A stretch of 64,000 bases of DNA from Candidatus Thiodictyon syntrophicum (GTDB lineage: Bacteria > Pseudomonadota > Gammaproteobacteria > Chromatiales > Chromatiaceae). A program made the translations under genes and the position numbers. Positions 1-64,000 of the stretch are shown here, piece by piece. The stretch covers positions 4,923,501 to 4,987,500 of the forward strand of contig NZ_CP020370.1 in assembly GCF_002813775.1 (NCBI RefSeq). Reading direction: 5' to 3'. Position 1 is the stretch's first letter, and every line of letters starts with the position of its first letter. Below the pieces are notes generated by a model, which did not search any database, had not been told where the DNA came from, and was given only the letters and a program-made list of their open reading frames with translations.

Positions 1-1
1 G

Positions 2-154
2 GCGGACGCGGTGGTGGCCGCCCTGGTGCGTGACCATCAGGCGGACAAGGCACGGTTGCTGCCGGTAGGGGTGTCATTCGCCGCACCGGTGGCCTCCAAT
101 GCGAGTGAGGAAGGACGGGCGCAGAATCGGCGGGTGGAGTTGGTGCAGTATTAG
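2..154 (+). CDS. OmpA-family C-terminal domain, 5' end outside the window
   Basis: The reading frame is open from base 2 and stops at TAG 152-154, giving about 50 residues. It ends in GRAQNRRVELVQY, which matches the distal peptidoglycan-binding motif (NxxGRxxNRRVE) of OmpA/Pal/MotB-type domains. Such domains anchor outer-membrane or motor proteins to the murein layer. The N-terminal part, and therefore the architecture (OmpA, Pal-like or MotB-like), cannot be seen. A repeat of family A starts about 60 bases downstream and separates this gene from the convergent tyrA. Confidence 0.75.
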   Translation, partial: ADAVVAALVRDHQADKARLLPVGVSFAAPVASNASEEGRAQNRRVELVQY

Positions 155-215
155 GAACGGCTCACTAATAAGTTAAAAACGTCCATTAGGCAAGTCCATT
201 AGGAAGTGCGTTCAG

Positions 216-326
216 CGTCGTTGTCGTTGTCGTTGTCGAGGTTATTGTAGCGCCTCGGATTCTGTCGCGCCCCAAATTGCATCGCTTCTCCGATTACGAT
301 TACGATCACGACAACGACAACGATTC
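216..326. repeat. Dispersed hexamer-armed repeat, family A, copy 1
   Basis: One arm is a run of GTTGTC hexamers (216-238) and the other is ATTACG/ACAACG units (292-326), so the ends are inverted. About 50 bases of core lie between. The core reads GAGGTTAT-GTAGCGCC--GGATTCT and is found again in opposite orientation at 51207-51318. A third copy at 15231-15314 has only the arms. It sits in the convergent gap between the OmpA-like gene and tyrA. Confidence 0.8.
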
Positions 327-365
327 CCAGACCACTCCGACCGTGCGGCTTTGCGAAGCGCCGAT

Positions 366-1271
366 TTATTTGCGTTTGTCGGCGTCCGATGACGGACTGT
401 CCTTGGGCGACGCAACCTCCACATACCGGTCCCGCGCCGCCTTGGCGCGCTCGAAGACCTCCAGCAGGGTATTGCCGTCGCCCAGGCGAATAGCCTGGGA
501 CAAGTCCGTCAATTCGATGCTGAAGCGCGCCAGCATGGCGGACAGGGCCTCGCGGTTGGCCATGCAGATGTCCCGCCACATGACCGGGCTCGATGAGGCG
601 ATGCGGGTGAAGTCGCGAAAGCCCCCGGCGGCATAGCGGAAGATCTCGTCGGTTTCGTCCATGCGCGCCAAGGCGTCCACCAGGCCGTAGGCAAGCATGT
701 GGGGCAGGTGGCTGGTGGCGGCCAGGACCTCGTCGTGGTGGGCCACGGACATGCGGCTGACCTCGGCCCCGCAGGTGCGCCACATCCAGTCCACCCGCGC
801 CAGGGCCTCCGGGTCGGTCTCCGGCAGGGGTGTGAGGATGACCCGGCGCTGACGGTAGAGGGTCGCAAAGGAGGCATCGACCCCGCTGTGCTCGGTGCCG
901 GCGATCGGGTGCCCCGGGACCAGGCGCGGCGGTATCCGGCCGAAGGCGGCCAGGGCGTCGGCGACCACGCTGCCTTTGACACTGCCGCCGTCGGTCACGA
1001 TGGCGTCCGCGCGCAACCGGTCCTTGATCGCCGTGAAGACGGCACGGATCGCGCCCAGGGGAACGGCGATGAACACCAGGTCCGCCCCCGCGACCGCGGC
1101 GGCGGGGTCCTGGTCGAAGCGGTCGATCACCCCGATTTCCACCGCCCGCTCCAGGTTAGGCAGGGCGCGCCCGCAGCCGACCACCTCGTTGACCGCCCCG
1201 GCCGCGCGCAGGGCGCGGGCCAGGGAGCCGCCGATCAGGCCGACGCCGATGATGGCAAGTCGTTCAATCAT
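366..1271 (-). CDS. tyrA: Prephenate dehydrogenase TyrA
   Basis: 301 residues. It oxidatively decarboxylates prephenate to 4-hydroxyphenylpyruvate in cytosolic tyrosine synthesis. The N-terminus IIGVGLIGGSLARALRAAG is the GxGxxG Rossmann dinucleotide-binding motif. An internal VPGHPIAGTEHSGVDA segment matches the conserved prephenate-binding region of TyrA. There is no fused chorismate mutase, which here belongs to PheA. Its ATG overlaps the hisC stop (ATGA), so the two are probably translationally coupled. It is the last gene of the minus-strand gyrA-serC-serA-pheA-hisC-tyrA block. In many relatives aroA, cmk and rpsA follow, but here a dispersed repeat and an OmpA-like gene on the other strand follow instead. 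Confidence 0.93.
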   Translation of the reverse strand: MIERLAIIGVGLIGGSLARALRAAGAVNEVVGCGRALPNLERAVEIGVIDRFDQDPAAAVAGADLVFIAVPLGAIRAVFTAIKDRLRADAIVTDGGSVKGSVVADALAAFGRIPPRLVPGHPIAGTEHSGVDASFATLYRQRRVILTPLPETDPEALARVDWMWRTCGAEVSRMSVAHHDEVLAATSHLPHMLAYGLVDALARMDETDEIFRYAAGGFRDFTRIASSSPVMWRDICMANREALSAMLARFSIELTDLSQAIRLGDGNTLLEVFERAKAARDRYVEVASPKDSPSSDADKRK

Positions 1272-2383
1272 AAGACCTTGACAATATCCTCAAGGGCCGC
1301 GAGCAAGCGGGCGTTGTCCGCCTCGAGGCCGATACTGATCCGCAGATGATTGGGCAGGCCGTAGTTGGCGATGGGCCGCACAATAATACCCCGGCGCAGC
1401 AGGGCCTCATTGATCGGAGCGGCGGTGCGGCCCAGGTCGACGGTGACGAAATTACCGACGGACGGAATATAGCCCAGCCCCAAGCGCTCGAAGCCGGCGG
1501 TGAGTTGGCGCATCCCGGCGCGGTTGAGTTCCACTGAGGCCCGCACGTGTTCACAATCGCCGATGGCCGCCGCCGCCGCCGCCTGGGCCAGGCTGTTGAC
1601 GTTGAAGGGGTGACGCACCCGGTTGAGCAGGTCCGCGAGGCGCGGGTCGCTGAGCGCATAGCCGACCCGCAGGGCCGCGAGCCCGTGGGCCTTGGAGAAG
1701 GTGCGGGTGACGATCAGGTGCGGGTGGGCGTCGAGCCACTGGGTGGCGTCCGGGAAGTCGGGCTCGCTGACGTATTCGGTGTAGGCCTCGTCGATCACCA
1801 CCACACAGGTCTTGGGCAGCCCCTCGATGAAGGTCCGCAAGGGGTCCGCCGCGAGCCAGGTACCGGTGGGGTTGTTGGGGTTGGCAATCCAGACCACCCG
1901 CGTGTGCTCGTTCACCAGGGCAGCCATGGCCGCGAGGTCATGGCCGTAGTCGCGCGCCGGGGCGATGCGGGCCGTGGCGCCCACTGCCTGGGTGGCGATC
2001 GGATAGACGGCGAAGGCGTGCGCGGAGAAGAGCGATTCGGTCCCCGGCTGGAGGAAAACCCGCGCCACCATGTCCAGCACATCGTTGGAGCCGTTGCCGA
2101 TGGTGACCGCCATGGGCGACACCCGATGGTGGTCGGCGATGGCCCGGCGCAGTTCAAAGGCGGCACCGTCCGGATAAAGACCCAACTCAGGCAGGGCCGC
2201 GGCGATGGCCTCGCGCGCCCGATGCCCGGGGCCTAAGGGGTTTTCATTGGAGGCGAGCTTGATGGTGCCGCTGATGCCCAGTTCGCGCTCCAACTCCGAG
2301 ACCGGCTTGCCGGGGACATAGGGGGTAAGGCCCGCGATACCGGGGGCGGCAAGGGCGAGAAAGGGGTTTTCTTGGTTGGTCAT
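1268..2383 (-). CDS. hisC: Histidinol-phosphate aminotransferase HisC
   Basis: 371-residue PLP-dependent class I/II aminotransferase of the HisC family. It makes histidinol phosphate from imidazole-acetol phosphate. Paralogues placed in the pheA-tyrA context often also transaminate aromatic keto acids. Visible signatures are LASNENPLGPG near the N-terminus, NPNNPTGTW, DEAYTEY and RTFSKAHGLAALRVGY, which contains the Schiff-base lysine. It lies 77 bases downstream of pheA and overlaps tyrA by four bases. The neighbourhood favours a role in phenylalanine and tyrosine synthesis. Sequence alone does not separate that from histidine synthesis. Confidence 0.92.
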   Translation of the reverse strand: MTNQENPFLALAAPGIAGLTPYVPGKPVSELERELGISGTIKLASNENPLGPGHRAREAIAAALPELGLYPDGAAFELRRAIADHHRVSPMAVTIGNGSNDVLDMVARVFLQPGTESLFSAHAFAVYPIATQAVGATARIAPARDYGHDLAAMAALVNEHTRVVWIANPNNPTGTWLAADPLRTFIEGLPKTCVVVIDEAYTEYVSEPDFPDATQWLDAHPHLIVTRTFSKAHGLAALRVGYALSDPRLADLLNRVRHPFNVNSLAQAAAAAAIGDCEHVRASVELNRAGMRQLTAGFERLGLGYIPSVGNFVTVDLGRTAAPINEALLRRGIIVRPIANYGLPNHLRISIGLEADNARLLAALEDIVKVL

Positions 2384-2432
2384 GCACTGGGTCCGGATGG
2401 GGAAAAGGGACTGCCTATAGCGCCATTTTCAT

Positions 2433-2455
2433 TGTGTTTAACTTGTTCTTGACTG
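2433..2455. repeat. Short repeat shared with 51181-51203
   Basis: The pheA-hisC gap contains TGTGTTTAACTTGTTCTTGA (2433-2452). Its reverse complement recurs almost exactly at 51181-51203, beside family A copy 3. Only one or two bases differ over 23. The function is unknown. It may be an end of the family A element left without the hexamer part. Confidence 0.5.
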
Positions 2456-2460
2456 GTTAC

Positions 2461-3597
2461 TTACAGCACCGCGACCGGGTAGGACCCAAGCACCTTGAAG
2501 AGCAGCGATGCCTGCTTGAGATGTTCCAATGCCTCGGCCACCTTGGGGTCGGCCCGGTGGCCGATGATGTCGATGAAAAAGACATAGTCCCAGATCCCCC
2601 GGCGGGAGGGCCGGGACTCGATCCGGGTCATGTCGATGCCGTGCTCCGCCAACGGTGACAGCAATGCGTGCAGACCACCGGAGGCGTTGCGGCAGGAGAT
2701 CAGCAGACTGGTCTTGTCCTGGCCGCTGGAGGGAGCGTCCTTGGGGCCGATCACCAGGAAGCGGGTGGTGTTGCCGGGTTCGTCCTCAATGCTCTGCTCG
2801 AGCACCGTGAGGCCGTAAATTTCGGCCGCCGGGAGCCCGGCCACCGCGGCACTCCCCGCCTCCAGGCTCGCCAGGCGCGCCGCCTCCGCGTTGCTGCCCA
2901 CCGCCACGCGCTGCGCCTGCGGCAGGTACCGGTCCAGCCAACCCCGGCACTGGGCCAGGGACTGCTGGTGAGAGTACAGGGTGCCGATGGTCGTGGTATC
3001 CGCCTCCCGGCTCATCAGGTGGTGATGGATGCGCAGGCTCACCTCGCCGGTGATCAAGAGCGGCGAGGCGAGGAACATATCCAGGGTGTGACTGATGACG
3101 CCCTCGGTGGAATTCTCCACCGGCACCACCCCGTAGTCGCAGGAACCCGCCTCCACCTCCCGGAAGATCTCGCCGATGGTCGCCATGGCGATGGTGCGCA
3201 CCGAGTGGCCGAACTGCTTGAGCGCCGCCGCCTGGGTGAAGGTCCCCGCGGGCCCCAGATAGGCGGCCCGCATGGGCTGCTCCAGAGCCAGGCAGGCGGA
3301 CATGATCTCGCGGAAGAGCCGGGCCACCTCCTCGCCGTCCAGGGGGCCCGGGTTCTTCTCCTTGATCCGCCGCAGGATCGCCGCCTCCCGCTCCGGGCGA
3401 TAATACTGGACCGGGCCCTCCTCCGGACTCAGTGCGGGCAGCGCACCCGCCGTGCCCGCCAGGGCGTTCTTGATGCGACCCACCTGCTGGGCACAGCGGG
3501 CACGCTCGCTGATCAGGCGCATGAGGTCCATGTCGATGGAGTCGATGCGCTCGCGTACCTCATGAAGTTGATCCGCGGGGCGGGCGGGTTGGTCCAT
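2461..3597 (-). CDS. pheA: Bifunctional chorismate mutase / prephenate dehydratase (P-protein)
   Basis: 378 residues. It converts chorismate to prephenate and then to phenylpyruvate, the committed steps to phenylalanine. In order: an AroQ chorismate mutase helix bundle (about residues 8-100, IDSIDMDLMRLISERARCAQ), a prephenate dehydratase domain from AYLGPAGTFTQAAALKQFG (about 110) including PVENSTEGVI, and a C-terminal ACT domain (GGLHALLSPLAEHGIDMTRI) with the ESRPSR motif that binds phenylalanine for feedback control. Its length fits gammaproteobacterial PheA. It lies 13 bases after serA in the same direction. No leader peptide or attenuator is visible in that short gap. Confidence 0.95.
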   Translation of the reverse strand: MDQPARPADQLHEVRERIDSIDMDLMRLISERARCAQQVGRIKNALAGTAGALPALSPEEGPVQYYRPEREAAILRRIKEKNPGPLDGEEVARLFREIMSACLALEQPMRAAYLGPAGTFTQAAALKQFGHSVRTIAMATIGEIFREVEAGSCDYGVVPVENSTEGVISHTLDMFLASPLLITGEVSLRIHHHLMSREADTTTIGTLYSHQQSLAQCRGWLDRYLPQAQRVAVGSNAEAARLASLEAGSAAVAGLPAAEIYGLTVLEQSIEDEPGNTTRFLVIGPKDAPSSGQDKTSLLISCRNASGGLHALLSPLAEHGIDMTRIESRPSRRGIWDYVFFIDIIGHRADPKVAEALEHLKQASLLFKVLGSYPVAVL

Positions 3598-3610
3598 GGC
3601 TTGAGTCCCG

Positions 3611-4780
3611 TCAGTTGCCGAGACAGCGCACCGAGAGGACCCCCCCGATGGCGCGCAGTTGCGCGACCGTGGCCTCCGGGCAGCGCTGGTTCACGTCGAT
3701 CAGGGTCACCGCCACGTCACCGCGGGAGCGATTGAGCATGTCCAGGATATTGAGCTTGGCGGCGGCCAGGTCGGTCGAGATCTGACCCACCATGTTGGGC
3801 ACGTTGCTGTTGACGATGGCCATGCGATAGCCGCCGTTGCGCGGCAGACAGATGTCCGGGAAGTTGACCGAGTTGACGACGTTGCCGTCCTCCAGATAGT
3901 CGCGCACCTGATCGGCGACCATCACGGCGCAGTTGTCCTCGGCCTCCGCGGTCGAGGCCCCCAGGTGGGGCAGGGTCACCACCCGCGGGTGGTCCTTCAG
4001 CAGGTTGTTCGGAAAATCGCAGCAATAGGCGTACAGATGACCCTCGTCGAGGGCGGCGACCACCGCCTGATCGTCCAGGATACCTTCGCGGGAGAAATTG
4101 AGCAGCACCGCGCCTTTTTTCATGATCCTCACGCGCTCGGCGTTGATCATGTGCCGCGTCTCATTGGTGAGCGGCACATGGAAGGTCACGAAATCGGAGC
4201 GCGAGAGGAGGTCATCGATACTGAGCGCCGGCTGCACGTCGCTCGACAACTGCCAGGCACGCGCGATGGTGATGGTCGGGTCATAGCCGACGACCTTCAT
4301 CCCCAGGGCGCGGGCGGCGTTGGCCACCTTGACCCCGATGGCCCCCAGACCGATGACGCCCAAAGTACGGCCCGGCAACTCGAAACCGACGAAGTGCTTC
4401 TTGCCCGCCTCGACCGCCTTACCGATGGACGCGTCGTCACCCGTGAGGCTCCGGGCGAAGTGCCAGGCCTGGCCGATGTTGCGGGCGGCGATCAACATAC
4501 CGGCGACGACCAGTTCCTTCACCGCATTGGCGTTGGCCCCAGGGGCATTGAAGACCGCAATCCCCCGGGCGGTCATGGCCGGCACCGGGATATTGTTGGT
4601 GCCGGCCCCGGCACGGCCGATGGCCTGCACCGTGTCCGGGATCACGAGGTCGTGCATCTTGGCCGAGCGCACCAGGATCGCGTCCGGGTGGGCGATCTCG
4701 GAGGCCACCTCGTAGCGGTCCCGCGGCAGCCGGTCGAGCCCGGCCACCGAGATGTTGTTGAGCGTCTGGATCTTGAACAT
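3611..4780 (-). CDS. serA: D-3-phosphoglycerate dehydrogenase
   Basis: 389-residue D-isomer-specific 2-hydroxyacid dehydrogenase with a C-terminal ACT domain. It oxidises 3-phosphoglycerate to 3-phosphohydroxypyruvate, whose product SerC aminates. The NAD fold shows LGVIGLGAIGVKVANAAR. The catalytic arginine is in LLNFSREGILDD and the histidine in LPHLGASTAEAEDN. The ACT segment near the C-terminus (NMVGQISTDLAAAKLNIL) probably senses serine. Placed between serC and pheA, it completes a serine plus aromatic block. A family B repeat separates it from serC, so it may have its own promoter or depend on readthrough. Confidence 0.93.
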   Translation of the reverse strand: MFKIQTLNNISVAGLDRLPRDRYEVASEIAHPDAILVRSAKMHDLVIPDTVQAIGRAGAGTNNIPVPAMTARGIAVFNAPGANANAVKELVVAGMLIAARNIGQAWHFARSLTGDDASIGKAVEAGKKHFVGFELPGRTLGVIGLGAIGVKVANAARALGMKVVGYDPTITIARAWQLSSDVQPALSIDDLLSRSDFVTFHVPLTNETRHMINAERVRIMKKGAVLLNFSREGILDDQAVVAALDEGHLYAYCCDFPNNLLKDHPRVVTLPHLGASTAEAEDNCAVMVADQVRDYLEDGNVVNSVNFPDICLPRNGGYRMAIVNSNVPNMVGQISTDLAAAKLNILDMLNRSRGDVAVTLIDVNQRCPEATVAQLRAIGGVLSVRCLGN

Positions 4781-4816
4781 AGTTAATCAGGCATATCGAA
4801 AGCGGTAAGAATGATT

Positions 4817-4910
4817 AGCCGCAAATGAACGCAAATTAACGCAAATAAACAGCGAGCGGTAAGTGCGCTGCTGGATTTATTTGCGTCCTTTTACGCTCAT
4901 TTGCGGCAAA
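4817..4910. repeat. Dispersed inverted repeat, family B, copy 1
   Basis: The arms are GCCGCAAATGAACGCAAATT (4818-4837, extended by another AACGCAAAT) and, inverted, ATTTATTTGCGTCC...CTCATTTGCGGC near 4875-4907. About 25 bases lie between the arms. The same structure is seen at 55311-55445 and 57327-57455. This copy separates serC and serA. Confidence 0.8.
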
Positions 4911-4931
4911 ATTATCTTCTCTTCTCTGCGC

Positions 4932-6014
4932 TCAGCCGTGCGTGCGCTCGAATTCCGCCATGTAGGCGACCAGCGCCTGCACCCCCGCCTCCGGCATGGC
5001 GTTGTAGATACTCGCGCGCATTCCGCCCACCGAGCGGTGGCCCTTGAGCGTGGTGAGGCCCGCGGCCTTGGCGCCCTTGAGGAAGGGATCGTCCAGGTCC
5101 GGCGTGGGGAGCGTGAAGGGGACGTTCATCCAGGACCGGGCGTCCGGTGCCACCGGGTTCGTGTAAAAGCCGGAGGCGTCGATGACGCCATAGAGCATTT
5201 GCGCCTTACGCTGATTGATGACCGCCATCGCGTCCAGACCGCCCAGGTCCTTGACCCACTGGAACACCAGCCCCGCCAGATACCAGGCATAGGTGGGCGG
5301 GGTGTTGTACATGGAGTCGTTATCGGCCTGGATCTTGTAATCGAGCATGGTGGGGGTGCCGGCCAGGGGTTGGCCGATCAGGTCCTCACGCACGATGACG
5401 ATGGTCAGCCCCGCCGGACCGATGTTCTTCTGGGCCCCGGCGTAGATCACACCGAAGCGCGACACGTCGATGGGACGCGACAGGAGCGTGGAGGACATGT
5501 CCGCCACCAGGGGCGTGCCGCCGCAGTCCGGCACATAGGGGAACTCCACGCCCTCGATGGTCTCGTTCGGGGTGTAGTGGAGATAGGCGGCAGCGGACTT
5601 GAGCTTGAGCTCGGACTGCTTTGGTGCGCGGGTGAAATGCTCGTCCTCGGTGGTGGCGGCCACGTTGACACGGCCGTAGCGGCGCGCCTCGGCGATCGCC
5701 TTCTTGGACCAGGAGCCGGTGTTGAGATAGTCCGCCCCCTCGGCCCCGCGCAGCAGGTTCATCGGCACCATGGCGAACTGGGTGGAGGCCCCGCCCTGGA
5801 GAAACAGCACTTTGTAATTGGCGGGGACGCCGAGCAGTTCACGCAGGTCCGCCTCGGCCTTGGCTGCGATGGCCATGAACTCCTTGCCGCGATGGCTCAT
5901 CTCCGCCACACACATGCCGCTGCCCTGCCAGTCCAGCATCTCGTCCCGGGCCCGCAGGAGCACGGACTCGGGCAACATGGCCGGACCGGCGCTGAAGTTA
6001 TACACGCGTGACAT
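4932..6014 (-). CDS. serC: Phosphoserine aminotransferase
   Basis: 360 residues. This class V PLP aminotransferase makes O-phosphoserine from 3-phosphohydroxypyruvate and glutamate, and in many bacteria also serves pyridoxal phosphate synthesis. The start chosen is [18 protein letters not shown] at 6014, because that is the family N-terminus and a GGAGA ribosome site lies just upstream. Longer frames extend into the gyrA spacer. Conserved segments include [33 protein letters not shown] (with the PLP lysine) and [15 protein letters not shown]. Length and context (gyrA upstream, serA downstream) are normal for gammaproteobacteria. Confidence 0.95.
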
Positions 6015-6045
6015 GTTAAATCTCCGCTCAACTGTCTGAAATGGT

Positions 6046-6065
6046 GGCCCCGCAAGCACGGGGCC
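6046..6065 (-). terminator. GC-rich hairpin between gyrA and serC
   Basis: GGCCCCG-CAAGCA-CGGGGCC forms a perfect 7-bp stem five bases after the gyrA stop. There is no T tract, so it may be an RNA processing or stability element, or a weak attenuator, rather than a full intrinsic terminator. Confidence 0.5.
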
Positions 6066-6069
6066 GGGC

Positions 6070-8754
6070 CTAATCGGCAGGCGTTTCGCCCGCTTCGTCG
6101 TCCCCATCAGCGCCCGGCTCGGTGTCCGGGTCGTCTTCGTTGTCCAATTCGTCGCTCGCAACGCCGCCCGGGTCGCCGTCGGCCGCCTCCCCGGTCTCGT
6201 CCGGACCTGTCCCATTCTCGCCCTCCAGGGCAACGATGCGCTCGACATACCGCAGTTTCTCCCCTGACCCCAGGCTGATCAGCTTCACCCCCTGGGCGGG
6301 ACGGCCCACAACCGGGATCTGGTCGACCGGCGTGCGGATCAGGGTACCGCCCTCCGTGATCAGCATGATCTCGTCGCCGGGACGCACCAGCACCGCGCCC
6401 ACCTGGGCGCCGTTGCGATCACTACCGGCGATGGCGATGACACCCTTGGTCCCGCGGCCCTTGGTGGGGAACTCGGCCACCGTGGTACGCTTACCATAAC
6501 CGTTTTCGGTCACGCACAGGATGGTCCCGGGCTCCGGTACCACGAGCGCGATGACCCGCTGGCCCTCGTCCAGCATGACCCCGCGCACCCCGTGGGCACC
6601 GCGGCCCATGGCCCGGACGTGGTCTTCGCTGAAGCGCACCGCCTTGCCGGCGGAGGTGAAGAGCATCAGGTCGCGCTGCCCGTCGGTAATGGCCACGCCG
6701 ACCAGAACCTCGTCTTCATGCAGGTCGATGGCGATGATGCCGCGCGCGAGCGGCCGCGAGAACTCGGTCAGCGGGGTCTTCTTGACTGTACCGGCGCTGG
6801 TCACCATGAAGACGAAGTAGCCCTCCTCATAGGCACGCACCGGCAGGACCGCGTTGATGCGCTCCCCCTGCTCCAGGGGCAGCAGGTTGACCATGGGCCG
6901 ACCGCGCGCCCCGCGCCCGGCCTGCGGCAACTCGTAGACCTTGAGCCAATAGACCCGGCCGCGGCTGGAGAAGCACAGCACCGTGTCGTGCGAGTTGGCG
7001 ACGAAGATCCGGTCGATAAAGTCCTCTTCCTTGAAGGAGGTCGCGCTCTTGCCCTTGCCGCCGCGCCGCTGCGCCTGATAGTCGCTGATCGGCTGGGCCT
7101 TGACATAGCCCTGGTGCGACATGGTCACGACCACGTCCTCGGGGGCGATCAGGTCCTCCAGCGTCAGGTCCGTGTGGTCCACCAGGATCTCGGTGCGGCG
7201 CGCATCCCCGAACTGGTCGCGGATGGCCGCGAGTTCCTTGCGGATCACCCCCATCAACTGGTCCGGGTCCGAGAGGATCAACAAGAGGGCGGCGATCTGC
7301 TCCAGGATCTCGCCGAACTCGCCGAGGATCTTCTCCTGCTCCAGGCCGGTCAAGCGCTGCAGCTGCAGGTCCAGGATCGCCTTGGTCTGACGCTCGCTCA
7401 GCCGATAGCCGCCGGCGACCATCCCGAAGGCGGCCTCGAGTTCCTCGGGCCTGGTCTGCTCCGCCCCGGCGCGGGCCAACATGCCGGTCACCGCCCCCGG
7501 CGGCCAGGTGCGGGCCATCAGGCCCTCGCGCGCCTCGGCCGGGTTGGCCGCGGCACGGATCAGCGCAATCACCTCGTCCAGGTTCGCGAGCGCGATGGCA
7601 TAGCCTTCCAGGATATGGGCGCGATCACGCGCCTTGCGCAGTTGGAAGAGGGTGCGGCGGGTCACCACGTCGCGGCGGTGGCGCAGGAAATACTCCAGCA
7701 TCTGCTTGAGGTTCAGCGTCCGCGGCTGGCCGTCCACCAGCGACACCATGTTGATGCCGAACACACTCTGCATGGCGGTGTGCTGATACAGGTTGTTCAG
7801 CAGCACCTCGGGGTAGGCGTCCTTCTTCAGCTCGATGACCATGCGCATCCCGTCCTTGTCGGACTCGTCGCGCAGCCCGTCGTGGGCGATGCCCTCGATC
7901 TTCTTCTCCTTCACCAACTCGGCGATCCGCTCCAGGAGCTTGGCCTTGTTGACCTGATAGGGGAGTTCCGTGACGACGATGGCCTCGCGCCCGCTGCGCT
8001 TCTGGGTCTCGATCTCGGTGCGCGCGCGCATGACGCAGCGCCCGCGCCCGGTCCGGTAGGCCTCGCGGATACCGCGCACGCCGTTGATCGTGGCCGCCGT
8101 CGGAAAGTCCGGACCCGGCACCAGGGCCATCAGGTCCTCGATGGTCGCCAGCGGGTTGTCGATCAGGGCCAGACAGGCGTCGATGACCTCGCGCAGGTTA
8201 TGCGGCGGGATATTGGTGGCCATGCCGACCGCGATGCCGGAGGAGCCGTTCACCAGCAGGTTCGGGAAGCGCGCCGGCAGGACCGTGGGCTCCTGCTCGG
8301 TGTTGTCATAGTTCGGGATGAAATCGACGGTGTCCTTGTCCAGGTCGTCCAGCAAGGCGTCCGCCATGCGCGTGAGGCGCACCTCCGTGTAGCGCATGGC
8401 CGCCGGCGGGTCCCCGTCCACCGAGCCGAAGTTGCCCTGGCCGTCCACCAGCAGGTAGCGCAGCGAAAAGGGCTGCGCCATGCGCACCATGGTGTCGTAG
8501 ATGGCCGAGTCGCCGTGGGGGTGGTACTTACCCATCACGTCGCCGACCACGCGGGCCGACTTGCGGTGGGCACGGTTCCAGACGTTGCCCTGTTCGTTCA
8601 TGGAGAACAGCACCCGGCGGTGCACGGGCTTCAATCCATCGCGCACGTCCGGCAGGGCCCTACCGACGATCACGCTCATGGCGTAATCCAGGTAGGACTG
8701 GCGCATCTCGTCTTCCAGATTGATCAGGATAACTTCGCGGGCGAAATCAGGCAT
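6070..8754 (-). CDS. gyrA: DNA gyrase subunit A
   Basis: 894 residues. It is the breakage-reunion subunit of gyrase, which introduces negative supercoils with GyrB. The start is [18 protein letters not shown] at 8754. An upstream extension has no family similarity. The catalytic tyrosine is in [10 protein letters not shown]. The quinolone-resistance region reads [17 protein letters not shown], so the residues equivalent to E. coli Ser83 and Asp87 are wild type. The GyrA box QRRGGKG starts the beta-pinwheel domain. The C-terminus is a long acidic tail (about 50 residues rich in D, E and G), as in E. coli GyrA, where such a tail tunes activity. No clear Shine-Dalgarno sequence is seen. Confidence 0.97.
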
Positions 8755-8839
8755 GGGTAGGACGGGCTTCCAGGCTGCGCAACGGCCGCGGCGGGACTTG
8801 CCCCGGGCGGCGGCTAGGGGGGTACGGACAAGACCGGGC

Positions 8840-8848
8840 ATTGTAGCA
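8840..8848 (-). promoter_or_regulatory. Probable gyrA promoter, extended -10
   Basis: On the minus strand the sequence TGCTACAAT lies 86 bases upstream of the gyrA start and matches an extended -10 box (TGnTATAAT-like). No convincing -35 is visible in the GC-rich DNA at the expected spacing. The identical nonamer occurs upstream of rpoD (36041-36049), which supports a shared sigma-70 element. Confidence 0.45.
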
Positions 8849-9002
8849 CGGGGCCGCGCTCGGCCCCAGTGGGGTTGTGAGCGCAATGGCCGGGGAGGAA
8901 TCAGCCGCCAGGCGAGGATTCCGCCGCGTGGTCTGCGCCCACCCCTGGGTGGCTGATGGCCCCCGAGACAGTGGCCCCCGAGACATTGATGGAGTGACGC
9001 GG

Positions 9003-9034
9003 TTAGGTTAGTCTTAGACGAAGTCTAACCTAAT
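9003..9034. other. AT-rich hairpin between gyrA and the PstS-like gene
   Basis: TTAGGTTAG and CTAACCTAA face each other around a 13-base spacer that itself contains TAGAC-GAA-GTCTA. Two alternative stems are therefore possible. It lies in the divergent gap, about 85 bases before the PstS-like gene. It could be an operator or a folded leader. There is no T tract. The rest of 8849-9115 shows no gene. Confidence 0.4.
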
Positions 9035-9115
9035 CACCCACTGCCCAGGCGCGGGCGGCGGGGCCGCGTATGCAGTGCCCCCAGCGGCTCGTCCGAGCCC
9101 AGGATACCGGTTTCT

Positions 9116-9628
9116 ATGGGCCGCCCACCAAGCCCCGCCACCGCCAGATCGACGACACCGATACCGCCCGGGCGCTTGGACTCGGCGCCCCGCCAGGCCA
9201 AGAACGTAGGTCTCGCGGCTGTCTCGCTGCTCTGTGGGCTGGTCTGTGCCTTGTGGCCGCCCGCGGCCGCGGTCCAGGAGTTGATCGTCAACCAGGATTC
9301 TGCCCATCGCCAAGTGACCCAAAACGAGGCCCGGCTCTACTTCACCCTACGCCTGCAACGGTGGCCCGACGGCCAGCCCGTGCAGATTTTCGTGCTGCCT
9401 GACGAGGACCCGCTGCACGTCGCCTTCACCAAGAATCTGCTCGGGTTGTTCCCCTACCAATTGCGTGGCGTATGGGATCGGCAGGTGTTTTCCGGCACCG
9501 GCCAGGCCCCGACCAGGGTCGCCGACGAGTCGGAGATGATCCGACGGGTGGCGACGACCCCAGGCTCCATGGGCTATGCACACTCCGCGCCCCAGGACCC
9601 CCGGGTCCGCACGCTGGAGGTGCACTGA
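9116..9628 (+). CDS. PstS-like periplasmic binding-domain protein
   Basis: About 170 residues if the first ATG is used. The start is uncertain, because a hydrophobic export segment (VGLAAVSLLCGLVCALW) begins only near residue 31 and its upstream 30 residues are proline- and arginine-rich. The mature part (QELIVNQDSAHRQVTQNEAR, then IFVLPDEDPLHVAFTKNLLG and a closing MIRRVATTPGSMGYA) resembles the short phosphate-ABC-transporter substrate-binding-like proteins. These keep the PstS-type TPGSxGY segment but lack a full two-lobe receptor. It is followed after two bases by a porin-like gene, so the pair is probably one operon. The ligand is unknown. It is not linked to pst transport genes here. 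Confidence 0.7.
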   Translation: MGRPPSPATARSTTPIPPGRLDSAPRQAKNVGLAAVSLLCGLVCALWPPAAAVQELIVNQDSAHRQVTQNEARLYFTLRLQRWPDGQPVQIFVLPDEDPLHVAFTKNLLGLFPYQLRGVWDRQVFSGTGQAPTRVADESEMIRRVATTPGSMGYAHSAPQDPRVRTLEVH

Positions 9629-9630
9629 AC

Positions 9631-10908
9631 ATGGGCGTCCGGCGCTCCATCACGGCCTGGAAACGCCGCGCCCCAGCCGGGCGGCGAGCGTTGCCCGCAC
9701 ACCAGCGTGCCCGGGGCCTCTGCGCGGCGCTGCTCGCCCCCCTCCTGACGCTGCACCCCCTGTCCTCAAAGGCCGCAGAATCCGTCTGGACCAGCCTCCA
9801 ACTCCATGGCTTCGCCGCCCAGGCCGTCCTCGGCACCAGCGACAACCGCTGGTTTGCCCGCTACGACGGGGCCTCGTTCGACTTCACCGAGGTTGGCCTC
9901 AACGCCTCGCTACGCCCCCAGCCCTGGCTCCTCCTGGCGGGCCAGGTACTGGCGCGGCGCGCCGGTGAGATGTACGACGGCACCCCGGCCATCGACTTCG
10001 CCTTGGCCGATGTCAGCCTCCTGTCCACGCCGCGGCAGCGCGCCGGCCTGCGGCTGGGGCGCATCAAGAATCCGCTCGGCCTCTACAACGAGACCCGCGA
10101 CGTCCCCTTCACCCACCCCGGCATCTTCCTCCCCCAGGTGGTCTACTTCGACAAGGTGCGTAATCTGGTCCTCTCCACCGACGGGGCCATGCTCTACGGC
10201 GAGACCGACACCGCCCTCGGGACCCTGAGCCTGAACCTGCAGGGCGGGCAAGCGGTCATCGACACCAACGTCGAATGGGCCTACTTGGGCGCTGACTTCC
10301 CGGGAAGTCTGGAGCCGGACGGTAATTCCTGGCTCGCCGGCCTCTGGTTCAACTCCCGGTTAGAGCGCCTGAGACTCGGCGTCAGCGGCGTCTCGACGGC
10401 GCTGCGTTTCGACCCGTCCCGGCACGCGGGTTTCACCCTAGGCCCCGGTACTACCGACATCCGCTACTTGATCCTGTCGGCCCAATACAGTGCGGAAAAC
10501 TGGACACTCACCTCCGAGTACGCCCGCGAGCCCTTACAGTGGAAGGGGTTCGGACCCTATTTCCCCGATCTGCGGATCACCACCGAAGGCTATTACGTCC
10601 AAGGGACCTGGCGCCCGCACCCCGCCATCGAACTGCTGCTCAACTATCAAGAGGGCTTTGCCGATCGCACTGACCGTAACGGCCGCGCCTACGCGGTCGC
10701 CTCCAAGGGGCTAAGCACGGCATCCTCCAGGTTCTCCCGGATCTTGAGCGTCGGCATCCGCTGGGATATCAATGAGCACTGGATGCTGCGCGCCGAATAC
10801 CAACACCATCAGGGGGCCTTCGTCCTGTCCCCGCGCGAGAACCCCGACCCCGGGCAACTCGTCGAGCACTGGGATCTGTTCGCGGTGCAGGCGGTGTTCC
10901 GGTTCTGA
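9631..10908 (+). CDS. Porin-like outer-membrane beta-barrel protein
   Basis: 425 residues from the ATG two bases after the preceding stop. The N-terminus is basic and then hydrophobic (LCAALLAPLLTLHPLSSKAAES), consistent with a signal peptide cleaved near AAE. The rest is rich in alternating aromatic strands and ends in VQAVFRF. A terminal phenylalanine is the usual BamA recognition signal for outer-membrane proteins. Segments such as RLGRIKNPLGLYNETRDVPF resemble uncharacterised porin-like proteins often found next to PstS-like genes. No transport substrate can be assigned. Confidence 0.72.
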   Translation: MGVRRSITAWKRRAPAGRRALPAHQRARGLCAALLAPLLTLHPLSSKAAESVWTSLQLHGFAAQAVLGTSDNRWFARYDGASFDFTEVGLNASLRPQPWLLLAGQVLARRAGEMYDGTPAIDFALADVSLLSTPRQRAGLRLGRIKNPLGLYNETRDVPFTHPGIFLPQVVYFDKVRNLVLSTDGAMLYGETDTALGTLSLNLQGGQAVIDTNVEWAYLGADFPGSLEPDGNSWLAGLWFNSRLERLRLGVSGVSTALRFDPSRHAGFTLGPGTTDIRYLILSAQYSAENWTLTSEYAREPLQWKGFGPYFPDLRITTEGYYVQGTWRPHPAIELLLNYQEGFADRTDRNGRAYAVASKGLSTASSRFSRILSVGIRWDINEHWMLRAEYQHHQGAFVLSPRENPDPGQLVEHWDLFAVQAVFRF

Positions 10909-11421
10909 GCTGGAGTCCAGGGCTGAAGCCTTGGATCCCAGACGTTTTCTCTCATTCCAAAGATCCCCTTGGGGACGCGACCGGATTCGCAAGCGTAGCG
11001 CATCCACCACACCGCCGGGGTCGGTGGATGCGGCGCGATCCAACGTCGTGCCCGTCCCAGGCACCGTGCTGCGCGCCTTATCCACCCTACAGGACTCGGC
11101 TGTCTCGCGGGAGTGTCGCCGCCTAACGCACTAAGAGTCCAGCACGATGCACCATCCATCACATTGATAAAAAATGATTTCTTAGATCGACTCCCGAACG
11201 GTTCCCAGTTTATCAGACAGTATTGCCGCCGAATCGGGGACGAGACGGCGAAGGTGCCGTATAACACCCGACGGTGCGGCGGAACATCGCCTCAAGAGCA
11301 TTGACAGGCGCGGGAATGTTTGATCCACTGTGCCAGGCCAGACGGTTTATGAGGTAGTTCGTCCGGCGAAATCTAGTTCGACGGCATCACCTCACCAACG
11401 CCAAAGGAAGCAGAGACGAAG
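10909..11421. other. Gene-free interval with one hairpin
   Basis: No reading frame here looks like a real protein. An inverted repeat (CGCATCCACC ... GGTGGATGCG, about 10998-11031) is the only clear structure. GCCTAAC at 11121-11127 could be an integron-type R'' box, but I see no matching GTTRRRY partner before the next gene. Confidence 0.5.
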
Positions 11422-12495
11422 ATGAGACACATGAACCAATACACGACGATGAAGACTGTGGTCAGCACCTTGGTCATCGCGACCATCGTATTCGGCCCTT
11501 TGCACAACGCACAGGCTTGCACACGTCTAGTTTATGAGACGGGCAATCAGTCCTACATCACCGGACGGTCCATGGATTGGATGGATACTTCCGCCAAGAC
11601 GGCGCTGTGGGCCTTTCCCAGAGGGATGAAGCGCGATGGAACGGTCGGTGCCGACCCGATCAAGTGGGGCGCCAAGTATGGCTCAATTGCTGTCTCTTTC
11701 TATGATGCCGGAACGGCCGATGGCATGAACGAGAAAGGACTCGTAGCGAACCTGCTTTATCTGAAGGAAGCCGAATGGGGTGATGCGACCAAGTCAGGAA
11801 AGCCCACTCTGACCGCTGGCGCTTGGGCACAGTACTTCCTCGACAACTTTGCAACAGTGGGGGAGGCGGTTGCCGCCATGGCCAATCCCCCATTTGCCAT
11901 CATTGCTCCTCCACTGCCGAATGGTCACGCAGCGGGCCTGCATCTTTCACTTTCTGATGCGACGGGCGACTCTGCGATCCTTGAATACATCAATGGCAAA
12001 CTCGTGATTCACCATGGCTCGCAGCACAGGGTGATGACCAACTCACCAACGTTCGACCAACAGCTCGCGCTGAATGTCTACTGGGAAAAGGTTGGGGGCG
12101 ACCGTTTCCTTCCGGGCACAATCAGTGCCGCCGACCGGTTCGTTCGCACGAGCCACTATCTCAAATTGTCACCGAAGTACAAGGATCCCGAGCTGGCGCT
12201 CGCATCGGTGTTTTCGCAGGTACGCATGATCAGTGTTCCACTCGGCATGGCCGATGCGAGTAACCCGAATATCGCGATGACACTGTGGCGGACCGTGGCG
12301 GATCATCGGGCCAAGATCTACTACTTTGAGTCCGCGATCTTCCCCGCCGTGTCGTGGATCGATATCAACAAGGTTGATCTGACTGAAGGTGCTGCACCGA
12401 AGGTCGTCAGGATTGAGCGTGGCCAGCCTCTCGCGGGCGAGCTTTCGGCAGCGCTCAAGCCAGCTGAGCCCTTCAAGTGGCTTGGGGCAGAATGA
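11422..12495 (+). CDS. Secreted choloylglycine-hydrolase family (Ntn) amidase
   Basis: 357 residues. A Sec signal (TVVSTLVIATIVFGPLHNAQA) ends directly before Cys33. In the linear-amide C-N hydrolase family (penicillin V acylase, bile-salt hydrolase, acyl-homoserine-lactone acylases) that cysteine becomes the N-terminal nucleophile. Supporting motifs are CTRLVYE, GRSMDWM, the GLVANLLYL region, NSPTFDQQL and an arginine/asparagine-rich C-terminal half. An AAGGAAG ribosome site precedes the ATG. The substrate is unknown; N-acyl amides or acyl-homoserine lactones are possible. An attC-like site follows 60 bases after the stop, so the gene may be an integron cassette. It is less GC-rich than its neighbours. 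Confidence 0.85.
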   Translation: MRHMNQYTTMKTVVSTLVIATIVFGPLHNAQACTRLVYETGNQSYITGRSMDWMDTSAKTALWAFPRGMKRDGTVGADPIKWGAKYGSIAVSFYDAGTADGMNEKGLVANLLYLKEAEWGDATKSGKPTLTAGAWAQYFLDNFATVGEAVAAMANPPFAIIAPPLPNGHAAGLHLSLSDATGDSAILEYINGKLVIHHGSQHRVMTNSPTFDQQLALNVYWEKVGGDRFLPGTISAADRFVRTSHYLKLSPKYKDPELALASVFSQVRMISVPLGMADASNPNIAMTLWRTVADHRAKIYYFESAIFPAVSWIDINKVDLTEGAAPKVVRIERGQPLAGELSAALKPAEPFKWLGAE

Positions 12496-12555
12496 TCGGG
12501 TGCGTTGAGGCTGGCAAGGCAATACGCGACTCGTTAACTCGGTGCGGAAGAAACC

Positions 12556-12616
12556 GTCGAACAAGTCGCTGCAGCGGACGGCCCTTAGGGGCCGCCGCTG
12601 ACCTCCAACGTTAGGC
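12556..12616 (+). other. Integron attC-like recombination site
   Basis: A GTCGAAC box (R''-like, one mismatch to RYYYAAC) begins a folded segment, AAGTCGCTGCAGCGGACGGC, mirrored by GGCCGCCGCTGACCT. It ends in GTTAGGC (12610-12616), a perfect GTTRRRY R' box. The wording closely resembles attC sites of chromosomal integron cassettes. No integron integrase is in the window, so this may be a stray cassette. Confidence 0.6.
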
Positions 12617-12638
12617 CTCACAACAACCCCCCGGCTTT

Positions 12639-12786
12639 GATCATCGTTCCGGCCAGTGGCGGTCCGTCCACAACCGGACGTCGAGGCTTCAGCCGGTGGC
12701 GGTTCCCGAGATATCCAAGCGAAATCAGTGGCGCCTGCACGCTGGACCGGCTAAAGCCTCGACCTCCAGTGGCCGGAAGGACGATC
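12639..12786. repeat. Dispersed inverted repeat, family F, copy 1
   Basis: The arm around 12639-12694 ends in GTCGAGGCTTCAGCCGG and reappears inverted at 12747-12786 as CCGGCTAAAGCCTCGAC. Outer parts (GATC-TC-TTCCGGCCA) also match. Related copies are at 42424-42501 and 49741-49819. It separates the attC-like site from the broken TIR-like gene. Confidence 0.75.
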
Positions 12787-12860
12787 GAGGCCAACCCCCC
12801 TTAAGCGCACCCACAGAAGAACATGCGACGATTGAGCGTTGAACGACTGGCACCCAGCAA

Positions 12861-13337
12861 ATGAGCATTGAGTTTCTGAAGACTGACTTCGATAAGGTGA
12901 GCTACCTGCTCAACTTAGCGGAAGGTCTTCATAGTTCACGGCCGTAACAACGAAGTCAAGCAAGAAGTCAGTCGCTTCATTGAGCACCAAGGAATCGAAG
13001 CCATCGTCCTCCACGAGCAGGCGAGCGCCGGAATGACTATCATTGAGAAGATTGAGCACTACTCGAATGATGCAGACTTTGCTTTAGTTCTCTATACCGC
13101 CTGCGATCATGGCCGCGGAGTCCATGAGACAGAGATTCCGGCGAAGAATCGTGCCCGGCAGAACGTCGTATTCGAACACGGATACCTTATGGCCAAGCTC
13201 GGCACGAGAACGTTTGTGCCCTGGTCCAGGGCGACATCGAAAAGCCAAACGACATCAGCGGAGTTGTCTACGTCGGTTTCCCGCAGATATGGCGATCCGC
13301 TCCTCAGCCTGATCTGGGGGCCGACTCACGGGGGCTT
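12861..13337 (+). pseudogene. Broken TIR-like nucleotide-binding effector gene
   Basis: Three frames carry one protein. The first (ATG 12861, MSIEFLKTDFDKVSYLLNL) matches the usual helical N-terminus and stops at 12947. The second, open from 12919, reads KVFIVHGRNNEVKQEV...IEHQGIEAIVLHEQASAG...NVVFEHGYLMAKLG, the TIR-like fold of predicted nucleotide-binding (CAP12/Pycsar-type) effectors. Near 13203 one base appears deleted, and the third frame continues NVCALVQGDIEKPNDISGVV. It then runs without a stop into the next gene. Much of the N-terminal region between the first two parts also seems missing. Family members typically degrade NAD during phage defence. This copy is surely inactive. Confidence 0.75.
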
Positions 13338-13607
13338 ATGATGCTGACAACAATAGAAGTGGAAATCGACAGCAGCGGGCACGTTCGTGCCCTTGAACCC
13401 TTGCCCTTTGTCCTGCGCGGGCGTGCCTATCTGACCATGCTGTCGGACCCGGATGAGCGGCCTGACGTCGCACCTGCCGCCAGCCCCACCGCCGCGCGGG
13501 CACTGGAACTCCTTGCGTCACCGCGCTTCGCCCGGCGTCCACAGGCGGCGCCGGAGGAGGTACGGCAACGCATCGATACACTGCGTAACGACTGGGATGA
13601 CCGCTGA
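13338..13607 (+). CDS. Small antitoxin-like protein
   Basis: 89 residues. The start MLTTIEVEIDSSGHVRALEPL and the phrase LRGRAYLTMLSDPDE resemble small antitoxin-like proteins common in purple sulfur bacteria and cyanobacteria. The C-terminus is charged (PEEVRQRIDTLRNDWDDR). Its TGA overlaps the ATG of a truncated PIN-like frame (TGATGA), the classic antitoxin-toxin arrangement. It lies directly after the broken TIR gene and has no visible DNA-binding fold, so the label is tentative. Confidence 0.5.
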   Translation: MMLTTIEVEIDSSGHVRALEPLPFVLRGRAYLTMLSDPDERPDVAPAASPTAARALELLASPRFARRPQAAPEEVRQRIDTLRNDWDDR

Positions 13608-13705
13608 TGAGGCGCGCTTACCTCGATTCGTGCAGCGTGTGCTCGACATGCAGTCGCCCACTCCAGCCTAGACCCCTTGGCGCTCGTCGTGACTGGCGCC
13701 GTTGA
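13607..13705 (+). pseudogene. Truncated PIN-domain toxin remnant
   Basis: The frame starts with MRRAYLDSC, matching the first strand of PIN (VapC-like) RNases with the metal-binding aspartate (YLDSC). It then loses similarity and stops after 32 residues. Its start overlaps the upstream antitoxin-like stop. Only the first nine residues are convincing, so the assignment leans on the arrangement. Confidence 0.4.
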
Positions 13706-13805
13706 TCTCGGCGAGGATATCGTCTATCGCAAGATGGTCGAAAAGTGCCGCGCACTCCTCCGTGTAGTTTCCTGTACCGGTGGAAAACTGACCGATAAAG
13801 CGCAT
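13668..13805 (-). pseudogene. Possible small-gene remnant
   Basis: A 45-residue minus-strand frame, MRFIGQFSTGTGNYTEECA...FDHLAIDDILAEINGA, looks protein-like in composition and continues upstream in frame without a good start. I do not recognise the family. It may be the cut end of a gene carried in with the neighbouring toxin-antitoxin debris. Confidence 0.25.
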
Positions 13806-13973
13806 GGTATCGGCGACCCCGATCTCACGGCAAACGGTTCGGGTACGCCGCCCGTCAGGCCGACGATCACCTGCAGACCAGCGGCCACGACCGCGTCGGC
13901 CTGTTTTCAGGCCGACGGGCAGCGCCTATAATCACCAAATATCAGAGATTACCGATACACCGAGGAGCATCCC

Positions 13974-14237
13974 ATGCCGACCTACGACTACCGCTGCAGC
14001 ACCAACGGCCGCGTGCTGGAGGTCAGCCACCGCATGAGCGAGAACCTGAGCACCTGGGGAGAACTGTGCCGCCAGGCCGGGGTGGAGACCGGGGACACCC
14101 CGGCGGAAGCGCCGGTCGAGCGCCTGGCGACCGGCGGCACCATCATCTCCAGCACCAGCCGGGGCAGCGGCGCGGCACCCATGCCGCCTTGCGGGAGCGG
14201 CGGTTGCTGCGCGGGCGGGGTGTGCCCGATGCACTGA
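13974..14237 (+). CDS. FmdB-family zinc-ribbon protein
   Basis: 87 residues beginning MPTYDYRCSTNGRVLEVSHR, the FmdB/CxxC-like putative regulatory zinc-ribbon start. The second cysteine of the usual CxxC knuckle is replaced (CSTNG), so zinc binding would have to use other cysteines. The C-terminus is Gly/Cys rich (GSGGCCAGGVCPMH). An AGGAG-like site lies just upstream. It heads a small same-strand group with two DUF2892 genes. The function is unknown. Confidence 0.75.
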   Translation: MPTYDYRCSTNGRVLEVSHRMSENLSTWGELCRQAGVETGDTPAEAPVERLATGGTIISSTSRGSGAAPMPPCGSGGCCAGGVCPMH

Positions 14238-14481
14238 CGTACCGCCACCGGGACCGGCGCCGCACCGTCGCGCGGCGCCTCCGGGAGCGCCTTCGTTTTT
14301 TCGCTTTGACGACGCGGCGGTATTACCCCTAGTATGGCACGGCTTCCAGGGCGCGATCCCGCGCCCGGGAAGGACCGCGGCCGGGTGTCGGTACCGACCG
14401 ACCCGGCTGCTGACTGCCGCCGCCGCGGCCTGCACCGGCAGCGGGATGGCAGCCCACCGTTACCAACTGGAGTAATCCCTG

Positions 14482-14700
14482 ATGAGCTTCGATTTCCGTA
14501 AGGCCAACGTCGGCGATTCCGATCGCGCGATCCGCTTCCTCCTCGGGTTCGGTCTGATCCTGGTCGGCTTCGTCCACCATAGCCGGACCGTCGGTGTGAT
14601 CGGCGTCCTGCTGATCCTCACCGCCTATCTGCGCACCTGCCCGGTCTATACCCTGATCGACTTCAAGACCAACAAGGGCGAGGCCCCGGCCGGCAAGTAG
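14482..14700 (+). CDS. DUF2892 (YgaP-type) membrane protein, first of a pair
   Basis: 72 residues with two hydrophobic helices (FLLGFGLILVGFV and VIGVLLILTAYLRTC) and the DUF2892 end CPVYTLIDFKT. Related domains form the membrane anchor of E. coli YgaP, where a rhodanese domain is attached; here the anchor stands alone. A tandem paralogue follows at 14818. Sulfur-related roles are suspected for the family but nothing here proves it. Confidence 0.8.
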   Translation: MSFDFRKANVGDSDRAIRFLLGFGLILVGFVHHSRTVGVIGVLLILTAYLRTCPVYTLIDFKTNKGEAPAGK

Positions 14701-14817
14701 GCCCGGGAGCGCCCGCCGCCGCGCGCCGGATGGATCACGGCGCCCGGCGGCGGGCACGCAACGGACCTCGGCCATCTCAGGACCCCGGCCCCGTCACCCT
14801 CAACCGGAATAATCGCC

Positions 14818-15051
14818 ATGAAATTCGACATCAAAAAGATCATGAAGGTCAACGTTGGCCAGAAGGATCGCGTGATCCGCGTGATCGTCGCCATCTTCCT
14901 CCTGATCGGCTTCTACAACAGCGGCTTCCAAAGCTGGATCTCGGCGCTGATCGCCCTGGCGCTGCTCGCGACCGCCTGGTTTCGCTTTTGCCCGGCCTAC
15001 CTGGTCGGCGACATCAACACCTGCAAGGACCAGCCGCCGGCCGCCGGCTAG
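14818..15051 (+). CDS. DUF2892 membrane protein, second of the pair
   Basis: 77 residues. It shares the plan of the preceding gene: a basic N-terminus (MKFDIKKIMKVNVGQKDR), two membrane helices (VIVAIFLLIGFYNSGF and ALIALALLATAWFRFC) and a CPAYLVGDINTC end. The pair probably arose by tandem duplication and may pack together in the inner membrane. No partner enzyme (rhodanese, sulfurtransferase) is adjacent. Confidence 0.8.
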   Translation: MKFDIKKIMKVNVGQKDRVIRVIVAIFLLIGFYNSGFQSWISALIALALLATAWFRFCPAYLVGDINTCKDQPPAAG

Positions 15052-15133
15052 CGCGCAGGACCAGCCCCGGCCGGGTCAGCGGACCCGGTTCGGCGCCGGG
15101 TGCGATCAGAACTGATGTGTTAACACCTATCTC

Positions 15134-15155
15134 GTAGGGTACGCATCGCGTACCC
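15134..15155. repeat. Short hairpin repeat, family G
   Basis: GTAGGGTACGCATCGCGTAC is a near palindrome. Variants lie at 20767-20787, 41501-41521 and 43426-43445, always as GTAGGGT-CGC---GCG-ACC. Confidence 0.7.
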
Positions 15156-15230
15156 GCCGAGCTGCGGCGACCGCCGGAGCCAGGTACGCGATGCGTATTC
15201 GACAGCGACCGGACGTTCCCACGGACGGGG

Positions 15231-15314
15231 CGTCGTTGTCGTTGTCGTTGTCGTTGTCGGATTGTTCGATTACGACAACGATCACGACAACGACAACGAC
15301 AACGACAACGACAG
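15231..15314. repeat. Dispersed hexamer-armed repeat, family A, copy 2
   Basis: CGTCGTTGTC plus further GTTGTC units, a short centre (GGATTGTTCGATTACG), then many ACAACG units. It has the arms of copies 1 and 3 but lacks their 50-base core, as if internally deleted. It lies in the gap before the transporter-kinase operon. Confidence 0.8.
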
Positions 15315-15432
15315 CGTACCCGGGACCTCGGTCGCCACATCAGTTCTGATCGCACCCATCGGCGCCGGACGCTTTCCCTCCCAGCCGCGGCCCCCCTATA
15401 CTCCCGACCACCACCACCCACCGGGCCCCGCC

Positions 15433-15633
15433 ATGCCCCGCGCCACCCTGCTGCGACAACGCCTGCTGGCCCTGTTCCTGGCGGCCCTGTTCGCCTTCTT
15501 CTCGCCGCTGCCGGGCCGCTTCGAGTCGCTGCCCGACCTGCACGGCATCCCCGCGCTCGATCTCTATCTCTTCGGCGTCTGGGCACTGGTGATCGCGGCC
15601 GCCGCCTGGACCTGCTCGCGGGGCCGGGATTGA
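15433..15633 (+). CDS. Small membrane protein, CbrX-like in position
   Basis: 66 residues with two hydrophobic stretches (LLALFLAALFAFFSPL and LYLFGVWALVIAAAAWTC). Its TGA overlaps the TTG start of the transporter-kinase gene. In Pseudomonas a small protein, CbrX, is likewise encoded just upstream of cbrA and translationally coupled to it. The position is the basis for comparison; I did not recognise strong sequence identity. It may set the expression ratio of, or pack against, the large membrane kinase. Confidence 0.65.
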   Translation: MPRATLLRQRLLALFLAALFAFFSPLPGRFESLPDLHGIPALDLYLFGVWALVIAAAAWTCSRGRD

Positions 15634-18434
15634 ACCCGCCCGCCGCGGGTGAGGCGCTCGTGATCACCGGGCCGCTCATCATCGGCGTCGCCTGCGTCTA
15701 TCTGGGCCTGCTCTTCGCGCTCGCCTTTTGGGCCGACCGGCGGGCCGACCAGGGCCGCTCGGTGATCGGCAATCCGACCGTCTACGCCCTCTCGCTCGCC
15801 GTCTACTGTACCGCCTGGACCTTCTACGGCAGCGTCGGGCGCGCCACCGGCGCGGGCCTGGGCTTCCTCGCCATCTATGTGGGTCCGACCCTGATCGCGC
15901 TCCTGTGGGGCTCGGTGCTGGTGAAGATGGTGCGGGTGAGCAAGGCGGAGCGCATCACCTCGATTGCGGACTTCATCGCCTCGCGCTACGGCATGAGCCA
16001 GTTGCTCGGCGGCCTGGTGACGGTCATCGCGGTGTTCGGGGTGGTGCCCTATATCGCGCTGCAGCTCAAGGCCATCGCCTGGAGCTTTACCATCCTGGTG
16101 CACTACCCCCAGGTGCGGATGCCCCAGGCCCAAGACCTGCCCTTTTGGCAGGACACCGGCTTCATCGTCGCCCTGCTGCTCGCCGCCTTCACCATCCTCT
16201 TCGGCACCCGCCACCTGGACGCCAGCGAGCGCCACGAGGGGATGGTGGCAGCGGTGGCCTTCGAGTCCATCGTCAAGCTCGTCGCCTTCATGGCGGTGGG
16301 GCTCTGGGTGACCCTGGGGCTCCTGGGTTTCGACGGGACCCTCGGCGCCCCGCTGCTGCCCCCGGCCGGCGGCGACCCGCACCTGGCCCCGCTGCTGGAC
16401 CCGGCGATCCGCTCACCCACTGACTGGTTCGCCATCTCGCTCCTGGCCGCGCTGGCGGTGATGCTGCTGCCGCGCCAGTTCCAGGTGGCGGTGGTGGAGA
16501 ACAGCGACGAGCGCCAGATCCGGCGGGCGATCTGGCTCTTTCCGCTCTATCTGTTCCTGATCAACCTGTTCGTGATCCCGATCGCGATGGCCGGGCTCCT
16601 GGTTTTCCCTGACGGCCAGGTGGACCCGGACACCTTCGTCCTCACCCTGCCGATGGCCTTCGGCCACCCGTGGCTCGCGTTGGCGGTCTTCATCGGCGGA
16701 CTTTCGGCGGCCACCGGAATGGTGATCGTGGAGGTCATTGCCCTGACCACCATGGTCAGCAACGACCTGGTGCTGCCGGTGCTGCTGCGCCGCTGGCACC
16801 AGCGCCCCGAGAGCATGGACCTGGGCCGCCTGCTGCTCATCATCCGCCGCGCCGCCATCCTGCTCATCCTGATGCTCGGCTGGCTCTATTACCGGCTGGC
16901 GGGGGAGGCCTATGCCCTGGTGGGCATCGGGCTCATCAGCTTCGCCGCGGTCGCCCAGTTCGCGCCGGTGGTCTTCGCCGCGCTCTACTGGCGCGGCGGC
17001 ACCCGGGAGGGCGCCCTGGCCGGACTCTCGGCCGGCTTCCTGGTGTGGCTCTACACCCTGCTGCTGCCCTCCTTCGCCCGCTCTGGCTGGCTGCCGTCCG
17101 CGTTCATCGAGTCCGGGGCCTTCGGTATCGACATCCTCAAGCCCCAGAGTCTCTTCGGGCTCGCCCACTGGAACGAGGTGACCCACTGCCTGTTCTGGAG
17201 TCTGTCCGCCAACATCGGCGCCTTCCTGGTGGTCTCCTCGCTGCGCGCGCCCAACGCGGTAGAGGCCACCCAGGCGAGCGCCTATGTGGACGCACTCAAG
17301 CACGGCCGGCGCACCAGCCTGCCCCTGTGGCGCGGCAGTGCCGAGGTCGCGGAACTGCGCACCCTGGCCGAGCGCTTCCTGGGGACCGAGCGCACCCGGC
17401 GCGCCTTCAGCGGTTATGCCGCCTCACGCGGGATCACGACCCCGGAGAGCCTCCCGGCGGACGCCCAGACGGTCGATTTCGCCGAGACCCTGCTATCGGG
17501 GGCCATCGGCGGGGCCTCCGCCCGGGTCATGGTCGCCGCCGTGACCGAGGAGGAGGCCCTGGGGGTCGACGAGGTCCTGGACATCCTGGACGAGGCCTCC
17601 CAGGTCCGCGCCTACAGCCTGGAACTGGAACAGAAGTCCCGGGAACTGGAGGCGGCCAGCGCGGAGCTGCGCGCCGCCAACGAGCGGCTCCAGGAGTTGG
17701 ATCGGCTCAAGGACGACTTCATGTCCTCCGTCACCCACGAGTTGCGCACCCCGCTGGCCGCGATCCGCGCCTTCTCCGAGATCCTGTTCGACGACCCGGA
17801 GATCGAGGTCGGCGAGCGCAAGCGCTTCCTCGGCATCCTGGTGAGCGAGACCGAACGCCTCTCGCGACTGGTCAATCAGGTCCTGGATCTCGCCAAGATC
17901 GAATCGGGCCACGCCGACTGGCTGATCGAGCCGGTCGATCTGCGGGAGGTGATCGAGCAATCGGTGGCCGCGACCGGTCAGTTGATCCAGGGGCGCGGGG
18001 CGCAAGTCGCCGTCGCCTTCGAGGTCGACGGGGACCCGCCGCCCGCGCCCCTGGTCCTGGCCGACCGGGACCGGCTGGTGCAGGTCCTGGTCAACCTGCT
18101 CTCCAACGCCGCCAAGTTCGTCCCGCCGGCGGGCGGACTGGTGCAGGTGCGACTGCGGCGGCGGGGAGACTGGCTGCGGGTATGCGTCGCGGACAACGGG
18201 CGCGGCATCCCGGCGGCGGACCTGGAGTTGGTGTTCGAGAAGTTTCGCCAGGCCGCCGACGGCGGCGAGAAGCCCGTCGGCACCGGTCTCGGGCTGCCCA
18301 TCAGCCGCCAGATCGTGGAGAATTTCGGCGGCCGGATCTGGGCCGAGGCCGGCACGCCCGCGGGTGCTACCCTATGCTTCGAGCTGCCCGCACTCGCTGA
18401 CACCGCCGCCCGGCACGGCGAAGAAGAACAATGA
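15630..18434 (+). CDS. Sodium:solute symporter-histidine kinase (CbrA-like)
   Basis: About 934 residues from TTG 15630; GTG 15660 is an alternative. Residues 10-520 form a multi-spanning sodium:solute symporter domain (VYLGLLFALAFWADRR, GNPTVYALSLAVYCTAWTFY). After a linker and a coiled coil (ELEQKSRELEAASAELRAAN) comes a HisKA domain with His703 in SSVTHELRTPLAAIRAF. A HATPase domain follows (NLLSNAAKF, DNGRGIPAADL, GTGLGLPISRQIVENFGG). This is the CbrA plan, known for control of carbon/nitrogen use, but without an obvious PAS domain. It probably senses an imported or bound solute and phosphorylates the regulator encoded next. Confidence 0.9.
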   Translation: MNPPAAGEALVITGPLIIGVACVYLGLLFALAFWADRRADQGRSVIGNPTVYALSLAVYCTAWTFYGSVGRATGAGLGFLAIYVGPTLIALLWGSVLVKMVRVSKAERITSIADFIASRYGMSQLLGGLVTVIAVFGVVPYIALQLKAIAWSFTILVHYPQVRMPQAQDLPFWQDTGFIVALLLAAFTILFGTRHLDASERHEGMVAAVAFESIVKLVAFMAVGLWVTLGLLGFDGTLGAPLLPPAGGDPHLAPLLDPAIRSPTDWFAISLLAALAVMLLPRQFQVAVVENSDERQIRRAIWLFPLYLFLINLFVIPIAMAGLLVFPDGQVDPDTFVLTLPMAFGHPWLALAVFIGGLSAATGMVIVEVIALTTMVSNDLVLPVLLRRWHQRPESMDLGRLLLIIRRAAILLILMLGWLYYRLAGEAYALVGIGLISFAAVAQFAPVVFAALYWRGGTREGALAGLSAGFLVWLYTLLLPSFARSGWLPSAFIESGAFGIDILKPQSLFGLAHWNEVTHCLFWSLSANIGAFLVVSSLRAPNAVEATQASAYVDALKHGRRTSLPLWRGSAEVAELRTLAERFLGTERTRRAFSGYAASRGITTPESLPADAQTVDFAETLLSGAIGGASARVMVAAVTEEEALGVDEVLDILDEASQVRAYSLELEQKSRELEAASAELRAANERLQELDRLKDDFMSSVTHELRTPLAAIRAFSEILFDDPEIEVGERKRFLGILVSETERLSRLVNQVLDLAKIESGHADWLIEPVDLREVIEQSVAATGQLIQGRGAQVAVAFEVDGDPPPAPLVLADRDRLVQVLVNLLSNAAKFVPPAGGLVQVRLRRRGDWLRVCVADNGRGIPAADLELVFEKFRQAADGGEKPVGTGLGLPISRQIVENFGGRIWAEAGTPAGATLCFELPALADTAARHGEEEQ

Positions 18435-18480
18435 ACCCGTGCACCACGCGAATGAACGCGAATCAGAGTGAGAGTCCACC

Positions 18481-18876
18481 ATGAGCCACCATGTCCTGAT
18501 CGTCGATGACGAACCCAACATCGTCATCTCACTGGAATTTCTCTTGAAACGGGAGGGCTTCACGGTCACCGTGGCACGCGACGGCGAGGAGGGCCTGGCC
18601 GCCATCCGCGCCGCGCGCCCGGATCTCGTGATACTGGACGTGATGATGCCCAAGCTCGACGGCTACGCGGTCCTGCAGGCGGTCCGGGGGGACCCGCAAC
18701 TGGCCGCCACCCGCATCCTGATGCTCACCGCCAAGGGGCGCGAGGCCGAGCAGAAGAAGGGCCTGCTGCTCGGGGCCGATGCCTACATGCCCAAGCCCTT
18801 CTCCACCCACGATCTGATCGCCAATGTGCGCAGGCTGTTGAGTGCCGACGCCGCGACCGCGCCGACCGGAAACTGA
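18481..18876 (+). CDS. Receiver-only response regulator
   Basis: 131 residues, a single REC domain. The acidic pocket is at Asp9-Asp10 (VDDEPNIV), the phosphoacceptor is Asp53 (LVILDVMMPKLDG), and the conserved threonine and lysine are in MLTAKGRE and MPKPFSTHDL. No output domain follows, unlike CbrB, which is an NtrC-type activator. It therefore acts by protein interaction or passes phosphate on. It lies 46 bases after the kinase and three before the DUF294 gene, so all three are likely cotranscribed. Confidence 0.92.
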   Translation: MSHHVLIVDDEPNIVISLEFLLKREGFTVTVARDGEEGLAAIRAARPDLVILDVMMPKLDGYAVLQAVRGDPQLAATRILMLTAKGREAEQKKGLLLGADAYMPKPFSTHDLIANVRRLLSADAATAPTGN

Positions 18877-18879
18877 GCC

Positions 18880-20376
18880 ATGAGCGACACCAACGACTTT
18901 TCGCCCACTCAGGGCCTGGACGAGTCCCAACTCAACATGGGCATGGAGCAGACCGGGGGTGCGGATCAGGCGCTCCTGCGCACGCTGGCCCGCCGCCGCC
19001 CGCCGGTGGTCCCGCCCGAGGCGACGCTGCGCGACACCCTCTACCAGATCAGCCAGCGCCAGGAGGACGCGGCGGTGATCGCCGACCCGGCCACCGGCCT
19101 GCCGCTGGGGCTCGTCACCCTGCGCGAGATGTTGCACGTCATCAGCTTCGAGGGGGGCGGACTCGACGACCCGGTGGCCGCCCACATGATCGGCGCACCG
19201 CTGACCATCGCCGCGGACTCCCCCGCCCACCGGGCCAAGGTCCTGATGACCAGGCGCGGGGCCAAACACCTGCTGCTCATCGAAGGCGACGGGCGGCTCT
19301 TCGGCCTGGTCGGCCAGGCGGACCTGCTGGGGCTGCGCGCCGGCGGGGCCGAGGCCCTGATCGAGTCCATCGGCACTGCCCGCGACCTGCCCGCCATGAC
19401 CCTGGCCGCGGATCAGGTGCGCAAACGCGGCGCCGAGCTGTTCCGCTCCGGCATGGGAGTGGAGGCGCTGTGTCAGTGGGTCTCCGGGCTCCATGACCTG
19501 ATCGCCATGCGGGTCATCGAGATCATGGAGGACGAGGTCGACCTCCCGGCCGTCCCCTGGTGCTGGCTGGTCTTCGGCTCCGAGGGCCGGCTGGAACAGA
19601 CCTTCGCCACCGACCAGGACAACGGGCTCATCTTCGTCCCGCCGGAGCCCGCCGCCACCGAGAGCCTGCGCGCCGCCTTCCTGCCCTTCGCCCAGGCGGT
19701 CAACCAGGCCCTGCACCACTGCGGGTTCGAGCGCTGTCGCGGCAACATCATGGCCGGCAACCCGAGCTGGTGCCTGAGCGAAGGGGAGTGGCGGCGGCGC
19801 TTCGCCGACTGGCTGGCCGAGCCCGACCCCCAGGCCGTGCTCAACGGCGCCATCTTCTTCGATTTCCGCCCGCTCTACGGCAGCTTCGAGGCCGCCGACC
19901 GGCTGCGCGCCTGGCTGCTGGCGCAGACCGGCAGCGAGGTCCGCTTCCTGCACCACCTGGCGCAACAGGCCGTCAACGTCCCGCCCCCGGTCGGCTGGGC
20001 CGGCCAATTCAGCTACGACCGCAACCGCGACTTCCCCCACACCATCGACCTCAAGCTCCAGGGCGCCCGCCTCTTTGTCGACCCGGCCCGCGTCTGGGCG
20101 CTCAAGCACGGTGTCTGGGCGACCAACACCGCCGAGCGCCTGCGCGCCGTCGGCGCCTGCCTGGGACGCGGCAGCGCCGACACCGCGGTCGAGATCGAGG
20201 CCTTTCATCTCATCCAACGCTTCCGCATCAACCAACAGCTCCAGACCACCGACCTGGACGCCGTCAACCGCGTCGACCCGGACGACCTCAATGAACTGCA
20301 TCGCCTGATGCTCAAAGAGGCCTTCAAGCAGGCCAAGAAGATGCAGGCCCGGCTGCGCCAGCAGTTCTTGTCGTAA
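18880..20376 (+). CDS. CBS-domain DUF294 nucleotidyltransferase-like protein
   Basis: 498 residues. A CBS pair (about 55-165, PVAAHMIGAPLTIAADSPAH) precedes a DUF294 putative nucleotidyltransferase domain (WCWLVFGSEGRLEQTFATDQ, with the GS and later D-x-D type residues). A C-terminal DUF294 helical substrate domain ends in AFKQAKKMQARLRQQFL. The family resembles GlnD-like uridylyltransferases. In many proteobacteria it sits beside sodium:solute symporters and is thought to regulate them. Here the neighbour is a transporter-kinase. It may modify or sense nucleotides in that pathway. The true substrate is unknown. Confidence 0.85.
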   Translation: MSDTNDFSPTQGLDESQLNMGMEQTGGADQALLRTLARRRPPVVPPEATLRDTLYQISQRQEDAAVIADPATGLPLGLVTLREMLHVISFEGGGLDDPVAAHMIGAPLTIAADSPAHRAKVLMTRRGAKHLLLIEGDGRLFGLVGQADLLGLRAGGAEALIESIGTARDLPAMTLAADQVRKRGAELFRSGMGVEALCQWVSGLHDLIAMRVIEIMEDEVDLPAVPWCWLVFGSEGRLEQTFATDQDNGLIFVPPEPAATESLRAAFLPFAQAVNQALHHCGFERCRGNIMAGNPSWCLSEGEWRRRFADWLAEPDPQAVLNGAIFFDFRPLYGSFEAADRLRAWLLAQTGSEVRFLHHLAQQAVNVPPPVGWAGQFSYDRNRDFPHTIDLKLQGARLFVDPARVWALKHGVWATNTAERLRAVGACLGRGSADTAVEIEAFHLIQRFRINQQLQTTDLDAVNRVDPDDLNELHRLMLKEAFKQAKKMQARLRQQFLS

Positions 20377-20404
20377 CCCAGACTCCGACCCCGGCCGGCA
20401 CACC

Positions 20405-20644
20405 ATGAGTGACCCGCAACCCCGCGGCCAGCCGCGCGCCGTGGTCAGTTCCCCATGCATCGACGTCTGCCGGCTGGACCCCGCCGCCGGCCTGTGTCTG
20501 GGCTGCTTTCGCACGCTCGATGAAATCGCCGCCTGGAGCGGCGCCGCCGATGACCTGCGGCTGCACATCCTGGCCGCCGCGGCCCGTCGCCGCGAGGAAC
20601 AGGACCCCTGGCAGGGCGATCTGCGTTGTGACTGCGACCACTGA
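20405..20644 (+). CDS. DUF1289 small cysteine-rich protein
   Basis: 79 residues with the DUF1289 core SPCIDVCRLDPAAGLCLGCF followed by RTLDEIAAWS. The four conserved cysteines suggest a metal or iron-sulfur site. The C-terminus adds CDCDH. It lies 28 bases after the DUF294 gene on the same strand and may end the operon. The function of DUF1289 is not established. Confidence 0.8.
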   Translation: MSDPQPRGQPRAVVSSPCIDVCRLDPAAGLCLGCFRTLDEIAAWSGAADDLRLHILAAAARRREEQDPWQGDLRCDCDH

Positions 20645-20766
20645 TGGACTTTCCGAAAATTGCCGGACCAGCGTAATCATCGCACTCTGAATTCAGGTCT
20701 TACCGCGATCATCGGCGACTGGTACCGCACGCTGGAACTGCTCGGACCATTGACCGCACCACGACC

Positions 20767-20787
20767 GTAGGGTGCGCCGTGCGCACC
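20767..20787. repeat. Short hairpin repeat, family G
   Basis: GTAGGGTGCGCCGTGCGCAC, near palindromic, lies between the convergent DUF1289 and peptidase genes and may also act as a weak bidirectional terminator. Confidence 0.6.
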
Positions 20788-20821
20788 ATGGCGCCAACCG
20801 AAACCTGGCCGCAGCGATCTC

Positions 20822-21376
20822 TCAGGCGCGACCCGCGTCCGCCGCCCCGGCGAGGCCCGGTCGCGGTACGGACCACAGCGTCGCGCCGCCCGCCTCCAGG
20901 TGGCACAGGTAGGCCCGCAGGTCGAATTCGTACTGACCGTAGTTCGGCTCCAGGTGCGCACAGAGCTGGTAGAAGGCCCGGTCGTGCTCGCGCTCCTTCA
21001 GGTGAGCGAGTTCGTGCACGACGATCATGCGTAAAAACTCCGTCGGCAGGTCGCGGAACAGGCCGGCGATACGTATTTCCCGTTTGGCCTTGAGCCTCGT
21101 GCCCTGTACCCGCGAGATCGTGGTGTGGGTCCCGAGCGCGTGCCGAACCACATGCAGCCGGTTGTCGTAACTCACCCGCGACAGCGGATCCGCCTTGCGC
21201 ATGAAGGCCGCCTTGAGTTCGCCGACATAGGCGTACAGCGCCGCATCGGTGCGAACCGCGTGCACCGTCGGATACCGCTTTACCAGCAGCGGGGCGAGTT
21301 GGCCCCCGTCCATGAGTCGGCGCACCTGGGCGACCAGCGGCGCGGGATAGGCTGAGAGGTATTTCATCGTCGTCAT
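20822..21376 (-). CDS. YgjP-like zinc metallopeptidase, second of a tandem pair
   Basis: 184 residues using the ATG at 21376. It overlaps the preceding stop as ATGA, like every junction upstream. The active site is VVHELAHLKEREHDRAFY (HExxH plus a distal glutamate/histidine), the YgjP/DUF45 M48-like signature. An N-terminal region (YLSAYPAPLVAQVRRLM) and the ALGTHTTISRVQGTRLKAKR strand precede it. The C-terminal end after about residue 165 is not conserved. It is the last gene of the abiEi-abiEii-hsdR-ygjP-ygjP run. DUF45 peptidases are frequent neighbours of type I restriction genes, where they may process or turn over proteins of the system, but no role is proven. Confidence 0.82.
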   Translation of the reverse strand: MTTMKYLSAYPAPLVAQVRRLMDGGQLAPLLVKRYPTVHAVRTDAALYAYVGELKAAFMRKADPLSRVSYDNRLHVVRHALGTHTTISRVQGTRLKAKREIRIAGLFRDLPTEFLRMIVVHELAHLKEREHDRAFYQLCAHLEPNYGQYEFDLRAYLCHLEAGGATLWSVPRPGLAGAADAGRA

Positions 21377-22134
21377 CGCGGCGGCCGCGGCCCGGGTGCG
21401 CGCCGTGCCGCCCGCGGACGGGACCCCCACGCCTCATGGGCCAGCGGCAGGCCGTTCAACAGCGCCCGGTACTGCGCCCACTGCGGCAGGTGGTCGTCCA
21501 GCAGCGTCTTGAACCGCTCATTGTGATGCCGCTCCAGCAGGTGCGCCAACTCGTGGGCCACGATATATTCAAGGCACTGCACCGGCTTCTTGGCCAGTTC
21601 GGCGTTGAGCCGGATCGCACCTGAGTCGGGATTGCAGCTACCCCACCGCGTCTTCATGCGCTGGATGAAAACCCTTCCCACCTGCACCCCGAGGATGGCT
21701 TCCCACCGGGTGATCAGCCCCGTCGCGGCCTCCTTGAGCTGCCGGCGATACCACGCGGCAATGATGGCCTGCCGCTTCTCCTCGCTGGTCCCGGGCCGGA
21801 CCCGCAGCACCAGGGAGCGGGGAGTGAGCACCACGGTCGGGGCGGCGTCCTCCTCGATCACCTTGAGCAGGTAGCGTGTGCCCCAGAGGAAGTGACTCTC
21901 GCGGTCGAGGAACTCGCGCGGCGTCTCGCGCGCCTGCTCGCGCAGCCGGCGCTGTTGCTGCTTGATCCAGGCGAGCCTGGAGACGGCGAAGATGCGCAGG
22001 GTGTCCAGGTCCATGCGCGCCGGCGCGGCAATTCGGACCTTGCCGTCCGGCGGATAGACACTGAGATGGATGTTCTTGATGTCCTTGAAGACGACCTCCA
22101 CCGCAATGTCGCCCAGGTGAAACTCGGCCGCCAT
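21373..22134 (-). CDS. YgjP/DUF45 zinc metallopeptidase
   Basis: 253 residues. Typical order: an N-terminal beta region (VEVVFKDIKNIHLSVYPPDG, KVRIAAP), a central RVFIQRMKTRWGSCN segment, then IVAHELAHLLERHHNERF (HExxH...H) that binds zinc, and SLOW-type helix DDHLPQWAQYRALLN. The last 25 residues are arginine/proline rich and extend beyond the usual end. Both ends overlap neighbours by ATGA (hsdR upstream, a second peptidase downstream), implying coupled translation. Families of this kind are a known accessory of hsdR loci. The biological substrate is unknown. Confidence 0.88.
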   Translation of the reverse strand: MAAEFHLGDIAVEVVFKDIKNIHLSVYPPDGKVRIAAPARMDLDTLRIFAVSRLAWIKQQQRRLREQARETPREFLDRESHFLWGTRYLLKVIEEDAAPTVVLTPRSLVLRVRPGTSEEKRQAIIAAWYRRQLKEAATGLITRWEAILGVQVGRVFIQRMKTRWGSCNPDSGAIRLNAELAKKPVQCLEYIVAHELAHLLERHHNERFKTLLDDHLPQWAQYRALLNGLPLAHEAWGSRPRAARRAPGPRPPR

Positions 22135-25100
22135 CAGTATTCGGTCTGCGCCTTGATGATCAGAAACATCCGCTCGACCTCGGCCGCGTCCTGCAACACG
22201 CCGTAGAGCGCCGCCTTGATGACCAACTCACGGGCCTGAACACCCCGCCAGCCATCGGGGCGGACCGTCCTGACGACCGCATCGATCTTGAGCGCCAGGT
22301 CCAGGGCCGCACCACCGGAGGCGACGTAGACCTCTGGCTCTTCGTCGATGGTCGTAGCAGCGGCCGGTCCTCTGCTTGCCGGCTTCAGGTTGTTGTAGAG
22401 GGCGCGCTTGCCGGGGGTATCCAGCGCCGCGGGCGTATCCTGCGGCTGGCCGGCGGCCACCCGCTGCGCCAGCTCGGCGATGCGCTCCAGGTACTCCTCA
22501 TACTCCATCGCCTGCGCCTTGCGCCGCTCGATGATCTCCTGCAACTGCGCCGACATGGTCGCGTAGAAGGCCGGGTCGGTCAGGTGTTCCTGGATGATCT
22601 TGCGGCGGACGTTGTTCTCGATGGTCTCCGCGATGGCGTTCTTATTGCCCTTCATGCGGCCGAGCCGCGTGGCGATGGCCTCGGCGATCCCGGTCTTCAC
22701 GATCAGATCCAAAAGGCCAAGCTGGTCGAACGGCGAGATGGTCCGCGGCTCGTCGGCCTCGATGTAGGTGTCGATCAGGTGGCGCATGTCGGCCTCGTAC
22801 GGCTTGAGGTCGAGGCTCTCGCCGCTGGCCTTGCGAATCAGCTCGCGGAGGTTCAGATAGTAGTCGAGGCTGCGCTTGACACGGGCGCTGTCGGTCGCTC
22901 CGTAGCCCGCGGCCTCCAGTTCGTCGGCGATGTTGGCGTAGGCGCGCACCAGGGCGACGGTCGCTTTGTAGAGCGCGACCCGCTGCGGCTCGCGTTCCTC
23001 GAGGGCCGTCGGGACCTCGGTGTTACCGCAGAAGTAGTGGATGTGCTCCAGCTCGCCCTTGGGGGGCTGCACCGGCTCGCACAGCAGCGCCAGGGCCTCG
23101 AGCGCAACGTCCAGGCGCTCCCTACCCTTCTTGAGCCGGTCCTGCAGCAGCACCTCGGGGTCCGACCCGCCCGCGCTATGGTCCAGCTCGGAGGTATAGA
23201 CCGCGATAGCGTTCTCCAGCTTCTTGAAGAGGTCCTTGTAGTCGACGATGTAGCCGAATGCCTTGTCGTCGCCATCGAGCCGGTTGGTGCGGCAGATCGC
23301 CTGGAACAGGGCGTGGTCCTGCATGGACTTGTCGATGTAGAGCCAGGTGCAGGGCGGCGCGTCGAAGCCGGTGAGGAGCTTATCCACCACCACCAGCAGC
23401 TTCATTGTGGCCGGCTCCCTCGTGAACAGCGCCTTGGCCCAGGCCTCATAGGTCTCGGTCTTCGTCATGCCCGGCTTGGCGTCGACGACCTTCAGCAGGT
23501 CGGTGTAGGTGTTGTAGATGAACTGCCGGTCGGTCTCGGTGTTGGCGCCGGTCTCCTCCTTGGTCACGTCCTGCGCCTGCGGGTTGTAGGAGGTGACCAC
23601 CGCGCATCGGCCCTTGAGCGGCGTCTTCGCAAAGAGGGTGAAATACTTGCACGCCTCATAGATGCTGGAGGCGACCAGGATGGCGTTGCCGCGCTCGCTC
23701 GCCAGGCGCGGCTTCACGCTGAAGTCGAAGAGGATGTCGTTCACCACGCGGTCCATGCGTGACTTGGAGCTGAGTACGCTCTGCATGGTCACCCACTGCC
23801 GTTTCAGCTCCTCCTTCTGCCAGTCATTCAGGCCCTTCGTCTTGGCCGCGAACCAGGCATCGATCTTGTCCTTGGAGCCGAGCCGCTGGTCGATGTCCCG
23901 CGCCTCGTAGATGAGGTCGAGGACGACGGCGTCCGCCACCGCCTCGCTGAACTTGTAGGTATGGATATAGCCGCCGAACACCTCCAGGCTGGTCGCCTTG
24001 TCCTTCTTGAGCAGCGGCGTGCCGGTGAAACCAATGAACACCGCGTTGGGCATCATCGCCTTCATCACCCGGTTCAGCTTGCCGCTCTGGGTACGGTGGC
24101 ACTCGTCCACGAAGACGAAGACCTCGCCCACCGTGTGGCTCGGCCGACCTTCCAGGTCCGCGATGAAGGCGTCGAAGTCATCGACATCCCGGCGGCCGAA
24201 CTTGTGGATCAGGGAGCACAATAGCCGCGGCTTGGCCTGGGCGAGCTGGTGCATCAGGTCACGCCCGCTGCTGGTGCGGTAGATGGTCTCGCCGGCCTCG
24301 GTGAAGACGCCCTCGATCTGGCTGTCCAGCTCGTCGCGGTCGGTGATGATGACTACACGGGCGTTGGGGAGGTTCTCCAGTATCCAGCGGGCAAGCAGCA
24401 CCATGACGATGCTCTTGCCGCTGCCCTGGGTATGCCAGATGATGCCTCCCATCATCTCGCGCACGTACCGCTGGGCCGCCGCGATGCCGAAATACTGGTG
24501 CACGCGGGGCAGCTTCTTGATGCCGCCGTCGAACAGCACGAAGTCGTGCATCAACTCGATCAGGCGGTGCTTGTCGCACAGTTTGAGCAGGTACTTGTCG
24601 AGCTTGAAGCGGCTGTCGTCGGCCTCGTCCTCTTTCCACTGGAGGAAATAGGTCTCCGGCGTGCCGATGGCACCGTATTTCAGCCCCTCCGAGTCGTTGC
24701 CGGCAAAGACGAACTGCACCGTGCTGTAGAACCAGGCATTGAACTCCGGCTGCTGATTCGAGAGGCCTTGCCGGATGCCTTCGCCAATGGACACCCGGCT
24801 GTTCTTCAGCTCCAGGGTCCCGATGGCGATGCCGTTTACATAGATCACGCCGTCCGGCCGCCGCTCCTGGTTGCCTTTGAGCGTCACCTCCTCGGCGATG
24901 GCGAAGTCGTTCTTCTCGGGCGCGTGCCAATCGATGAGGTGGACGGTCTCAGTGACCTTGCCGGCCTCCGTCTTCACCGGCACGCCGTAGCGCAGCAGCT
25001 TGTAGACCGCCTGGTTGTTGCCGTAGAGGGTGCGGTTGGGGTTGCCCGCCTCGGTCCGCAACTGGTGCAGGGCCACGGCGATCTGGGCCTGCGTGTAGCC

Positions 25101-25256
25101 GCTCTTGGCCAGCCAGGCCGAGAGCAGACCCTCCTCGATGTTGCTGTTGCCGGCGCGCTCGGTCCAGTCGCCCAGGTGGCGATAGCCCAGTTCGTCGCGG
25201 AACAGGGCGATGACGCGGTCCTGGGTGGCGCGTTCGGGTTGGCCGATGTTGCTCAT
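22134..25256 (-). CDS. hsdR: Type I restriction enzyme, R (endonuclease/translocase) subunit
   Basis: 1040 residues. It is the motor and nuclease subunit that joins HsdM2S to translocate and cut unmodified DNA. The N-terminal PD-(D/E)XK nuclease shows RPDGVIYVNGIAIGTLELKN (Asp, then Glu-x-Lys). Helicase motifs follow: Walker A in HTQGSGKSIVMVLLARW, DEAD-like VDECHRTQSG, GFTGTPLL, and a late VDKLLTGFDAP. The helical C-terminus probably docks on HsdM. It is overlapped by abiEii upstream and ygjP downstream (ATGA both sides). It is 5.97 kb from hsdS, an unusual separation filled with toxin-antitoxin genes and repeats. Confidence 0.96.
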   Translation of the reverse strand: MSNIGQPERATQDRVIALFRDELGYRHLGDWTERAGNSNIEEGLLSAWLAKSGYTQAQIAVALHQLRTEAGNPNRTLYGNNQAVYKLLRYGVPVKTEAGKVTETVHLIDWHAPEKNDFAIAEEVTLKGNQERRPDGVIYVNGIAIGTLELKNSRVSIGEGIRQGLSNQQPEFNAWFYSTVQFVFAGNDSEGLKYGAIGTPETYFLQWKEDEADDSRFKLDKYLLKLCDKHRLIELMHDFVLFDGGIKKLPRVHQYFGIAAAQRYVREMMGGIIWHTQGSGKSIVMVLLARWILENLPNARVVIITDRDELDSQIEGVFTEAGETIYRTSSGRDLMHQLAQAKPRLLCSLIHKFGRRDVDDFDAFIADLEGRPSHTVGEVFVFVDECHRTQSGKLNRVMKAMMPNAVFIGFTGTPLLKKDKATSLEVFGGYIHTYKFSEAVADAVVLDLIYEARDIDQRLGSKDKIDAWFAAKTKGLNDWQKEELKRQWVTMQSVLSSKSRMDRVVNDILFDFSVKPRLASERGNAILVASSIYEACKYFTLFAKTPLKGRCAVVTSYNPQAQDVTKEETGANTETDRQFIYNTYTDLLKVVDAKPGMTKTETYEAWAKALFTREPATMKLLVVVDKLLTGFDAPPCTWLYIDKSMQDHALFQAICRTNRLDGDDKAFGYIVDYKDLFKKLENAIAVYTSELDHSAGGSDPEVLLQDRLKKGRERLDVALEALALLCEPVQPPKGELEHIHYFCGNTEVPTALEEREPQRVALYKATVALVRAYANIADELEAAGYGATDSARVKRSLDYYLNLRELIRKASGESLDLKPYEADMRHLIDTYIEADEPRTISPFDQLGLLDLIVKTGIAEAIATRLGRMKGNKNAIAETIENNVRRKIIQEHLTDPAFYATMSAQLQEIIERRKAQAMEYEEYLERIAELAQRVAAGQPQDTPAALDTPGKRALYNNLKPASRGPAAATTIDEEPEVYVASGGAALDLALKIDAVVRTVRPDGWRGVQARELVIKAALYGVLQDAAEVERMFLIIKAQTEY

Positions 25257-26242
25257 GTCGCGGTCCGATTGATTTCTTCTTGGAGGCCGTGCAGGATAGT
25301 CAAGATGTCAGCGAACGCGGGCCTGTCGCCAAAAATCATTTCCGCCATTGCCCGATAATCCGCCTCGACTGTGGCGCGAACTGTCCCCGAGGGCACCAAC
25401 CGAAGACTGCCCGGTTTGGCCAACTCATAGCGTGCCCAACCACGAGGATAGAAGCGCTGCTTAAATGCCACCACACTGGCCAAGAGCTCGGTATCAGCCA
25501 GTGCCAGCGCCTTGACGGGCGCCCCGGCCATCTTGGCGAGGTCGTAATAGTGGCGCGAGTAGCGCGGTGGTTGCGGACTTCCCTCTGGGCGATACGCCTC
25601 ATGATGCAGGATTGTCGCCTTCTCCCAGAAAGTTCGCTCCGCCTTGATCACCCGGACTGAAGACTCTCTCCGCTCGAATACTGTGGGGAACATCTCAGCG
25701 GCATAGCAGCCAATCTTTCGGTCCTCATGAGGCAGCCAGGAGGCCAGCGGCCCTATTTCCAGCCGCACCTCGGGGCGTAGATACGCGGCAGAAAAAGCGG
25801 CAGGATAATTAACCGCGATCACATGAGGATCATGGGCGTCCACTTGACAGGTGCAAACTCCATCCATTGCCGCAGCGACCAGCTCCAAGAACGGGCCGCC
25901 GATATAGGTCAGGGCCGCCACATCGATCGCATCGTTCAGTTTTGCCTGCTTCGACTTGGAGCGAACGGCCAACGGGTCTTCCCCATTCAATACTCGCCAA
26001 TCGAGAATCAGGTCAATATCTTCCGAGAATCGCTCGATCAATCGGTAGACTTTAGAAAGGCTGGTGCCGCCCTTGAACATCAGCAGACGGGCAAGTTTCG
26101 GCTCTCGAAACAGCCGGTCGAGTATCCAGGTTACCCAAAAGTCCTTTTCTGCCACTGCTGGGGTCATACCCATTTTGGCCGCTGTCTCGGAAAAGAGGTC
26201 GCGACGCTGATCAGGGGGAAACCGAGCAACCTTATCCATCAA
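25253..26242 (-). CDS. abiEii: AbiEii-type nucleotidyltransferase toxin
   Basis: 329 residues. It has the AbiEii/MenA fold: FKGGTSLSKVYRLI carries the GGS-like nucleotidyltransferase motif and RFSEDIDLIL the acidic DxD. Later KAERTFWEKATILHHEAY fits the catalytic lysine/aspartate region. Relatives inactivate tRNAs by adding nucleotides, or GTP-bind, and cause growth arrest or abortive infection. It overlaps the AbiEi-like gene upstream and hsdR downstream by ATGA at each end, so the toxin is physically part of the restriction operon. Confidence 0.9.
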   Translation of the reverse strand: MMDKVARFPPDQRRDLFSETAAKMGMTPAVAEKDFWVTWILDRLFREPKLARLLMFKGGTSLSKVYRLIERFSEDIDLILDWRVLNGEDPLAVRSKSKQAKLNDAIDVAALTYIGGPFLELVAAAMDGVCTCQVDAHDPHVIAVNYPAAFSAAYLRPEVRLEIGPLASWLPHEDRKIGCYAAEMFPTVFERRESSVRVIKAERTFWEKATILHHEAYRPEGSPQPPRYSRHYYDLAKMAGAPVKALALADTELLASVVAFKQRFYPRGWARYELAKPGSLRLVPSGTVRATVEADYRAMAEMIFGDRPAFADILTILHGLQEEINRTAT

Positions 26243-26847
26243 TCATGCTCCGCGCATACCTGCTTGATGACCTGATAAATCCAGCCAGTCACTGTTCGGG
26301 TATCCTTGAGGATACGCTCGCAGTTTACCGTGACCAGCCGCTGACGCAGCGTCTCAATGACTGCCGGATCGACCCGATTTTTGCCCAAGGCCTTAAGCGA
26401 CTGTACCAACAAGCCGCTCTCCCGATATTTGAAACCGGCGTCTTTCAACACCGATCTCCTGAAGACCAGCGCTTGGTTACCGATCTCATATTGGCGGCTC
26501 GGACCATCCGAAAGATAGACCCAGCGCCCCGGGATTTGGGTAGAAAGCCCCAGCAGATTTAGGGCTGCATCACCGGACGGCTGGATGCGCCAGTTGAACT
26601 TGCGCGCTAACGCCTGAGCCACCGCATCGATATCCGGACTCAGGTTCTGCCCGAGCAGTTCGCTGTAGCGGGGATAGTCATAGACACCGTGACAGACGCG
26701 TCGGATCTTGCCCGCCCGGGTCAGGCTGGAGAGTGCCTGATGGATGTTGGTTTCACCGAACTCCGATACAAAATCAGTCTTTGTGAACGCCCACCCCCTT
26801 CCGCGCCCAGAAATTCTAGAAAGAATTTTTTGATCAATCGGTTGCAT
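26239..26847 (-). CDS. abiEi: AbiEi-type antitoxin (DUF6088-like)
   Basis: 202 residues. An N-terminal winged-helix region (WAFTKTDFVSEFGETNIHQALSSL, IRRVCHGVYDYPRYSE) is typical of AbiEi antitoxins, followed by the C-terminal domain with WRIQPSGDAALNLLGLST. Family members neutralise AbiEii without contact and repress their own promoter. Its stop overlaps the toxin start by four bases. It is the first gene of the hsdR run, so its autoregulation could also set restriction levels. No strong Shine-Dalgarno is seen. Confidence 0.85.
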   Translation of the reverse strand: MQPIDQKILSRISGRGRGWAFTKTDFVSEFGETNIHQALSSLTRAGKIRRVCHGVYDYPRYSELLGQNLSPDIDAVAQALARKFNWRIQPSGDAALNLLGLSTQIPGRWVYLSDGPSRQYEIGNQALVFRRSVLKDAGFKYRESGLLVQSLKALGKNRVDPAVIETLRQRLVTVNCERILKDTRTVTGWIYQVIKQVCAEHD

Positions 26848-26866
26848 TTTTATTAAGGGGCATAAA

Positions 26867-26896
26867 TTTCAGGAAAAGTTAATATTTTTTCTGAAA
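26867..26896 (-). promoter_or_regulatory. AT-rich upstream region with an inverted repeat before abiEi
   Basis: TTTCAG (26867-26872) and CTGAAA (26891-26896) flank 18 AT-rich bases 20-50 bases upstream of the abiEi start. AbiEi proteins bind inverted repeats in their promoters, so this is a candidate operator. The low GC content contrasts with the surrounding sequence. Both the site and its role are inferred. The remaining stretch to 27025 shows no gene. Confidence 0.35.
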
Positions 26897-27025
26897 AAAC
26901 TGTGCCGTAGTGGCGGCGCGGCGCTACCGCCAACCGTCACCTTGGGAACGCGAGTATCACGCATGGCGGGCCGACTCGGCTGGACCGCCCGGTGGTCCGT
27001 CGGGAATCGTGTTCGCAAACGAATT

Positions 27026-27523
27026 TCATGGCAATTTAGCGACATCCGCAAGAATCTCGCCCATCTTATCGTCTCTATAATCGAAAATGGCTTCGTTCTC
27101 CAGCTTCATTCGCTCGATAAAATCCAACTTGTTGTAGCCGGCCAGCTCCGCCGCTTTGCCCAGTGAAAGTCTATCTTTCCGATACCACATCAATGCTGAC
27201 AGAAAACGAACGTCCTGCGTGAACTCCTCGGCGTTTTCTTTCAATGAAAGTAAAATATCGTCATTGACGGAAAACGAAATATTCACGGCTTTCCGCTGGA
27301 TCAAAGATTGATCGCCCGATTCGGCCACGTCATCTGGTGACCGATCCGGTTCGCTGCGCGGCTGATCACAGTCCGACGGCGCATCGGGGCCGATGCACAC
27401 AGGCCGATCACCGCGCCATACCACCGCATAGTGACCCAGCCGGCGTTTGCGCTCCAAGGTCTCGGCCACGACCTTGCGCAACGCGTCCAACATTTGCTGG
27501 CTGTCCCGATCAGGTGCGCTCAT
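27026..27523 (-). CDS. Chimeric antitoxin: zeta-antitoxin-like N-module plus UPF0175
   Basis: 165 residues from ATG 27523. The first 45 (MSAPDRDSQQMLDALRKVVA, ETLERKRRLGHYAVVW) are nearly identical to the small antitoxin encoded at 28123-28326. The linker is polar, and the rest (FSVNDDILLSLKENAEEFTQ, LSLGKAAELAGYNKLDFIER) is a UPF0175 antitoxin domain. The shared DNA is about 120 bases at high identity (27409-27530 against 28207-28333), indicating a recent duplication and fusion. UPF0175 proteins usually pair with a PIN toxin, but none is adjacent. It lies between two runs of coupled restriction genes on the same strand. Confidence 0.75.
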   Translation of the reverse strand: MSAPDRDSQQMLDALRKVVAETLERKRRLGHYAVVWRGDRPVCIGPDAPSDCDQPRSEPDRSPDDVAESGDQSLIQRKAVNISFSVNDDILLSLKENAEEFTQDVRFLSALMWYRKDRLSLGKAAELAGYNKLDFIERMKLENEAIFDYRDDKMGEILADVAKLP

Positions 27524-27555
27524 GTCATTCACTGGTACCCAATTGGAAACGCGGG

Positions 27556-27825
27556 CTTTCTCGTTCCCACGCTCCAGCGTGGGAATGCCGTCTTGGACGC
27601 TCCAGCGTCCCGCGTCATCACGCGACGCTGGAGCGTCGCAGACTTGCTCCCACGCTGGAGCGTGGGAGCGAGCACAACAGCATTTTCACGCTGCCATCGC
27701 CTTTTCCTTCTCGTTCCCACGCTCCAGCGTGGGAATGCCGTCTGGCCGCTCCAGCGGCCCGTAACGAGGCGGGACGCTGGAGCGTCCGGACTTGCTCCCA
27801 CGCTGGAGCGTGGGAGCCAGAGTAA
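27556..27825. repeat. Tandem hairpin block, family E
   Basis: TTCCCACGCTCCAGCGTGGG appears at about 27564 and 27715, and its inverse (CCCACGCTGGAGCGTGGG) near 27651 and 27797. GACGCTCCAGCGTCCC-type hairpins lie between them. Two units of roughly 110 bases are arranged in series. There is no coding frame with protein character. Confidence 0.8.
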
Positions 27826-27837
27826 GATAAGAATTCT

Positions 27838-27913
27838 CTCACAAAGGCACAAAGCCACAAAGAAGAATAGGAATGATCACGCCAAGGCGCCAAGCTCACC
27901 AAGGAAGACCGCA
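27838..27913. repeat. Dispersed repeat, family D, copy 1
   Basis: CACAAAGGCACAAAGCCACA is followed by GATCACGCCAAGGCGCCAAG (27875-27894) and CTCACCAAGGAAGACCGC. The GATCACGCCAAGGCGCCAAGCTC part recurs at 61195-61215. The next 85 bases hold no further feature. Confidence 0.7.
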
Positions 27914-27997
27914 GGAGCGTCACTGCCATTAGGTTAAGGCGCGCTCGCCGACCGCGGGGCTCCGCTTGGACTCCAGGCGCTTGGGCTGCTGCCGGGC

Positions 27998-28105
27998 GGG
28001 ACGGGGCATGCGCCCCGTCCCTAACGTTTATTCCGTGGCTGGTCCGCCGCGCAGGTCCGCAAGCCCGCAGAAAACCTTGCGGACGGGGCGAATGCCCCGT
28101 CCGGC
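27998..28105. repeat. Paired GC-rich hairpins
   Basis: GGGACGGGGCATGCGCCCCG (27998-28017, completing a palindrome with TCCC) and, about 80 bases on, GGACGGGGCGAATGCCCCGT (near 28081). They lie between the zeta-antitoxin stop and the family D repeat and could form a strong terminator for the hsdM-hsdS-zeta run, although no T tract follows. Confidence 0.6.
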
Positions 28106-28122
28106 CAGGTGCAACAGTCACC

Positions 28123-28326
28123 TCAGGGGTCGAACCGAGTCGGAGTCGTGGGTTGTCCTGGGCCGTCAGGCTCTCGCCGCGGCGGCGTTTCTCCAATAAA
28201 CTCCGGCTGACCATTCCGCCATACCACCGCATACTGCCCCAACCGCCGTTTGCGCTCCAAGGTCTCGGCCACGGCCGCGCGCAATGCGTCCAACATCTGC
28301 TGGCTGTCGCGATCAGGTGCACTCAT
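28123..28326 (-). CDS. Small antitoxin of the zeta-like toxin
   Basis: 67 residues from the ATG that overlaps the zeta-toxin stop (ATGA at 28323-28326). The first half (MSAPDRDSQQMLDALRAAVA, ETLERKRRLGQYAVVW) is helical and basic; the tail is proline rich. It has no similarity that I can see to classical epsilon antitoxin, so the role is inferred from the toxin-then-antitoxin overlap. The same N-module is fused to UPF0175 at 27026-27523, which supports a standing antitoxin role. Confidence 0.65.
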   Translation of the reverse strand: MSAPDRDSQQMLDALRAAVAETLERKRRLGQYAVVWRNGQPEFIGETPPRREPDGPGQPTTPTRFDP

Positions 28327-28910
28327 ATCATTGCCTCCTTCGATAACGTCTCGAGCCAATCAGGCAGGAAGACCTGGCGTTGCTCGCCGGCTTGCTGAAA
28401 GACCAGTTCCGGCGACTCACCGGTATTCAAGAAGCAGCGCGTACGAGTCACTCCGGGAGCATAAACATAGAGAAGATGGTGAAGGCTCCTTGGAAACCGC
28501 CGACTGATCGCGTCCAACGGAACCGAGTGTCCGCCATGTGCGACCCGTTCCGCCACCCTCAAGACCGACATTTCGGCGCTGGGTAGCGCCAGATAAACCA
28601 ACTCGACGCGCCAACCATCCCGCAACAACCGCTGAACCAGGCGCAGATAGCCGCGTCCGGAGAGGGTCGTCTCGAATCCGAAGGTTGCCCGGCGTTCGAT
28701 ATGCTGTTGCATCTGTCTCAGAAACAAGCGGCTGGCCGCCATCAGGCCAGCCTCCGGGTCGAGGGGCGAGAGACCAGCCGCGATCAGGTCGGCATTCACA
28801 AAGACGCGACAACCCGCAATCGCGGGAAGATACTTGAGGGCAAAGGTGGTCTTACCTGCACCGTTCGGCCCGGCGATGATCCAGCAGGTTGGCTGACCCT
28901 CGCCGCTCAT
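28323..28910 (-). CDS. Zeta-family toxin kinase
   Basis: 195 residues from ATG 28910, which overlaps the hsdS stop. Longer frames run into hsdS and are not needed. Walker A is IIAGPNGAGKTTFALKYL (Lys20). A following NADLIAAGLSP and FGFETTLSGRGYL match the zeta/PezT fold, which phosphorylates UDP-N-acetylglucosamine or related sugar nucleotides and poisons the cell wall. The LVYLALPSAEMSVLRVAERV strand and an Arg-rich lid follow. Four-base overlaps on both sides place it in the hsdM-yhcG-hsdS-zeta-antitoxin chain. Confidence 0.87.
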   Translation of the reverse strand: MSGEGQPTCWIIAGPNGAGKTTFALKYLPAIAGCRVFVNADLIAAGLSPLDPEAGLMAASRLFLRQMQQHIERRATFGFETTLSGRGYLRLVQRLLRDGWRVELVYLALPSAEMSVLRVAERVAHGGHSVPLDAISRRFPRSLHHLLYVYAPGVTRTRCFLNTGESPELVFQQAGEQRQVFLPDWLETLSKEAMI

Positions 28911-30091
28911 ACCAGGCGAGTCCTGCCGGTGAGCAGTTCTTGCATCATGCCCTGTTTGAGGTTGCAAGCCTTGGCGAGCTTGTCTTCCAGTGCAGTGATC
29001 TCGGCGTCAATGTCTGAGAGGATGGCGGCGATGGCGGTTTGTTCGGCCAGGGGTGGAAACGTGCCTTGAATGTCTGCCAAGGCGGCAGCACCAATATGAA
29101 CAACCGCATCCCCCTGACCTCGGCTCGCCTTCTGCTGGTTGATTGGCGCGGTGTTCAAGTAGTAACCGAGAAACAGTGGATCGGCGTCTTCGCTTCGGAG
29201 TATGACTATGTCCCCACCTGCATAAGCCTCCACATCATCGACCAAGGCCACACACTTGCCGATTTCATCCTTGGTCTCGCCAGACCCCGCAAATAGGATA
29301 TCTCCTTGCTTTAGGAGCGTTGCAGTCGATGCAACGTCGCGCGAAATCCATGAGTGGAACATCCGGATATAGTCGTTATGTTGCGTATAGATCTCACCGT
29401 ATCGCACGCAGGCCAAACTGCCGCTGATCGATTGCTCCCTGGTGACTCCTTTTCCTTTCACGAAAACACCCAGGCGCCCTAACCGCTTCGCCTCCCACTC
29501 TCCGCTGAAGCCCGGCAGACGTGTGATACCGGTGAGCAATTGCTGCACCGAGCCTTGCTTGAGTTGTCGTTTCTTGGTGAGGAGTTGCTCCAGGGATTCG
29601 ATTAAGGCATCCGCGTCGCTCAACGCCCCGGCGATGGCTTCTTGTTCGGCTTTCGTCGCTGGAATCGCTACCCTGTAGCCAGACAGGTTATTTCGGTTTA
29701 GCGTTGGTACAGATGTCGCTGCGTCTAGACGCTCAAGATGAAAATGCTGGAGAACAAGAGCAACGAAAGCCGGATCATTTCCCCTGAAATCCTTGACCCA
29801 TAGCGTGGTGTCGTGAGGCCAAAACGGCTCGTTGATCAAGAATACTTTCCCTAACAATCCTTTTCTTCCGGTAACAACCCCCGGGGGATTGATCATCGCT
29901 TTGTTGTGATAATAAGAAATGCCGGATGAGGAATAGACGGGAACGGTTCCCGGCACTCGCGTTATTTCGGTAATGTCAAAACCTCTCTGTAGAGTACAGA
30001 GTTGCAGCATATCGATTACTTGCCAATCCTGCGGAATCACCCCCACCTCGGCCTGCTTATACCCCTTCGGGATCTGAGTGCCGTCTTTCAT
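28907..30091 (-). CDS. hsdS: Type I restriction enzyme, S (specificity) subunit
   Basis: 394 residues. HsdS recognises the bipartite target and holds two HsdM. Two target-recognition domains (about 15-150 and 205-350) are separated and followed by conserved helices. The first spacer is QEAIAGALSDADALIESLEQ and the second EQTAIAAILSDIDAEITALE, ending LKQGMMQELLTGRTRLV. This repeat symmetry is diagnostic. It overlaps yhcG upstream and the zeta toxin downstream by ATGA. Its base composition is slightly lower in GC than hsdM, as is common for exchangeable specificity genes. The recognition sequence cannot be read from the protein. Confidence 0.94.
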   Translation of the reverse strand: MKDGTQIPKGYKQAEVGVIPQDWQVIDMLQLCTLQRGFDITEITRVPGTVPVYSSSGISYYHNKAMINPPGVVTGRKGLLGKVFLINEPFWPHDTTLWVKDFRGNDPAFVALVLQHFHLERLDAATSVPTLNRNNLSGYRVAIPATKAEQEAIAGALSDADALIESLEQLLTKKRQLKQGSVQQLLTGITRLPGFSGEWEAKRLGRLGVFVKGKGVTREQSISGSLACVRYGEIYTQHNDYIRMFHSWISRDVASTATLLKQGDILFAGSGETKDEIGKCVALVDDVEAYAGGDIVILRSEDADPLFLGYYLNTAPINQQKASRGQGDAVVHIGAAALADIQGTFPPLAEQTAIAAILSDIDAEITALEDKLAKACNLKQGMMQELLTGRTRLV

Positions 30092-31230
30092 TTACCGCTC
30101 TCCATTTTCCACTCCCCACTCCCAGCCAACTCCGCCTCAATCTTCTCCAATTCCGCCTTCAACTCCTCCTTGGATGGCAGATAGAGCTGGTACTTGGTGG
30201 CGAAGATGTTGGCATCCTTGGGCAGGGTGAGTTCGACCAGCGCGTCCTGCTTGCGGTGGCAGAGCAGTATGCCGATGGTCGGTAGCTCCTCATCCAGCTT
30301 GACGTGGCGGTCGAAGTAGTTGACGTACATCTGCATCTGCCCCAGGTCCTGATGGGTGAGCTTGCCGCGTTTGAGGTCGATGAGGACATAGCAGCGCAGC
30401 AGGCGGTTGTAGAAGACGAGGTCGACATAGTAGTGGTCGTTGTCGAAGGTAAAACGCCGCTGCCGAGCCTCGAAAAGGAAGCCCTTGCCAAGTTCCAGGA
30501 GGAAGGTCTCCAGCTTGTCGATGATGGCGGATTCCAGGTCCTGCTCGCTGTAGGCGGGCCGCTCCTCCAGTCCCAGGAACTCCAACACCAGCGGATTCTT
30601 GATGAGGTCCGCGGCCTTCTCGACCACGAGCCCCTGCTCGGCCAGCTTGCGGACCTCGTCTTTGTCACGGCTCAGTGCCAGGCGCTCATAGAGCGAGCTG
30701 GCAATCTGACGCTCCAGTTCCCGCACACCCCAGTTCCCGGCCAGGGCCTCGATCTCGTAGAAGCGGCGCTCGTCGGGGTTGCCGATGCTCAAGAGGGCGA
30801 TGTAGTGCGACCAGCCGAGGGCAAACCGCTTGAGCAAGGCGTCGACCGGAAGGCCGGACGGCGGCGGGCCGGGGTTGGCTTCCAACAGGTCAGACGGCGT
30901 CTGACCGGTTTGGGGGGGCGGCAAAAGGTCAGACGCTGTCTGACCAATCCCCTTGTAGCTGAGATAGAAGGTGCGGCATTGCTTGAGGTTGGTCGAGGAG
31001 CAACCGCTTACCCCCTGGCCGCGGAGGCATTCGGACAGCGATGCGATCAATCGGCGGCCGTACTCGGCGCGATCGGAGCCGCTCTGTTCATACTCCACGA
31101 TATGGCGGCCAATCAGCCAGTTGCGCACCACCAGGAAGAGGTTGACCGTCCTGGCCGCCTGTTGCTGCAACTGCTCATGGGTTTGCCGACAGAGCCTGAC
31201 CAGGGCGCGGAAATCGAACGGATCGCTCAT
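30088..31230 (-). CDS. YhcG/DUF1016 PD-(D/E)XK nuclease-like protein
   Basis: 380 residues. The N-terminal DUF1016 domain (NWLIGRHIVEYEQSGSDRAE, RTFYLSY) is followed by a low-complexity linker (GQTASDLLPPPQTGQTPSDL) and then the C-terminal nuclease domain. The latter shows YYVDLVFYNRLLRCYVLIDL followed by KRGKLTHQDLGQMQMYVNYF, the D-(x)n-D/E-x-K arrangement. YhcG proteins are frequent cargo of type I restriction loci and may be nuclease effectors. It is coupled to hsdM upstream and hsdS downstream by ATGA overlaps. The linker DNA carries two palindromes (30888-30906 and 30927-30945). Confidence 0.88.
   Translation of the reverse strand: MSDPFDFRALVRLCRQTHEQLQQQAARTVNLFLVVRNWLIGRHIVEYEQSGSDRAEYGRRLIASLSECLRGQGVSGCSSTNLKQCRTFYLSYKGIGQTASDLLPPPQTGQTPSDLLEANPGPPPSGLPVDALLKRFALGWSHYIALLSIGNPDERRFYEIEALAGNWGVRELERQIASSLYERLALSRDKDEVRKLAEQGLVVEKAADLIKNPLVLEFLGLEERPAYSEQDLESAIIDKLETFLLELGKGFLFEARQRRFTFDNDHYYVDLVFYNRLLRCYVLIDLKRGKLTHQDLGQMQMYVNYFDRHVKLDEELPTIGILLCHRKQDALVELTLPKDANIFATKYQLYLPSKEELKAELEKIEAELAGSGEWKMESGK
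30888..30945. repeat. Two palindromes inside yhcG
   Basis: GGTCAGACGGCGTCTGACC (30888-30906) and GGTCAGACGCTGTCTGACC (30927-30945) encode the repeated QT-SDLL phrases of the YhcG linker. The first is a perfect 19-base palindrome apart from its centre. They look like a short element that has spread in frame. Confidence 0.75.
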
Positions 31231-33635
31231 AGTGCAAACCCCATCCGCTCCAGGTGCCGGTCCACCCTGGCCTCCAACTCGGCCACGCGGGCGGCCATCT
31301 GGGGTTTTGGGGTCTCATAGCGCTCGGCCAGTTCCTTCACGCGCCGCGTGAGTTGCTGGCTGACGCGGTCCATCTCACCGTGGATGGCGGCGGCGAGCGC
31401 GGCGAGCCACTTGTCGTCCACGACCAGAGACTTGATCTCGTCCCCGGTGAGCTTGGGATAGTGCTGATAGGCCGAGACATCGAGGCCGGACTCGGCATCC
31501 TTCAGTCGCTTCTTGAGGTCAGCCTCTTCGCCGTTGAACTTGAGCCAATCATCGAGTACGGCCGCCTCGTCCTTGGCCTCCTTATCATTCTTGATCTCCC
31601 TTAGGCGGGCGGCAACGTTGATCTTGTTGACCTTGTCCAACTCGGCAAAGGCACCCTCCTCCCCGCCGTTCTCTTCCTCCAACTCGGCGAGCCTCGCGCC
31701 GACGGCCTCCAATTCGGCGGCGAGCCGGTCGATGGCCGCCTGTTCCTTGGCGTAGTAGCGGGCGACGATCAGGGCCTTGGGGATCAGGTCGCAGGTCCAG
31801 CCCTTGTCTCTGTGCTTGCCCTTTTTGTCGGTCTCGATGACACGGTAGGTCTCGGCCTTCCAGCCGTCGGCGGCGATCAGATACAGGTCGTCCTGCATGG
31901 TCTCGGCCCAGTAGTCCATCAGGTACTGGTAGATGTGGTAAGGATCGATGAGCGGCTTGTCCTGGTAGTGGGCCAGCAGGCCCTCGGACAGCCGGACGAT
32001 GACCTCCTTCGGGTGACAGCCGGCCGCGAGGACCTTGAGCGCGGCGGCGCTCTGCCCCTGCCAGGCGGCAAAATGGGCCTGCATCCCAATGATGAAGGCG
32101 GCGAACTCGGGGTGCTCGTAGATGGCGGTCTTGATGGCCGCCTTGTTCTCGATCAGATGGGGGGCCAGATCCAGATAACCTGGCCGGTTGGGCCTGAACA
32201 GGGTCTGCCGCAGTTGCGGGCAGACGGCCCAATAGGGCGCCAGGGCATCGAGATCGGCGGCGGGGATGCCGCCCTGCAGGTGGCCGGCGATGTCCTGCAC
32301 GTCCTCAGGCGTCTGGCTGTCGATATAGCGCGGCAGGTTCAGGTTGAAGTCGTTGCGCTCGATCTCATCGACACCGACCAGTCGCGCGTAGCGGGGCACT
32401 TCGAGCCGGCGGGTGAAGCAGTCCACGATCTTGTGGATATCCTGGGCGCGCAGCCGATTCTTGGGTCCGTCCTTCATGAAGCCGGCGCTGGCGTCGATCA
32501 TGAAAATGCCCTTGCGCGCCTGGGCGTCCTTCTTGTCGATGACGACGATGCAGGCGGGGATGCCGGTGCCATAGAAGAGGTTGGCGGGCAGGCCGATGAG
32601 CCCGGCGATGTAGCCCCGGCGCACCAGGTTGCGGCGTATCTCGGACTCGGCGTTGCCGCGGAACAGCACGCCGTGCGGCAGGATGCAGGCCCCGGTGCCG
32701 GTGGCCTTGAGCGAGCGGACGATGTGCAGCAGGTAGGCGTAGTCGCCCTGCTTGGCCGGTGGTACGCCGAAGTGCTTGAAGCGATCGAATGGGTCCTGGA
32801 GCGGGTTGAGCCCGGTCGCCCAGCGCTTGTCGCTGAAGGGGATATTGGCGGCGATATAGTCGAAGGTCTTGAGGTAGTCGCCGGCCAGGTATTTGGGGTC
32901 GGTCAGGGTGTTGCCCTGCATGATCAGCGCGGTGGGGTTGTTGTGCAGGATCATGTTCATGCGGGCCAGGCCGCTGGTTGCGGCATCCTTCTCCTGGTCA
33001 TAGAGTGTGACCGGGGTGCGCGCCGCGTCGGCGATCTTGAGCAGCAGTGAGCCGGAGCCGCAGGTGGGGTCGTAGACGGTGGTGTCGGCGCTGGTCTGCG
33101 CCTCGCGGATGCCGAGGATCTGGGCGACGACCCGGCTGACCTCGGCGGGGGTGTAGAACTGGCCCTTGCTCTTGCCGCTCTCGGTGGCGAAGTGCCGCAT
33201 CAGGTATTCGTAGGCGTCGCCCAGGATGTCGTCGCCGTCGGCGCGGTTCTTGGAGAAGTCGAGCGCCTTATTCTCGAAGATGCTGATGAGGTTGGTGAGC
33301 CGCTCCACCAGCTCCCTACCAGAGCCGAGCTTGGAGGCGTCGTTGAAGTCCGGCAGGTCGGACAGCCGGTTGGCGTTCGCCAGCGGGGCGATGATCCGCT
33401 TGTTGATCTGGTCGCCGAGGTCGGGCCTGCCCTTGAGTGCGACCATGTCCTTGAAGCTCGCGCCCGCGGGGATGGTGATCGGGGCGAACGGCAGATCGGC
33501 GTACTTGTCGCTGACGTATTTGATGAACAGCAGGACCAGGACGTAGTCCTTGTACTGACTGGCGTCCATACCGCCGCGCAGCTCGTCGCAACTGGACCAG
33601 AGGGAGGAGTAGAGTTCGGACTTCTTCAGGGCCAT
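31227..33635 (-). CDS. hsdM: Type I restriction enzyme, M (adenine methyltransferase) subunit
   Basis: 802 residues from ATG 33635 (MALKKSELYSSLWSSCDELR). Upstream frame extension has no family similarity. An N-terminal helical HsdM domain (KDYVLVLLFIKYVSDKY) precedes the N6-adenine methyltransferase with motif I in DPTCGSGSLLLKIADAA and motif IV as AANIPFSDKRW (N-x-PF). The C-terminal 300 residues, including a coiled coil near AELEAVGARLAELEEENGG, are longer than in E. coli HsdM and probably contact HsdR/HsdS. It is the first gene of the coupled run toward hsdS. About 300 gene-free bases lie upstream, where its promoter should be; I see no clear box. Confidence 0.95.
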   Translation of the reverse strand: MALKKSELYSSLWSSCDELRGGMDASQYKDYVLVLLFIKYVSDKYADLPFAPITIPAGASFKDMVALKGRPDLGDQINKRIIAPLANANRLSDLPDFNDASKLGSGRELVERLTNLISIFENKALDFSKNRADGDDILGDAYEYLMRHFATESGKSKGQFYTPAEVSRVVAQILGIREAQTSADTTVYDPTCGSGSLLLKIADAARTPVTLYDQEKDAATSGLARMNMILHNNPTALIMQGNTLTDPKYLAGDYLKTFDYIAANIPFSDKRWATGLNPLQDPFDRFKHFGVPPAKQGDYAYLLHIVRSLKATGTGACILPHGVLFRGNAESEIRRNLVRRGYIAGLIGLPANLFYGTGIPACIVVIDKKDAQARKGIFMIDASAGFMKDGPKNRLRAQDIHKIVDCFTRRLEVPRYARLVGVDEIERNDFNLNLPRYIDSQTPEDVQDIAGHLQGGIPAADLDALAPYWAVCPQLRQTLFRPNRPGYLDLAPHLIENKAAIKTAIYEHPEFAAFIIGMQAHFAAWQGQSAAALKVLAAGCHPKEVIVRLSEGLLAHYQDKPLIDPYHIYQYLMDYWAETMQDDLYLIAADGWKAETYRVIETDKKGKHRDKGWTCDLIPKALIVARYYAKEQAAIDRLAAELEAVGARLAELEEENGGEEGAFAELDKVNKINVAARLREIKNDKEAKDEAAVLDDWLKFNGEEADLKKRLKDAESGLDVSAYQHYPKLTGDEIKSLVVDDKWLAALAAAIHGEMDRVSQQLTRRVKELAERYETPKPQMAARVAELEARVDRHLERMGFAL

Positions 33636-33892
33636 GGACAGGTTTCTTGTAGGTGGGCGCAGGCAGCCTGAGACGGTGGCGACTGGCCCGGAGCGCCGAG
33701 ACGGGGCGGGCAGGCTCCCGGGCGGTGCACCTGAACCGGGTAGGCCAATGATACGCCGAAGCCCCGACACCCTGCGCCCGTCCACCTTGACCCAGCGCGG
33801 CGCGGTCGCCAGGGTCCATCACCAAGCAACCCCCAAGAGCGCGTGCGCGCAAGTGGACCAGAAATGGACCGGAAGCCGCAACCGGCGGGCAT

Positions 33893-33923
33893 AAAAAATC
33901 CCCGCGTCGGCTGAAACGCGAGG
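33893..33923 (-). terminator. Intrinsic terminator after tRNA-Ile2
   Basis: Read on the minus strand, CCTCGCGT and ACGCGGGG form an 8-bp stem with one mismatch-like pair, followed by TTTTTT. It starts 15 bases past the tRNA 3' end. Confidence 0.8.
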
Positions 33924-33938
33924 ATCTTCATGTTCTTA

Positions 33939-34014
<76 letters not shown>

Positions 34015-34070
34015 GAATCGATGTTGTGAGCGATGCGCGCCGGGGCGGGGCGGGACGCCCCGGCTCCTTT

Positions 34071-35945
<1,875 letters not shown>

Positions 35946-36040
35946 GGGTAACCTTGCCATTCTCGGGTGAACTTATCAGGCGAACATGGCCGGCCGGACA
36001 TGCTCAGCGAGACGTTTTTAGGCCGTGCGGTGAACTGATC

Positions 36041-36049
36041 ATTGTAGCA
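36041..36049 (-). promoter_or_regulatory. Probable rpoD promoter, extended -10
   Basis: TGCTACAAT on the minus strand, about 96 bases before the rpoD start, in the dnaG-rpoD gap. It is identical to the nonamer before gyrA. In E. coli this position holds internal rpoD promoters. No clear -35 is visible. Confidence 0.45.
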
Positions 36050-36097
36050 CGAAAATCCAACTTTTGGTAGGTCGATCGAGCCTTTCAACCCCCACCA

Positions 36098-37840
36098 TCA
36101 ACGTCGGCGCGTCCGCGCCTGTTCGGCCTCGCGGTCCATCTGCTCGCGCACCTCGTCACTCCAGTCCGCGGTGCTGCGCCGATTGAGCGGACGCAGGCGC
36201 TCTGAGTCCCGCACGTCCTTGCCCAGGCCCTGCAGGGCGCCGGTCAGCTCGGCCGCCAGTCCCTCGACCGGAATGTCGTCCAGAAAGGGCGCCACACTCA
36301 GCCGCTGGAGATAGTCGAAATGCGGGTGGTCGCGCCAGCGCTCGATCAGCGTCGCCTTGTTGATGGCCGGATAGGCACTGACGGCGTCCACCAGTTGGGC
36401 CAGGATCTCCACCCCGGGACCCTCGCAGCGGCGCCAGTCATCCTCTTGGGCCAGCGCCACGGGCGCCAGCTCAGGGTGATCGAGCAACAGTGCAATCGCC
36501 AGGGCGACGCGGGTCGGACGGGCGGGACGCGCGAGCAGGCGGTCCCCACCGCGGCGGGCCCCGGCCCGGGCGGCGCGTCTGGGCTCGATCCCCGCCAGGG
36601 CCGCCAGACGCCCTTCCAACATATCCCGGTAGATGCCGTCTGGTACCTTCGAGATCAATGGCTTTGCCAGGGTCACGAGACGGGCGCGACCGTCCCGGCT
36701 GACCATGTCGACCTGACCGGACAGATGGTCGAAAAAGACCTCGGAGAGCGGCGTCGCGGACCCCAGACGCCGCTCGAAGGCCGCCTGGCCCTCGGCGCGA
36801 ACCAGGGTGTCCGGGTCCTCCCCCTCCGGCAGGAAGAGGAAGCGCAACGACTGGTTGCCGGTAGCCAACGGCAGGATCGTCTCCAGGGCCTTCCAGGCGG
36901 CCCCGCGCCCGGCATTGTCCCCATCGAAGCAAAACACCAGTTCCGGGGCCGACCGCAACAATACCTGTAGATGCTCCAAGGTGGTGGCGGTCCCCAGGGT
37001 CGCAACCGCGTAGTCGATGCCGAATTGGGCCAGCGCGATGACGTCCAGATACCCTTCCACCACCAGCAACCGCGTAAGCTTGCGCCGCGCCTGCTGTACC
37101 TCATAGAGACCGTAGAGTTCGCGGCCCTTGTGGAAGACCGGCGTCTCCGGTGAGTTCAGATACTTCGGCTTGCCGTCCCCGAGCACCCGGCCGCCGAAGC
37201 CGATCACGCGCCCCCGGCGATCGCGGATCGGGAACATGATGCGGCTGCGGAAGCGGTCGTAGCGCTTGCCGTCCTGCTCCGTAATGAGACCGGCCTGTGA
37301 CAGACGCTCGCGCGCCGCCGGGTCGGCCCCGAGGCTGGCCAGCAGGAAATCCCACCCGGAGGGGGCGAAGCCGAGGCCGTAGCGGGCGGCAATCTCCCCG
37401 CTCAGGCCCCGGCCCTTCAGGTAGTCGATGGCCTGAGGCGCCTCCGGGTGCTCGCGCAGTTGGCGGCGGTAGACCTGGGCGGCCTGCTCCAGCAGGGCAT
37501 AGAGCGGCGTCTGGTCCGGGCCGGTCGGCGTCGCGGTCCCCTCGGTCGGGACCTCAAGCCCGGCGCGCCTGGCCAGGTCCTCGATCGCCTCGCGGAAACC
37601 CAGACGGTCGTACTCCATGAGGAAGCCGATGGCGGTCCCATGCGCACCGCAGCCGAAGCAATGGTAGAACTGTTTTTCACGGCTGACCGTGAAGGACGGG
37701 GACTTCTCGTCGTGGAAGGGGCAGCGCGCCTGATAGTCCTTCCCGCCCTTGCGCAGTTGGATGCGGCCGGCGATCAGCTCGACGATGTCGGTGCGGGCGA
37801 GGAGGTCGTCGATAAACTGCGGGGGGATTCTGCCGGCCAT
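36098..37840 (-). CDS. dnaG: DNA primase
   Basis: 580 residues. It makes RNA primers for replication. The CHC2 zinc ribbon is CPFHDEKSPSFTV...FYHCFGCGAHG (about residues 40-66). The TOPRIM catalytic domain shows LLVVEGYLDVIAL and LVFCFDGDNAGRGAAWK, whose acidic residues bind metal. The C-terminal region (about 430-580) is the DnaB-binding helical domain. The start MAGRIPPQFIDDLLARTDIV fits the family. Length equals E. coli DnaG. It lies between yqeY and rpoD in the usual order. Confidence 0.98.
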   Translation of the reverse strand: MAGRIPPQFIDDLLARTDIVELIAGRIQLRKGGKDYQARCPFHDEKSPSFTVSREKQFYHCFGCGAHGTAIGFLMEYDRLGFREAIEDLARRAGLEVPTEGTATPTGPDQTPLYALLEQAAQVYRRQLREHPEAPQAIDYLKGRGLSGEIAARYGLGFAPSGWDFLLASLGADPAARERLSQAGLITEQDGKRYDRFRSRIMFPIRDRRGRVIGFGGRVLGDGKPKYLNSPETPVFHKGRELYGLYEVQQARRKLTRLLVVEGYLDVIALAQFGIDYAVATLGTATTLEHLQVLLRSAPELVFCFDGDNAGRGAAWKALETILPLATGNQSLRFLFLPEGEDPDTLVRAEGQAAFERRLGSATPLSEVFFDHLSGQVDMVSRDGRARLVTLAKPLISKVPDGIYRDMLEGRLAALAGIEPRRAARAGARRGGDRLLARPARPTRVALAIALLLDHPELAPVALAQEDDWRRCEGPGVEILAQLVDAVSAYPAINKATLIERWRDHPHFDYLQRLSVAPFLDDIPVEGLAAELTGALQGLGKDVRDSERLRPLNRRSTADWSDEVREQMDREAEQARTRRR

Positions 37841-37895
37841 GCGTTCGCGTCAGGGCAGTCGCGGGAGACCCGTGGTGGGCGTGGGGCGAACCCCG

Positions 37896-38339
37896 TCAGA
37901 CCCCGAGACGGCGCTTCACCTGGGCACTGACGGCCCCCATGTCCGCGCGGCCCTGGACCTGGGGCTTCAAGAGCGCCATGACCTTGCCCATATCGCTCAT
38001 CGCCGCGGCGCCGCTCTGCGTGACTGCCGCCTCGACCAGCGCGGCCAACTCGGCCTCGTCCAGTGCCTGCGGCAGGTAACCCTGGATGACCTCGACCTCG
38101 AAGCGCTCGACATCGACCAAGTCCTGACGACCGGCCGCACCGAACTGCTCGATAGAGTCGCGCCGCTGCTTCATCATCTTATCGAGCACGGCCAACACCT
38201 GGGTGTCGTCCAGTTCGATCCGCTCGTCCACCTCGCGTTGCTTCACCGCCGCCAGGATGAGTCGGATGACCCCGAGGCGGGTCTTCTCGCCCGCCTTCAT
38301 GGCGGTCTTCATGTCGGCCTGGATTTGCGCCTTGAGCAT
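37896..38339 (-). CDS. yqeY: YqeY / GatB-C-terminal-like protein
   Basis: 147 residues from ATG 38339 (MLKAQIQADMKTAMKAGEKT). It carries the GatB/YqeY helical domain (LIDDTQVLAVL-type segment, VIQGYLPQALDEAEL, ALLKPQVQGRADMGAVSAQV). This resembles the tRNA-binding tail of the amidotransferase subunit GatB. The exact role is unknown. Its place between rpsU and dnaG is conserved in many gammaproteobacteria. The 55-base gap to dnaG has no terminator. Confidence 0.93.
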   Translation of the reverse strand: MLKAQIQADMKTAMKAGEKTRLGVIRLILAAVKQREVDERIELDDTQVLAVLDKMMKQRRDSIEQFGAAGRQDLVDVERFEVEVIQGYLPQALDEAELAALVEAAVTQSGAAAMSDMGKVMALLKPQVQGRADMGAVSAQVKRRLGV

Positions 38340-38514
38340 GGTAGCGAAGCTCTGCGGTTGGAGAGAAAATTCCAGGTCACCAGCCCCGGCGGCGAGCCAC
38401 GGGCGCATGACCGGCAGTTACGCCGGCGCAAGGGATGACGCTGGTGGAACGACTCCCCTGGGGTAGCCCAGGGGGCGCTGTGCGCGGGGGACCGGCGAGG
38501 CCGATCGGGCGCGC

Positions 38515-38730
38515 TCAGTAAGGACGTTCCCAGCGGCGCGACTCGCGCTGCAACTTCTTGTGGTGACGCTTCACGGCGGCCGCCTTCTTGCGCTTGCGCT
38601 CGGAGGTGGGCTTCTCGTAGAACTCACGACGACGGACCTCGGCGAGCACACCTGCCTTTTCGCAGGAGCGCTTGAACCGCCGCATGGCGACTTCGAATGG
38701 CTCGTTTTCTTTGACGCGGACGCTGGGCAT
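38515..38730 (-). CDS. rpsU: Ribosomal protein bS21
   Basis: 71 residues, [20 protein letters not shown] and the basic C-terminus [18 protein letters not shown], identical in plan to E. coli S21. It belongs to the 30S platform and assists initiation. It is the first gene of the macromolecular-synthesis operon (rpsU-yqeY-dnaG-rpoD), driven by the promoter at 38781-38810. Confidence 0.98.
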
Positions 38731-38780
38731 GGGGTCCTTGTGTCTCCAGAGGATGTGTTGGGATGAAATTTAGCCTTAGG

Positions 38781-38810
38781 ATTTTAGCCGAAGGTGACGG
38801 GTGATTGCAA
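38781..38810 (-). promoter_or_regulatory. Sigma-70 promoter of rpsU
   Basis: Minus strand: TTGCAA (-35, 38805-38810), 18-base spacer, TAAAAT (-10, 38781-38786), 51 bases before the rpsU start. It is one of the best promoter matches in the window. Confidence 0.7.
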
Positions 38811-38835
38811 AGGGAGAGAAGCTGCCGGGTGCGAT

Positions 38836-38853
38836 CCACAGATGAACACAGGC
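38836..38853. repeat. Dispersed repeat, family C, single arm
   Basis: ATCCACAGATGAACACAGG (38835-38853) matches one arm of the element at 40168-40326. It abuts the 3' end of the DUF4143 ATPase gene, whose 5' side carries the complete element. Confidence 0.65.
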
Positions 38854-38858
38854 GTGCC

Positions 38859-40028
38859 TCAGGACCCCGCGAGGGCGGCGCCCAGGGACCGCCAGCCGAC
38901 GACGCGCACGCCGCTGCGTTCATAGGTGTCCTCGCCGCCGTGGACGAGCCAGGGCAGGCGGCCGGCGTCGCCCAGGATACGCCCGGCCTTCTGGGCGGCG
39001 CGGATGTAATCGGGGGTGACGGTGCGGCCGGACTTGATCTCGACGGGCTGCAGGGCGGCCCCCTCCTCGATCAGCAGGTCGGCCTCCAGGCCGTTGTTGT
39101 CGCGCCAGAAGTACAGGTCCGGCGGGGCCCCGGCGTTGCGCCTGTGTTTGAGCACCTCGGACACGATCAGCGTCTCGAACAGGGCGCCGCGCAGCGGGTG
39201 CAGGGCCAGGGTCGTGGGGTCGCGGATGCCGAGCAGCCAGGCGGCAAGCCCCGCGTCCAGAAAATACAACTTGGGTGTCTTGACCAGGCGCTTGCCGAAA
39301 TTGCGGTGATAGGGCGGCAGCAGGTGGACCAGATAGCTCGCCTCCAGGACGCCGAGCCAGGCTCGGGCAGTGCCCGCGGAGATCCCCGCCTCCCCCGCCA
39401 GCGCACTGAGGTTGAGCAGTTGTCCGGTACGCCCGGCACAGAGCTTGAGAAACCGCTGAAAGGTGTTGAGATCCACGATGTTCACGAGCTGCCGCACATC
39501 GCGCTCCAGGTAGGTCTCGACATAGGCGGCGAGCCAGTCGCCGGGCGGGATGGCGTGGGCGTGAATCGCGGGGTAGCCGCCGGCGAGCAGCACCCGGTCG
39601 AGTTCCAGGGGCGGCAGGGGGGGCGCGGACAGTTCGGTGACGGAGAGGGCCAGCAGGTGGGCAACGCCCACGCGCCCGGCGAGCGACTGCGTGATGTGCG
39701 CGAGCAGCCCGAATTGCTGGGAGCCGGTGAGCACGAAGCGGCCCGGGACCCGCACCTCGTCGACCATGCCCTGGAGCCAGGAAAAGAGGTCCGGCCAGCG
39801 CTGGGCCTCGTCGAAGACCGCGCCCGCGGCAAACCGCGCCAGGAAACCCCGGGGGTCCTCCTGCGCAAAGGCGCGCTCGGCCGGGTCCTCCAGACTGACA
39901 TAGGGCCGGTCGGCGAAGAGCGCGCGGGCGAGCGTGGTCTTGCCCGACTGGCGCGGGCCGGTCAGGGCGAGGATCGGGAAGCCGGCCGCCAGGCGGCGCA
40001 GCGTGGGTTCGATCTGGCGATAGATCAT
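38859..40028 (-). CDS. AAA ATPase with DUF4143 domain
   Basis: 389 residues from ATG 40028 (MIYRQIEPTLRRLAAGFPIL). Walker A is LTGPRQSGKTTLARALF, Walker B GAVFDEAQRWPDLFSWL, and sensor RFVLTGSQQFGLLAHI. The C-terminal DUF4143 region has a PD-(D/E)XK-like pocket (FETLIVSEVLKHR, DLYFWRDNNGLEADLLIEEG and ALQPVEIKSG). Such stand-alone P-loop/nuclease-fold proteins are widespread in mobile DNA and sometimes linked to toxin-antitoxin activity; their role is not known. It interrupts the usual direct rpsU/tsaD neighbourhood and is edged by family C repeats. Confidence 0.88.
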   Translation of the reverse strand: MIYRQIEPTLRRLAAGFPILALTGPRQSGKTTLARALFADRPYVSLEDPAERAFAQEDPRGFLARFAAGAVFDEAQRWPDLFSWLQGMVDEVRVPGRFVLTGSQQFGLLAHITQSLAGRVGVAHLLALSVTELSAPPLPPLELDRVLLAGGYPAIHAHAIPPGDWLAAYVETYLERDVRQLVNIVDLNTFQRFLKLCAGRTGQLLNLSALAGEAGISAGTARAWLGVLEASYLVHLLPPYHRNFGKRLVKTPKLYFLDAGLAAWLLGIRDPTTLALHPLRGALFETLIVSEVLKHRRNAGAPPDLYFWRDNNGLEADLLIEEGAALQPVEIKSGRTVTPDYIRAAQKAGRILGDAGRLPWLVHGGEDTYERSGVRVVGWRSLGAALAGS

Positions 40029-40167
40029 CCGGCTATTATACAAATCGACAGTCTGATTATCAATTAGTATAACAATGTCCGGCATCAGCCGACGATCGGC
40101 CGCGGGCCCGCACGCCAGGACTGCTCCATGCGGGACCGCCGCGGGCGCCCTCGTCCCTGGAAAGAGC

Positions 40168-40326
40168 AGTTATCCACAGATGAACACAGATCCACACAGA
40201 CTATTCATTTGCTTACGCTTGGCCGGGGACTCACCGTGCCGGTGATTGTGACAATAGCGATAAGCGCATGACTATTCGTAGAAACTCTTGGTTAATCTGT
40301 GTTCATCTGTGTTCATCTGTGGATTC
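40168..40326. repeat. Dispersed inverted repeat, family C
   Basis: One arm is TTATCCACAGATGAACACAG (40169-40188, then ATCCACACAG). The opposing arm is ATCTGTGTTCATCTGTGTTC plus ATCTGTGG (about 40295-40322). About 105 bases lie between. The plan is the same as in family B: a GATGAACAC/CAGAT phrase repeated in each arm in place of AATGAACGC/CAAAT. Confidence 0.75.
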
Positions 40327-40409
40327 TGGGTTGTCCCAGGCCCCCGGCCGGCATAACATCGATACCATCCGGGGACCCTACGGTTCTCGGCAATCCGGAG
40401 CAGCAAACC

Positions 40410-41444
40410 ATGCGCGTCCTCGGCATCGAGACCTCCTGCGACGAGACCGGCGTGGCCATCTACGACTCGGTCGGCGGGCTTCTGGCCCACGCGCTCTACA
40501 GCCAGATCGCGATCCATGCCCAGTACGGCGGCGTGGTGCCGGAACTGGCCTCGCGCGACCATGTGCGCAAGACCCTGCCGCTGATCCGGGAGGTACTGGA
40601 GAGCGCCGGACTGGCCGCGGGCGCGATCGACGGGGTGGCCTACACCGCGGGTCCGGGGCTGATCGGCGCCCTGCTGGTGGGCGCGGCCCTGGGGCGCAGC
40701 CTGGCCTGGGCCTGGGGGGTGCCGGCGATCGGGGTGCACCACATGGAGGGCCACCTGCTGGCGCCGCTCCTGGAGGACCCGGCCCCGGCCTTTCCCTTCG
40801 TCGCGCTCCTGGTCTCCGGCGGTCACACCCAACTGGTGGACGTGGCCGGGGTCGGCCAGTACCGCATCCTTGGCGAATCCCTGGACGACGCGGCCGGCGA
40901 GGCCTTCGACAAGACCGCCAAGATCCTGGGGCTGCCCTACCCCGGCGGCCCGGAACTGGCGCGCCTGGCCGAACAGGGCGACCCGCGGCGCTTCCGCTTC
41001 CCCCGCCCCATGACCGACCGCCCGGGACTGGACTTCAGCTTCAGCGGGCTCAAGACCTTTGCGCTCAATACCCTGCACAACGAGATCCCGGGCGCTGCCG
41101 ACCCCGCCCAGACCCGCGCCGACATCGCCCGCGCCTTCGAGGATGCGGTGGTCGACACCCTGGTGATCAAGTGCCGCCGGGCACTGAAGGCGAGCGGGCA
41201 CCGCCGCCTGATCCTGGCCGGCGGGGTCAGCGCCAACCGGCGCCTGCGCCGGGAGATGGACAGCGCCATCGCGGCCGTCGGGGGTGAGACCTACTACCCG
41301 CGCCCGGCCCTGTGTACCGACAACGGGGCCATGATCGCCTACGCCGGCTGGCAGCGGCTGCGCGCCGGCCAGCACGAACCCCTGAGCTTCGCGCCCCGGG
41401 CACGCTGGGCGATGGAGTCGTTGCCGGGGCTGGGGGAGGCGTAG
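40410..41444 (+). CDS. tsaD: tRNA N6-threonylcarbamoyladenosine transferase
   Basis: 344 residues, [20 protein letters not shown]. With TsaB, TsaE and TsaC product it forms t6A37 on ANN-reading tRNAs, including the tRNA-Ile2 here. The Kae1/ASKHA fold shows the HHMEGH metal-binding pair (about 111 and 115), [10 protein letters not shown] and [12 protein letters not shown]. The start is the ATG at 40410; a longer in-frame extension crosses the family C repeat and is not conserved. It is divergent from rpsU, as in E. coli, but with an inserted gene between. Confidence 0.97.
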
Positions 41445-41500
41445 ACACCGAGCAGGTCGGCGCGGCGTTTCGACCACCCTACCCGCGGCGAGGTCGCGTC

Positions 41501-41521
41501 GGTCCGCGCAGCGGACCCTAC
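41501..41521. repeat. Short hairpin repeat, family G, reaching into a stop codon
   Basis: GGTCCGCGCAGCGGACCCTA (41501-41520) is the family G sequence in reverse. Its TAG, on the minus strand, is the stop codon of the alpha/beta hydrolase at 41518-41520. It also sits in the convergent gap with tsaD. Confidence 0.65.
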
Positions 41522-42588
41522 CGCCGCCCCCGCAGGAAGGGGATCAACACTGCCGCCGTCTCCGCCGGGCGCTCCATCATGGGCAGGTGTCCGGCGCCCG
41601 GCAGGGTGATCCGGGTGCTGCCGGGCAGGCGCCGGTGCAGTGTCTTGGCGCCCGCCACGGGGTAGATCCCATCGGACTCGCCCCACAGGATCAGCACCGG
41701 GACCGACACCTTCAGCGGACGGTCCAACACCCGGTCGTACAGGTTCACGCTGTCCCAGACCTGCTGGTAGTGCCGGTTGCGCGCCACATAGTCCTTGATC
41801 AGGGCCTCGCGGACCGGCGCGGGAACCGGCGGCGGCGTGGCGAACAGCAGGCGCAGTTCCAGGTCCAACTGGTTGTCATCGATGGGAATGAAGGGATTGA
41901 TCCCGTCCTGGATCGCCTGCCGGACCCCGGGCGCCCAGTCCACCACCCCCAGCGGCGGGCCGACGAAGGCCAGGCGGCGCACGCCCCGCGGGTGACGCTG
42001 CACATAGAGTGCCGCAATGGTCCCGCCCATGGAGTTGGCGGCCAGGGCGAATTCGCGCAGCCCCAGGCCGCCGATGAACCGGTGCAGCAGGTCCACCTGG
42101 TGCTCCAGGTCGTAGTCGGTAACGGGGAAGTCGGTACTCTCACCAAAGCCCGGCAGGTCGGGTGCCAGCGCGTCGAAACCGGCCGCCGCCAGGGCGCACA
42201 GCAGCGCGTGCCACTGCTGCCTCTGGGCGAAGAGCCCGTGCAGCAGCACAACCGTCGGCCCCTGACCGGCACGGCTGTAGTGGACGACCCCGCCGTCCAG
42301 CGGCAGGGAACCGGCGGCAATCTCACAGGCCGGCGGCGCGACCTGGGTATCGGCCAGGGCCGCCCCGCCCCAGAGCAGCACCCCCAAGAGCCAGACCGCC
42401 TTGATGGTCGCTCCGGCCGCCGGGAAACCGGAGGTCGAGGCTTCAGCCGGTCGACCGCGCAGTCGCGCGGCGCTGGTCCGGCTAACGCCTCGACCGCCAG
42501 TGCGCAACGCCAGGGCAGCGACCGAAACGATGAGCGAGGCCAGCCAGATGAACAGAGACAGGGCACGAACGCGGGAGGCAATCGTCAT
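41518..42588 (-). CDS. Alpha/beta hydrolase, probably exported
   Basis: Up to 356 residues. The catalytic Ser is in LAANSMGGTIAAL (nucleophile elbow with Ala for the first Gly), the acid in LILWGESDGIYP, the His in LPGAGHLPMMERP, and HGLFAQRQQWHAL holds the oxyanion loop. There are two hydrophobic N-terminal stretches (LFIWLASLIVSVAALAL and TIKAVWLLGVLLWGGAALA) separated by a family F repeat (42424-42501) translated in frame. Either the first is a membrane anchor, or the true start lies in the second, whose ALADTQV looks like a signal-cleavage site. The substrate is unknown. It lies between tsaD and plsY. Confidence 0.82.
   Translation of the reverse strand: MTIASRVRALSLFIWLASLIVSVAALALRTGGRGVSRTSAARLRGRPAEASTSGFPAAGATIKAVWLLGVLLWGGAALADTQVAPPACEIAAGSLPLDGGVVHYSRAGQGPTVVLLHGLFAQRQQWHALLCALAAAGFDALAPDLPGFGESTDFPVTDYDLEHQVDLLHRFIGGLGLREFALAANSMGGTIAALYVQRHPRGVRRLAFVGPPLGVVDWAPGVRQAIQDGINPFIPIDDNQLDLELRLLFATPPPVPAPVREALIKDYVARNRHYQQVWDSVNLYDRVLDRPLKVSVPVLILWGESDGIYPVAGAKTLHRRLPGSTRITLPGAGHLPMMERPAETAAVLIPFLRGRR
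42424..42501. repeat. Dispersed inverted repeat, family F, copy 2, inside a reading frame
   Basis: GAGGTCGAGGCTTCAGCCGG (42432-42451) and, inverted, CCGGCTAACGCCTCGACCGC (42478-42497) flank a short GC palindrome (GACCGCGCAGTCGCGCGGCG). It lies within the N-terminal part of the alpha/beta hydrolase frame and adds about 25 residues that look unlike protein. Confidence 0.75.
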
Positions 42589-42654
42589 ACCGTGACCTCG
42601 GTTACGGCGGCCCGGCAGGCATCCCAGGGCGCCCGCCGCACCGCGGATGAAGGT

Positions 42655-43287
42655 TCAGTCCTGATCCGATGGGCCCGGCTGCCCCGTCAGGCGCCCCTCG
42701 CGCCCGGTGAGCAGCTTCTCGATATTGCTGCGGTGCCGCCAGATCAGCAGGCCCGTCATCACCAACTGCATCCCGATCAGCACCGGCGGCAGGCCCATGA
42801 GCCAGACGATGAGCGGCGCCAGGGGCATGGAGATCAGGGCGGCGAGCGAGGAGAACTTCAGGACTTTCGCCACGAAGAGCCAGATCAGGGCGACCGGCAG
42901 GCCGACCGGCACCCAGAACCCGAAGACCGCGGCCCCGAGCCCGAACTGCACGCCCAGGGCGGTGGCCACCCCCTTGCCGCCCCGAAAGCCGAAGAAGACC
43001 GGGAACAGGTGCCCGATGAAGGCCGCGAGCCCGGTCATCGCCAGCACCGCGGGGCCGACCCCCAGCAAGTGCGCGACCAGCATCGGGATCAGCCCCTTCA
43101 AGCTGTCCCCGAACAGGGTGATCGCCGCCGCCTTCTTCCCGCCGATGCGCAGGACATTGGTCGCCCCCGGGTTGTTGGAACCCTGGGTGCGCGGGTCCGG
43201 CAGCCCCATCAGTCGGCAGACGATGATGGCGCTGGAGATGGAGCCCAACAGGTAGGCGGTGACGACGAGTGCGGCGGCGATAATCAT
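42655..43287 (-). CDS. plsY: Glycerol-3-phosphate acyltransferase PlsY
   Basis: 210 residues. This inner-membrane enzyme transfers acyl groups from acyl-phosphate to glycerol-3-phosphate. Several membrane helices begin with IIAAALVVTAYLLGSISSA. The three PlsY loops are visible: GSISSAIIVCR, SNNPGATNVLRIGGKKAA and FRGGKGVATALGV. The polar C-terminus (GREGRLTGQPGPSDQD) is variable. It lies divergent from the folB remnant, as in E. coli, where plsY and folB are neighbours near tsaD. Confidence 0.96.
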   Translation of the reverse strand: MIIAAALVVTAYLLGSISSAIIVCRLMGLPDPRTQGSNNPGATNVLRIGGKKAAAITLFGDSLKGLIPMLVAHLLGVGPAVLAMTGLAAFIGHLFPVFFGFRGGKGVATALGVQFGLGAAVFGFWVPVGLPVALIWLFVAKVLKFSSLAALISMPLAPLIVWLMGLPPVLIGMQLVMTGLLIWRHRSNIEKLLTGREGRLTGQPGPSDQD

Positions 43288-43425
43288 GGACGCGCATTGG
43301 AACCGGGAAGCCGCACCGGGTCAAGGACCCTGAGAGCCCCCCGCGGCGTCGCCTACCGGTGGGCCTCGCTCAACGTACCGACTGGCAGCAACCGGTCCGC
43401 ACCGGGGGCCTTGCGGCGACGCCCC

Positions 43426-43445
43426 GTAGGGTCCGCTGTGCGGAC
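43426..43445. repeat. Short hairpin repeat, family G
   Basis: GTAGGGTCCGCTGTGCGGAC is followed by three tandem CAGCGGACC units (43440-43464). It replaces the expected 5' end of folB. The rest of 43288-43490 holds no gene. Confidence 0.65.
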
Positions 43446-43490
43446 CAGCGGACCAGCGGACCAGCGACCTCGCGCTCGGCACGCCGACTG

Positions 43491-43745
43491 GGCCGCGACT
43501 GCGCCCGCGCCGCCGCCACTGAGCGCATCGGCGACGCCTTGGACTAAGACGCCGTCACCCCTCCCCTGCCCCAGTTCGTCGGCGCGAGCCGCTTCAAACT
43601 GGTGGAGACGCCGGCCACGGGCTGTGCCGCCTTCCCGCGCGAGGAGTTCGGCTGCCCCTGGGTGCGCCTGACGCTGAACAAGCCCGGCGCCGTCGGCGCC
43701 GCGGTAGACGAGGGGGCATCATCGAGCGGGGAGCCGCGCTGCTTA
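43491..43745 (+). pseudogene. folB: Degraded dihydroneopterin aldolase gene
   Basis: The frame reads GRDCARAAATERIGDALD, then TAA (43545-43547) where FolB has a tyrosine in the LDY-K-V segment. It continues FVGASRFKLVETPATGCAAF and REEFGCPWVRLTLNKPGAV, the FolB C-terminal half with its conserved LNKPGA. A frameshift near 43715 moves the last residues (IIERGAA) to another frame. The first 50 or so residues are absent, replaced by family G repeats. FolB converts dihydroneopterin to the pterin precursor of folate. The position next to plsY fits the ancestral gene order. Confidence 0.8.
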
Positions 43746-43847
43746 GGTCTTTTCGCTCGGGCCATCGGTGTCTCGCCACTGACCGCGGCGGCCGCGACGC
43801 CGCTCACACTTGGATCGGCGAGCTGATCGAGTAAGCATCGGGCCCCC

Positions 43848-44432
43848 TCAGCGGCGGCGCCGGGACCGGGCGATAACAAACGACCCCTGCACCTCCTTGA
43901 GTTTTGCCGCAGCCACAGGATCGCTGACCTCGCTCGTATAGCCGCGAGCGACCTCTGTGGTCTTGATTGTTTCGTTCGCTACGGGTCCACTTGTTGCCTG
44001 ATCCCAGATCAATTGCACCTCATCGAGAAGTCCCTGTGCACTCGCAACTGGCCCGCGGAGCACGATCTCGCGGCTTTCCTCCAGACTGTAGCGGTACCAG
44101 TTGGCGCTGCCGCAATACCCAATTTCATCGTCAATGACGATCACCTTTGCATGGAGTTTGGGAAGCAGTCTTACGAGGGTGTTCGGGCGCGCCTCAAAAC
44201 AGGCGCGAGCCGCGAACGCGTGCGCTGCGAAATCAGGAGTGGCACCGCTCGGCGGACGCGTTACGATATACAGTGCGGCGGTTTTCGGAAGGATGCCGAG
44301 AACGAATTCGGCGAAGAAACCGTCGACCCAAGGTCCAACGATCCAGACACTGGACTTGGCGCGCTTCAAATCGGCACGCAGAAAGCCCAGTACGTCACCC
44401 GTTCCAAGCGCGCGCCATGTGCTCGATTGCAT
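43848..44432 (-). CDS. Phospholipase D-like protein (single HKD motif)
   Basis: 194 residues. The catalytic motif is LHAKVIVIDDEIGYCGSANW (H-x-K-x4-D-x6-GSxN). With one motif it would work as a dimer, as bacterial PLD-type nucleases do. The N-terminus (LGFLRADLKRAKSSVWIVGP) matches the usual strand before the fold. The start overlaps the 3' end of the DUF1998 half by 38 bases, so the two are tightly linked. In DISARM-type systems drmC is a PLD protein next to helicase and DUF1998 genes. Here it may have a nuclease role in a related system. Confidence 0.85.
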   Translation of the reverse strand: MQSSTWRALGTGDVLGFLRADLKRAKSSVWIVGPWVDGFFAEFVLGILPKTAALYIVTRPPSGATPDFAAHAFAARACFEARPNTLVRLLPKLHAKVIVIDDEIGYCGSANWYRYSLEESREIVLRGPVASAQGLLDEVQLIWDQATSGPVANETIKTTEVARGYTSEVSDPVAAAKLKEVQGSFVIARSRRRR

Positions 44433-45348
44433 CGACGATCTCCTTCGCAGCGATCTCAGAATCGATCCGACACTCTTCAGCGAGGTACCGCCGGAAGGAC
44501 TTGGCTGATTTGCGTCCCTGAGCCTTGACCTGTTTAGCAGCAGCCTTCAATGCCGATGCGACCCGGCCGTCGGTCAGCAATGCCTCGCTCAAGCCGTTTC
44601 CGCCAGGGGTGCCGTCGACGACTCGAAGCTCTCCTGTTTGAGCATCGAGCGTAGCCTGAAGATCGCACTGCGAGCACTCGACCGCATCGCAAAAAAACCC
44701 CTGCAGGAGCGGACCCAGAATCGGCGCCAGAGTATTCCGGGCAGATGCGTCAATTACTCGGGAAACAACCCATTTCCAACCCTTTGTACGATATGAGAAA
44801 TTATGGAGAAAGGGAAAATCGTCGCCGTCCTCCATAGCCTCTACAAACCGTCTGGCAATCTCTGCCAGCGATACAGTCTTCGTCTTGGCTCGCCCGCGTA
44901 GATCGATCTCCTGATAGCCGTCGAACTTCCGGATGAATGTGAAAATCCCAAACGTCAGTGTCCTGTTCGCGGGATAGTCGCAGTCGTTTGGCAGGTCCTT
45001 CGGCTCATCAAGCTTAAAACTGTCGTTCCAGCGACCGCGTGTCGCGACGGTCGGCTCCTCCTTGCTAACTTCAATATACTTTAGCCCTTTCATGTACTTA
45101 CCGAGAACGATCCCGGTCGGGCTGGTCCATGTGGCCAGATCCCAGTTACCGACATATCGCTTGATGCGATAGCTGGCGCCACGATGCCCGAGGTAGACAC
45201 CTTCCGGGTGGGCATCACGGAAAATCGCGATGTCCTCGATAGTCGCTACTACTGTCTTCCAGTCGTTTTCGAGACGCAAGCAGCGCTTACCCTGTGACGC
45301 ACTGGCTAGGGTGTTCAATATCGGACCTATTTCACAAATTATCTTCAT
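44395..45348 (-). CDS. 3' half of an IS-split DUF1998 helicase
   Basis: 317 residues if started at ATG 45348. The first 14 come from the insertion sequence and the next three (ASA) from the duplicated target. The native sequence begins SQGKRCLRLENDWKTVVATI. It contains the wing region (HPEGVYLGHRGASYRIKRYV) and a DUF1998 end with a zinc pair (FFCDAVECSQCDLQATL) and DGTPGGNGLSEALL, as in MrfA-type helicases. The frame is the same as that of the 5' half across the insertion. The IS-borne ATG overlaps the transposase stop (ATGA), so it could still be translated. Conserved C-terminal residues show no decay. Confidence 0.82.
   Translation of the reverse strand: MKIICEIGPILNTLASASQGKRCLRLENDWKTVVATIEDIAIFRDAHPEGVYLGHRGASYRIKRYVGNWDLATWTSPTGIVLGKYMKGLKYIEVSKEEPTVATRGRWNDSFKLDEPKDLPNDCDYPANRTLTFGIFTFIRKFDGYQEIDLRGRAKTKTVSLAEIARRFVEAMEDGDDFPFLHNFSYRTKGWKWVVSRVIDASARNTLAPILGPLLQGFFCDAVECSQCDLQATLDAQTGELRVVDGTPGGNGLSEALLTDGRVASALKAAAKQVKAQGRKSAKSFRRYLAEECRIDSEIAAKEIVDAIEHMARAWNG
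45298..45306. repeat. 9-bp target-site duplication, left copy
   Basis: CGCACTGGC at 45298-45306 directly abuts the IS end and is repeated exactly at 47266-47274. In the gene direction it reads GCCAGTGCG (Ala-Ser-Ala) on both sides. Confidence 0.9.
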
Positions 45349-47265
45349 ACAGTTTTAGTGTTTGATAACGAATCAATGAGAGCATGCCGACGCCGGGCCA
45401 GCATCGACGCACCGATATGCGCTTGCGCCCAGTGCTCGACATCAATCGTACGCACCGATTCCATCGCCTCCCGAATCAACGGAGTCGCCAGGTCGGCGAT
45501 GAAGGCAGGAATCGCAAGCAGCAGCTTGCCGATCTCCTTGAGTGGCCCCCTGGCGGTGAAGCATTTGTATTTCCCGAAGACCGATTCGATGATATCGGAG
45601 GATGCCAGCCAGACATTATCAGTCGGGATCTTGGCGGCTTCCACTGCCACCTTCGCGAGCATCTGTTGGGTAAAGGCCGCCGTGCGTGGGGTGAGCGTTG
45701 ACTGCGGTGGCAGCGTGGCCTGGAGTGATTCCTGGGAGCCCCGCTGGAGGCCCTTGGATTTGAGGTGCGACTGAATCAGCTTGGATTGCGCCATCATTTG
45801 CGCGTAATCCACCAGGTCATCCCGGTAGGACAGTAGCCAGGCAAAGCCGTCAAGGAAGCGGCTGTACCCAGCGTCCGCTTGCTGCCAGAACACATCGTCG
45901 AGCGTATCACTCTCGAGGTCTGAGTGTGTCTGCAGTGCCTGGCAAAAAGCCGCCCGGTCGGGATAGCGAATGCCGACGATGGCCCGCAATGGGTGCGCCC
46001 GGGCGGCGCCGAACCGCGCGCACAGGTGCTCCCATGCCGGCCACTTCAGGACGTATTGCGCGCGGATCGCGCTGAAGTCGCCGCGATCATGGTAGGCGAG
46101 GAGCCGTTGTGCCCACCGCACCTGGACATCCAGATTCATGAAACGCGCCTTGAGGCGCTGCCGAGGCGGCAGCAAGAAGGCCAGATCGGTCTGCTGCAAG
46201 GCTGACCAGGCGTTGCGACAGTGCGCCAGCAAGGACTCCCAGCGCGCGTCCCGGCCCATCTCGGCCTTGAGCAGCGTCGCGATCAGATGAGAAATATCAT
46301 AAGTATAGACGCAGGCAGTGGCGTGCTCCTGAAACAAGGCGATGCCCTTGCGCAGGTCGCTGCCGTGGTCGGCAACGATCTGGACCGGGGGACCGGTGCG
46401 TTGCGCAACGCGCCTGAGCACGTTCGCGACCCACGCCCCCGTGCTGTGTGTGGTGATCTCCACGGCCAGCACCTGCATGGCGCCGTGACCCGGACTGTAA
46501 CCGCTCCGAGCCAGTGCATTCACCGGAATACCCAGGATTACCAGGCACTTGGATGCCCCCAAGGCGATGGTATGATCAGCGACGTAGATCCAATCCGTGC
46601 GCCATTCCGGTTGGCGATTGAGGATCGCGAGACCGCAGCGATAGATCCAGTTCAGCACCGTGGTGTGGGCTGGCGCCGCCACCGGGAATGTCGCGCCGAA
46701 CAGATTCAAGACCCGCGCCACGCCGCGACTGCCAAGCCCCGCGTGCAGATACAGCCGCATGGTCAACTGCATGACCATGACCGAATAGTGATGGCCGACC
46801 GGCGGGGACAGCGCAAGCTGTGGTGGCTCATCCACTGGTTCGTCAGCCGCCGGCGCCGCGGCCTCTTCGGCGCCCGTTCGCCCACGCTCCGCCTTTAGCG
46901 CACGCGCCTTCCACTGCGCGCGGCTGTGCTCCAGATCCCGAATCTTGACCTCCGCGGCCCGCAGGCGCTGCTGCCGCTCCAACGCTTTCGCCTTCCAGGC
47001 ATCACGTGACCGCTGGAACAGGTTGGCCAGACGGCTCACTGGGCTCTTGAATGCGTTCATCACGTCGTGCGCGCTCCGGCAAGGCGGTCAGATCACCGCG
47101 CCAGTAGGCTGGCCAACCGTTCGCCGTTTGTCAAGGGCTGGGCATGAGCTAGTGTCGCACCGTCATCGTACCCACCCGAGCACAGAACCGACAGCCGGGC
47201 CTTCCCGGCAACACGCTTCTTGCATGGGCTTTTCAGCGCCTTTTTGGGTCAGATTGAACATCCTA
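45307..47265 (-). mobile_element. Insertion sequence (1,959 bp) with terminal inverted repeats
   Basis: The left end is TAGGGTGTTCAATATCGGAC and the right end, read inward on the minus strand, TAGGATGTTCAATCTGACCC. TAGG-TGTTCAAT is shared, and both begin exactly at the target duplication. One transposase gene fills it. Removal of the element and one target copy restores a continuous helicase frame. I cannot place it in an ISfinder family with confidence. A lone copy of the end is at 62884-62904. Confidence 0.92.
45345..47063 (-). CDS. DDE-type transposase of the insertion sequence
   Basis: 572 residues. A basic coiled-coil N-terminus (RDAWKAKALERQQRLRAAEV, IRDLEHSRAQWKARALKAE) leads to an RNase H-like core. 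Candidate acids are in WIYVADHTIALG, QIVADHGSDLRKG and SSDIIESVFGKYK, giving D-D-E order. The first half includes a helix-turn-helix-like segment (RLYLHAGLGSRGVARVLNLF). The stop TGA overlaps the ATG of the downstream helicase half. The gene looks intact, so the element may still move. The family is uncertain. Confidence 0.85.
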   Translation of the reverse strand: MMNAFKSPVSRLANLFQRSRDAWKAKALERQQRLRAAEVKIRDLEHSRAQWKARALKAERGRTGAEEAAAPAADEPVDEPPQLALSPPVGHHYSVMVMQLTMRLYLHAGLGSRGVARVLNLFGATFPVAAPAHTTVLNWIYRCGLAILNRQPEWRTDWIYVADHTIALGASKCLVILGIPVNALARSGYSPGHGAMQVLAVEITTHSTGAWVANVLRRVAQRTGPPVQIVADHGSDLRKGIALFQEHATACVYTYDISHLIATLLKAEMGRDARWESLLAHCRNAWSALQQTDLAFLLPPRQRLKARFMNLDVQVRWAQRLLAYHDRGDFSAIRAQYVLKWPAWEHLCARFGAARAHPLRAIVGIRYPDRAAFCQALQTHSDLESDTLDDVFWQQADAGYSRFLDGFAWLLSYRDDLVDYAQMMAQSKLIQSHLKSKGLQRGSQESLQATLPPQSTLTPRTAAFTQQMLAKVAVEAAKIPTDNVWLASSDIIESVFGKYKCFTARGPLKEIGKLLLAIPAFIADLATPLIREAMESVRTIDVEHWAQAHIGASMLARRRHALIDSLSNTKTV

Positions 47266-48927
47266 CGCACTGGCCCGGAAGCCTTTGTAATACCAAGCAC
47301 CATCGTCGAGATCGACAACGTCGCCTAGGACCTCATCACAACGCTGTTTCAACTCACGGATATCTGGCGCCCACTGGAAGTAGCGTTCCAGTGCAACATT
47401 GAAGTCGTCCCACGTTGCTTGCCGCATCTTAATACGCCAACGCCACTCGTCAAACGCCGCAGACATTGCACGCAGGCGCACGACTTCAAGGTGTAATGGC
47501 AATGGCAGCGGTTTCATTTCATCGACGGCGAAGGTCGCTAGCGGCTCCTCGATCAGGCGCTCGTCACTCGGTGAATAGCCGAGACAGAGGATTGCAAGTC
47601 CGGGACGATCCGACGAGCGGCCGACACGGCCAAGCCGTTGAATCAGGTCGGACCGACGCGGAGGTAAATCGTCCATCAGCACCACGTCGAGCGTCGGGAG
47701 GTCTACTCCCAGTTCAAGTGCGCTGGTTCCAACGATGATTTTTGGATTTCCGTCTTCTTTGAACAGATCGTCTTCAACCTTGCGTCGCTCCTTCGGCGGC
47801 AAATCACCGTCATAAGCGATGACGTCCCTGCCACTGAGGGCGCGGTGGAGATCCTCGCGTAACCGATGGCCGACGAATTTGCTCTGCACGAAACACAGCG
47901 CGTTTGCCTCTTGGCCGAGATGATCGGAGTTCCCAAGCACTTCCCGCGCGGCGAGCGGCGCGGGGTCGGGCTGCATGAGGAGCACATACCTGCGCAGCAA
48001 CCCGGGTTTAGCGGGCGCCATAAGCAACGCCGGCACGTCCAGCGCGCGGACGAGAGATGCCTTGGCGGCTCCCCGGTCGTCGACTTCCAGAAAGGATGAG
48101 GCCGGTTCACCGGTGAGGGATTCGGCAAACGCGGCGGCCCCAGCCAAGGTTGCCGATGCGAGAAAAAAGGCGGGATGATCGCTGCCGAGCATGTCCATCG
48201 AGAGTCGCATACGATCGATCATGGCCCGAACACTGGCCCCGGCCAGTCCGTGCCAGGAATGCGCCTCGTCCACGACAATACCGGTCAGGCACGACAGGAA
48301 ATCGGCTTCTTTGTCCCGCATCAAGCTCCAATGAACCTTATCGAGCGTGCTTACCCTGATGCGCGCCTGGGTAAATGCCGGATGCTTTGCATGGGCCTCC
48401 ATATAATTGCACCCGCTTGTTCCGTACCATACGGACCACGGAATGCCAACACCGCCGAGCGCGATAGTCCCGGCGAAACAGACGCCCTCCAACCCATCGT
48501 ACCGCACGCGGCTCGTGGGCTCGGACATCCTTGCCAAACGATTCGCCTGGCCCCATAAGAGTGCCTGGGTCGGGAAGGTTGCGATAGCCGTGGCATCCCC
48601 GTCGCGCGACAAGATCTCAAAGACCCAGGCCCAGAATGCCAGGCTCTTCCCCGAGCCCGTCGCGGTCGTCATGACCACGTTCGGGATCGTCCCTGCCCTG
48701 AGGGCCGCGATGACCTGTGCCTGGTGTTCGTACAGGCCACTCGTGGCGACGCGCGGCTCGTAGGCTTTGAGAAATCCGCGAAGCGACTGCCCCGGCTTGG
48801 CCGTGACGAGACTCACCAATTTTGGGACCGGCGTCGTAAGGCATACCGCCTGCTCATGCAGGCGATCACCGTACTTGGCAATCATCATTTCGGCCACGTA
48901 GGCGGCGGGGGGTGACAACTTCGTCAT
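47263..48927 (-). CDS. 5' half of an IS-split MrfA-like DUF1998 helicase
   Basis: 554 residues from ATG 48927 (MTKLSPPAAYVAEMMIAKYG), chosen for its GGAGA site. It is an SF2 helicase: Walker A TTATGSGKSLAFWAWVF, DEAH box IVVDEAHSWHGL, SAT-like FLASATL, then VGTSALELGVDLPTLDVVLM and QRLGRVGRSSDRPG. The stop is the first three bases of the insertion sequence. The intact gene would encode about 854 residues ending in DUF1998. Relatives include MrfA (mitomycin repair) and DISARM DrmA/DrmB. It lies 26 bases after vapC and was followed by the PLD gene. The native frame upstream of the insertion is undamaged. Confidence 0.87.
   Translation of the reverse strand: MTKLSPPAAYVAEMMIAKYGDRLHEQAVCLTTPVPKLVSLVTAKPGQSLRGFLKAYEPRVATSGLYEHQAQVIAALRAGTIPNVVMTTATGSGKSLAFWAWVFEILSRDGDATAIATFPTQALLWGQANRLARMSEPTSRVRYDGLEGVCFAGTIALGGVGIPWSVWYGTSGCNYMEAHAKHPAFTQARIRVSTLDKVHWSLMRDKEADFLSCLTGIVVDEAHSWHGLAGASVRAMIDRMRLSMDMLGSDHPAFFLASATLAGAAAFAESLTGEPASSFLEVDDRGAAKASLVRALDVPALLMAPAKPGLLRRYVLLMQPDPAPLAAREVLGNSDHLGQEANALCFVQSKFVGHRLREDLHRALSGRDVIAYDGDLPPKERRKVEDDLFKEDGNPKIIVGTSALELGVDLPTLDVVLMDDLPPRRSDLIQRLGRVGRSSDRPGLAILCLGYSPSDERLIEEPLATFAVDEMKPLPLPLHLEVVRLRAMSAAFDEWRWRIKMRQATWDDFNVALERYFQWAPDIRELKQRCDEVLGDVVDLDDGAWYYKGFRASA
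47266..47274. repeat. 9-bp target-site duplication, right copy
   Basis: CGCACTGGC, identical to 45298-45306. Confidence 0.9.
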
Positions 48928-48953
48928 GCGTTTCTCCCTGTGTGGCCTCGGCG

Positions 48954-49388
48954 CTACCTGCTGTCGCGTACCGGGGTAAGATCGTCTAACCAATTCTCCA
49001 CCCGCAATCTGGAAACCCGCGTGAACTCGTCCACATTGTCGGTAACGAGGGTGAGCCCCAGGTCCAGTGCGTGTGCGGCAATCGGCAGGTCGTTGGGTCC
49101 GATGGGCGTCCCGGCTCGCTCCAACTGAAGGCGGGACTGGGCATAGGTCTCATCGACCCCGGCCTCCAGGGGCAGGACGGGCAGTGATGCCAGCAGTTCA
49201 TCGACCTTCCGGGTGAGCACGCTGGAACCGAGCTTGCGGGCACCGAAGCACAGTTCCGCGGCGACGACGATGCTGGTGCAGACGGTGCCGTAACCACGCC
49301 GGGCGAGCATCGCGGCGACCGGCCCTTGGGGTTGGCGGATCAGCGCGGACAGGATGTTGGTGTCGAGGAGGTAGCGCAGCCCGTCCAT
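48954..49388 (-). CDS. vapC: VapC-type PIN-domain RNase toxin
   Basis: 144 residues. The four PIN acids are visible in YLLDTNILSAL (Asp), the VVAAELCFGARKL region (Glu), and PNDLPIAAHALDLGLTLVTD (Asp, Asp). VapC toxins cut initiator tRNA or rRNA under VapB control. It starts three bases after the vapB stop and is followed 26 bases later by the helicase gene on the same strand. The toxin-antitoxin pair may thus head the helicase operon. Confidence 0.92.
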   Translation of the reverse strand: MDGLRYLLDTNILSALIRQPQGPVAAMLARRGYGTVCTSIVVAAELCFGARKLGSSVLTRKVDELLASLPVLPLEAGVDETYAQSRLQLERAGTPIGPNDLPIAAHALDLGLTLVTDNVDEFTRVSRLRVENWLDDLTPVRDSR

Positions 49389-49391
49389 GGC

Positions 49392-49634
49392 TTAGAGGCG
49401 GATGTCGTCCAGGGGCACCAGACCTTGATCCACGTCGGGGAAGGGCTCATCGAGCGGCTCCCATCCGGCAAGGAGGCTTGCGAGGTCAGGCCGGCGCTTC
49501 ACCGGTTCGACCATCAGACACTTGCCGTCCCTGCGGATAGTGGCCTCGTCCGCGTCGAGTTCGAGTTCGCGCGGGATGCGAAGTGCTTGATTGCGTCCGT
49601 TGCGAAACAGGCGGACGTGGCGTTCAGGCTGCAT
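49392..49634 (-). CDS. vapB: VapB-type antitoxin
   Basis: 80 residues from ATG 49634 (MQPERHVRLFRNGRNQALRI). The N-terminus is an AbrB/SpoVT swapped-hairpin DNA-binding domain (FRNGRNQALRIPRELEL, DGKCLMVEPV). The acidic C-terminus (DEPFPDVDQGLVPLDDIRL) should wrap VapC. It is the first gene of the group and is expected to repress it. About 400 bases upstream contain no gene on this strand. Confidence 0.9.
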   Translation of the reverse strand: MQPERHVRLFRNGRNQALRIPRELELDADEATIRRDGKCLMVEPVKRRPDLASLLAGWEPLDEPFPDVDQGLVPLDDIRL

Positions 49635-49740
49635 GGGACAGGGCTCCAGGCAATGACCGACACGCAAGCATAGGCCAAATTGTCAGGCGACGCGAGACGG
49701 CTCTGATCACGGCAAGAGCCGGCCAATAGGACGTGCTTGT

Positions 49741-49819
49741 CAGGCTCGAGGCATCGTCGCGGCTGAAGCCGCTCCCACCGCGTCGCTGCACGACTTTCGC
49801 GGTAACGCCTCGATCTGCC
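49741..49819. repeat. Dispersed inverted repeat, family F, copy 3
   Basis: CAGGCTCGAGGCATCGTCGC GGCTGAAGCC-type arm faces GCGGTAACGCCTCGATCTGC. It is more diverged than copies 1 and 2. The divergent gap between vapB and the nitroreductase (49635-50072) holds no other feature. Confidence 0.55.
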
Positions 49820-50072
49820 GATGTGGAACAGCCGGGCGGACGGAACCGCGATCAACGGCGATACGCCGGGCAACCAGGGTCTCGAGTCGGCCGGCGGGCC
49901 GATCCGCAGCGCAAGGTCCGCACGGCTCTTTGTGGGTAGCGACCCATTTTTTCGGGCGGGCGCCGCAATTATGTTCCTGACCAGGCGCGAACCGTTAGCA
50001 TGGATCAGCGCCGTGCGGCCGCCGCCGGCCGCCCCCGATTGTCCGCCAACCACCACGACAGAGCACTCACCC

Positions 50073-50666
50073 ATGCCCCAACCCCTCGACGCCCAAGCCC
50101 TCGATCAGCTCTTCCGCACCGCCCGCACCTATCCCCGCTGGCAGGACCGGCCGGTGAGCGAGGCGCAACTGCGCGAACTCTATGACCTGACCCGGTTCGG
50201 CCCCACGAGCATGAACGCATCACCGGCCCGCTTCGTCTTTCTGCAGAGCGCCGCGGCCAAGGAACGGCTGGTGCCGGCCCTGATGGAGGGCAATGTGGCG
50301 AAGGTGCGCGAGGCCCCGGTGACGGTGATCCTGGCCCATGACACCCGGTTCCCGGAGCTGATGGCCGAGCTGTGGCCCCATACCCCGAACGTCGCGGCCA
50401 TGTTCGCCGCCGACCCGCCCTGGGCCGAGATGACGGCCTTTCGCAACAGTACCCTGCAGGGGGCCTATCTGATCCTGGCGGCGCGCGCCCTGGGGCTCGA
50501 CGTGGGGCCCATGTCCGGATTCGATAACGCCCGGGTGGACGCCGAGTTCTTCCCCGACGGGCGCTGCCGGTCCAATTTCCTCATCACCCTGGGCTACGGT
50601 GAACCGGGCGCCTTGCACCCCCGCGGGCCGCGGCTGTCGTTCGAGCGGGCCGCGACCCTGCTCTGA
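50073..50666 (+). CDS. RutE/HadB-like nitroreductase
   Basis: 197 residues, the length of RutE (malonic semialdehyde reductase) proteins. It is an FMN-dependent NAD(P)H oxidoreductase. Typical segments: LFRTARTYPRWQDRPVSEAQ, LYDLTRFGPTSMNASPARFV, NSTLQGAYLILAARALGLDV and GPMSGFDNARVDAEFF, ending ITLGYGEPGALHPRGPRLSF. No other rut (pyrimidine degradation) gene is near, so it may reduce other nitro compounds or quinones. It is alone on its strand between vapB and a frameshifted Tat-signal gene. Confidence 0.88.
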   Translation: MPQPLDAQALDQLFRTARTYPRWQDRPVSEAQLRELYDLTRFGPTSMNASPARFVFLQSAAAKERLVPALMEGNVAKVREAPVTVILAHDTRFPELMAELWPHTPNVAAMFAADPPWAEMTAFRNSTLQGAYLILAARALGLDVGPMSGFDNARVDAEFFPDGRCRSNFLITLGYGEPGALHPRGPRLSFERAATLL

Positions 50667-50823
50667 CGGCTGGGGTACGCGGCCAAGGGTCGGCAGGCCC
50701 TGCGATGCGTCCTTTGTGACCCCCTTCTCGTCGGGCGGCGAGGCGCGGCTATACTTTGTCGGAGCTATCTGTAACACGCTCGCGATCTGGTGCAGACGCG
50801 AGCCCAGCGACCGGAGGCATCCA

Positions 50824-51173
50824 ATGGACCGCCGCGACTTTCTCAAGTTGTCCGCCATGGCGCCGGTAGCCGGCGGCCTGTTGTTGCTCCCGCAGGGTGT
50901 CGGCGCGCGCGGCATCCCCGCCGCGGCCTTGGGCGAGCGGCCCGCGGGCCTGTGTTACCAGGCACCGCCGGCCGGGGTGATCGCCGCCACCCTCAAGGAG
51001 GCGCCATCAAGGCCTATAACGCCTGGCTGATCGCCAAGAACGAGATCGCCTCCCAGCACTGGGAAGACCTCGATCGCGTCATTGCGGCGATGGCCGAGGC
51101 CGGCCGCGCCATGCCGGCGCGATTGCGGGAGATGGGTACCGGCGGTCTGGGCGTTACGCTGGTGGAATGCTGA
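50824..51173 (+). pseudogene. Frameshifted small Tat-signal protein
   Basis: ATG 50824 gives MDRRDFLKLSAMAPVAGGLL, a twin-arginine export signal (RRDFLK). The frame continues to AGVIAATLKEA and then fails. From about 51004 a second frame carries the expected sequel IKAYNAWLIAKNEIASQHWE through MGTGGLGVTLVEC to TGA 51173. Restoring one base near 51004 joins them into about 116 residues. I do not recognise the family; small Tat proteins of this size occur in purple sulfur bacteria. Confidence 0.6.
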
Positions 51174-51206
51174 GTAACGAGTCAAGAACAGGTTAAACAC
51201 AACACA

Positions 51207-51318
51207 ATCGTTGTCGTTGTCGTTGTCGTAATCGTAATCGGAGAGCCGCTGCAAATCGGCTTGCGAGAGAATCCTGGGCGCTACGATAACCTCGATTACG
51301 ACAACGACAACGACAACG
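51207..51318. repeat. Dispersed hexamer-armed repeat, family A, copy 3
   Basis: AATCGTTGTCGTTGTCGTTG (51206-51225) plus GTAATCG units, a core, then CTCGATTACGACAACGACAA (51291-51310). Its reverse complement aligns with copy 1 over arms and core (GAGGTTAT-GTAGCGCC--GGATTCT). It is preceded by the short repeat at 51181-51203. Confidence 0.8.
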
Positions 51319-51436
51319 GCGCTGTGCCACTTGCCGGCGCGCACTGCCGCTCGCGGTTGATACCAAGCACGGCGGTGTCGACGCCCGGCGAAACCGATCC
51401 AACAACGGCCCGTCATCGGGCATCATCGAGGCTGAT

Positions 51437-52423
51437 ATGCTAGACCCTATCTTTTTCGCCAACTCCAAAGCCAAAATCTATTACCAGGACGCCAATTTCA
51501 ACATCTGGAAATTCGCGACCGAGGTGGCCGCCGACAAGCGACAGAGGCGGCCGGTCATCTTGAATTATTCAATCATGACCAGGGCCTACGGCACCTGCTT
51601 CAACAAGGAAAATTTCATCGAGTTCATCAACCGGCAGGGCTTTGATGTCTTTCTGATGGACTGGGGTAAGGAATCGCTCTTCACCCTCAGCGGCTGGACC
51701 CTGGACCGGCTGGCCGACGCCCTCTATGACAAGGCCGTAAAGCCCCTGCTCGAAGAATACGGGGTGGATAATCTCAACGTGTTTGCGATCTGCATCGGGG
51801 GGCTCATCACGTCATATCTCATCAACCGCGAACTGAAGAAAGACAAGGACTTCGCAAAAAAATTTCATAAGCTTGCCTACTACGGATCACCCATTCTCGG
51901 CAGCCGTGACCTGGGCATGGCCAGAAGCTTCATGGGCTTCTATGAAGCCATGAAACCGTTTCGCCCGGCATTGGATCATACCGGAATTTCCCTGTATGCC
52001 CTCGACCTGCTGATCTCGCAGAGTACCAGCAATACGATGATCGGGGGGTTCTGGCAACACTTCTGGGAGGCGGGGCCCGAGACGTTCTCCAAGGCACTCG
52101 CACTCACTGGCGATGACCGGCTGGTGCCGTTCGCCGCTTTCATGGACATCCTGGAACAGGCCTTTGCGCCAAAACCCGGAAAAGAAGAAGAGTCGTTTCA
52201 CTTCGACGGCGATGTGACGAATATCCACTTCTTCAATCTGGTGGGCGAACATGATTTTCTGGTCATGCCCTCGGCCTCCATCGTAGAGTGGAACTCCCCG
52301 ATACCCAAACAGTTTGCCTCTTTTGACCAAACCATCTTCCCTGGCGGTCACTTTGTCTTTGCGCGGCCGGGATTCCAGGAGGTCAAGGAAAAACTGGCGG
52401 TGTGGTTCAGCGAAGGCCCCTGA
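51437..52423 (+). CDS. PhaC-like alpha/beta hydrolase (Cys nucleophile)
   Basis: 328 residues. The elbow VFAICIGGLITSYL has Cys119 in place of serine, as in poly-hydroxyalkanoate synthases. The acid is probably Asp273 in VGEHDFLVMP and the histidine His305 in PGGHFVFARP. An early VILNYSIMTRAYGTCF and QGFDVFLMDWGKE match the class III PhaC core. It is slightly shorter than PhaC (about 355) and no phaE partner is adjacent, so it may be a polymerase paralogue or an unrelated acyltransferase. A terminator follows 21 bases after the stop. Moderate GC content relative to neighbours. Confidence 0.8.
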   Translation: MLDPIFFANSKAKIYYQDANFNIWKFATEVAADKRQRRPVILNYSIMTRAYGTCFNKENFIEFINRQGFDVFLMDWGKESLFTLSGWTLDRLADALYDKAVKPLLEEYGVDNLNVFAICIGGLITSYLINRELKKDKDFAKKFHKLAYYGSPILGSRDLGMARSFMGFYEAMKPFRPALDHTGISLYALDLLISQSTSNTMIGGFWQHFWEAGPETFSKALALTGDDRLVPFAAFMDILEQAFAPKPGKEEESFHFDGDVTNIHFFNLVGEHDFLVMPSASIVEWNSPIPKQFASFDQTIFPGGHFVFARPGFQEVKEKLAVWFSEGP

Positions 52424-52443
52424 TAGATAATACGGGCGGGCAT

Positions 52444-52472
52444 AAAAGAACCGGCTTGTCAGCCGGTTTTTT
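52444..52472 (+). terminator. Intrinsic terminator after the PhaC-like gene
   Basis: AACCGGCT-TGTC-AGCCGGTT, with TTTTTT overlapping the 3' arm. Confidence 0.9.
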
Positions 52473-52680
52473 ACCTGAGCCCCACGGGCTGGCCACGAGA
52501 CGCGCGCCCAATCGGCCCTTGGCCATCGCCTTTACTGAGAGATACCAGAACGTTACCCCCAGGTTTGCGATCTTGAGACCGGCACGTCATGACCTGGTGG
52601 GACTGATCTGGGGTTGAGCAAAGGTCCTGACCATCCGCCCGGGACTTCCCGCAAGTCCCTCGCCCACGAGGAAAAACACC

Positions 52681-54816
52681 ATGCGTCCAACGGCCTGCAA
52701 CGGCTCCCTGACAAGACGGCCAGATCTGCGGGAATGGCTGATAGTATTGATGATTGCGAGTTTGATCCCGGCCTTCGCGGCACGCGCAGCCGATTTGATG
52801 GTTTATGAGGATGCCCTGGCGGGCGGTTGGCAAGACTGGTCGTGGAATACGATGCGTGCTACCGACACGGCGCTCAAGGCGACCGGCGCCGCGTCCCTGG
52901 CGGTGACCTATACCGCGGGCTGGGCGGGGCTATCGTTGCGCACCAGCCCGGCGATCAGCACCGCCGGGTACTCATCGATCCGCTTTTCCGTTTACGGTAA
53001 GCCGAACGGCGGCAAGCTGTCTCTATTCACCCAACCGACCGACAACGGCACCAATAGCACCGCCTTTTTGTTCACGCCCACCCCGAACGCCTGGAGTGTG
53101 ATCGATGTACCCTTGAGCGCCCTGGGCAATCCCGCCCAGATCGCCCGGCTGACGATCATGGACTGGACCGGCACCATCCAACCGACCTACAATCTGGACG
53201 CCCTGCGTTTGATCGGCAAGACCTTGCCGGCGCTGTCGCTGAAGGTCGATGCCACCGCGGCGCGCAAGCCCATCAGCCCGCTCATCTACGGCATCAACGG
53301 CAGCAGCGCGACCACCGCCGACGCGGACTTCATGAAGGGCCTGGGCGTGTCGGTGCGGCGCTGGGGCGGCAACAATACGTCGCGCTACAACTGGCAGCTC
53401 GACGCGAGCAACACCGGAGCCGACTGGTATTTCGAGGATGTCAGGATGAGTGACGCGGTCAATCTGCCGGCCGATTCAGGCGCCAACTGTGTCATCGCCC
53501 AGGATCGCCGGGAGGGGGTGGCCACGGTGCTGACCATGCCGTTGATCGGTTATGTGGCGAAAGACGCCGCGTCCTGCGGATTCGGCATCGCCAAGTACGG
53601 CGCGCAGACCGACAAGGACTGGCAATGGCGCCCCAACTGCGGCAACGGCGTCAAGACGGGCGGCAGCCTGGTGACGGGCAACAACCCGACGGACACCAGC
53701 CTCGCGGTCGGTCCCAGTTTCGCGCAGGCCTGGGTGAGCGCACTGGTCAGCCGCTACGGCAACGCGGCCAACAGCGGCGTGCGCTATTACGATCTGGACA
53801 ACGAGCCGGACCTCTGGTGGGACACCCACCGCGACGTGGCACCCACCGGCCTGAACTACGACCAGTTGCGCGACCGCACCTATCAATATGCCGCCGCCAT
53901 CAAGACGGCCGACCCCGGGGCCCAGACCCTGGGGCCGGTGGTGATGGGCTGGACCTATTATTGGCATTCACCTTACGACGGACAGCGGCAGGATTGGCAA
54001 ACCCCGGACGACCGCAATGCCCACGGCGGTACGCCCCTGGTGCCCTGGTATCTGCAACAGATGAAGGCCTATGAGCTGGCCCATGGCAAGCGCATCCTGG
54101 ATTTTCTGGATCTCCACTATTACCCGGCCGCGTCCGGGGTCGCCTTGAGCCCGGCCGGCAACACCGCCACCCAGGCGCTGCGGCTCAACAGCACCCGCTC
54201 GCTGTGGGACCCGAACTATGTGGATGAGAGCTGGATCGCGTCCGCCGGCCCGGACGGCGGTATCGTCAAGCTGATCCCGCGTATGCGCGAGTGGGTGAGC
54301 GCCAATTATCCCGGCACCAAGCTTGCGATCACCGAGTACAACTGGGGGGCACCCGAGCACATCAACGGCGCCCTGGCCCAGGCCGACGTGTTGGGCATCT
54401 TCGGGCGCGAGGGACTGGATCTCGCGACCCTGTGGGCGCCGCCCCAATCCAGCCAGCCGCTCGCCTTCGCGTTTCGCATCTACCGCAACTATAACGGGAG
54501 CGGCGGGCGCTTCGGCGAGACCAGCGTGAGTGCCGCCAGCAGCGCCCAGGACCGGCTGGCCATCTATGCCGCCGAGGAAGCCGCTACCGGCGCCCTGACC
54601 CTGGTCGTCATCAACAAGACCGCCGGCAATCTGTCCGCGCCCCTGACCCTGAGCCACTTCACGTCCGGCGGTCTCGTGCAGGGCTGGCGCTACAGCGCCG
54701 CCCGGTTGACCGGCATCACGCGCCTGCCCGATCAGGGCCTCAGCGGTGTCACCTTCACCAGCACCTACCCGGCCAATTCGATCACTCTCTATCGGATACC
54801 GGGTCGACGCCTGTGA
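52681..54816 (+). CDS. Secreted glycoside hydrolase family 44 enzyme
   Basis: 711 residues. A Sec signal (LIVLMIASLIPAFAARAA) leads to an N-terminal beta domain (about 40-185, DWSWNTMRATDTALKATGAA) that may bind carbohydrate. A GH44 (alpha/beta)8 barrel follows. The acid/base is Glu375 in YYDLDNEPDLWWDTHRD and the nucleophile Glu552 in LAITEYNWGAPEHI. FLDLHYYP also fits. A C-terminal beta-sandwich (LTLVVINKTAGNLSAPL) closes the protein. GH44 enzymes cut beta-1,4-glucans, xyloglucan or xylan. It stands alone between terminators. A use in remodelling its own or a neighbour's matrix is possible. Confidence 0.87.
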   Translation: MRPTACNGSLTRRPDLREWLIVLMIASLIPAFAARAADLMVYEDALAGGWQDWSWNTMRATDTALKATGAASLAVTYTAGWAGLSLRTSPAISTAGYSSIRFSVYGKPNGGKLSLFTQPTDNGTNSTAFLFTPTPNAWSVIDVPLSALGNPAQIARLTIMDWTGTIQPTYNLDALRLIGKTLPALSLKVDATAARKPISPLIYGINGSSATTADADFMKGLGVSVRRWGGNNTSRYNWQLDASNTGADWYFEDVRMSDAVNLPADSGANCVIAQDRREGVATVLTMPLIGYVAKDAASCGFGIAKYGAQTDKDWQWRPNCGNGVKTGGSLVTGNNPTDTSLAVGPSFAQAWVSALVSRYGNAANSGVRYYDLDNEPDLWWDTHRDVAPTGLNYDQLRDRTYQYAAAIKTADPGAQTLGPVVMGWTYYWHSPYDGQRQDWQTPDDRNAHGGTPLVPWYLQQMKAYELAHGKRILDFLDLHYYPAASGVALSPAGNTATQALRLNSTRSLWDPNYVDESWIASAGPDGGIVKLIPRMREWVSANYPGTKLAITEYNWGAPEHINGALAQADVLGIFGREGLDLATLWAPPQSSQPLAFAFRIYRNYNGSGGRFGETSVSAASSAQDRLAIYAAEEAATGALTLVVINKTAGNLSAPLTLSHFTSGGLVQGWRYSAARLTGITRLPDQGLSGVTFTSTYPANSITLYRIPGRRL

Positions 54817-54823
54817 CGGGCAC

Positions 54824-54853
54824 AAAAAAACCGGCTCTTGAGCCGGTTTTTTT
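54824..54853. terminator. Bidirectional intrinsic terminator (GH44 / rpsT)
   Basis: AAAAAAACCGGCT-CTTG-AGCCGGTTTTTTT: A and T tracts on both sides of a 6-bp GC stem, lying between convergent genes. Confidence 0.92.
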
Positions 54854-54905
54854 CACCGAGTCCCGCGGACAGTGCACGCGGGAACCAGGGGGTGACCGAT
54901 TGGCC

Positions 54906-55169
54906 TTACGCCATCGCCTTGATATGGGCGTTCAGCCGGCTCTTGTGGCGGGCGGCCTTGTTGGCGTGGATGATCCCCTTGGTGGTGGCGCCGTCGATCT
55001 GCGGCACCGCACTCTTGTACGCCTCGACCGCGGCCGCCTTGTCGCCCGACTCGATGGCCTTGACGACCTTCTTGACGAAGGTGCGGAAGGTGCTGCGCTG
55101 AGAGGCGTTCTGCTGACGACGCTTCTCGGCCTGACGGGCGCGTTTTTCGGCTTGTGCTGAGTTCGCCAA
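54906..55169 (-). CDS. rpsT: Ribosomal protein bS20
   Basis: 87 residues, starting with TTG at 55169 (read as [20 protein letters not shown]). A GGAG site precedes it by about nine bases. E. coli rpsT also uses a UUG start, which helps its autogenous control. The basic helical protein ends [19 protein letters not shown]20 binds the 16S rRNA 5' domain. The gene is convergent with GH44 and divergent from murJ, the rpsT-murJ neighbourhood common in proteobacteria. Confidence 0.97.
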
Positions 55170-55310
55170 GGGTGGGTCTCCTGGGATCCATTGGGCAAGA
55201 GCCCACGACGGGGGCTCGGATAAAGACCGCGCATTTTCCACAGTCGCGGGGCCGCTGTCAACCGGGATTCACCTCGCCGCCAAGGCACAGTTACCACAAG
55301 AAAACAGTTT

Positions 55311-55445
55311 AGCCGCAAATGAACGCTAATTAACGCAAATAATCAGAGACTTGGGTTTTACTGCATGTACACCGTCCGGGCGATGCCCACGACGATGCTA
55401 ACCAGCAGATTTATTTGCGCTTATTTGCGTTCATTTGCGGCCAAA
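55311..55445. repeat. Dispersed inverted repeat, family B, copy 2
   Basis: AGCCGCAAATGAACGCTAAT (55311-55330, then TAACGCAAAT) faces ATTTGCGTTCATTTGCGGCC (about 55424-55443). About 80 bases lie between the arms. It occupies the rpsT-murJ gap. Confidence 0.8.
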
Positions 55446-55548
55446 TACTCTTTTTGGGGTCACAGCCGCCGCGGTCGCTCGAGATGAGCATCGCTCTCGC
55501 TCTGCCCATCCTACGTCTATACTCGCGCACTTTCTGCGGAGCCCCGCC

Positions 55549-57105
55549 GTGTCTTCCCTCGCCGCATCCATCGCCAAGGTGGGCAGTCTGACCTTCGTCT
55601 CGCGCCTGCTGGGGTTCCTGCGCGACCTGGTGATCGCCCGCGTGTTCGGGGCGGACGCGGGCACCGACGCCTTCTTCGTCGCCTTCAAGATCCCCAACCT
55701 GATGCGCCGGCTGTTCGCGGAGGGGGCCTTTTCCATGGCCTTCGTGCCGCTGCTCAACGAGTATCGGCAGCGGCGCGGGCTGCCGGAGGTCAAGGGCTTC
55801 GTCGACGCCATGGCGGGCGCCCTGGGGGCGGTCCTGGTGGTGGTGACCCTGGTCGGCATCCTGGCCGCCCCGCTGCTGGTGCTGCTCTTCGCCCCCGGGT
55901 TCGCGGATGAGCCGGGGCAGCGGGAGCTGACCGTGGCGATGCTGCGGCTCACCTTCCCCTATGTGCTCTTCATCTCGCTGACCGCCTTGGCCGGCGGCAT
56001 CCTCAACACCTATGAGCGCTTCGGGGTCCCGGCCTTCACCCCGGTCCTGCTCAACCTCAGCCTGATCGGCGCGGCCCTGTGGCTCGCACCGCGGATGGGC
56101 GAGCCGATCGTTGCCCTGGCCTGGGGGGTGCTGATCGCGGGGGCGGCGCAGTTCGCCTTCCAACTGCCCTTCCTGGCGCGCCTGGGGCTGCTGCCGCGCC
56201 CGCGGCTGGACCTGCGCGACCCCGGGGTGCGGCGCACCGTGCGGCTCATGGGGCCGGCCCTGTTCGGGGCCTCCGTGGGCCAGCTCAACCTGCTGCTCAA
56301 CACCATCCTCGCCTCCTTCCTGGTCAGCGGGAGCATCTCCTGGCTCTATTACTCGGACCGGCTGATGGAGTTCCCCATGGGCCTCCTGGGCGTCGCCCTG
56401 GGCACCGTGATCCTGCCCCGGCTCTCGCAGCGCCACGCGGCCGAGGACCCGGCCGCCTTCTCCGACACCCTGGACTGGGGCCTGCGCTGGCTCCTGTTGC
56501 TCGGGGTCCCGGCCGCGCTGGGGCTCCTGGTGCTGGCCGGTCCGATCATCGCCACGCTCTTTTACGCGGGCGAGCCCACGGGCGCGGTGGGTGCGGGCTT
56601 CAGTGCCCAGGACGCGCGCATGACCGCCCAGAGCCTGATGGCCTTTGCCCCGGGCCTGATCGGCTTCATCGGCGTCAAGGTGCTGGCCCCCGGCTTCTAT
56701 GCCCGCCAGGAGATGATGGCCCCGGTGCGGATCGCCCTCATCGCCATGGCCGTCAATGTCGTCGCAAGCCTTCTACTCATGGCGCCCCTGGGGCACACGG
56801 GGCTGGCGCTCGCGACCAGCCTCTCGGGGCTCGCCAACGCCGCGCTCCTGCTGCGCGCACTGAGGCGCGCGGGCATCTACCGCCCCCGGCCGGGATGGGC
56901 GCCGCTGCTCGCCAAGGGCCTGGGCGCCAACCTGCTGATGGGCCTGGTCCTATCCCTGGGCCCCGGGCAGCTCGACGACTGGCTTGCCATGGGCGGCGGG
57001 GCGCGGGCCCTGGAACTGTGCCTGTGGCTGCTCGGCGGCGGCGGCGTCTACGCCGCGACCCTGTTCGCCAGCGGCATCCGGCCGCGGCACCTGCTCCAGG
57101 TCTGA
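55549..57105 (+). CDS. murJ: Lipid II flippase MurJ
   Basis: 518 residues from GTG 55549 (read MSSLAASIAKVGSLTFVSRL). ATG-less upstream frame is rejected because it crosses a family B repeat. It is a polytopic MOP-superfamily protein with about 14 membrane helices. The conserved GFLRDLVIARVFGADAGTDA with FFVAFKIPNLMRRLFAEGAF marks the substrate cavity. MurJ moves lipid II to the periplasmic side for cell-wall synthesis. Its last 110 codons and 180 bases of 3' DNA are duplicated at 58657-59179. Confidence 0.96.
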   Translation: MSSLAASIAKVGSLTFVSRLLGFLRDLVIARVFGADAGTDAFFVAFKIPNLMRRLFAEGAFSMAFVPLLNEYRQRRGLPEVKGFVDAMAGALGAVLVVVTLVGILAAPLLVLLFAPGFADEPGQRELTVAMLRLTFPYVLFISLTALAGGILNTYERFGVPAFTPVLLNLSLIGAALWLAPRMGEPIVALAWGVLIAGAAQFAFQLPFLARLGLLPRPRLDLRDPGVRRTVRLMGPALFGASVGQLNLLLNTILASFLVSGSISWLYYSDRLMEFPMGLLGVALGTVILPRLSQRHAAEDPAAFSDTLDWGLRWLLLLGVPAALGLLVLAGPIIATLFYAGEPTGAVGAGFSAQDARMTAQSLMAFAPGLIGFIGVKVLAPGFYARQEMMAPVRIALIAMAVNVVASLLLMAPLGHTGLALATSLSGLANAALLLRALRRAGIYRPRPGWAPLLAKGLGANLLMGLVLSLGPGQLDDWLAMGGGARALELCLWLLGGGGVYAATLFASGIRPRHLLQV

Positions 57106-57287
57106 GCGCCGCTCTCGGGGGATGCCCCTGCTCCAGGCCGGTCGGGCGCGATCTCGGGTTCCGTGAGCGAGATCCATCGTGATCGGATGCGGGCGCGAGC
57201 ACCGGCCGAACCGGCAGCGCAAGCCAAGTTCCGGCGCTTGCCCCAGGTGCAGTCGGATGCTGGATTGCGAGACCTGACCCGGCGACC
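56766..57287 (+). repeat. Segmental duplication, parental copy (murJ 3' end)
   Basis: The stretch from AAGCCTTCTACTCATGGCGC in murJ through its stop to GACCTGACCCGGCGACC matches 58657-59179 at roughly 90 percent by eye, including the non-coding part. Only the copy here is attached to the full gene. Confidence 0.9.
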
Positions 57288-57326
57288 ACGGCGACCACGG
57301 CGACCAATAAACCTGAAAAATGCATT

Positions 57327-57455
57327 TGTCCGCAAATGAACGCAAATTAATCCGACGTTTGGCTTCAGTTCCGTCATCGCCCGCGAGGTGAACTGGCAGT
57401 CTAGGCCAAGTTACTGATTATTGGCGTTCATTTGCGTTCATTTGCGGACAAACTG
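57327..57455. repeat. Dispersed inverted repeat, family B, copy 3
   Basis: GTCCGCAAATGAACGCAAAT (57329-57348) faces GGCGTTCATTTGCGTTCATT plus TGCGGAC (57423-57449). About 70 unrelated bases lie between. It follows murJ. Confidence 0.8.
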
Positions 57456-57528
57456 CTCTTTCTAGGATAAACCAGCGTCTTCCCCCGGTGTCCCCGCCCG
57501 GTTTCCCCCACGGGCGCGACCGGTGCGT

Positions 57529-58443
57529 TCAGGATGTCCCCGGTTGCGCGCCCAACAACCGCTTAAGCCGTTCGATTTCGGCCAAGGCGGACGCCTCGCG
57601 TTGCAGGGCGGCCTCCTTTTCCGCGCGTTCTTGCTCTTTCGCAGCGCGCTCTCGCTCTTTCGCGGCCCGCTCGCACTCTGCCGCCGCCCGCGCCTGCTCG
57701 CCCGCTGCCTCGAGTTCATCGAGACGGCGGCGGATGCTGCGCTGCTGGCGCAGATAGTTCTGGCGCGCCTGGTAGGCGTGGTACTCGCGTTCTTTCTCGG
57801 AAAAGCCGGTCAGGGTACTCATGGCTTGCCGCATCTCCTCGGTCTGCATCCACTCCGGCAGGGCGTCCGCATCGAGCTGCTCGCCCTCGTTGAAAAATCT
57901 GAGCCAACGCTCGAGCTCGGTCGCTACCTCAAGGTCCTCGGTACAGGTTCGACCGGCGGCGAACTTGCCCAGTTCCAGGAGCCAGATGCCCCCGTGATCG
58001 ATCAGCGGGCGGCCCTGCTCATCGCGCATCCGGAAACAATGCCGGTATTCCGGCACACCCACCCTGAGTGTTTCACCCAAGAGCCAGATGGAATAGGTCG
58101 GCTTGAGTTCCCGGTACTCCTGACCGCTCGCCAGTTGCGAGGCGTAGAGGTCGCTCCAGCCGTAGAGGATGCGGGCCGCCAGGTCCGGCAGGACGAGCAA
58201 CTGGATCTCGACCTAGAAGACCCGCCCCAGCCGGTCGCGGGCCTTCACATCGACCACCGAGAGCTTGTCGTCCAGGAACTCCCGCTCGTTGTACGGATTG
58301 AGGATCTCGACCTCGATCACCAAAGCGGGCAGGTCGGCACCGAGTACCGCGTTCAGGAAGTGGATCAGCAGCCGACGGTTGGCCTCGGCCCCCAACAGGG
58401 CCTTGAACACACAGTCGATCTTGGGGTCGATGGGGTGGCGCAT
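57529..58443 (-). pseudogene. Rpn-family PD-(D/E)XK nuclease gene with an amber codon
   Basis: One 305-codon frame interrupted only by TAG at 58213-58215. The first part is MRHPIDPKIDCVFKALLGAE to LSVVDVKARDRLGRVF; the sequel VEIQLLVLPDLAARILYGWS carries on in the same frame. The family has RVFQVEIQ or similar there, so CAG to TAG is likely. The catalytic Asp and the E-x-Q/K (VEIQ) flank the stop. The C-terminus is a charged coiled coil (AKERERAAKEQERAEKEAAL). Rpn proteins are DNA nucleases once called transposases. It sits between the two copies of the murJ duplication. Confidence 0.82.
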
Positions 58444-58521
58444 GACCAGACTATAGCCCAGCGGCGGCGGTGGACCAACCCTCGTGGTGATTTGCGTCGA
58501 AGCTCAGCCGGTGGGTCGATG

Positions 58522-58637
58522 GGTAGGTCGGGTTAGCGCAGCGTAACCCGACAGCCAGGGCGCCCTGTCGGGTTACGCCGCGCGCCGCGTTCAGCGCCGA
58601 TGGCACGGGCGTAAGGGCGCGCCTAACCCGACCTACT
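58522..58637. repeat. GTAGGTCGGGTTA-type inverted repeat
   Basis: GTAGGTCGGGTTAGCGCAGC (58523-58542) continuing to GTAACCCGAC, then CTGTCGGGTTACGC, and inverted GCGCGCCTAACCCGACCTAC (58617-58636). It is the longer relative of the short family G hairpins. Confidence 0.75.
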
Positions 58638-58639
58638 GG

Positions 58640-58656
58640 CTGTCCCCGGAATTCCG
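58640..58656. repeat. REP-like box CTGTCCCCGGAATTCCG
   Basis: It ends exactly where the second copy of the murJ duplication begins. The same box, preceded by TTAAGTATA, is at 59601-59627. The phrase TTAAGTATACTGTCCCCGGA is typical of REP sequences associated with RAYT transposases. Confidence 0.7.
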
Positions 58657-59179
58657 AAGCCTTCTTACTCATGGCGCCCCTGGGGCACACGGGGCTGGCG
58701 CTCGCGACCAGCCTCTCGGGGCTCGCCAACGCCGCGCTCCTGCTGCGCGCACTGAGGCGCGCGGGCATCTACCGCCCCCGGCCGGGGTGGGCGCCGCTGC
58801 TCGCTAAGGGCCTGGGCGCCAACCTGCTGATGGGCCTGGTCCTATCCCTGGGCGCCGGGCCGCTCGACGACTGGCTTGCCATGGGCGGCGGGGCGCGGGC
58901 CCTGGAACTGTGCCTGTGGCTGCTCGTCGGCGGCGGCGTCTACGCCGCGATCCTGCTCCTCGGCGGCATCCGGCCGCGGCACCTGCTCCAGGTCTGAGTG
59001 CCGCTCTCGGGAGATTCCCCTGCCCCAGCCCGGTCGGGGGCGATCTCCGGTTCCTTGAGCGAGTTCCATCGTGATCGGATGCGAGCGCGAGTACAGGCCG
59101 AAGCGGCAGCGCAAGCCCAGTGCCGGCTCTTACTCCAGGTGCAGTCGGGTGCTGGATTGCAAGACCTGACCAGGCGACC
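58657..59179 (+). repeat. Segmental duplication, second copy of murJ 3' region
   Basis: 523 bases matching 56766-57287, in direct orientation, 1.4 kb downstream. It begins at a REP-like box. Several substitutions (for example GPGQ to GAGP, ATLFAS to AILLLG) show it is not very recent. Confidence 0.9.
58671..58997 (+). pseudogene. murJ C-terminal fragment in the duplication
   Basis: An open frame of 108 codons (MAPLGHTGLALATSLSGLAN to IRPRHLLQV) equal to the last quarter of MurJ, with three or four membrane helices. The frame is intact but lacks the lipid II cavity and any clear ribosome site, so it is treated as a fragment. A truncated product with regulatory effect is imaginable but unsupported. 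Confidence 0.8.
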
Positions 59180-59253
59180 GCAGATCCGTTGCAGGAGCGA
59201 TCCGCACGGTTCAGAATCCCTGCAACGAGCGAATGCCTCCGCACGAGACCGCC

Positions 59254-59604
59254 ATGTATTCGACCAACGTCCGCGACCTCAAGAAAGATCCCCGCCGGGC
59301 ATTGCGCCAGGCGCAGGATGCGCCGGTGTTGATCATGGAAGAGAACGAGCCGAACGCGCTCATCCTGCATCTGGATTCCGCGACCATGGATGCGCAGCGC
59401 TCGCTACGCCCCGCCCTGGCCGCGGCGCTGTTCAAGGATGGGGCCTTGTCGACGGGCGCGGCCGCCGAGCTGAGCGGGCTTGGGCATGCGGCGTTTCTTC
59501 ACCACCTGGATTGTCTGGGGATTGCGGTCGTGGATGCCGACGAGACGAGCGATGCGGACGCGAGCGATCTTGAATCGTGGACCTTATCGTCATCGCGGAG
59601 TTAA
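59254..59604 (+). CDS. Fused antitoxin: Phd/YefM-like N-domain plus UPF0175
   Basis: 116 residues from ATG 59254; ATG 59233 is an alternative. The first 45 (MYSTNVRDLKKDPRRALRQA, PVLIMEENEPNALILHLD) look like a Phd/YefM DNA-binding antitoxin. The second part (AAALFKDGALSTGAAAELSG, HHLDCLGIAVVDADE) is UPF0175. UPF0175 antitoxins normally precede a PIN toxin. Here a REP-like box begins at 59601, four bases before the stop, and no toxin follows. A short GTGGACCTTATCGTCATCGC (59577-59596, another frame) could be the toxin start cut off by the REP. Confidence 0.65.
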   Translation: MYSTNVRDLKKDPRRALRQAQDAPVLIMEENEPNALILHLDSATMDAQRSLRPALAAALFKDGALSTGAAAELSGLGHAAFLHHLDCLGIAVVDADETSDADASDLESWTLSSSRS

Positions 59605-59627
59605 GTATACTGTCCCCGGAATTCCGG
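59601..59627. repeat. REP-like box, second copy
   Basis: TTAAGTATACTGTCCCCGGA with ATTCCGG following. It overlaps the end of the fused antitoxin gene. Beyond it, up to 59818, only a short non-gene frame (ALRDQLKVDIEVHTGDAA) of unknown origin remains. Confidence 0.65.
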
Positions 59628-59818
59628 CATTGCGCGACCAGCTCAAGGTGGATATCGAGGTTCACACCGGCGATGCGGCTTAAGTCCAGCCGTGCCTGAC
59701 CCATCGACAGGCTAATCCGTGCAGAAACCGTAGTACTTCCCCGATTTCTGCCGATTTCTGCTCCAATAAGCCATAGCGCGACGATTCAACTCAAATACTC
59801 AACCGCGAGGAAAGACGA

Positions 59819-61150
59819 ATGAACCCCCTTGAATGGTTGCTTTCGCAAGTCGCCAGTATCAATCTGAAGTATCAGAAGATTGAGGAAGCGGCCAAGACGT
59901 CGTTTAATATCTTCGCTGTCTTACGCGCCGATGCCGACGAAGTTAGACTGCACTCGAACTTTATTGCTGAATTGTTGGACCCGAGAGGTTCGCACAAATT
60001 GGGAGATCTTTTTCAAATCCTTTTCTTTGAAACCCTCGACGGGCCACAGCAGTCACACCAAGCATTCCCTGTCGTTCAACGCGAAGTGTCTGGAACGCAC
60101 GGCCGGATTGATATCCTGATGCGAGGGAAATGCAGTGGCCTGGTTATCGAGAACAAGATTTACGCACCGGACCCACCAAAGCAACTTCAGCGTTATTACG
60201 AGTTTCTCAAGTCCAGATACCCGCAGGGCAAACGACGACTTCTCTATTTAACCCTTTTCGGAACTCCACCATCGAATGAAAGCCGGGGAAACGTCCCCCG
60301 AACAGAGATTGAGCCTATTTCCTACTCCCGAGATATTCTGAATTGGTTGGAAAGATGCGCGCAAGCGTCTTACCAAATACCCCATTTGCGGGAGTCGCTC
60401 ATTCAGTACATCTCCCTTGTCAAGAAACTTACCGGTCAAACGATATCCGAGGACCACAAGATGGAAATAACGAACCTGCTGCTCGAAGGCGATCACCTCG
60501 AGTCCGCGCTGACGCTGGAGAACGCGCTTACAGAAGCAAAGATCGAGGTACAAAGACTTGTGTGGCAGGACCTTCTCCAAGAGCTCTCCCTCAAAGGCTA
60601 TGTTTTTAACCCTGTAGATAATGTTTTTACCAAGAAGGACCTGGCGAGTTATTGCAAGAATTTCTATGCCCCACAAAAAAGAGCGAAGAATTATGGGATC
60701 GAGTATAAGGTAGCCGATTACGATGATTATAGTGTTCACCTCCACCTCTCAGTTGATCACAACCTGTGCTACGGATTCACTGCGGCAAAAAGGAACGAAA
60801 GAGGCGAATACGTGCGAGGCCCATATGCGCAAGAGGTCACAAGATTGCATCCGTGGCTGCAGGATGTTATCGCGTGGCTCACCGAGTGGAAGGGGATACC
60901 TGGGAACGGCTGGGCATTTGCCTGGAGGCATACGGACCCGAGGGTCAACTTCAGGAATTTTCACGAAGCCTATGCCGCGAAGCTTGCAAATCCTGATGAG
61001 AGAAAGAAATGGGTGGGGGAGGTCACCGCGGAGCTTATTCGTTTAATCGTGCAATTCCGCGCCGAAGAGGCGAAGATCGCCAATGAGCGACCGAACGTTG
61101 ACGAGCCTCTGCTCACGGAAGATCCGGTCAGCTCGACGCTCGGGATGTGA
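59819..61150 (+). CDS. PD-(D/E)XK nuclease superfamily protein (PDDEXK_4-like)
   Basis: 443 residues. The N-terminal third carries the nuclease core: TSFNIFAVLRADADEVRLHS with FIAELLDPRGSH (Glu), then GRIDILMRGKCSGLVIENKI (Asp ... Glu-x-Lys), and LLYLTLFG. The rest is a helical region and a second alpha/beta part (YGIEYKVADYDDYSVHLHLS) of unknown role. Such proteins are often single-gene defence candidates. A GAGGAAAG ribosome site precedes the ATG. It is clearly lower in GC than its surroundings, a sign of recent transfer. Confidence 0.83.
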   Translation: MNPLEWLLSQVASINLKYQKIEEAAKTSFNIFAVLRADADEVRLHSNFIAELLDPRGSHKLGDLFQILFFETLDGPQQSHQAFPVVQREVSGTHGRIDILMRGKCSGLVIENKIYAPDPPKQLQRYYEFLKSRYPQGKRRLLYLTLFGTPPSNESRGNVPRTEIEPISYSRDILNWLERCAQASYQIPHLRESLIQYISLVKKLTGQTISEDHKMEITNLLLEGDHLESALTLENALTEAKIEVQRLVWQDLLQELSLKGYVFNPVDNVFTKKDLASYCKNFYAPQKRAKNYGIEYKVADYDDYSVHLHLSVDHNLCYGFTAAKRNERGEYVRGPYAQEVTRLHPWLQDVIAWLTEWKGIPGNGWAFAWRHTDPRVNFRNFHEAYAAKLANPDERKKWVGEVTAELIRLIVQFRAEEAKIANERPNVDEPLLTEDPVSSTLGM

Positions 61151-61194
61151 CGTCGATCACCTTCTACTATTACGCCAAACAAAATCCGGCAACT

Positions 61195-61352
61195 GATCAC
61201 GCCAAGGCGCCAAGCTCGCCAAGCTCGCCAAGCTCGCCAAGCTCGCCAAGAAAGACAACGGGATGCGGTCAATATCGAAATCACCCGCCGGGTGAATCGC
61301 CGGGCACCGATCGGGTACTGAAAAGCCTTGGCGAGCTTAGCGCCTCGGCGTG
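61195..61352. repeat. Dispersed repeat, family D, copy 2, with a 9-bp tandem array
   Basis: GATCACGCCAAGGCGCCAAG (61195-61214) is followed by four tandem AAGCTCGCC units to about 61250, then AAGAAAGAC. The opposite arm, CCTTGGCGAGCTTAGCGCCT (61326-61345), is inverted. Compare 27875-27913. The rest to 61543 contains only a GGGGACGTACCAC box. Confidence 0.75.
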
Positions 61353-61486
61353 AGAAGTGCTCTTTCTCGGGTTAATGGTTGGAGCAACTCCGCCTGGCGC
61401 ACTGACTGCCGACCTATTTGCAGCGCTTGAGGATGGGGTTAGCCGCACCCGCGGCCCGTTGAACCTGGGATAATCGGGGGATAATC

Positions 61487-61499
61487 GGGGACGTACCAC
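61487..61499. repeat. GGGGACGTACCAC box, copy 1
   Basis: Other copies are at 63012-63024 (AGGGACGTACCAC) and 63982-63994. Each lies just beyond an Rpn/YhgA-type gene. Confidence 0.7.
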
Positions 61500-61543
61500 G
61501 AAAAAAGCTTGCCGTAGATCCCGGCACCCGACGACCCACTCCG

Positions 61544-62503
61544 TCAATCCGATCCGCCAAAGACCTCCTTCAGGCTCCGGCACTCCAGCACGCGATCAAC
61601 CCACTCCTCAAGCTCGGTCTCGCTGGCTTGACCCAGGCGCTCCTCAGCCCATGACGGGAGGGGGCCAAAGCGGCGAGTGAGTTGGCGACGCAGCACCTTA
61701 GTCTCGCCCTCCTGCCTGCCCTGATCCTTCCACTCCTGGGTCCAAGTCTTGACGCGTTCGGCCAGCATGTCGTGAAGCTCCTCTAGCTCGCTGAAATTGG
61801 GTATCTCGACGCCGGGTACGCGCGCCGGAAGCAGCACGCGCTTGAGCCAGACGACGAAGGCACGGCGCAGGCTCGCATTCTCCGCCCCGGCCAGCCATTC
61901 GACCAGGCATGCGATGACCCGCTGGATGTTCTCCGGCGCCTGGGCATTCTCCAGGCGGAACAAGGCGGCGACGACGTTGGGAAGACGCGCGAGGTCGGTC
62001 TCGGGGTAGCGGCGTTCTTCCAGGAGAAGATAGCGCAGTTGGGGCTGCCAGCGGCGCAGTTGCGGCGGCAGGCTCGGGTCGATCAGGTCCGCCAGGTCGG
62101 TCTTGGCGGTCCAAGGCTCGGCGCCGTTGTAGAGCACGATCGGGAGCACCGGCGGGAGCGGGTCATCCGGCCCGATCTCTTTCGACCGGTGCAGGTCCTC
62201 GTAGAGGAGGCCGATGTAGGTGAGGAGCCGAGCGGCCATGATGCGGTCGACGGTGGACTGAAACTCCAACAGGATGTAGACATAGAGCCAGCGCGCCCGT
62301 CCGTCCTCGATGATCCGCAGACGCCAGATGACATCGTCGATGCGCTGGCGGAGGTTCTGGCTGATGCCGACCTCGCGCACACGCTCCAATGTGTTGAAAT
62401 CCAGTCGCTCCGCCCACTCCTCGTGCACGAAGCCGCGGAGCAGGTCGGAAACCATCTTGCGATGGGAGAACAACAGCTTATAGGAAGGGTCGTGCGTCGC
62501 CAT
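61544..62503 (-). CDS. Rpn/YhgA-type PD-(D/E)XK nuclease with DUF4351 end
   Basis: 319 residues from ATG 62503 (MATHDPSYKLLFSHRKMVSD); longer frames lack similarity. It has the Transposase_31/Rpn core: the DPSYKLLF Asp, RIDDVIWRLR (Asp) and WLYVYILLEFQSTVDRIMAA (E-x-Q). Then come PPVLPIVLYNGAEPW and a C-terminal DUF4351 (QEGETKVLRRQLTRRFGPLP, LGQASETELEEWVDRVLE). Rpn proteins stimulate recombination through nuclease activity. This copy is intact, unlike its two neighbours at 57.5 and 63 kb. Confidence 0.88.
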   Translation of the reverse strand: MATHDPSYKLLFSHRKMVSDLLRGFVHEEWAERLDFNTLERVREVGISQNLRQRIDDVIWRLRIIEDGRARWLYVYILLEFQSTVDRIMAARLLTYIGLLYEDLHRSKEIGPDDPLPPVLPIVLYNGAEPWTAKTDLADLIDPSLPPQLRRWQPQLRYLLLEERRYPETDLARLPNVVAALFRLENAQAPENIQRVIACLVEWLAGAENASLRRAFVVWLKRVLLPARVPGVEIPNFSELEELHDMLAERVKTWTQEWKDQGRQEGETKVLRRQLTRRFGPLPSWAEERLGQASETELEEWVDRVLECRSLKEVFGGSD

Positions 62504-62883
62504 AGGGGTTTGGCCCGCGGGGTCCGGTGTTACAAGGATACCCATTTCGTGGGCCTGATGCAGCCCCGTCGGCAAACGCAGACGGGAACCGTCGGAGCGC
62601 GCCTGCGGCCGGCAAGTCTGACGCCTGTATCCCCGGGGCGGGCTGGCATTGGCCCCGTCCGAAACGTTTTCGGCACCCCGCTGACCCCTTGCCATAGCAC
62701 CGTCCACTGGCTGCCAAACCCGCATCCAACCGACCGCCGGGCTAGGGTGTTCATTCTGCGCCTCTGGGAGCACAAGTCCGTCATGCGTTTTCTGTCGCGC
62801 CAAGAGGCATAAGTACCATTTGTAATCAGTTGCTTACGCCCAATGTGCGCACCGGAAGGCGGGGGACGAAAAACTGCATGAAA

Positions 62884-62904
62884 TGGCTCAGATTGAACAG
62901 CCTA
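62884..62904. mobile_element. Solitary end of the 45-47 kb insertion sequence
   Basis: GGCTCAGATTGAACAGCCTA (62885-62904) differs at three bases from the IS right end GGGTCAGATTGAACATCCTA (47246-47265). No transposase is near, so it is a relic or a related small element. Confidence 0.55.
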
Positions 62905-63011
62905 CCGCCGGGCAGCCAGACTTCTCGATCCGAGCCCGCCCGGCTAAGATGACCATGCCCGTAGTCATCGCACCACCCCTTGCCCGCGGAGGCTGATTCC
63001 AAGGATACCTC

Positions 63012-63024
63012 AGGGACGTACCAC
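63012..63024. repeat. GGGACGTACCAC box, copy 2
   Basis: AGGGACGTACCAC, 29 bases beyond the 3' end of the broken Rpn gene. Confidence 0.7.
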
Positions 63025-63052
63025 CATTATCCCGCGGCGCCCCCCTGCGCGC

Positions 63053-63821
63053 TCAATGCCAGAGCCCGTCCAGGCTCTGGGCAGTGAGGATGCGATCCGA
63101 CCACTGAAGAATTGTCTCGGCATCCGCGCCGGCGATGCGCAGGCGAACCGCTTCGCTAGGCGGACCGAACTTGCGCTCAATCTGCCGTAGCAGCACAACA
63201 GTCTGGCCCTCCTGCCGGCCTTCTTGCCGTCCACGTGCCAGGCCGAGTTCCATCCCCTGTTGTTTGCCTTGTTCGATGTACCGCTCGATAAAGGTCTGCA
63301 TGGTCGAATCTCCGTCGGAGTGCTGTTGCAGCAGAGCGTAGGCGGTGGGCTCGTCCACCCGCCGCGTGCCTTGGACATAATAGCGGAGCAGGGATTCCAG
63401 GATTTCCATGGCCGTGGTCCGATCCTCGATCAGTGCGATCAGCGCAAAGAGTTCGGTCAAACGCTCGACGGGTGCCCCGCTGAAGATCCCGCGCATCGCC
63501 AACTGGACCAGCCGCGTCTGCACCTTACCCTTGACTTCGGTGTCGCTGGAGTTGGGTCCAGTGTTCGGGCCGGCTCTTGTGCTCAAACAGAACGTAGACC
63601 GCAAGCGGCTGCTCCCGCCAGCGCACACGATAAACCAGATCGGAGTAGATCGCGCGCAGGTCGGGCGACACGTAGGTATCTTTACTGATCTCCAGGCTGT
63701 CCAGATCGACCTCGGCGAGCACCTCTTCCGGCAGGTGGACGCGCAGGAAGTCTTTCGCGATCTCGGAGCGGCCGAAGATCTCGCGGGAGTAGGTGTCGTG
63801 CGGGTTGGCGATTTCGTCCAT
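63053..63821 (-). pseudogene. Internally deleted Rpn-family nuclease gene
   Basis: The 5' part (63821 down to about 63550) reads MDEIANPHDTYSREIFGRSE through LVYRVRWREQPLAVYVLFEH and KS, the Rpn catalytic half with E-x-K (EHKS). It then shifts frame. From about 63545 another frame continues DTEVKGKVQTRLVQLAMRGI to the C-terminus (GQTVVLLRQIERKFG, WSDRILTAQSLDGLWH). The middle, some 100 or more residues including LP-VLYNG, is missing. A deletion with frameshift is the simplest reading. Boxes GGGACGTACCAC lie on both outer sides. Confidence 0.82.
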
Positions 63822-63981
63822 AAATCAGAGAGTAACCGTCAGCCCCGGTCCGCGCAAGACCGGGGCGACACGCAGTCCGTGAGCCTGTAGCTCTTGTCCG
63901 GGCGGGCGCAGCAGAGTCGCAGGCCAGTGAGCAAGCCGTCCAGGGTCGGCGTCTTCCTGGGGCGGCGACAACAGGGAAATA

Positions 63982-63994
63982 GGGGACGTACCAC
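63982..63994. repeat. GGGGACGTACCAC box, copy 3
   Basis: It lies 160 bases upstream of the broken Rpn gene. The remaining stretch 63822-64000 shows no other feature. Confidence 0.7.
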
Positions 63995-64000
63995 TAAAGA

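Follow-up and report, generated by a model that had tools for sequence, protein, structure and literature searches.

The systems most similar to the locus described here are built around helicases of the YprA/MrfA type, which carry an OB-CON-DUF1998 module. In the part of Bell et al. (PMC12458937) that we draw on, this module is a canopy that traps DNA in MrfA, it has its own gene in DISARM and also, sporadically, in other lineages, and the helicase of the Dpd system is described as having lost its zinc cluster. For DISARM, the portion of PMC9142583 that we draw on describes residues 1296-1319 of DrmA as an arm that wraps DrmB, and formation of the DrmAB dimer as a requirement for defence. Our window, the whole 64,000-nucleotide stretch that was analysed, lies at C1:4923501-4987500 in the genome of "Thiodictyon syntrophicum" Cad16T, given in part of PMC5944118 as a purple sulfur bacterium from Lake Cadagno with replicons of 6,837,296, 484,824 and 416,864 bp. 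It holds a gene of this helicase type that is divided by an insertion sequence (IS). Most likely the IS has recently knocked out an accessory, defence-type YprA/MrfA helicase gene, whose operon also holds a PLD nuclease gene.

The IS occupies positions 45307..47265 on the minus strand (1,959 bp) and lies between two 9-bp copies of its target duplication, CGCACTGGC, at 45298..45306 and 47266..47274. An IS of this length with 9-bp target repeats inside one gene had been proposed by an earlier, sequence-only reading of the stretch, and our result agrees with it base for base. Duplications of 9 bp also accompany all 17 complete copies of the element examined across the genome. The terminal inverted repeats are imperfect (TAGGATGTTCAAT and TAGGGTGTTCAAT, matching at 12 of 13 positions) and consist of two parts, an outer TAGGNNGTTCAAT and an inner TTCATGCAG. 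The transposase (45345..47063, minus strand, 572 aa) matched no Pfam family at E<=1 and scored 16.3 bits (E 0.0062) against the NCBIfam IS6 model, whose cut-off is 125. Before the IS stands the helicase half (47263..48927, minus strand, 554 codons), which starts at the ATG at 48927, comprises RecA1/RecA2 and the part that follows, and is ended in frame by a TAG at 47263-47265 formed by the first bases of the IS. The C-terminal half (44395..45348, minus strand, 317 codons), an OB-CON-DUF1998-type module, starts at an ATG at 45348-45346 that overlaps the TGA stop of the transposase (ATGA), and 14 IS codons lead from there into the host frame. The TAG at the IS edge that halts the helicase half and the ATG on the transposase stop with its 14 in-frame codons had both been claimed before, and both are present. 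Joining the flanks by script without the IS gave a single frame of 854 codons, so that the gene said to be recoverable by excising the IS and one target copy was indeed recovered in silico. No host codons are lost, and the duplication gives Ala-Ser-Ala on both halves. The junction between IS and host in the C half falls in the tryptic peptide IICEIGPILNTLASASQGK; a public proteome dataset for Cad16T, PXD010641, is given in part of PMC6413534.

Both half-frames are intact, and the IS sits where the helicase core meets the OB-CON-DUF1998 module. In the helicase half the Pfam domains DEAD (4.4e-15) and Helicase_C (5.4e-18) are complete, and the C half gives a weak match to MZB (DUF1998/MZB; E 0.046, 14.9 bits, under the 24.2-bit cut-off). 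Modelled alone with its IS codons included, the C half reached a mean AlphaFold2 pLDDT of 74; a model of a full fused orthologue had a mean of 51 and was set aside. Residues 13-312 of the C-half model match MrfA 489-749 (Z 14.5, rmsd 5.8, 245 aligned), and residues 1-310 match nearly the whole of DrmB, 5-617 (7S9V_B; rmsd 4.6, 256 aligned, 8% identity) at a Z of 8.2, which is modest, the next, unrelated rows standing at 7.3. MrfA was among the best 50 Foldseek matches and DrmB was absent from them, the DrmB match coming from a second comparison. Because the module matches MrfA and DrmB and host sequence starts at residue 15 of the model, the cut can be placed between core and module. This is also the DrmA/DrmB joint, so that the analogy with DISARM is good as far as position goes, and it is the strongest point for the idea that the insertion produced two subunits. 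By a calculation made after the fact, a random insertion in the gene has a chance of about 0.2% of being in sense, in phase 0 and no more than 5 codons from the domain joint.

Full-length orthologues were found in the genome G396 (L017), in a Rhodoferax MAG (L067) and in a Planctomycetota MAG (L068). Comparison with these uninterrupted genes showed a single frame running through the cut site in all three, with the residues FR(V/A)SASQGK, and since each is one gene, the fused form is ancestral. The orthologue of G396 is 61-64% identical to the helicase. We regard this combination of a small YprA helicase with a PLD gene as rare, with three close orthologues found. Of 210 genomes searched in the order, only the one it comes from had the C half, and a sample of 398 from the phylum contained it in two genomes, this one counted; among 297 genomes of the order of G396, a search for the whole orthologue (E<=1e-60) returned only G396. 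No relatives of the C half were found in plasmids, and viral contigs gave 148 pattern stretches, none of them confirmed as a relative; the helicase half matched 26 plasmid records, all under 60% identity and none with 80% coverage; no orthologue was found in phages. A first scan of genome contigs gave 54 stretches with none confirmed, and a second gave 75 stretches and seven relatives, two of them close and five haloarchaeal, the latter lying in long single frames and not counted as orthologues.

By sequence (E 2.9e-25), and for the C half also by fold, MrfA (PDB 6ZNP, 6ZNS, 6ZNQ) is the best solved relative; it has the same domain order, an SF2 core followed by the OB-CON-DUF1998 module. Pfam core, module fold and sequence together place our gene in the broad YprA/MrfA type. 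The L017 orthologue reaches 142 bits (E 2.1e-41) against TIGR03817, for which the cut-off is 874. Unlike MrfA, the helicase here is split by an IS and does not conserve the C-terminal four-cysteine cluster, and where MrfAB has the MrfB exonuclease as partner, no MrfB gene is adjacent or fused and a PLD nuclease gene lies downstream in the window, L017 and L067. The likeness to Dpd (DpdJ/DpdK/DpdF) consists in a PLD nuclease accompanying a fused YprA-type helicase, in a DpdF-like helicase in the Rhodoferax locus and in the loss of the zinc cluster, the four cysteines that end DUF1998 being reduced to two invariant ones in the four C halves aligned. However, the helicase has 854-887 codons here against the 1,482 positions of the DpdJ model, and the L017 proteins score 49.4 bits for DpdJ (cut-off 800) and 18 for DpdK (cut-off 100). 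DISARM is resembled in that helicase and module lie in two frames with a PLD gene next to them, but here the split was made by a recent IS and the orthologues are fused; the separate DrmB-like frame, whose fold match was given above, exists only through the IS. The DISARM DrmA model NF038325 gave 16.1 bits on the intact L017 protein (cut-off 950), the DrmC model NF038319 gave 16.6 bits on the PLD protein of the window (cut-off 133), and the PADLOC DrmA hit on part of the window's helicase half (7.2e-11) ranked below other helicase families. The echo of separate drmA and drmB genes that had been suggested from the sequence therefore holds for the position of the cut, and fails for the DISARM helicase and PLD models.

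The PLD-family gene (43848..44432, minus strand; PLDc_2 8.2e-08, above the cut-off) starts within the end of the C half. The overlap of the PLD gene with the helicase end recurs in L017 and L067, and no PLD gene was seen by eye after L068. A PIN gene and a MazE-like gene lie upstream of the helicase in the window, and in the Rhodoferax MAG an IetA-like AAA gene precedes the helicase and the DpdF-like helicase (E 3.7e-88) follows it. The sister species G147 has a nitroreductase gene 94% identical to ours, and beside its nitroreductase and antitoxin genes stand a BrxC/PglY protein gene and HEC-01A/B-like genes; in this comparison the nitroreductase side is on one contig and the plsY side on a different one. 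As other defence-type genes hold the same spot in G147, the cargo there is accessory. In the other seven genomes of the genus (up to 37 candidates scored per genome), the matches listed included no helicase or PLD DNA, and no match to the C-half protein was listed. From gene content, the site looks like a variable, defence-rich one, and family and neighbourhood together make the helicase probably an anti-phage protein.

The IS of the window is identical to at least six other copies in the genome and has at least 15 further matches there, of which 14 lie at 93-94%, with 40 of the 92 candidates scored. Identical copies alongside these slightly diverged ones indicate an element that was recently active, and we regard the insertion itself as young. 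Across six pairs, both halves showed pN/pS values of 0.30-0.38, the window being unremarkable; the estimated dS exceeded 1.4 wherever it was defined, and was otherwise undefined. With synonymous sites at or near saturation and no sister strain found that carries the helicase gene, selection since the insertion cannot be read. The insertion is also too young for visible decay, so the intact frames favour neither a knockout nor a working split.

In the knockout reading, a recent insertion has interrupted the gene at the core/module joint. The helicase core would be made without its module, the module would appear at most as a trace through re-initiation after rare translation of the transposase, and the helicase would be functionally off. 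The PLD gene retains its own ribosome-binding site, and the in-frame ATG is a by-product of the IS terminal repeat and a landing in phase 0. It does count against a knockout that the cut is almost exactly at a natural two-gene joint, with no residue lost and both halves open, the coincidence put at about 0.2% above.

The first alternative, which we hold to be unlikely, is that the IS created two working subunits, with ribosomes that terminate on the transposase re-initiating and the module docking on the core in the manner of DrmB on DrmA. It draws on the cut at the DrmA/DrmB joint, on the ATGA overlap with its open exit frame, on the complete set of residues in a module that can be modelled alone, and on the module having its own gene in DISARM and, sporadically, in further lineages (PMC12458937, in the part used here). 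Against this, the helicase half stops at the joint and could not accommodate a counterpart of the DrmA 1296-1319 arm described in the portion of PMC9142583 used here.

The expression signals point the same way. Re-initiation at an ATGA overlap is possible in principle, as in coupled genes. Shine-Dalgarno pairing amounts to -7.1 kcal/mol both at the helicase ATG (48927) and at the PLD start, but the exit ATG of the IS has none (+3.4 kcal/mol, against a median of -3.2 for 788 minus-strand ATGs). No sigma-70-like site lies near the exit end of the IS; the one site found in 44300-49100 is at 47453-47426, and shuffled sequences gave 1.2. Without a ribosome-binding site or promoter at the exit, the C half would need translation of the transposase followed by re-initiation at the ATGA, and a functional split would depend on it.

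The ATG itself can be traced to the ends of the element. An ATGC/ATAC block is found at nt 41-44 from both tips in all eight related elements with both ends read, as AT[AG]C at the transposase-stop end (8/8) and as ATGC at the non-coding end (8/8). These blocks were read by eye on the printed ends of all eight elements; in a scripted search for inner repeats the best match was equidistant from the tips in six of the eight, the window IS and L045 giving another match. In the window IS the inner arm at the transposase-stop end is TTCATACAG (45344..45352, plus strand), whose complement contains the exit ATG (45346-45348), and the matching arm at the non-coding end, at equal distance from its tip, is CCCATGCAA (47220..47228, minus strand). 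Its presence at both tips makes the exit ATG part of a two-part terminal inverted repeat, as the arm on the coding side. By eye, a CATGC-type block is kept both in L045, whose transposase frame has an earlier stop, and in L062, which matches over its last 50 nt only.

Phase leads to a similar view. The duplication of 9 bp is divisible by three, so the in-frame TAG and the in-frame ATG are one event, with odds of 1 in 3 for a sense insertion. Among the 17 complete copies, five have entered a recognisable (Pfam-matched) gene in sense, two of them in phase 0 (the window helicase and, at L037, the IstB gene of an IS21), two in phase 1 (an HsdR-like gene, L022, and a PAS histidine kinase gene, L035) and one in phase 2 (an IS110 transposase gene, L023). 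The tally drew on 20 additional frame pieces from 14 further IS sites; at L026 and L032 the longest frame over the IS site is in sense and phase 0 without a Pfam match, and the frame pieces scanned at L033, L034, L029 and L021 had no Pfam match. The stop-and-start arrangement thus recurs at L037 in the IS21 helper gene, where a selected split is implausible; benefit being unlikely there, this case and the tally of two in five indicate that the arrangement arises as often as chance gives. Of the claim that the insertion turned a fused protein into two expressed subunits, the fused ancestor stands, and the expression of two subunits is disfavoured by the ATG without a ribosome-binding site, its origin in the terminal repeat and the 1-in-3 phase. 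For insertion sequences with translational coupling, and for gene fission by them, the parts of the literature covered held no such case, which does not prove absence. If both halves do work, the locus would be a natural snapshot of DrmA/DrmB-like subunits arising from a fused helicase in one event; otherwise it amounts to the ordinary loss, through an IS, of an accessory gene of defence type. Either way a rare small YprA helicase and PLD module is revealed, with its richest context in the Rhodoferax MAG beside the DpdF-like partner.

More doubtful still is partial function, in which the helicase half or the PLD nuclease is made alone and keeps some activity, the C half not being made. The strong Shine-Dalgarno pairing at both starts and the complete DEAD and Helicase_C domains are consistent with it, but the module removed is the DNA-trapping canopy of MrfA (PMC12458937, in part) and DISARM defence requires the DrmAB dimer (PMC9142583, in part).

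A last reading, that the IS family was selected to keep downstream genes readable, its ATGA overlap and open exit lowering the cost of insertion, is highly improbable: in each of the 13 right ends compared (two of them identical and two nearly so) the ATG is 42 nt from the tip and in codon register with it, and the exit frame is open in 11, but the same block is on the non-coding end, exit codons vary freely between right ends, L039 and L062 have stops, and the L045 transposase ends earlier (by eye). One IS site of the genome, L036, is a CRISPR array.

The stop-and-restart arrangement of the window helicase gene, in which a TAG carried by the IS ends the upstream half and an ATG overlapping the transposase TGA opens the downstream half, has a natural control in the same genome. 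A further copy of the IS lies in sense orientation and phase 0 within the IstB gene of an IS21-type element (L037, G000:C1:3989216-3995175), and the arrangement there is identical in kind to that of the helicase gene.

By plain count, 4 of the 17 complete IS copies sit in defence-type loci, the window helicase being one of them. An identical copy interrupts a CRISPR array (L036, G000:C1:1879656-1885614) with exact repeats on both sides, 27 ahead of the IS and 27 behind it as counted within the locus. The published arrays CRR1 and CRR2 of strain Cad16T (PMC5944118) have this same repeat and lie on either side of this copy; because the repeat is common to both and the IS stands between them, they look like a single array divided by the IS. 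A copy of 94% identity is antisense in a cas7 gene (L027, G000:C1:4619664-4625623; Pfam Cas_Cas7, 9.2e-86), a few kb from the published type I-C array CRR3 (PMC5944118), and another 94% copy lies within an HsdR-like type I restriction gene (L022, G000:C1:4383647-4389606).

Directly upstream of the window helicase (48954-49667) are a PIN-domain gene (7.4e-18) and a MazE-like antitoxin gene with a weak match below the cut-off (E 0.0012), a putative VapBC-type pair. The site may be a defence hot spot, as suggested by the BrxC/PglY and HEC-01A/B-like genes beside the corresponding nitroreductase gene of a sister species (L098, G147:C21:6000-16000). The uninterrupted orthologue of a Rhodoferax MAG stands in a row (L067:293-8742) of an IetA-like AAA gene, a 155-aa protein without a match, the fused helicase, a PLD gene, a DpdF-like helicase and a small exonuclease-like gene (Rv2179c-like, below the cut-off), possibly a YprA-PLD-DpdF defence module.

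The transposase gene itself (window 45345-47063) has no Pfam match. DNA relatives occur in 34 of the 194 genomes of the family, its own included, many as short pieces only, and protein relatives in eight plasmid records, seven of them cyanobacterial (about 30-45% identity). The element has two-part terminal repeats and 9-bp duplications.
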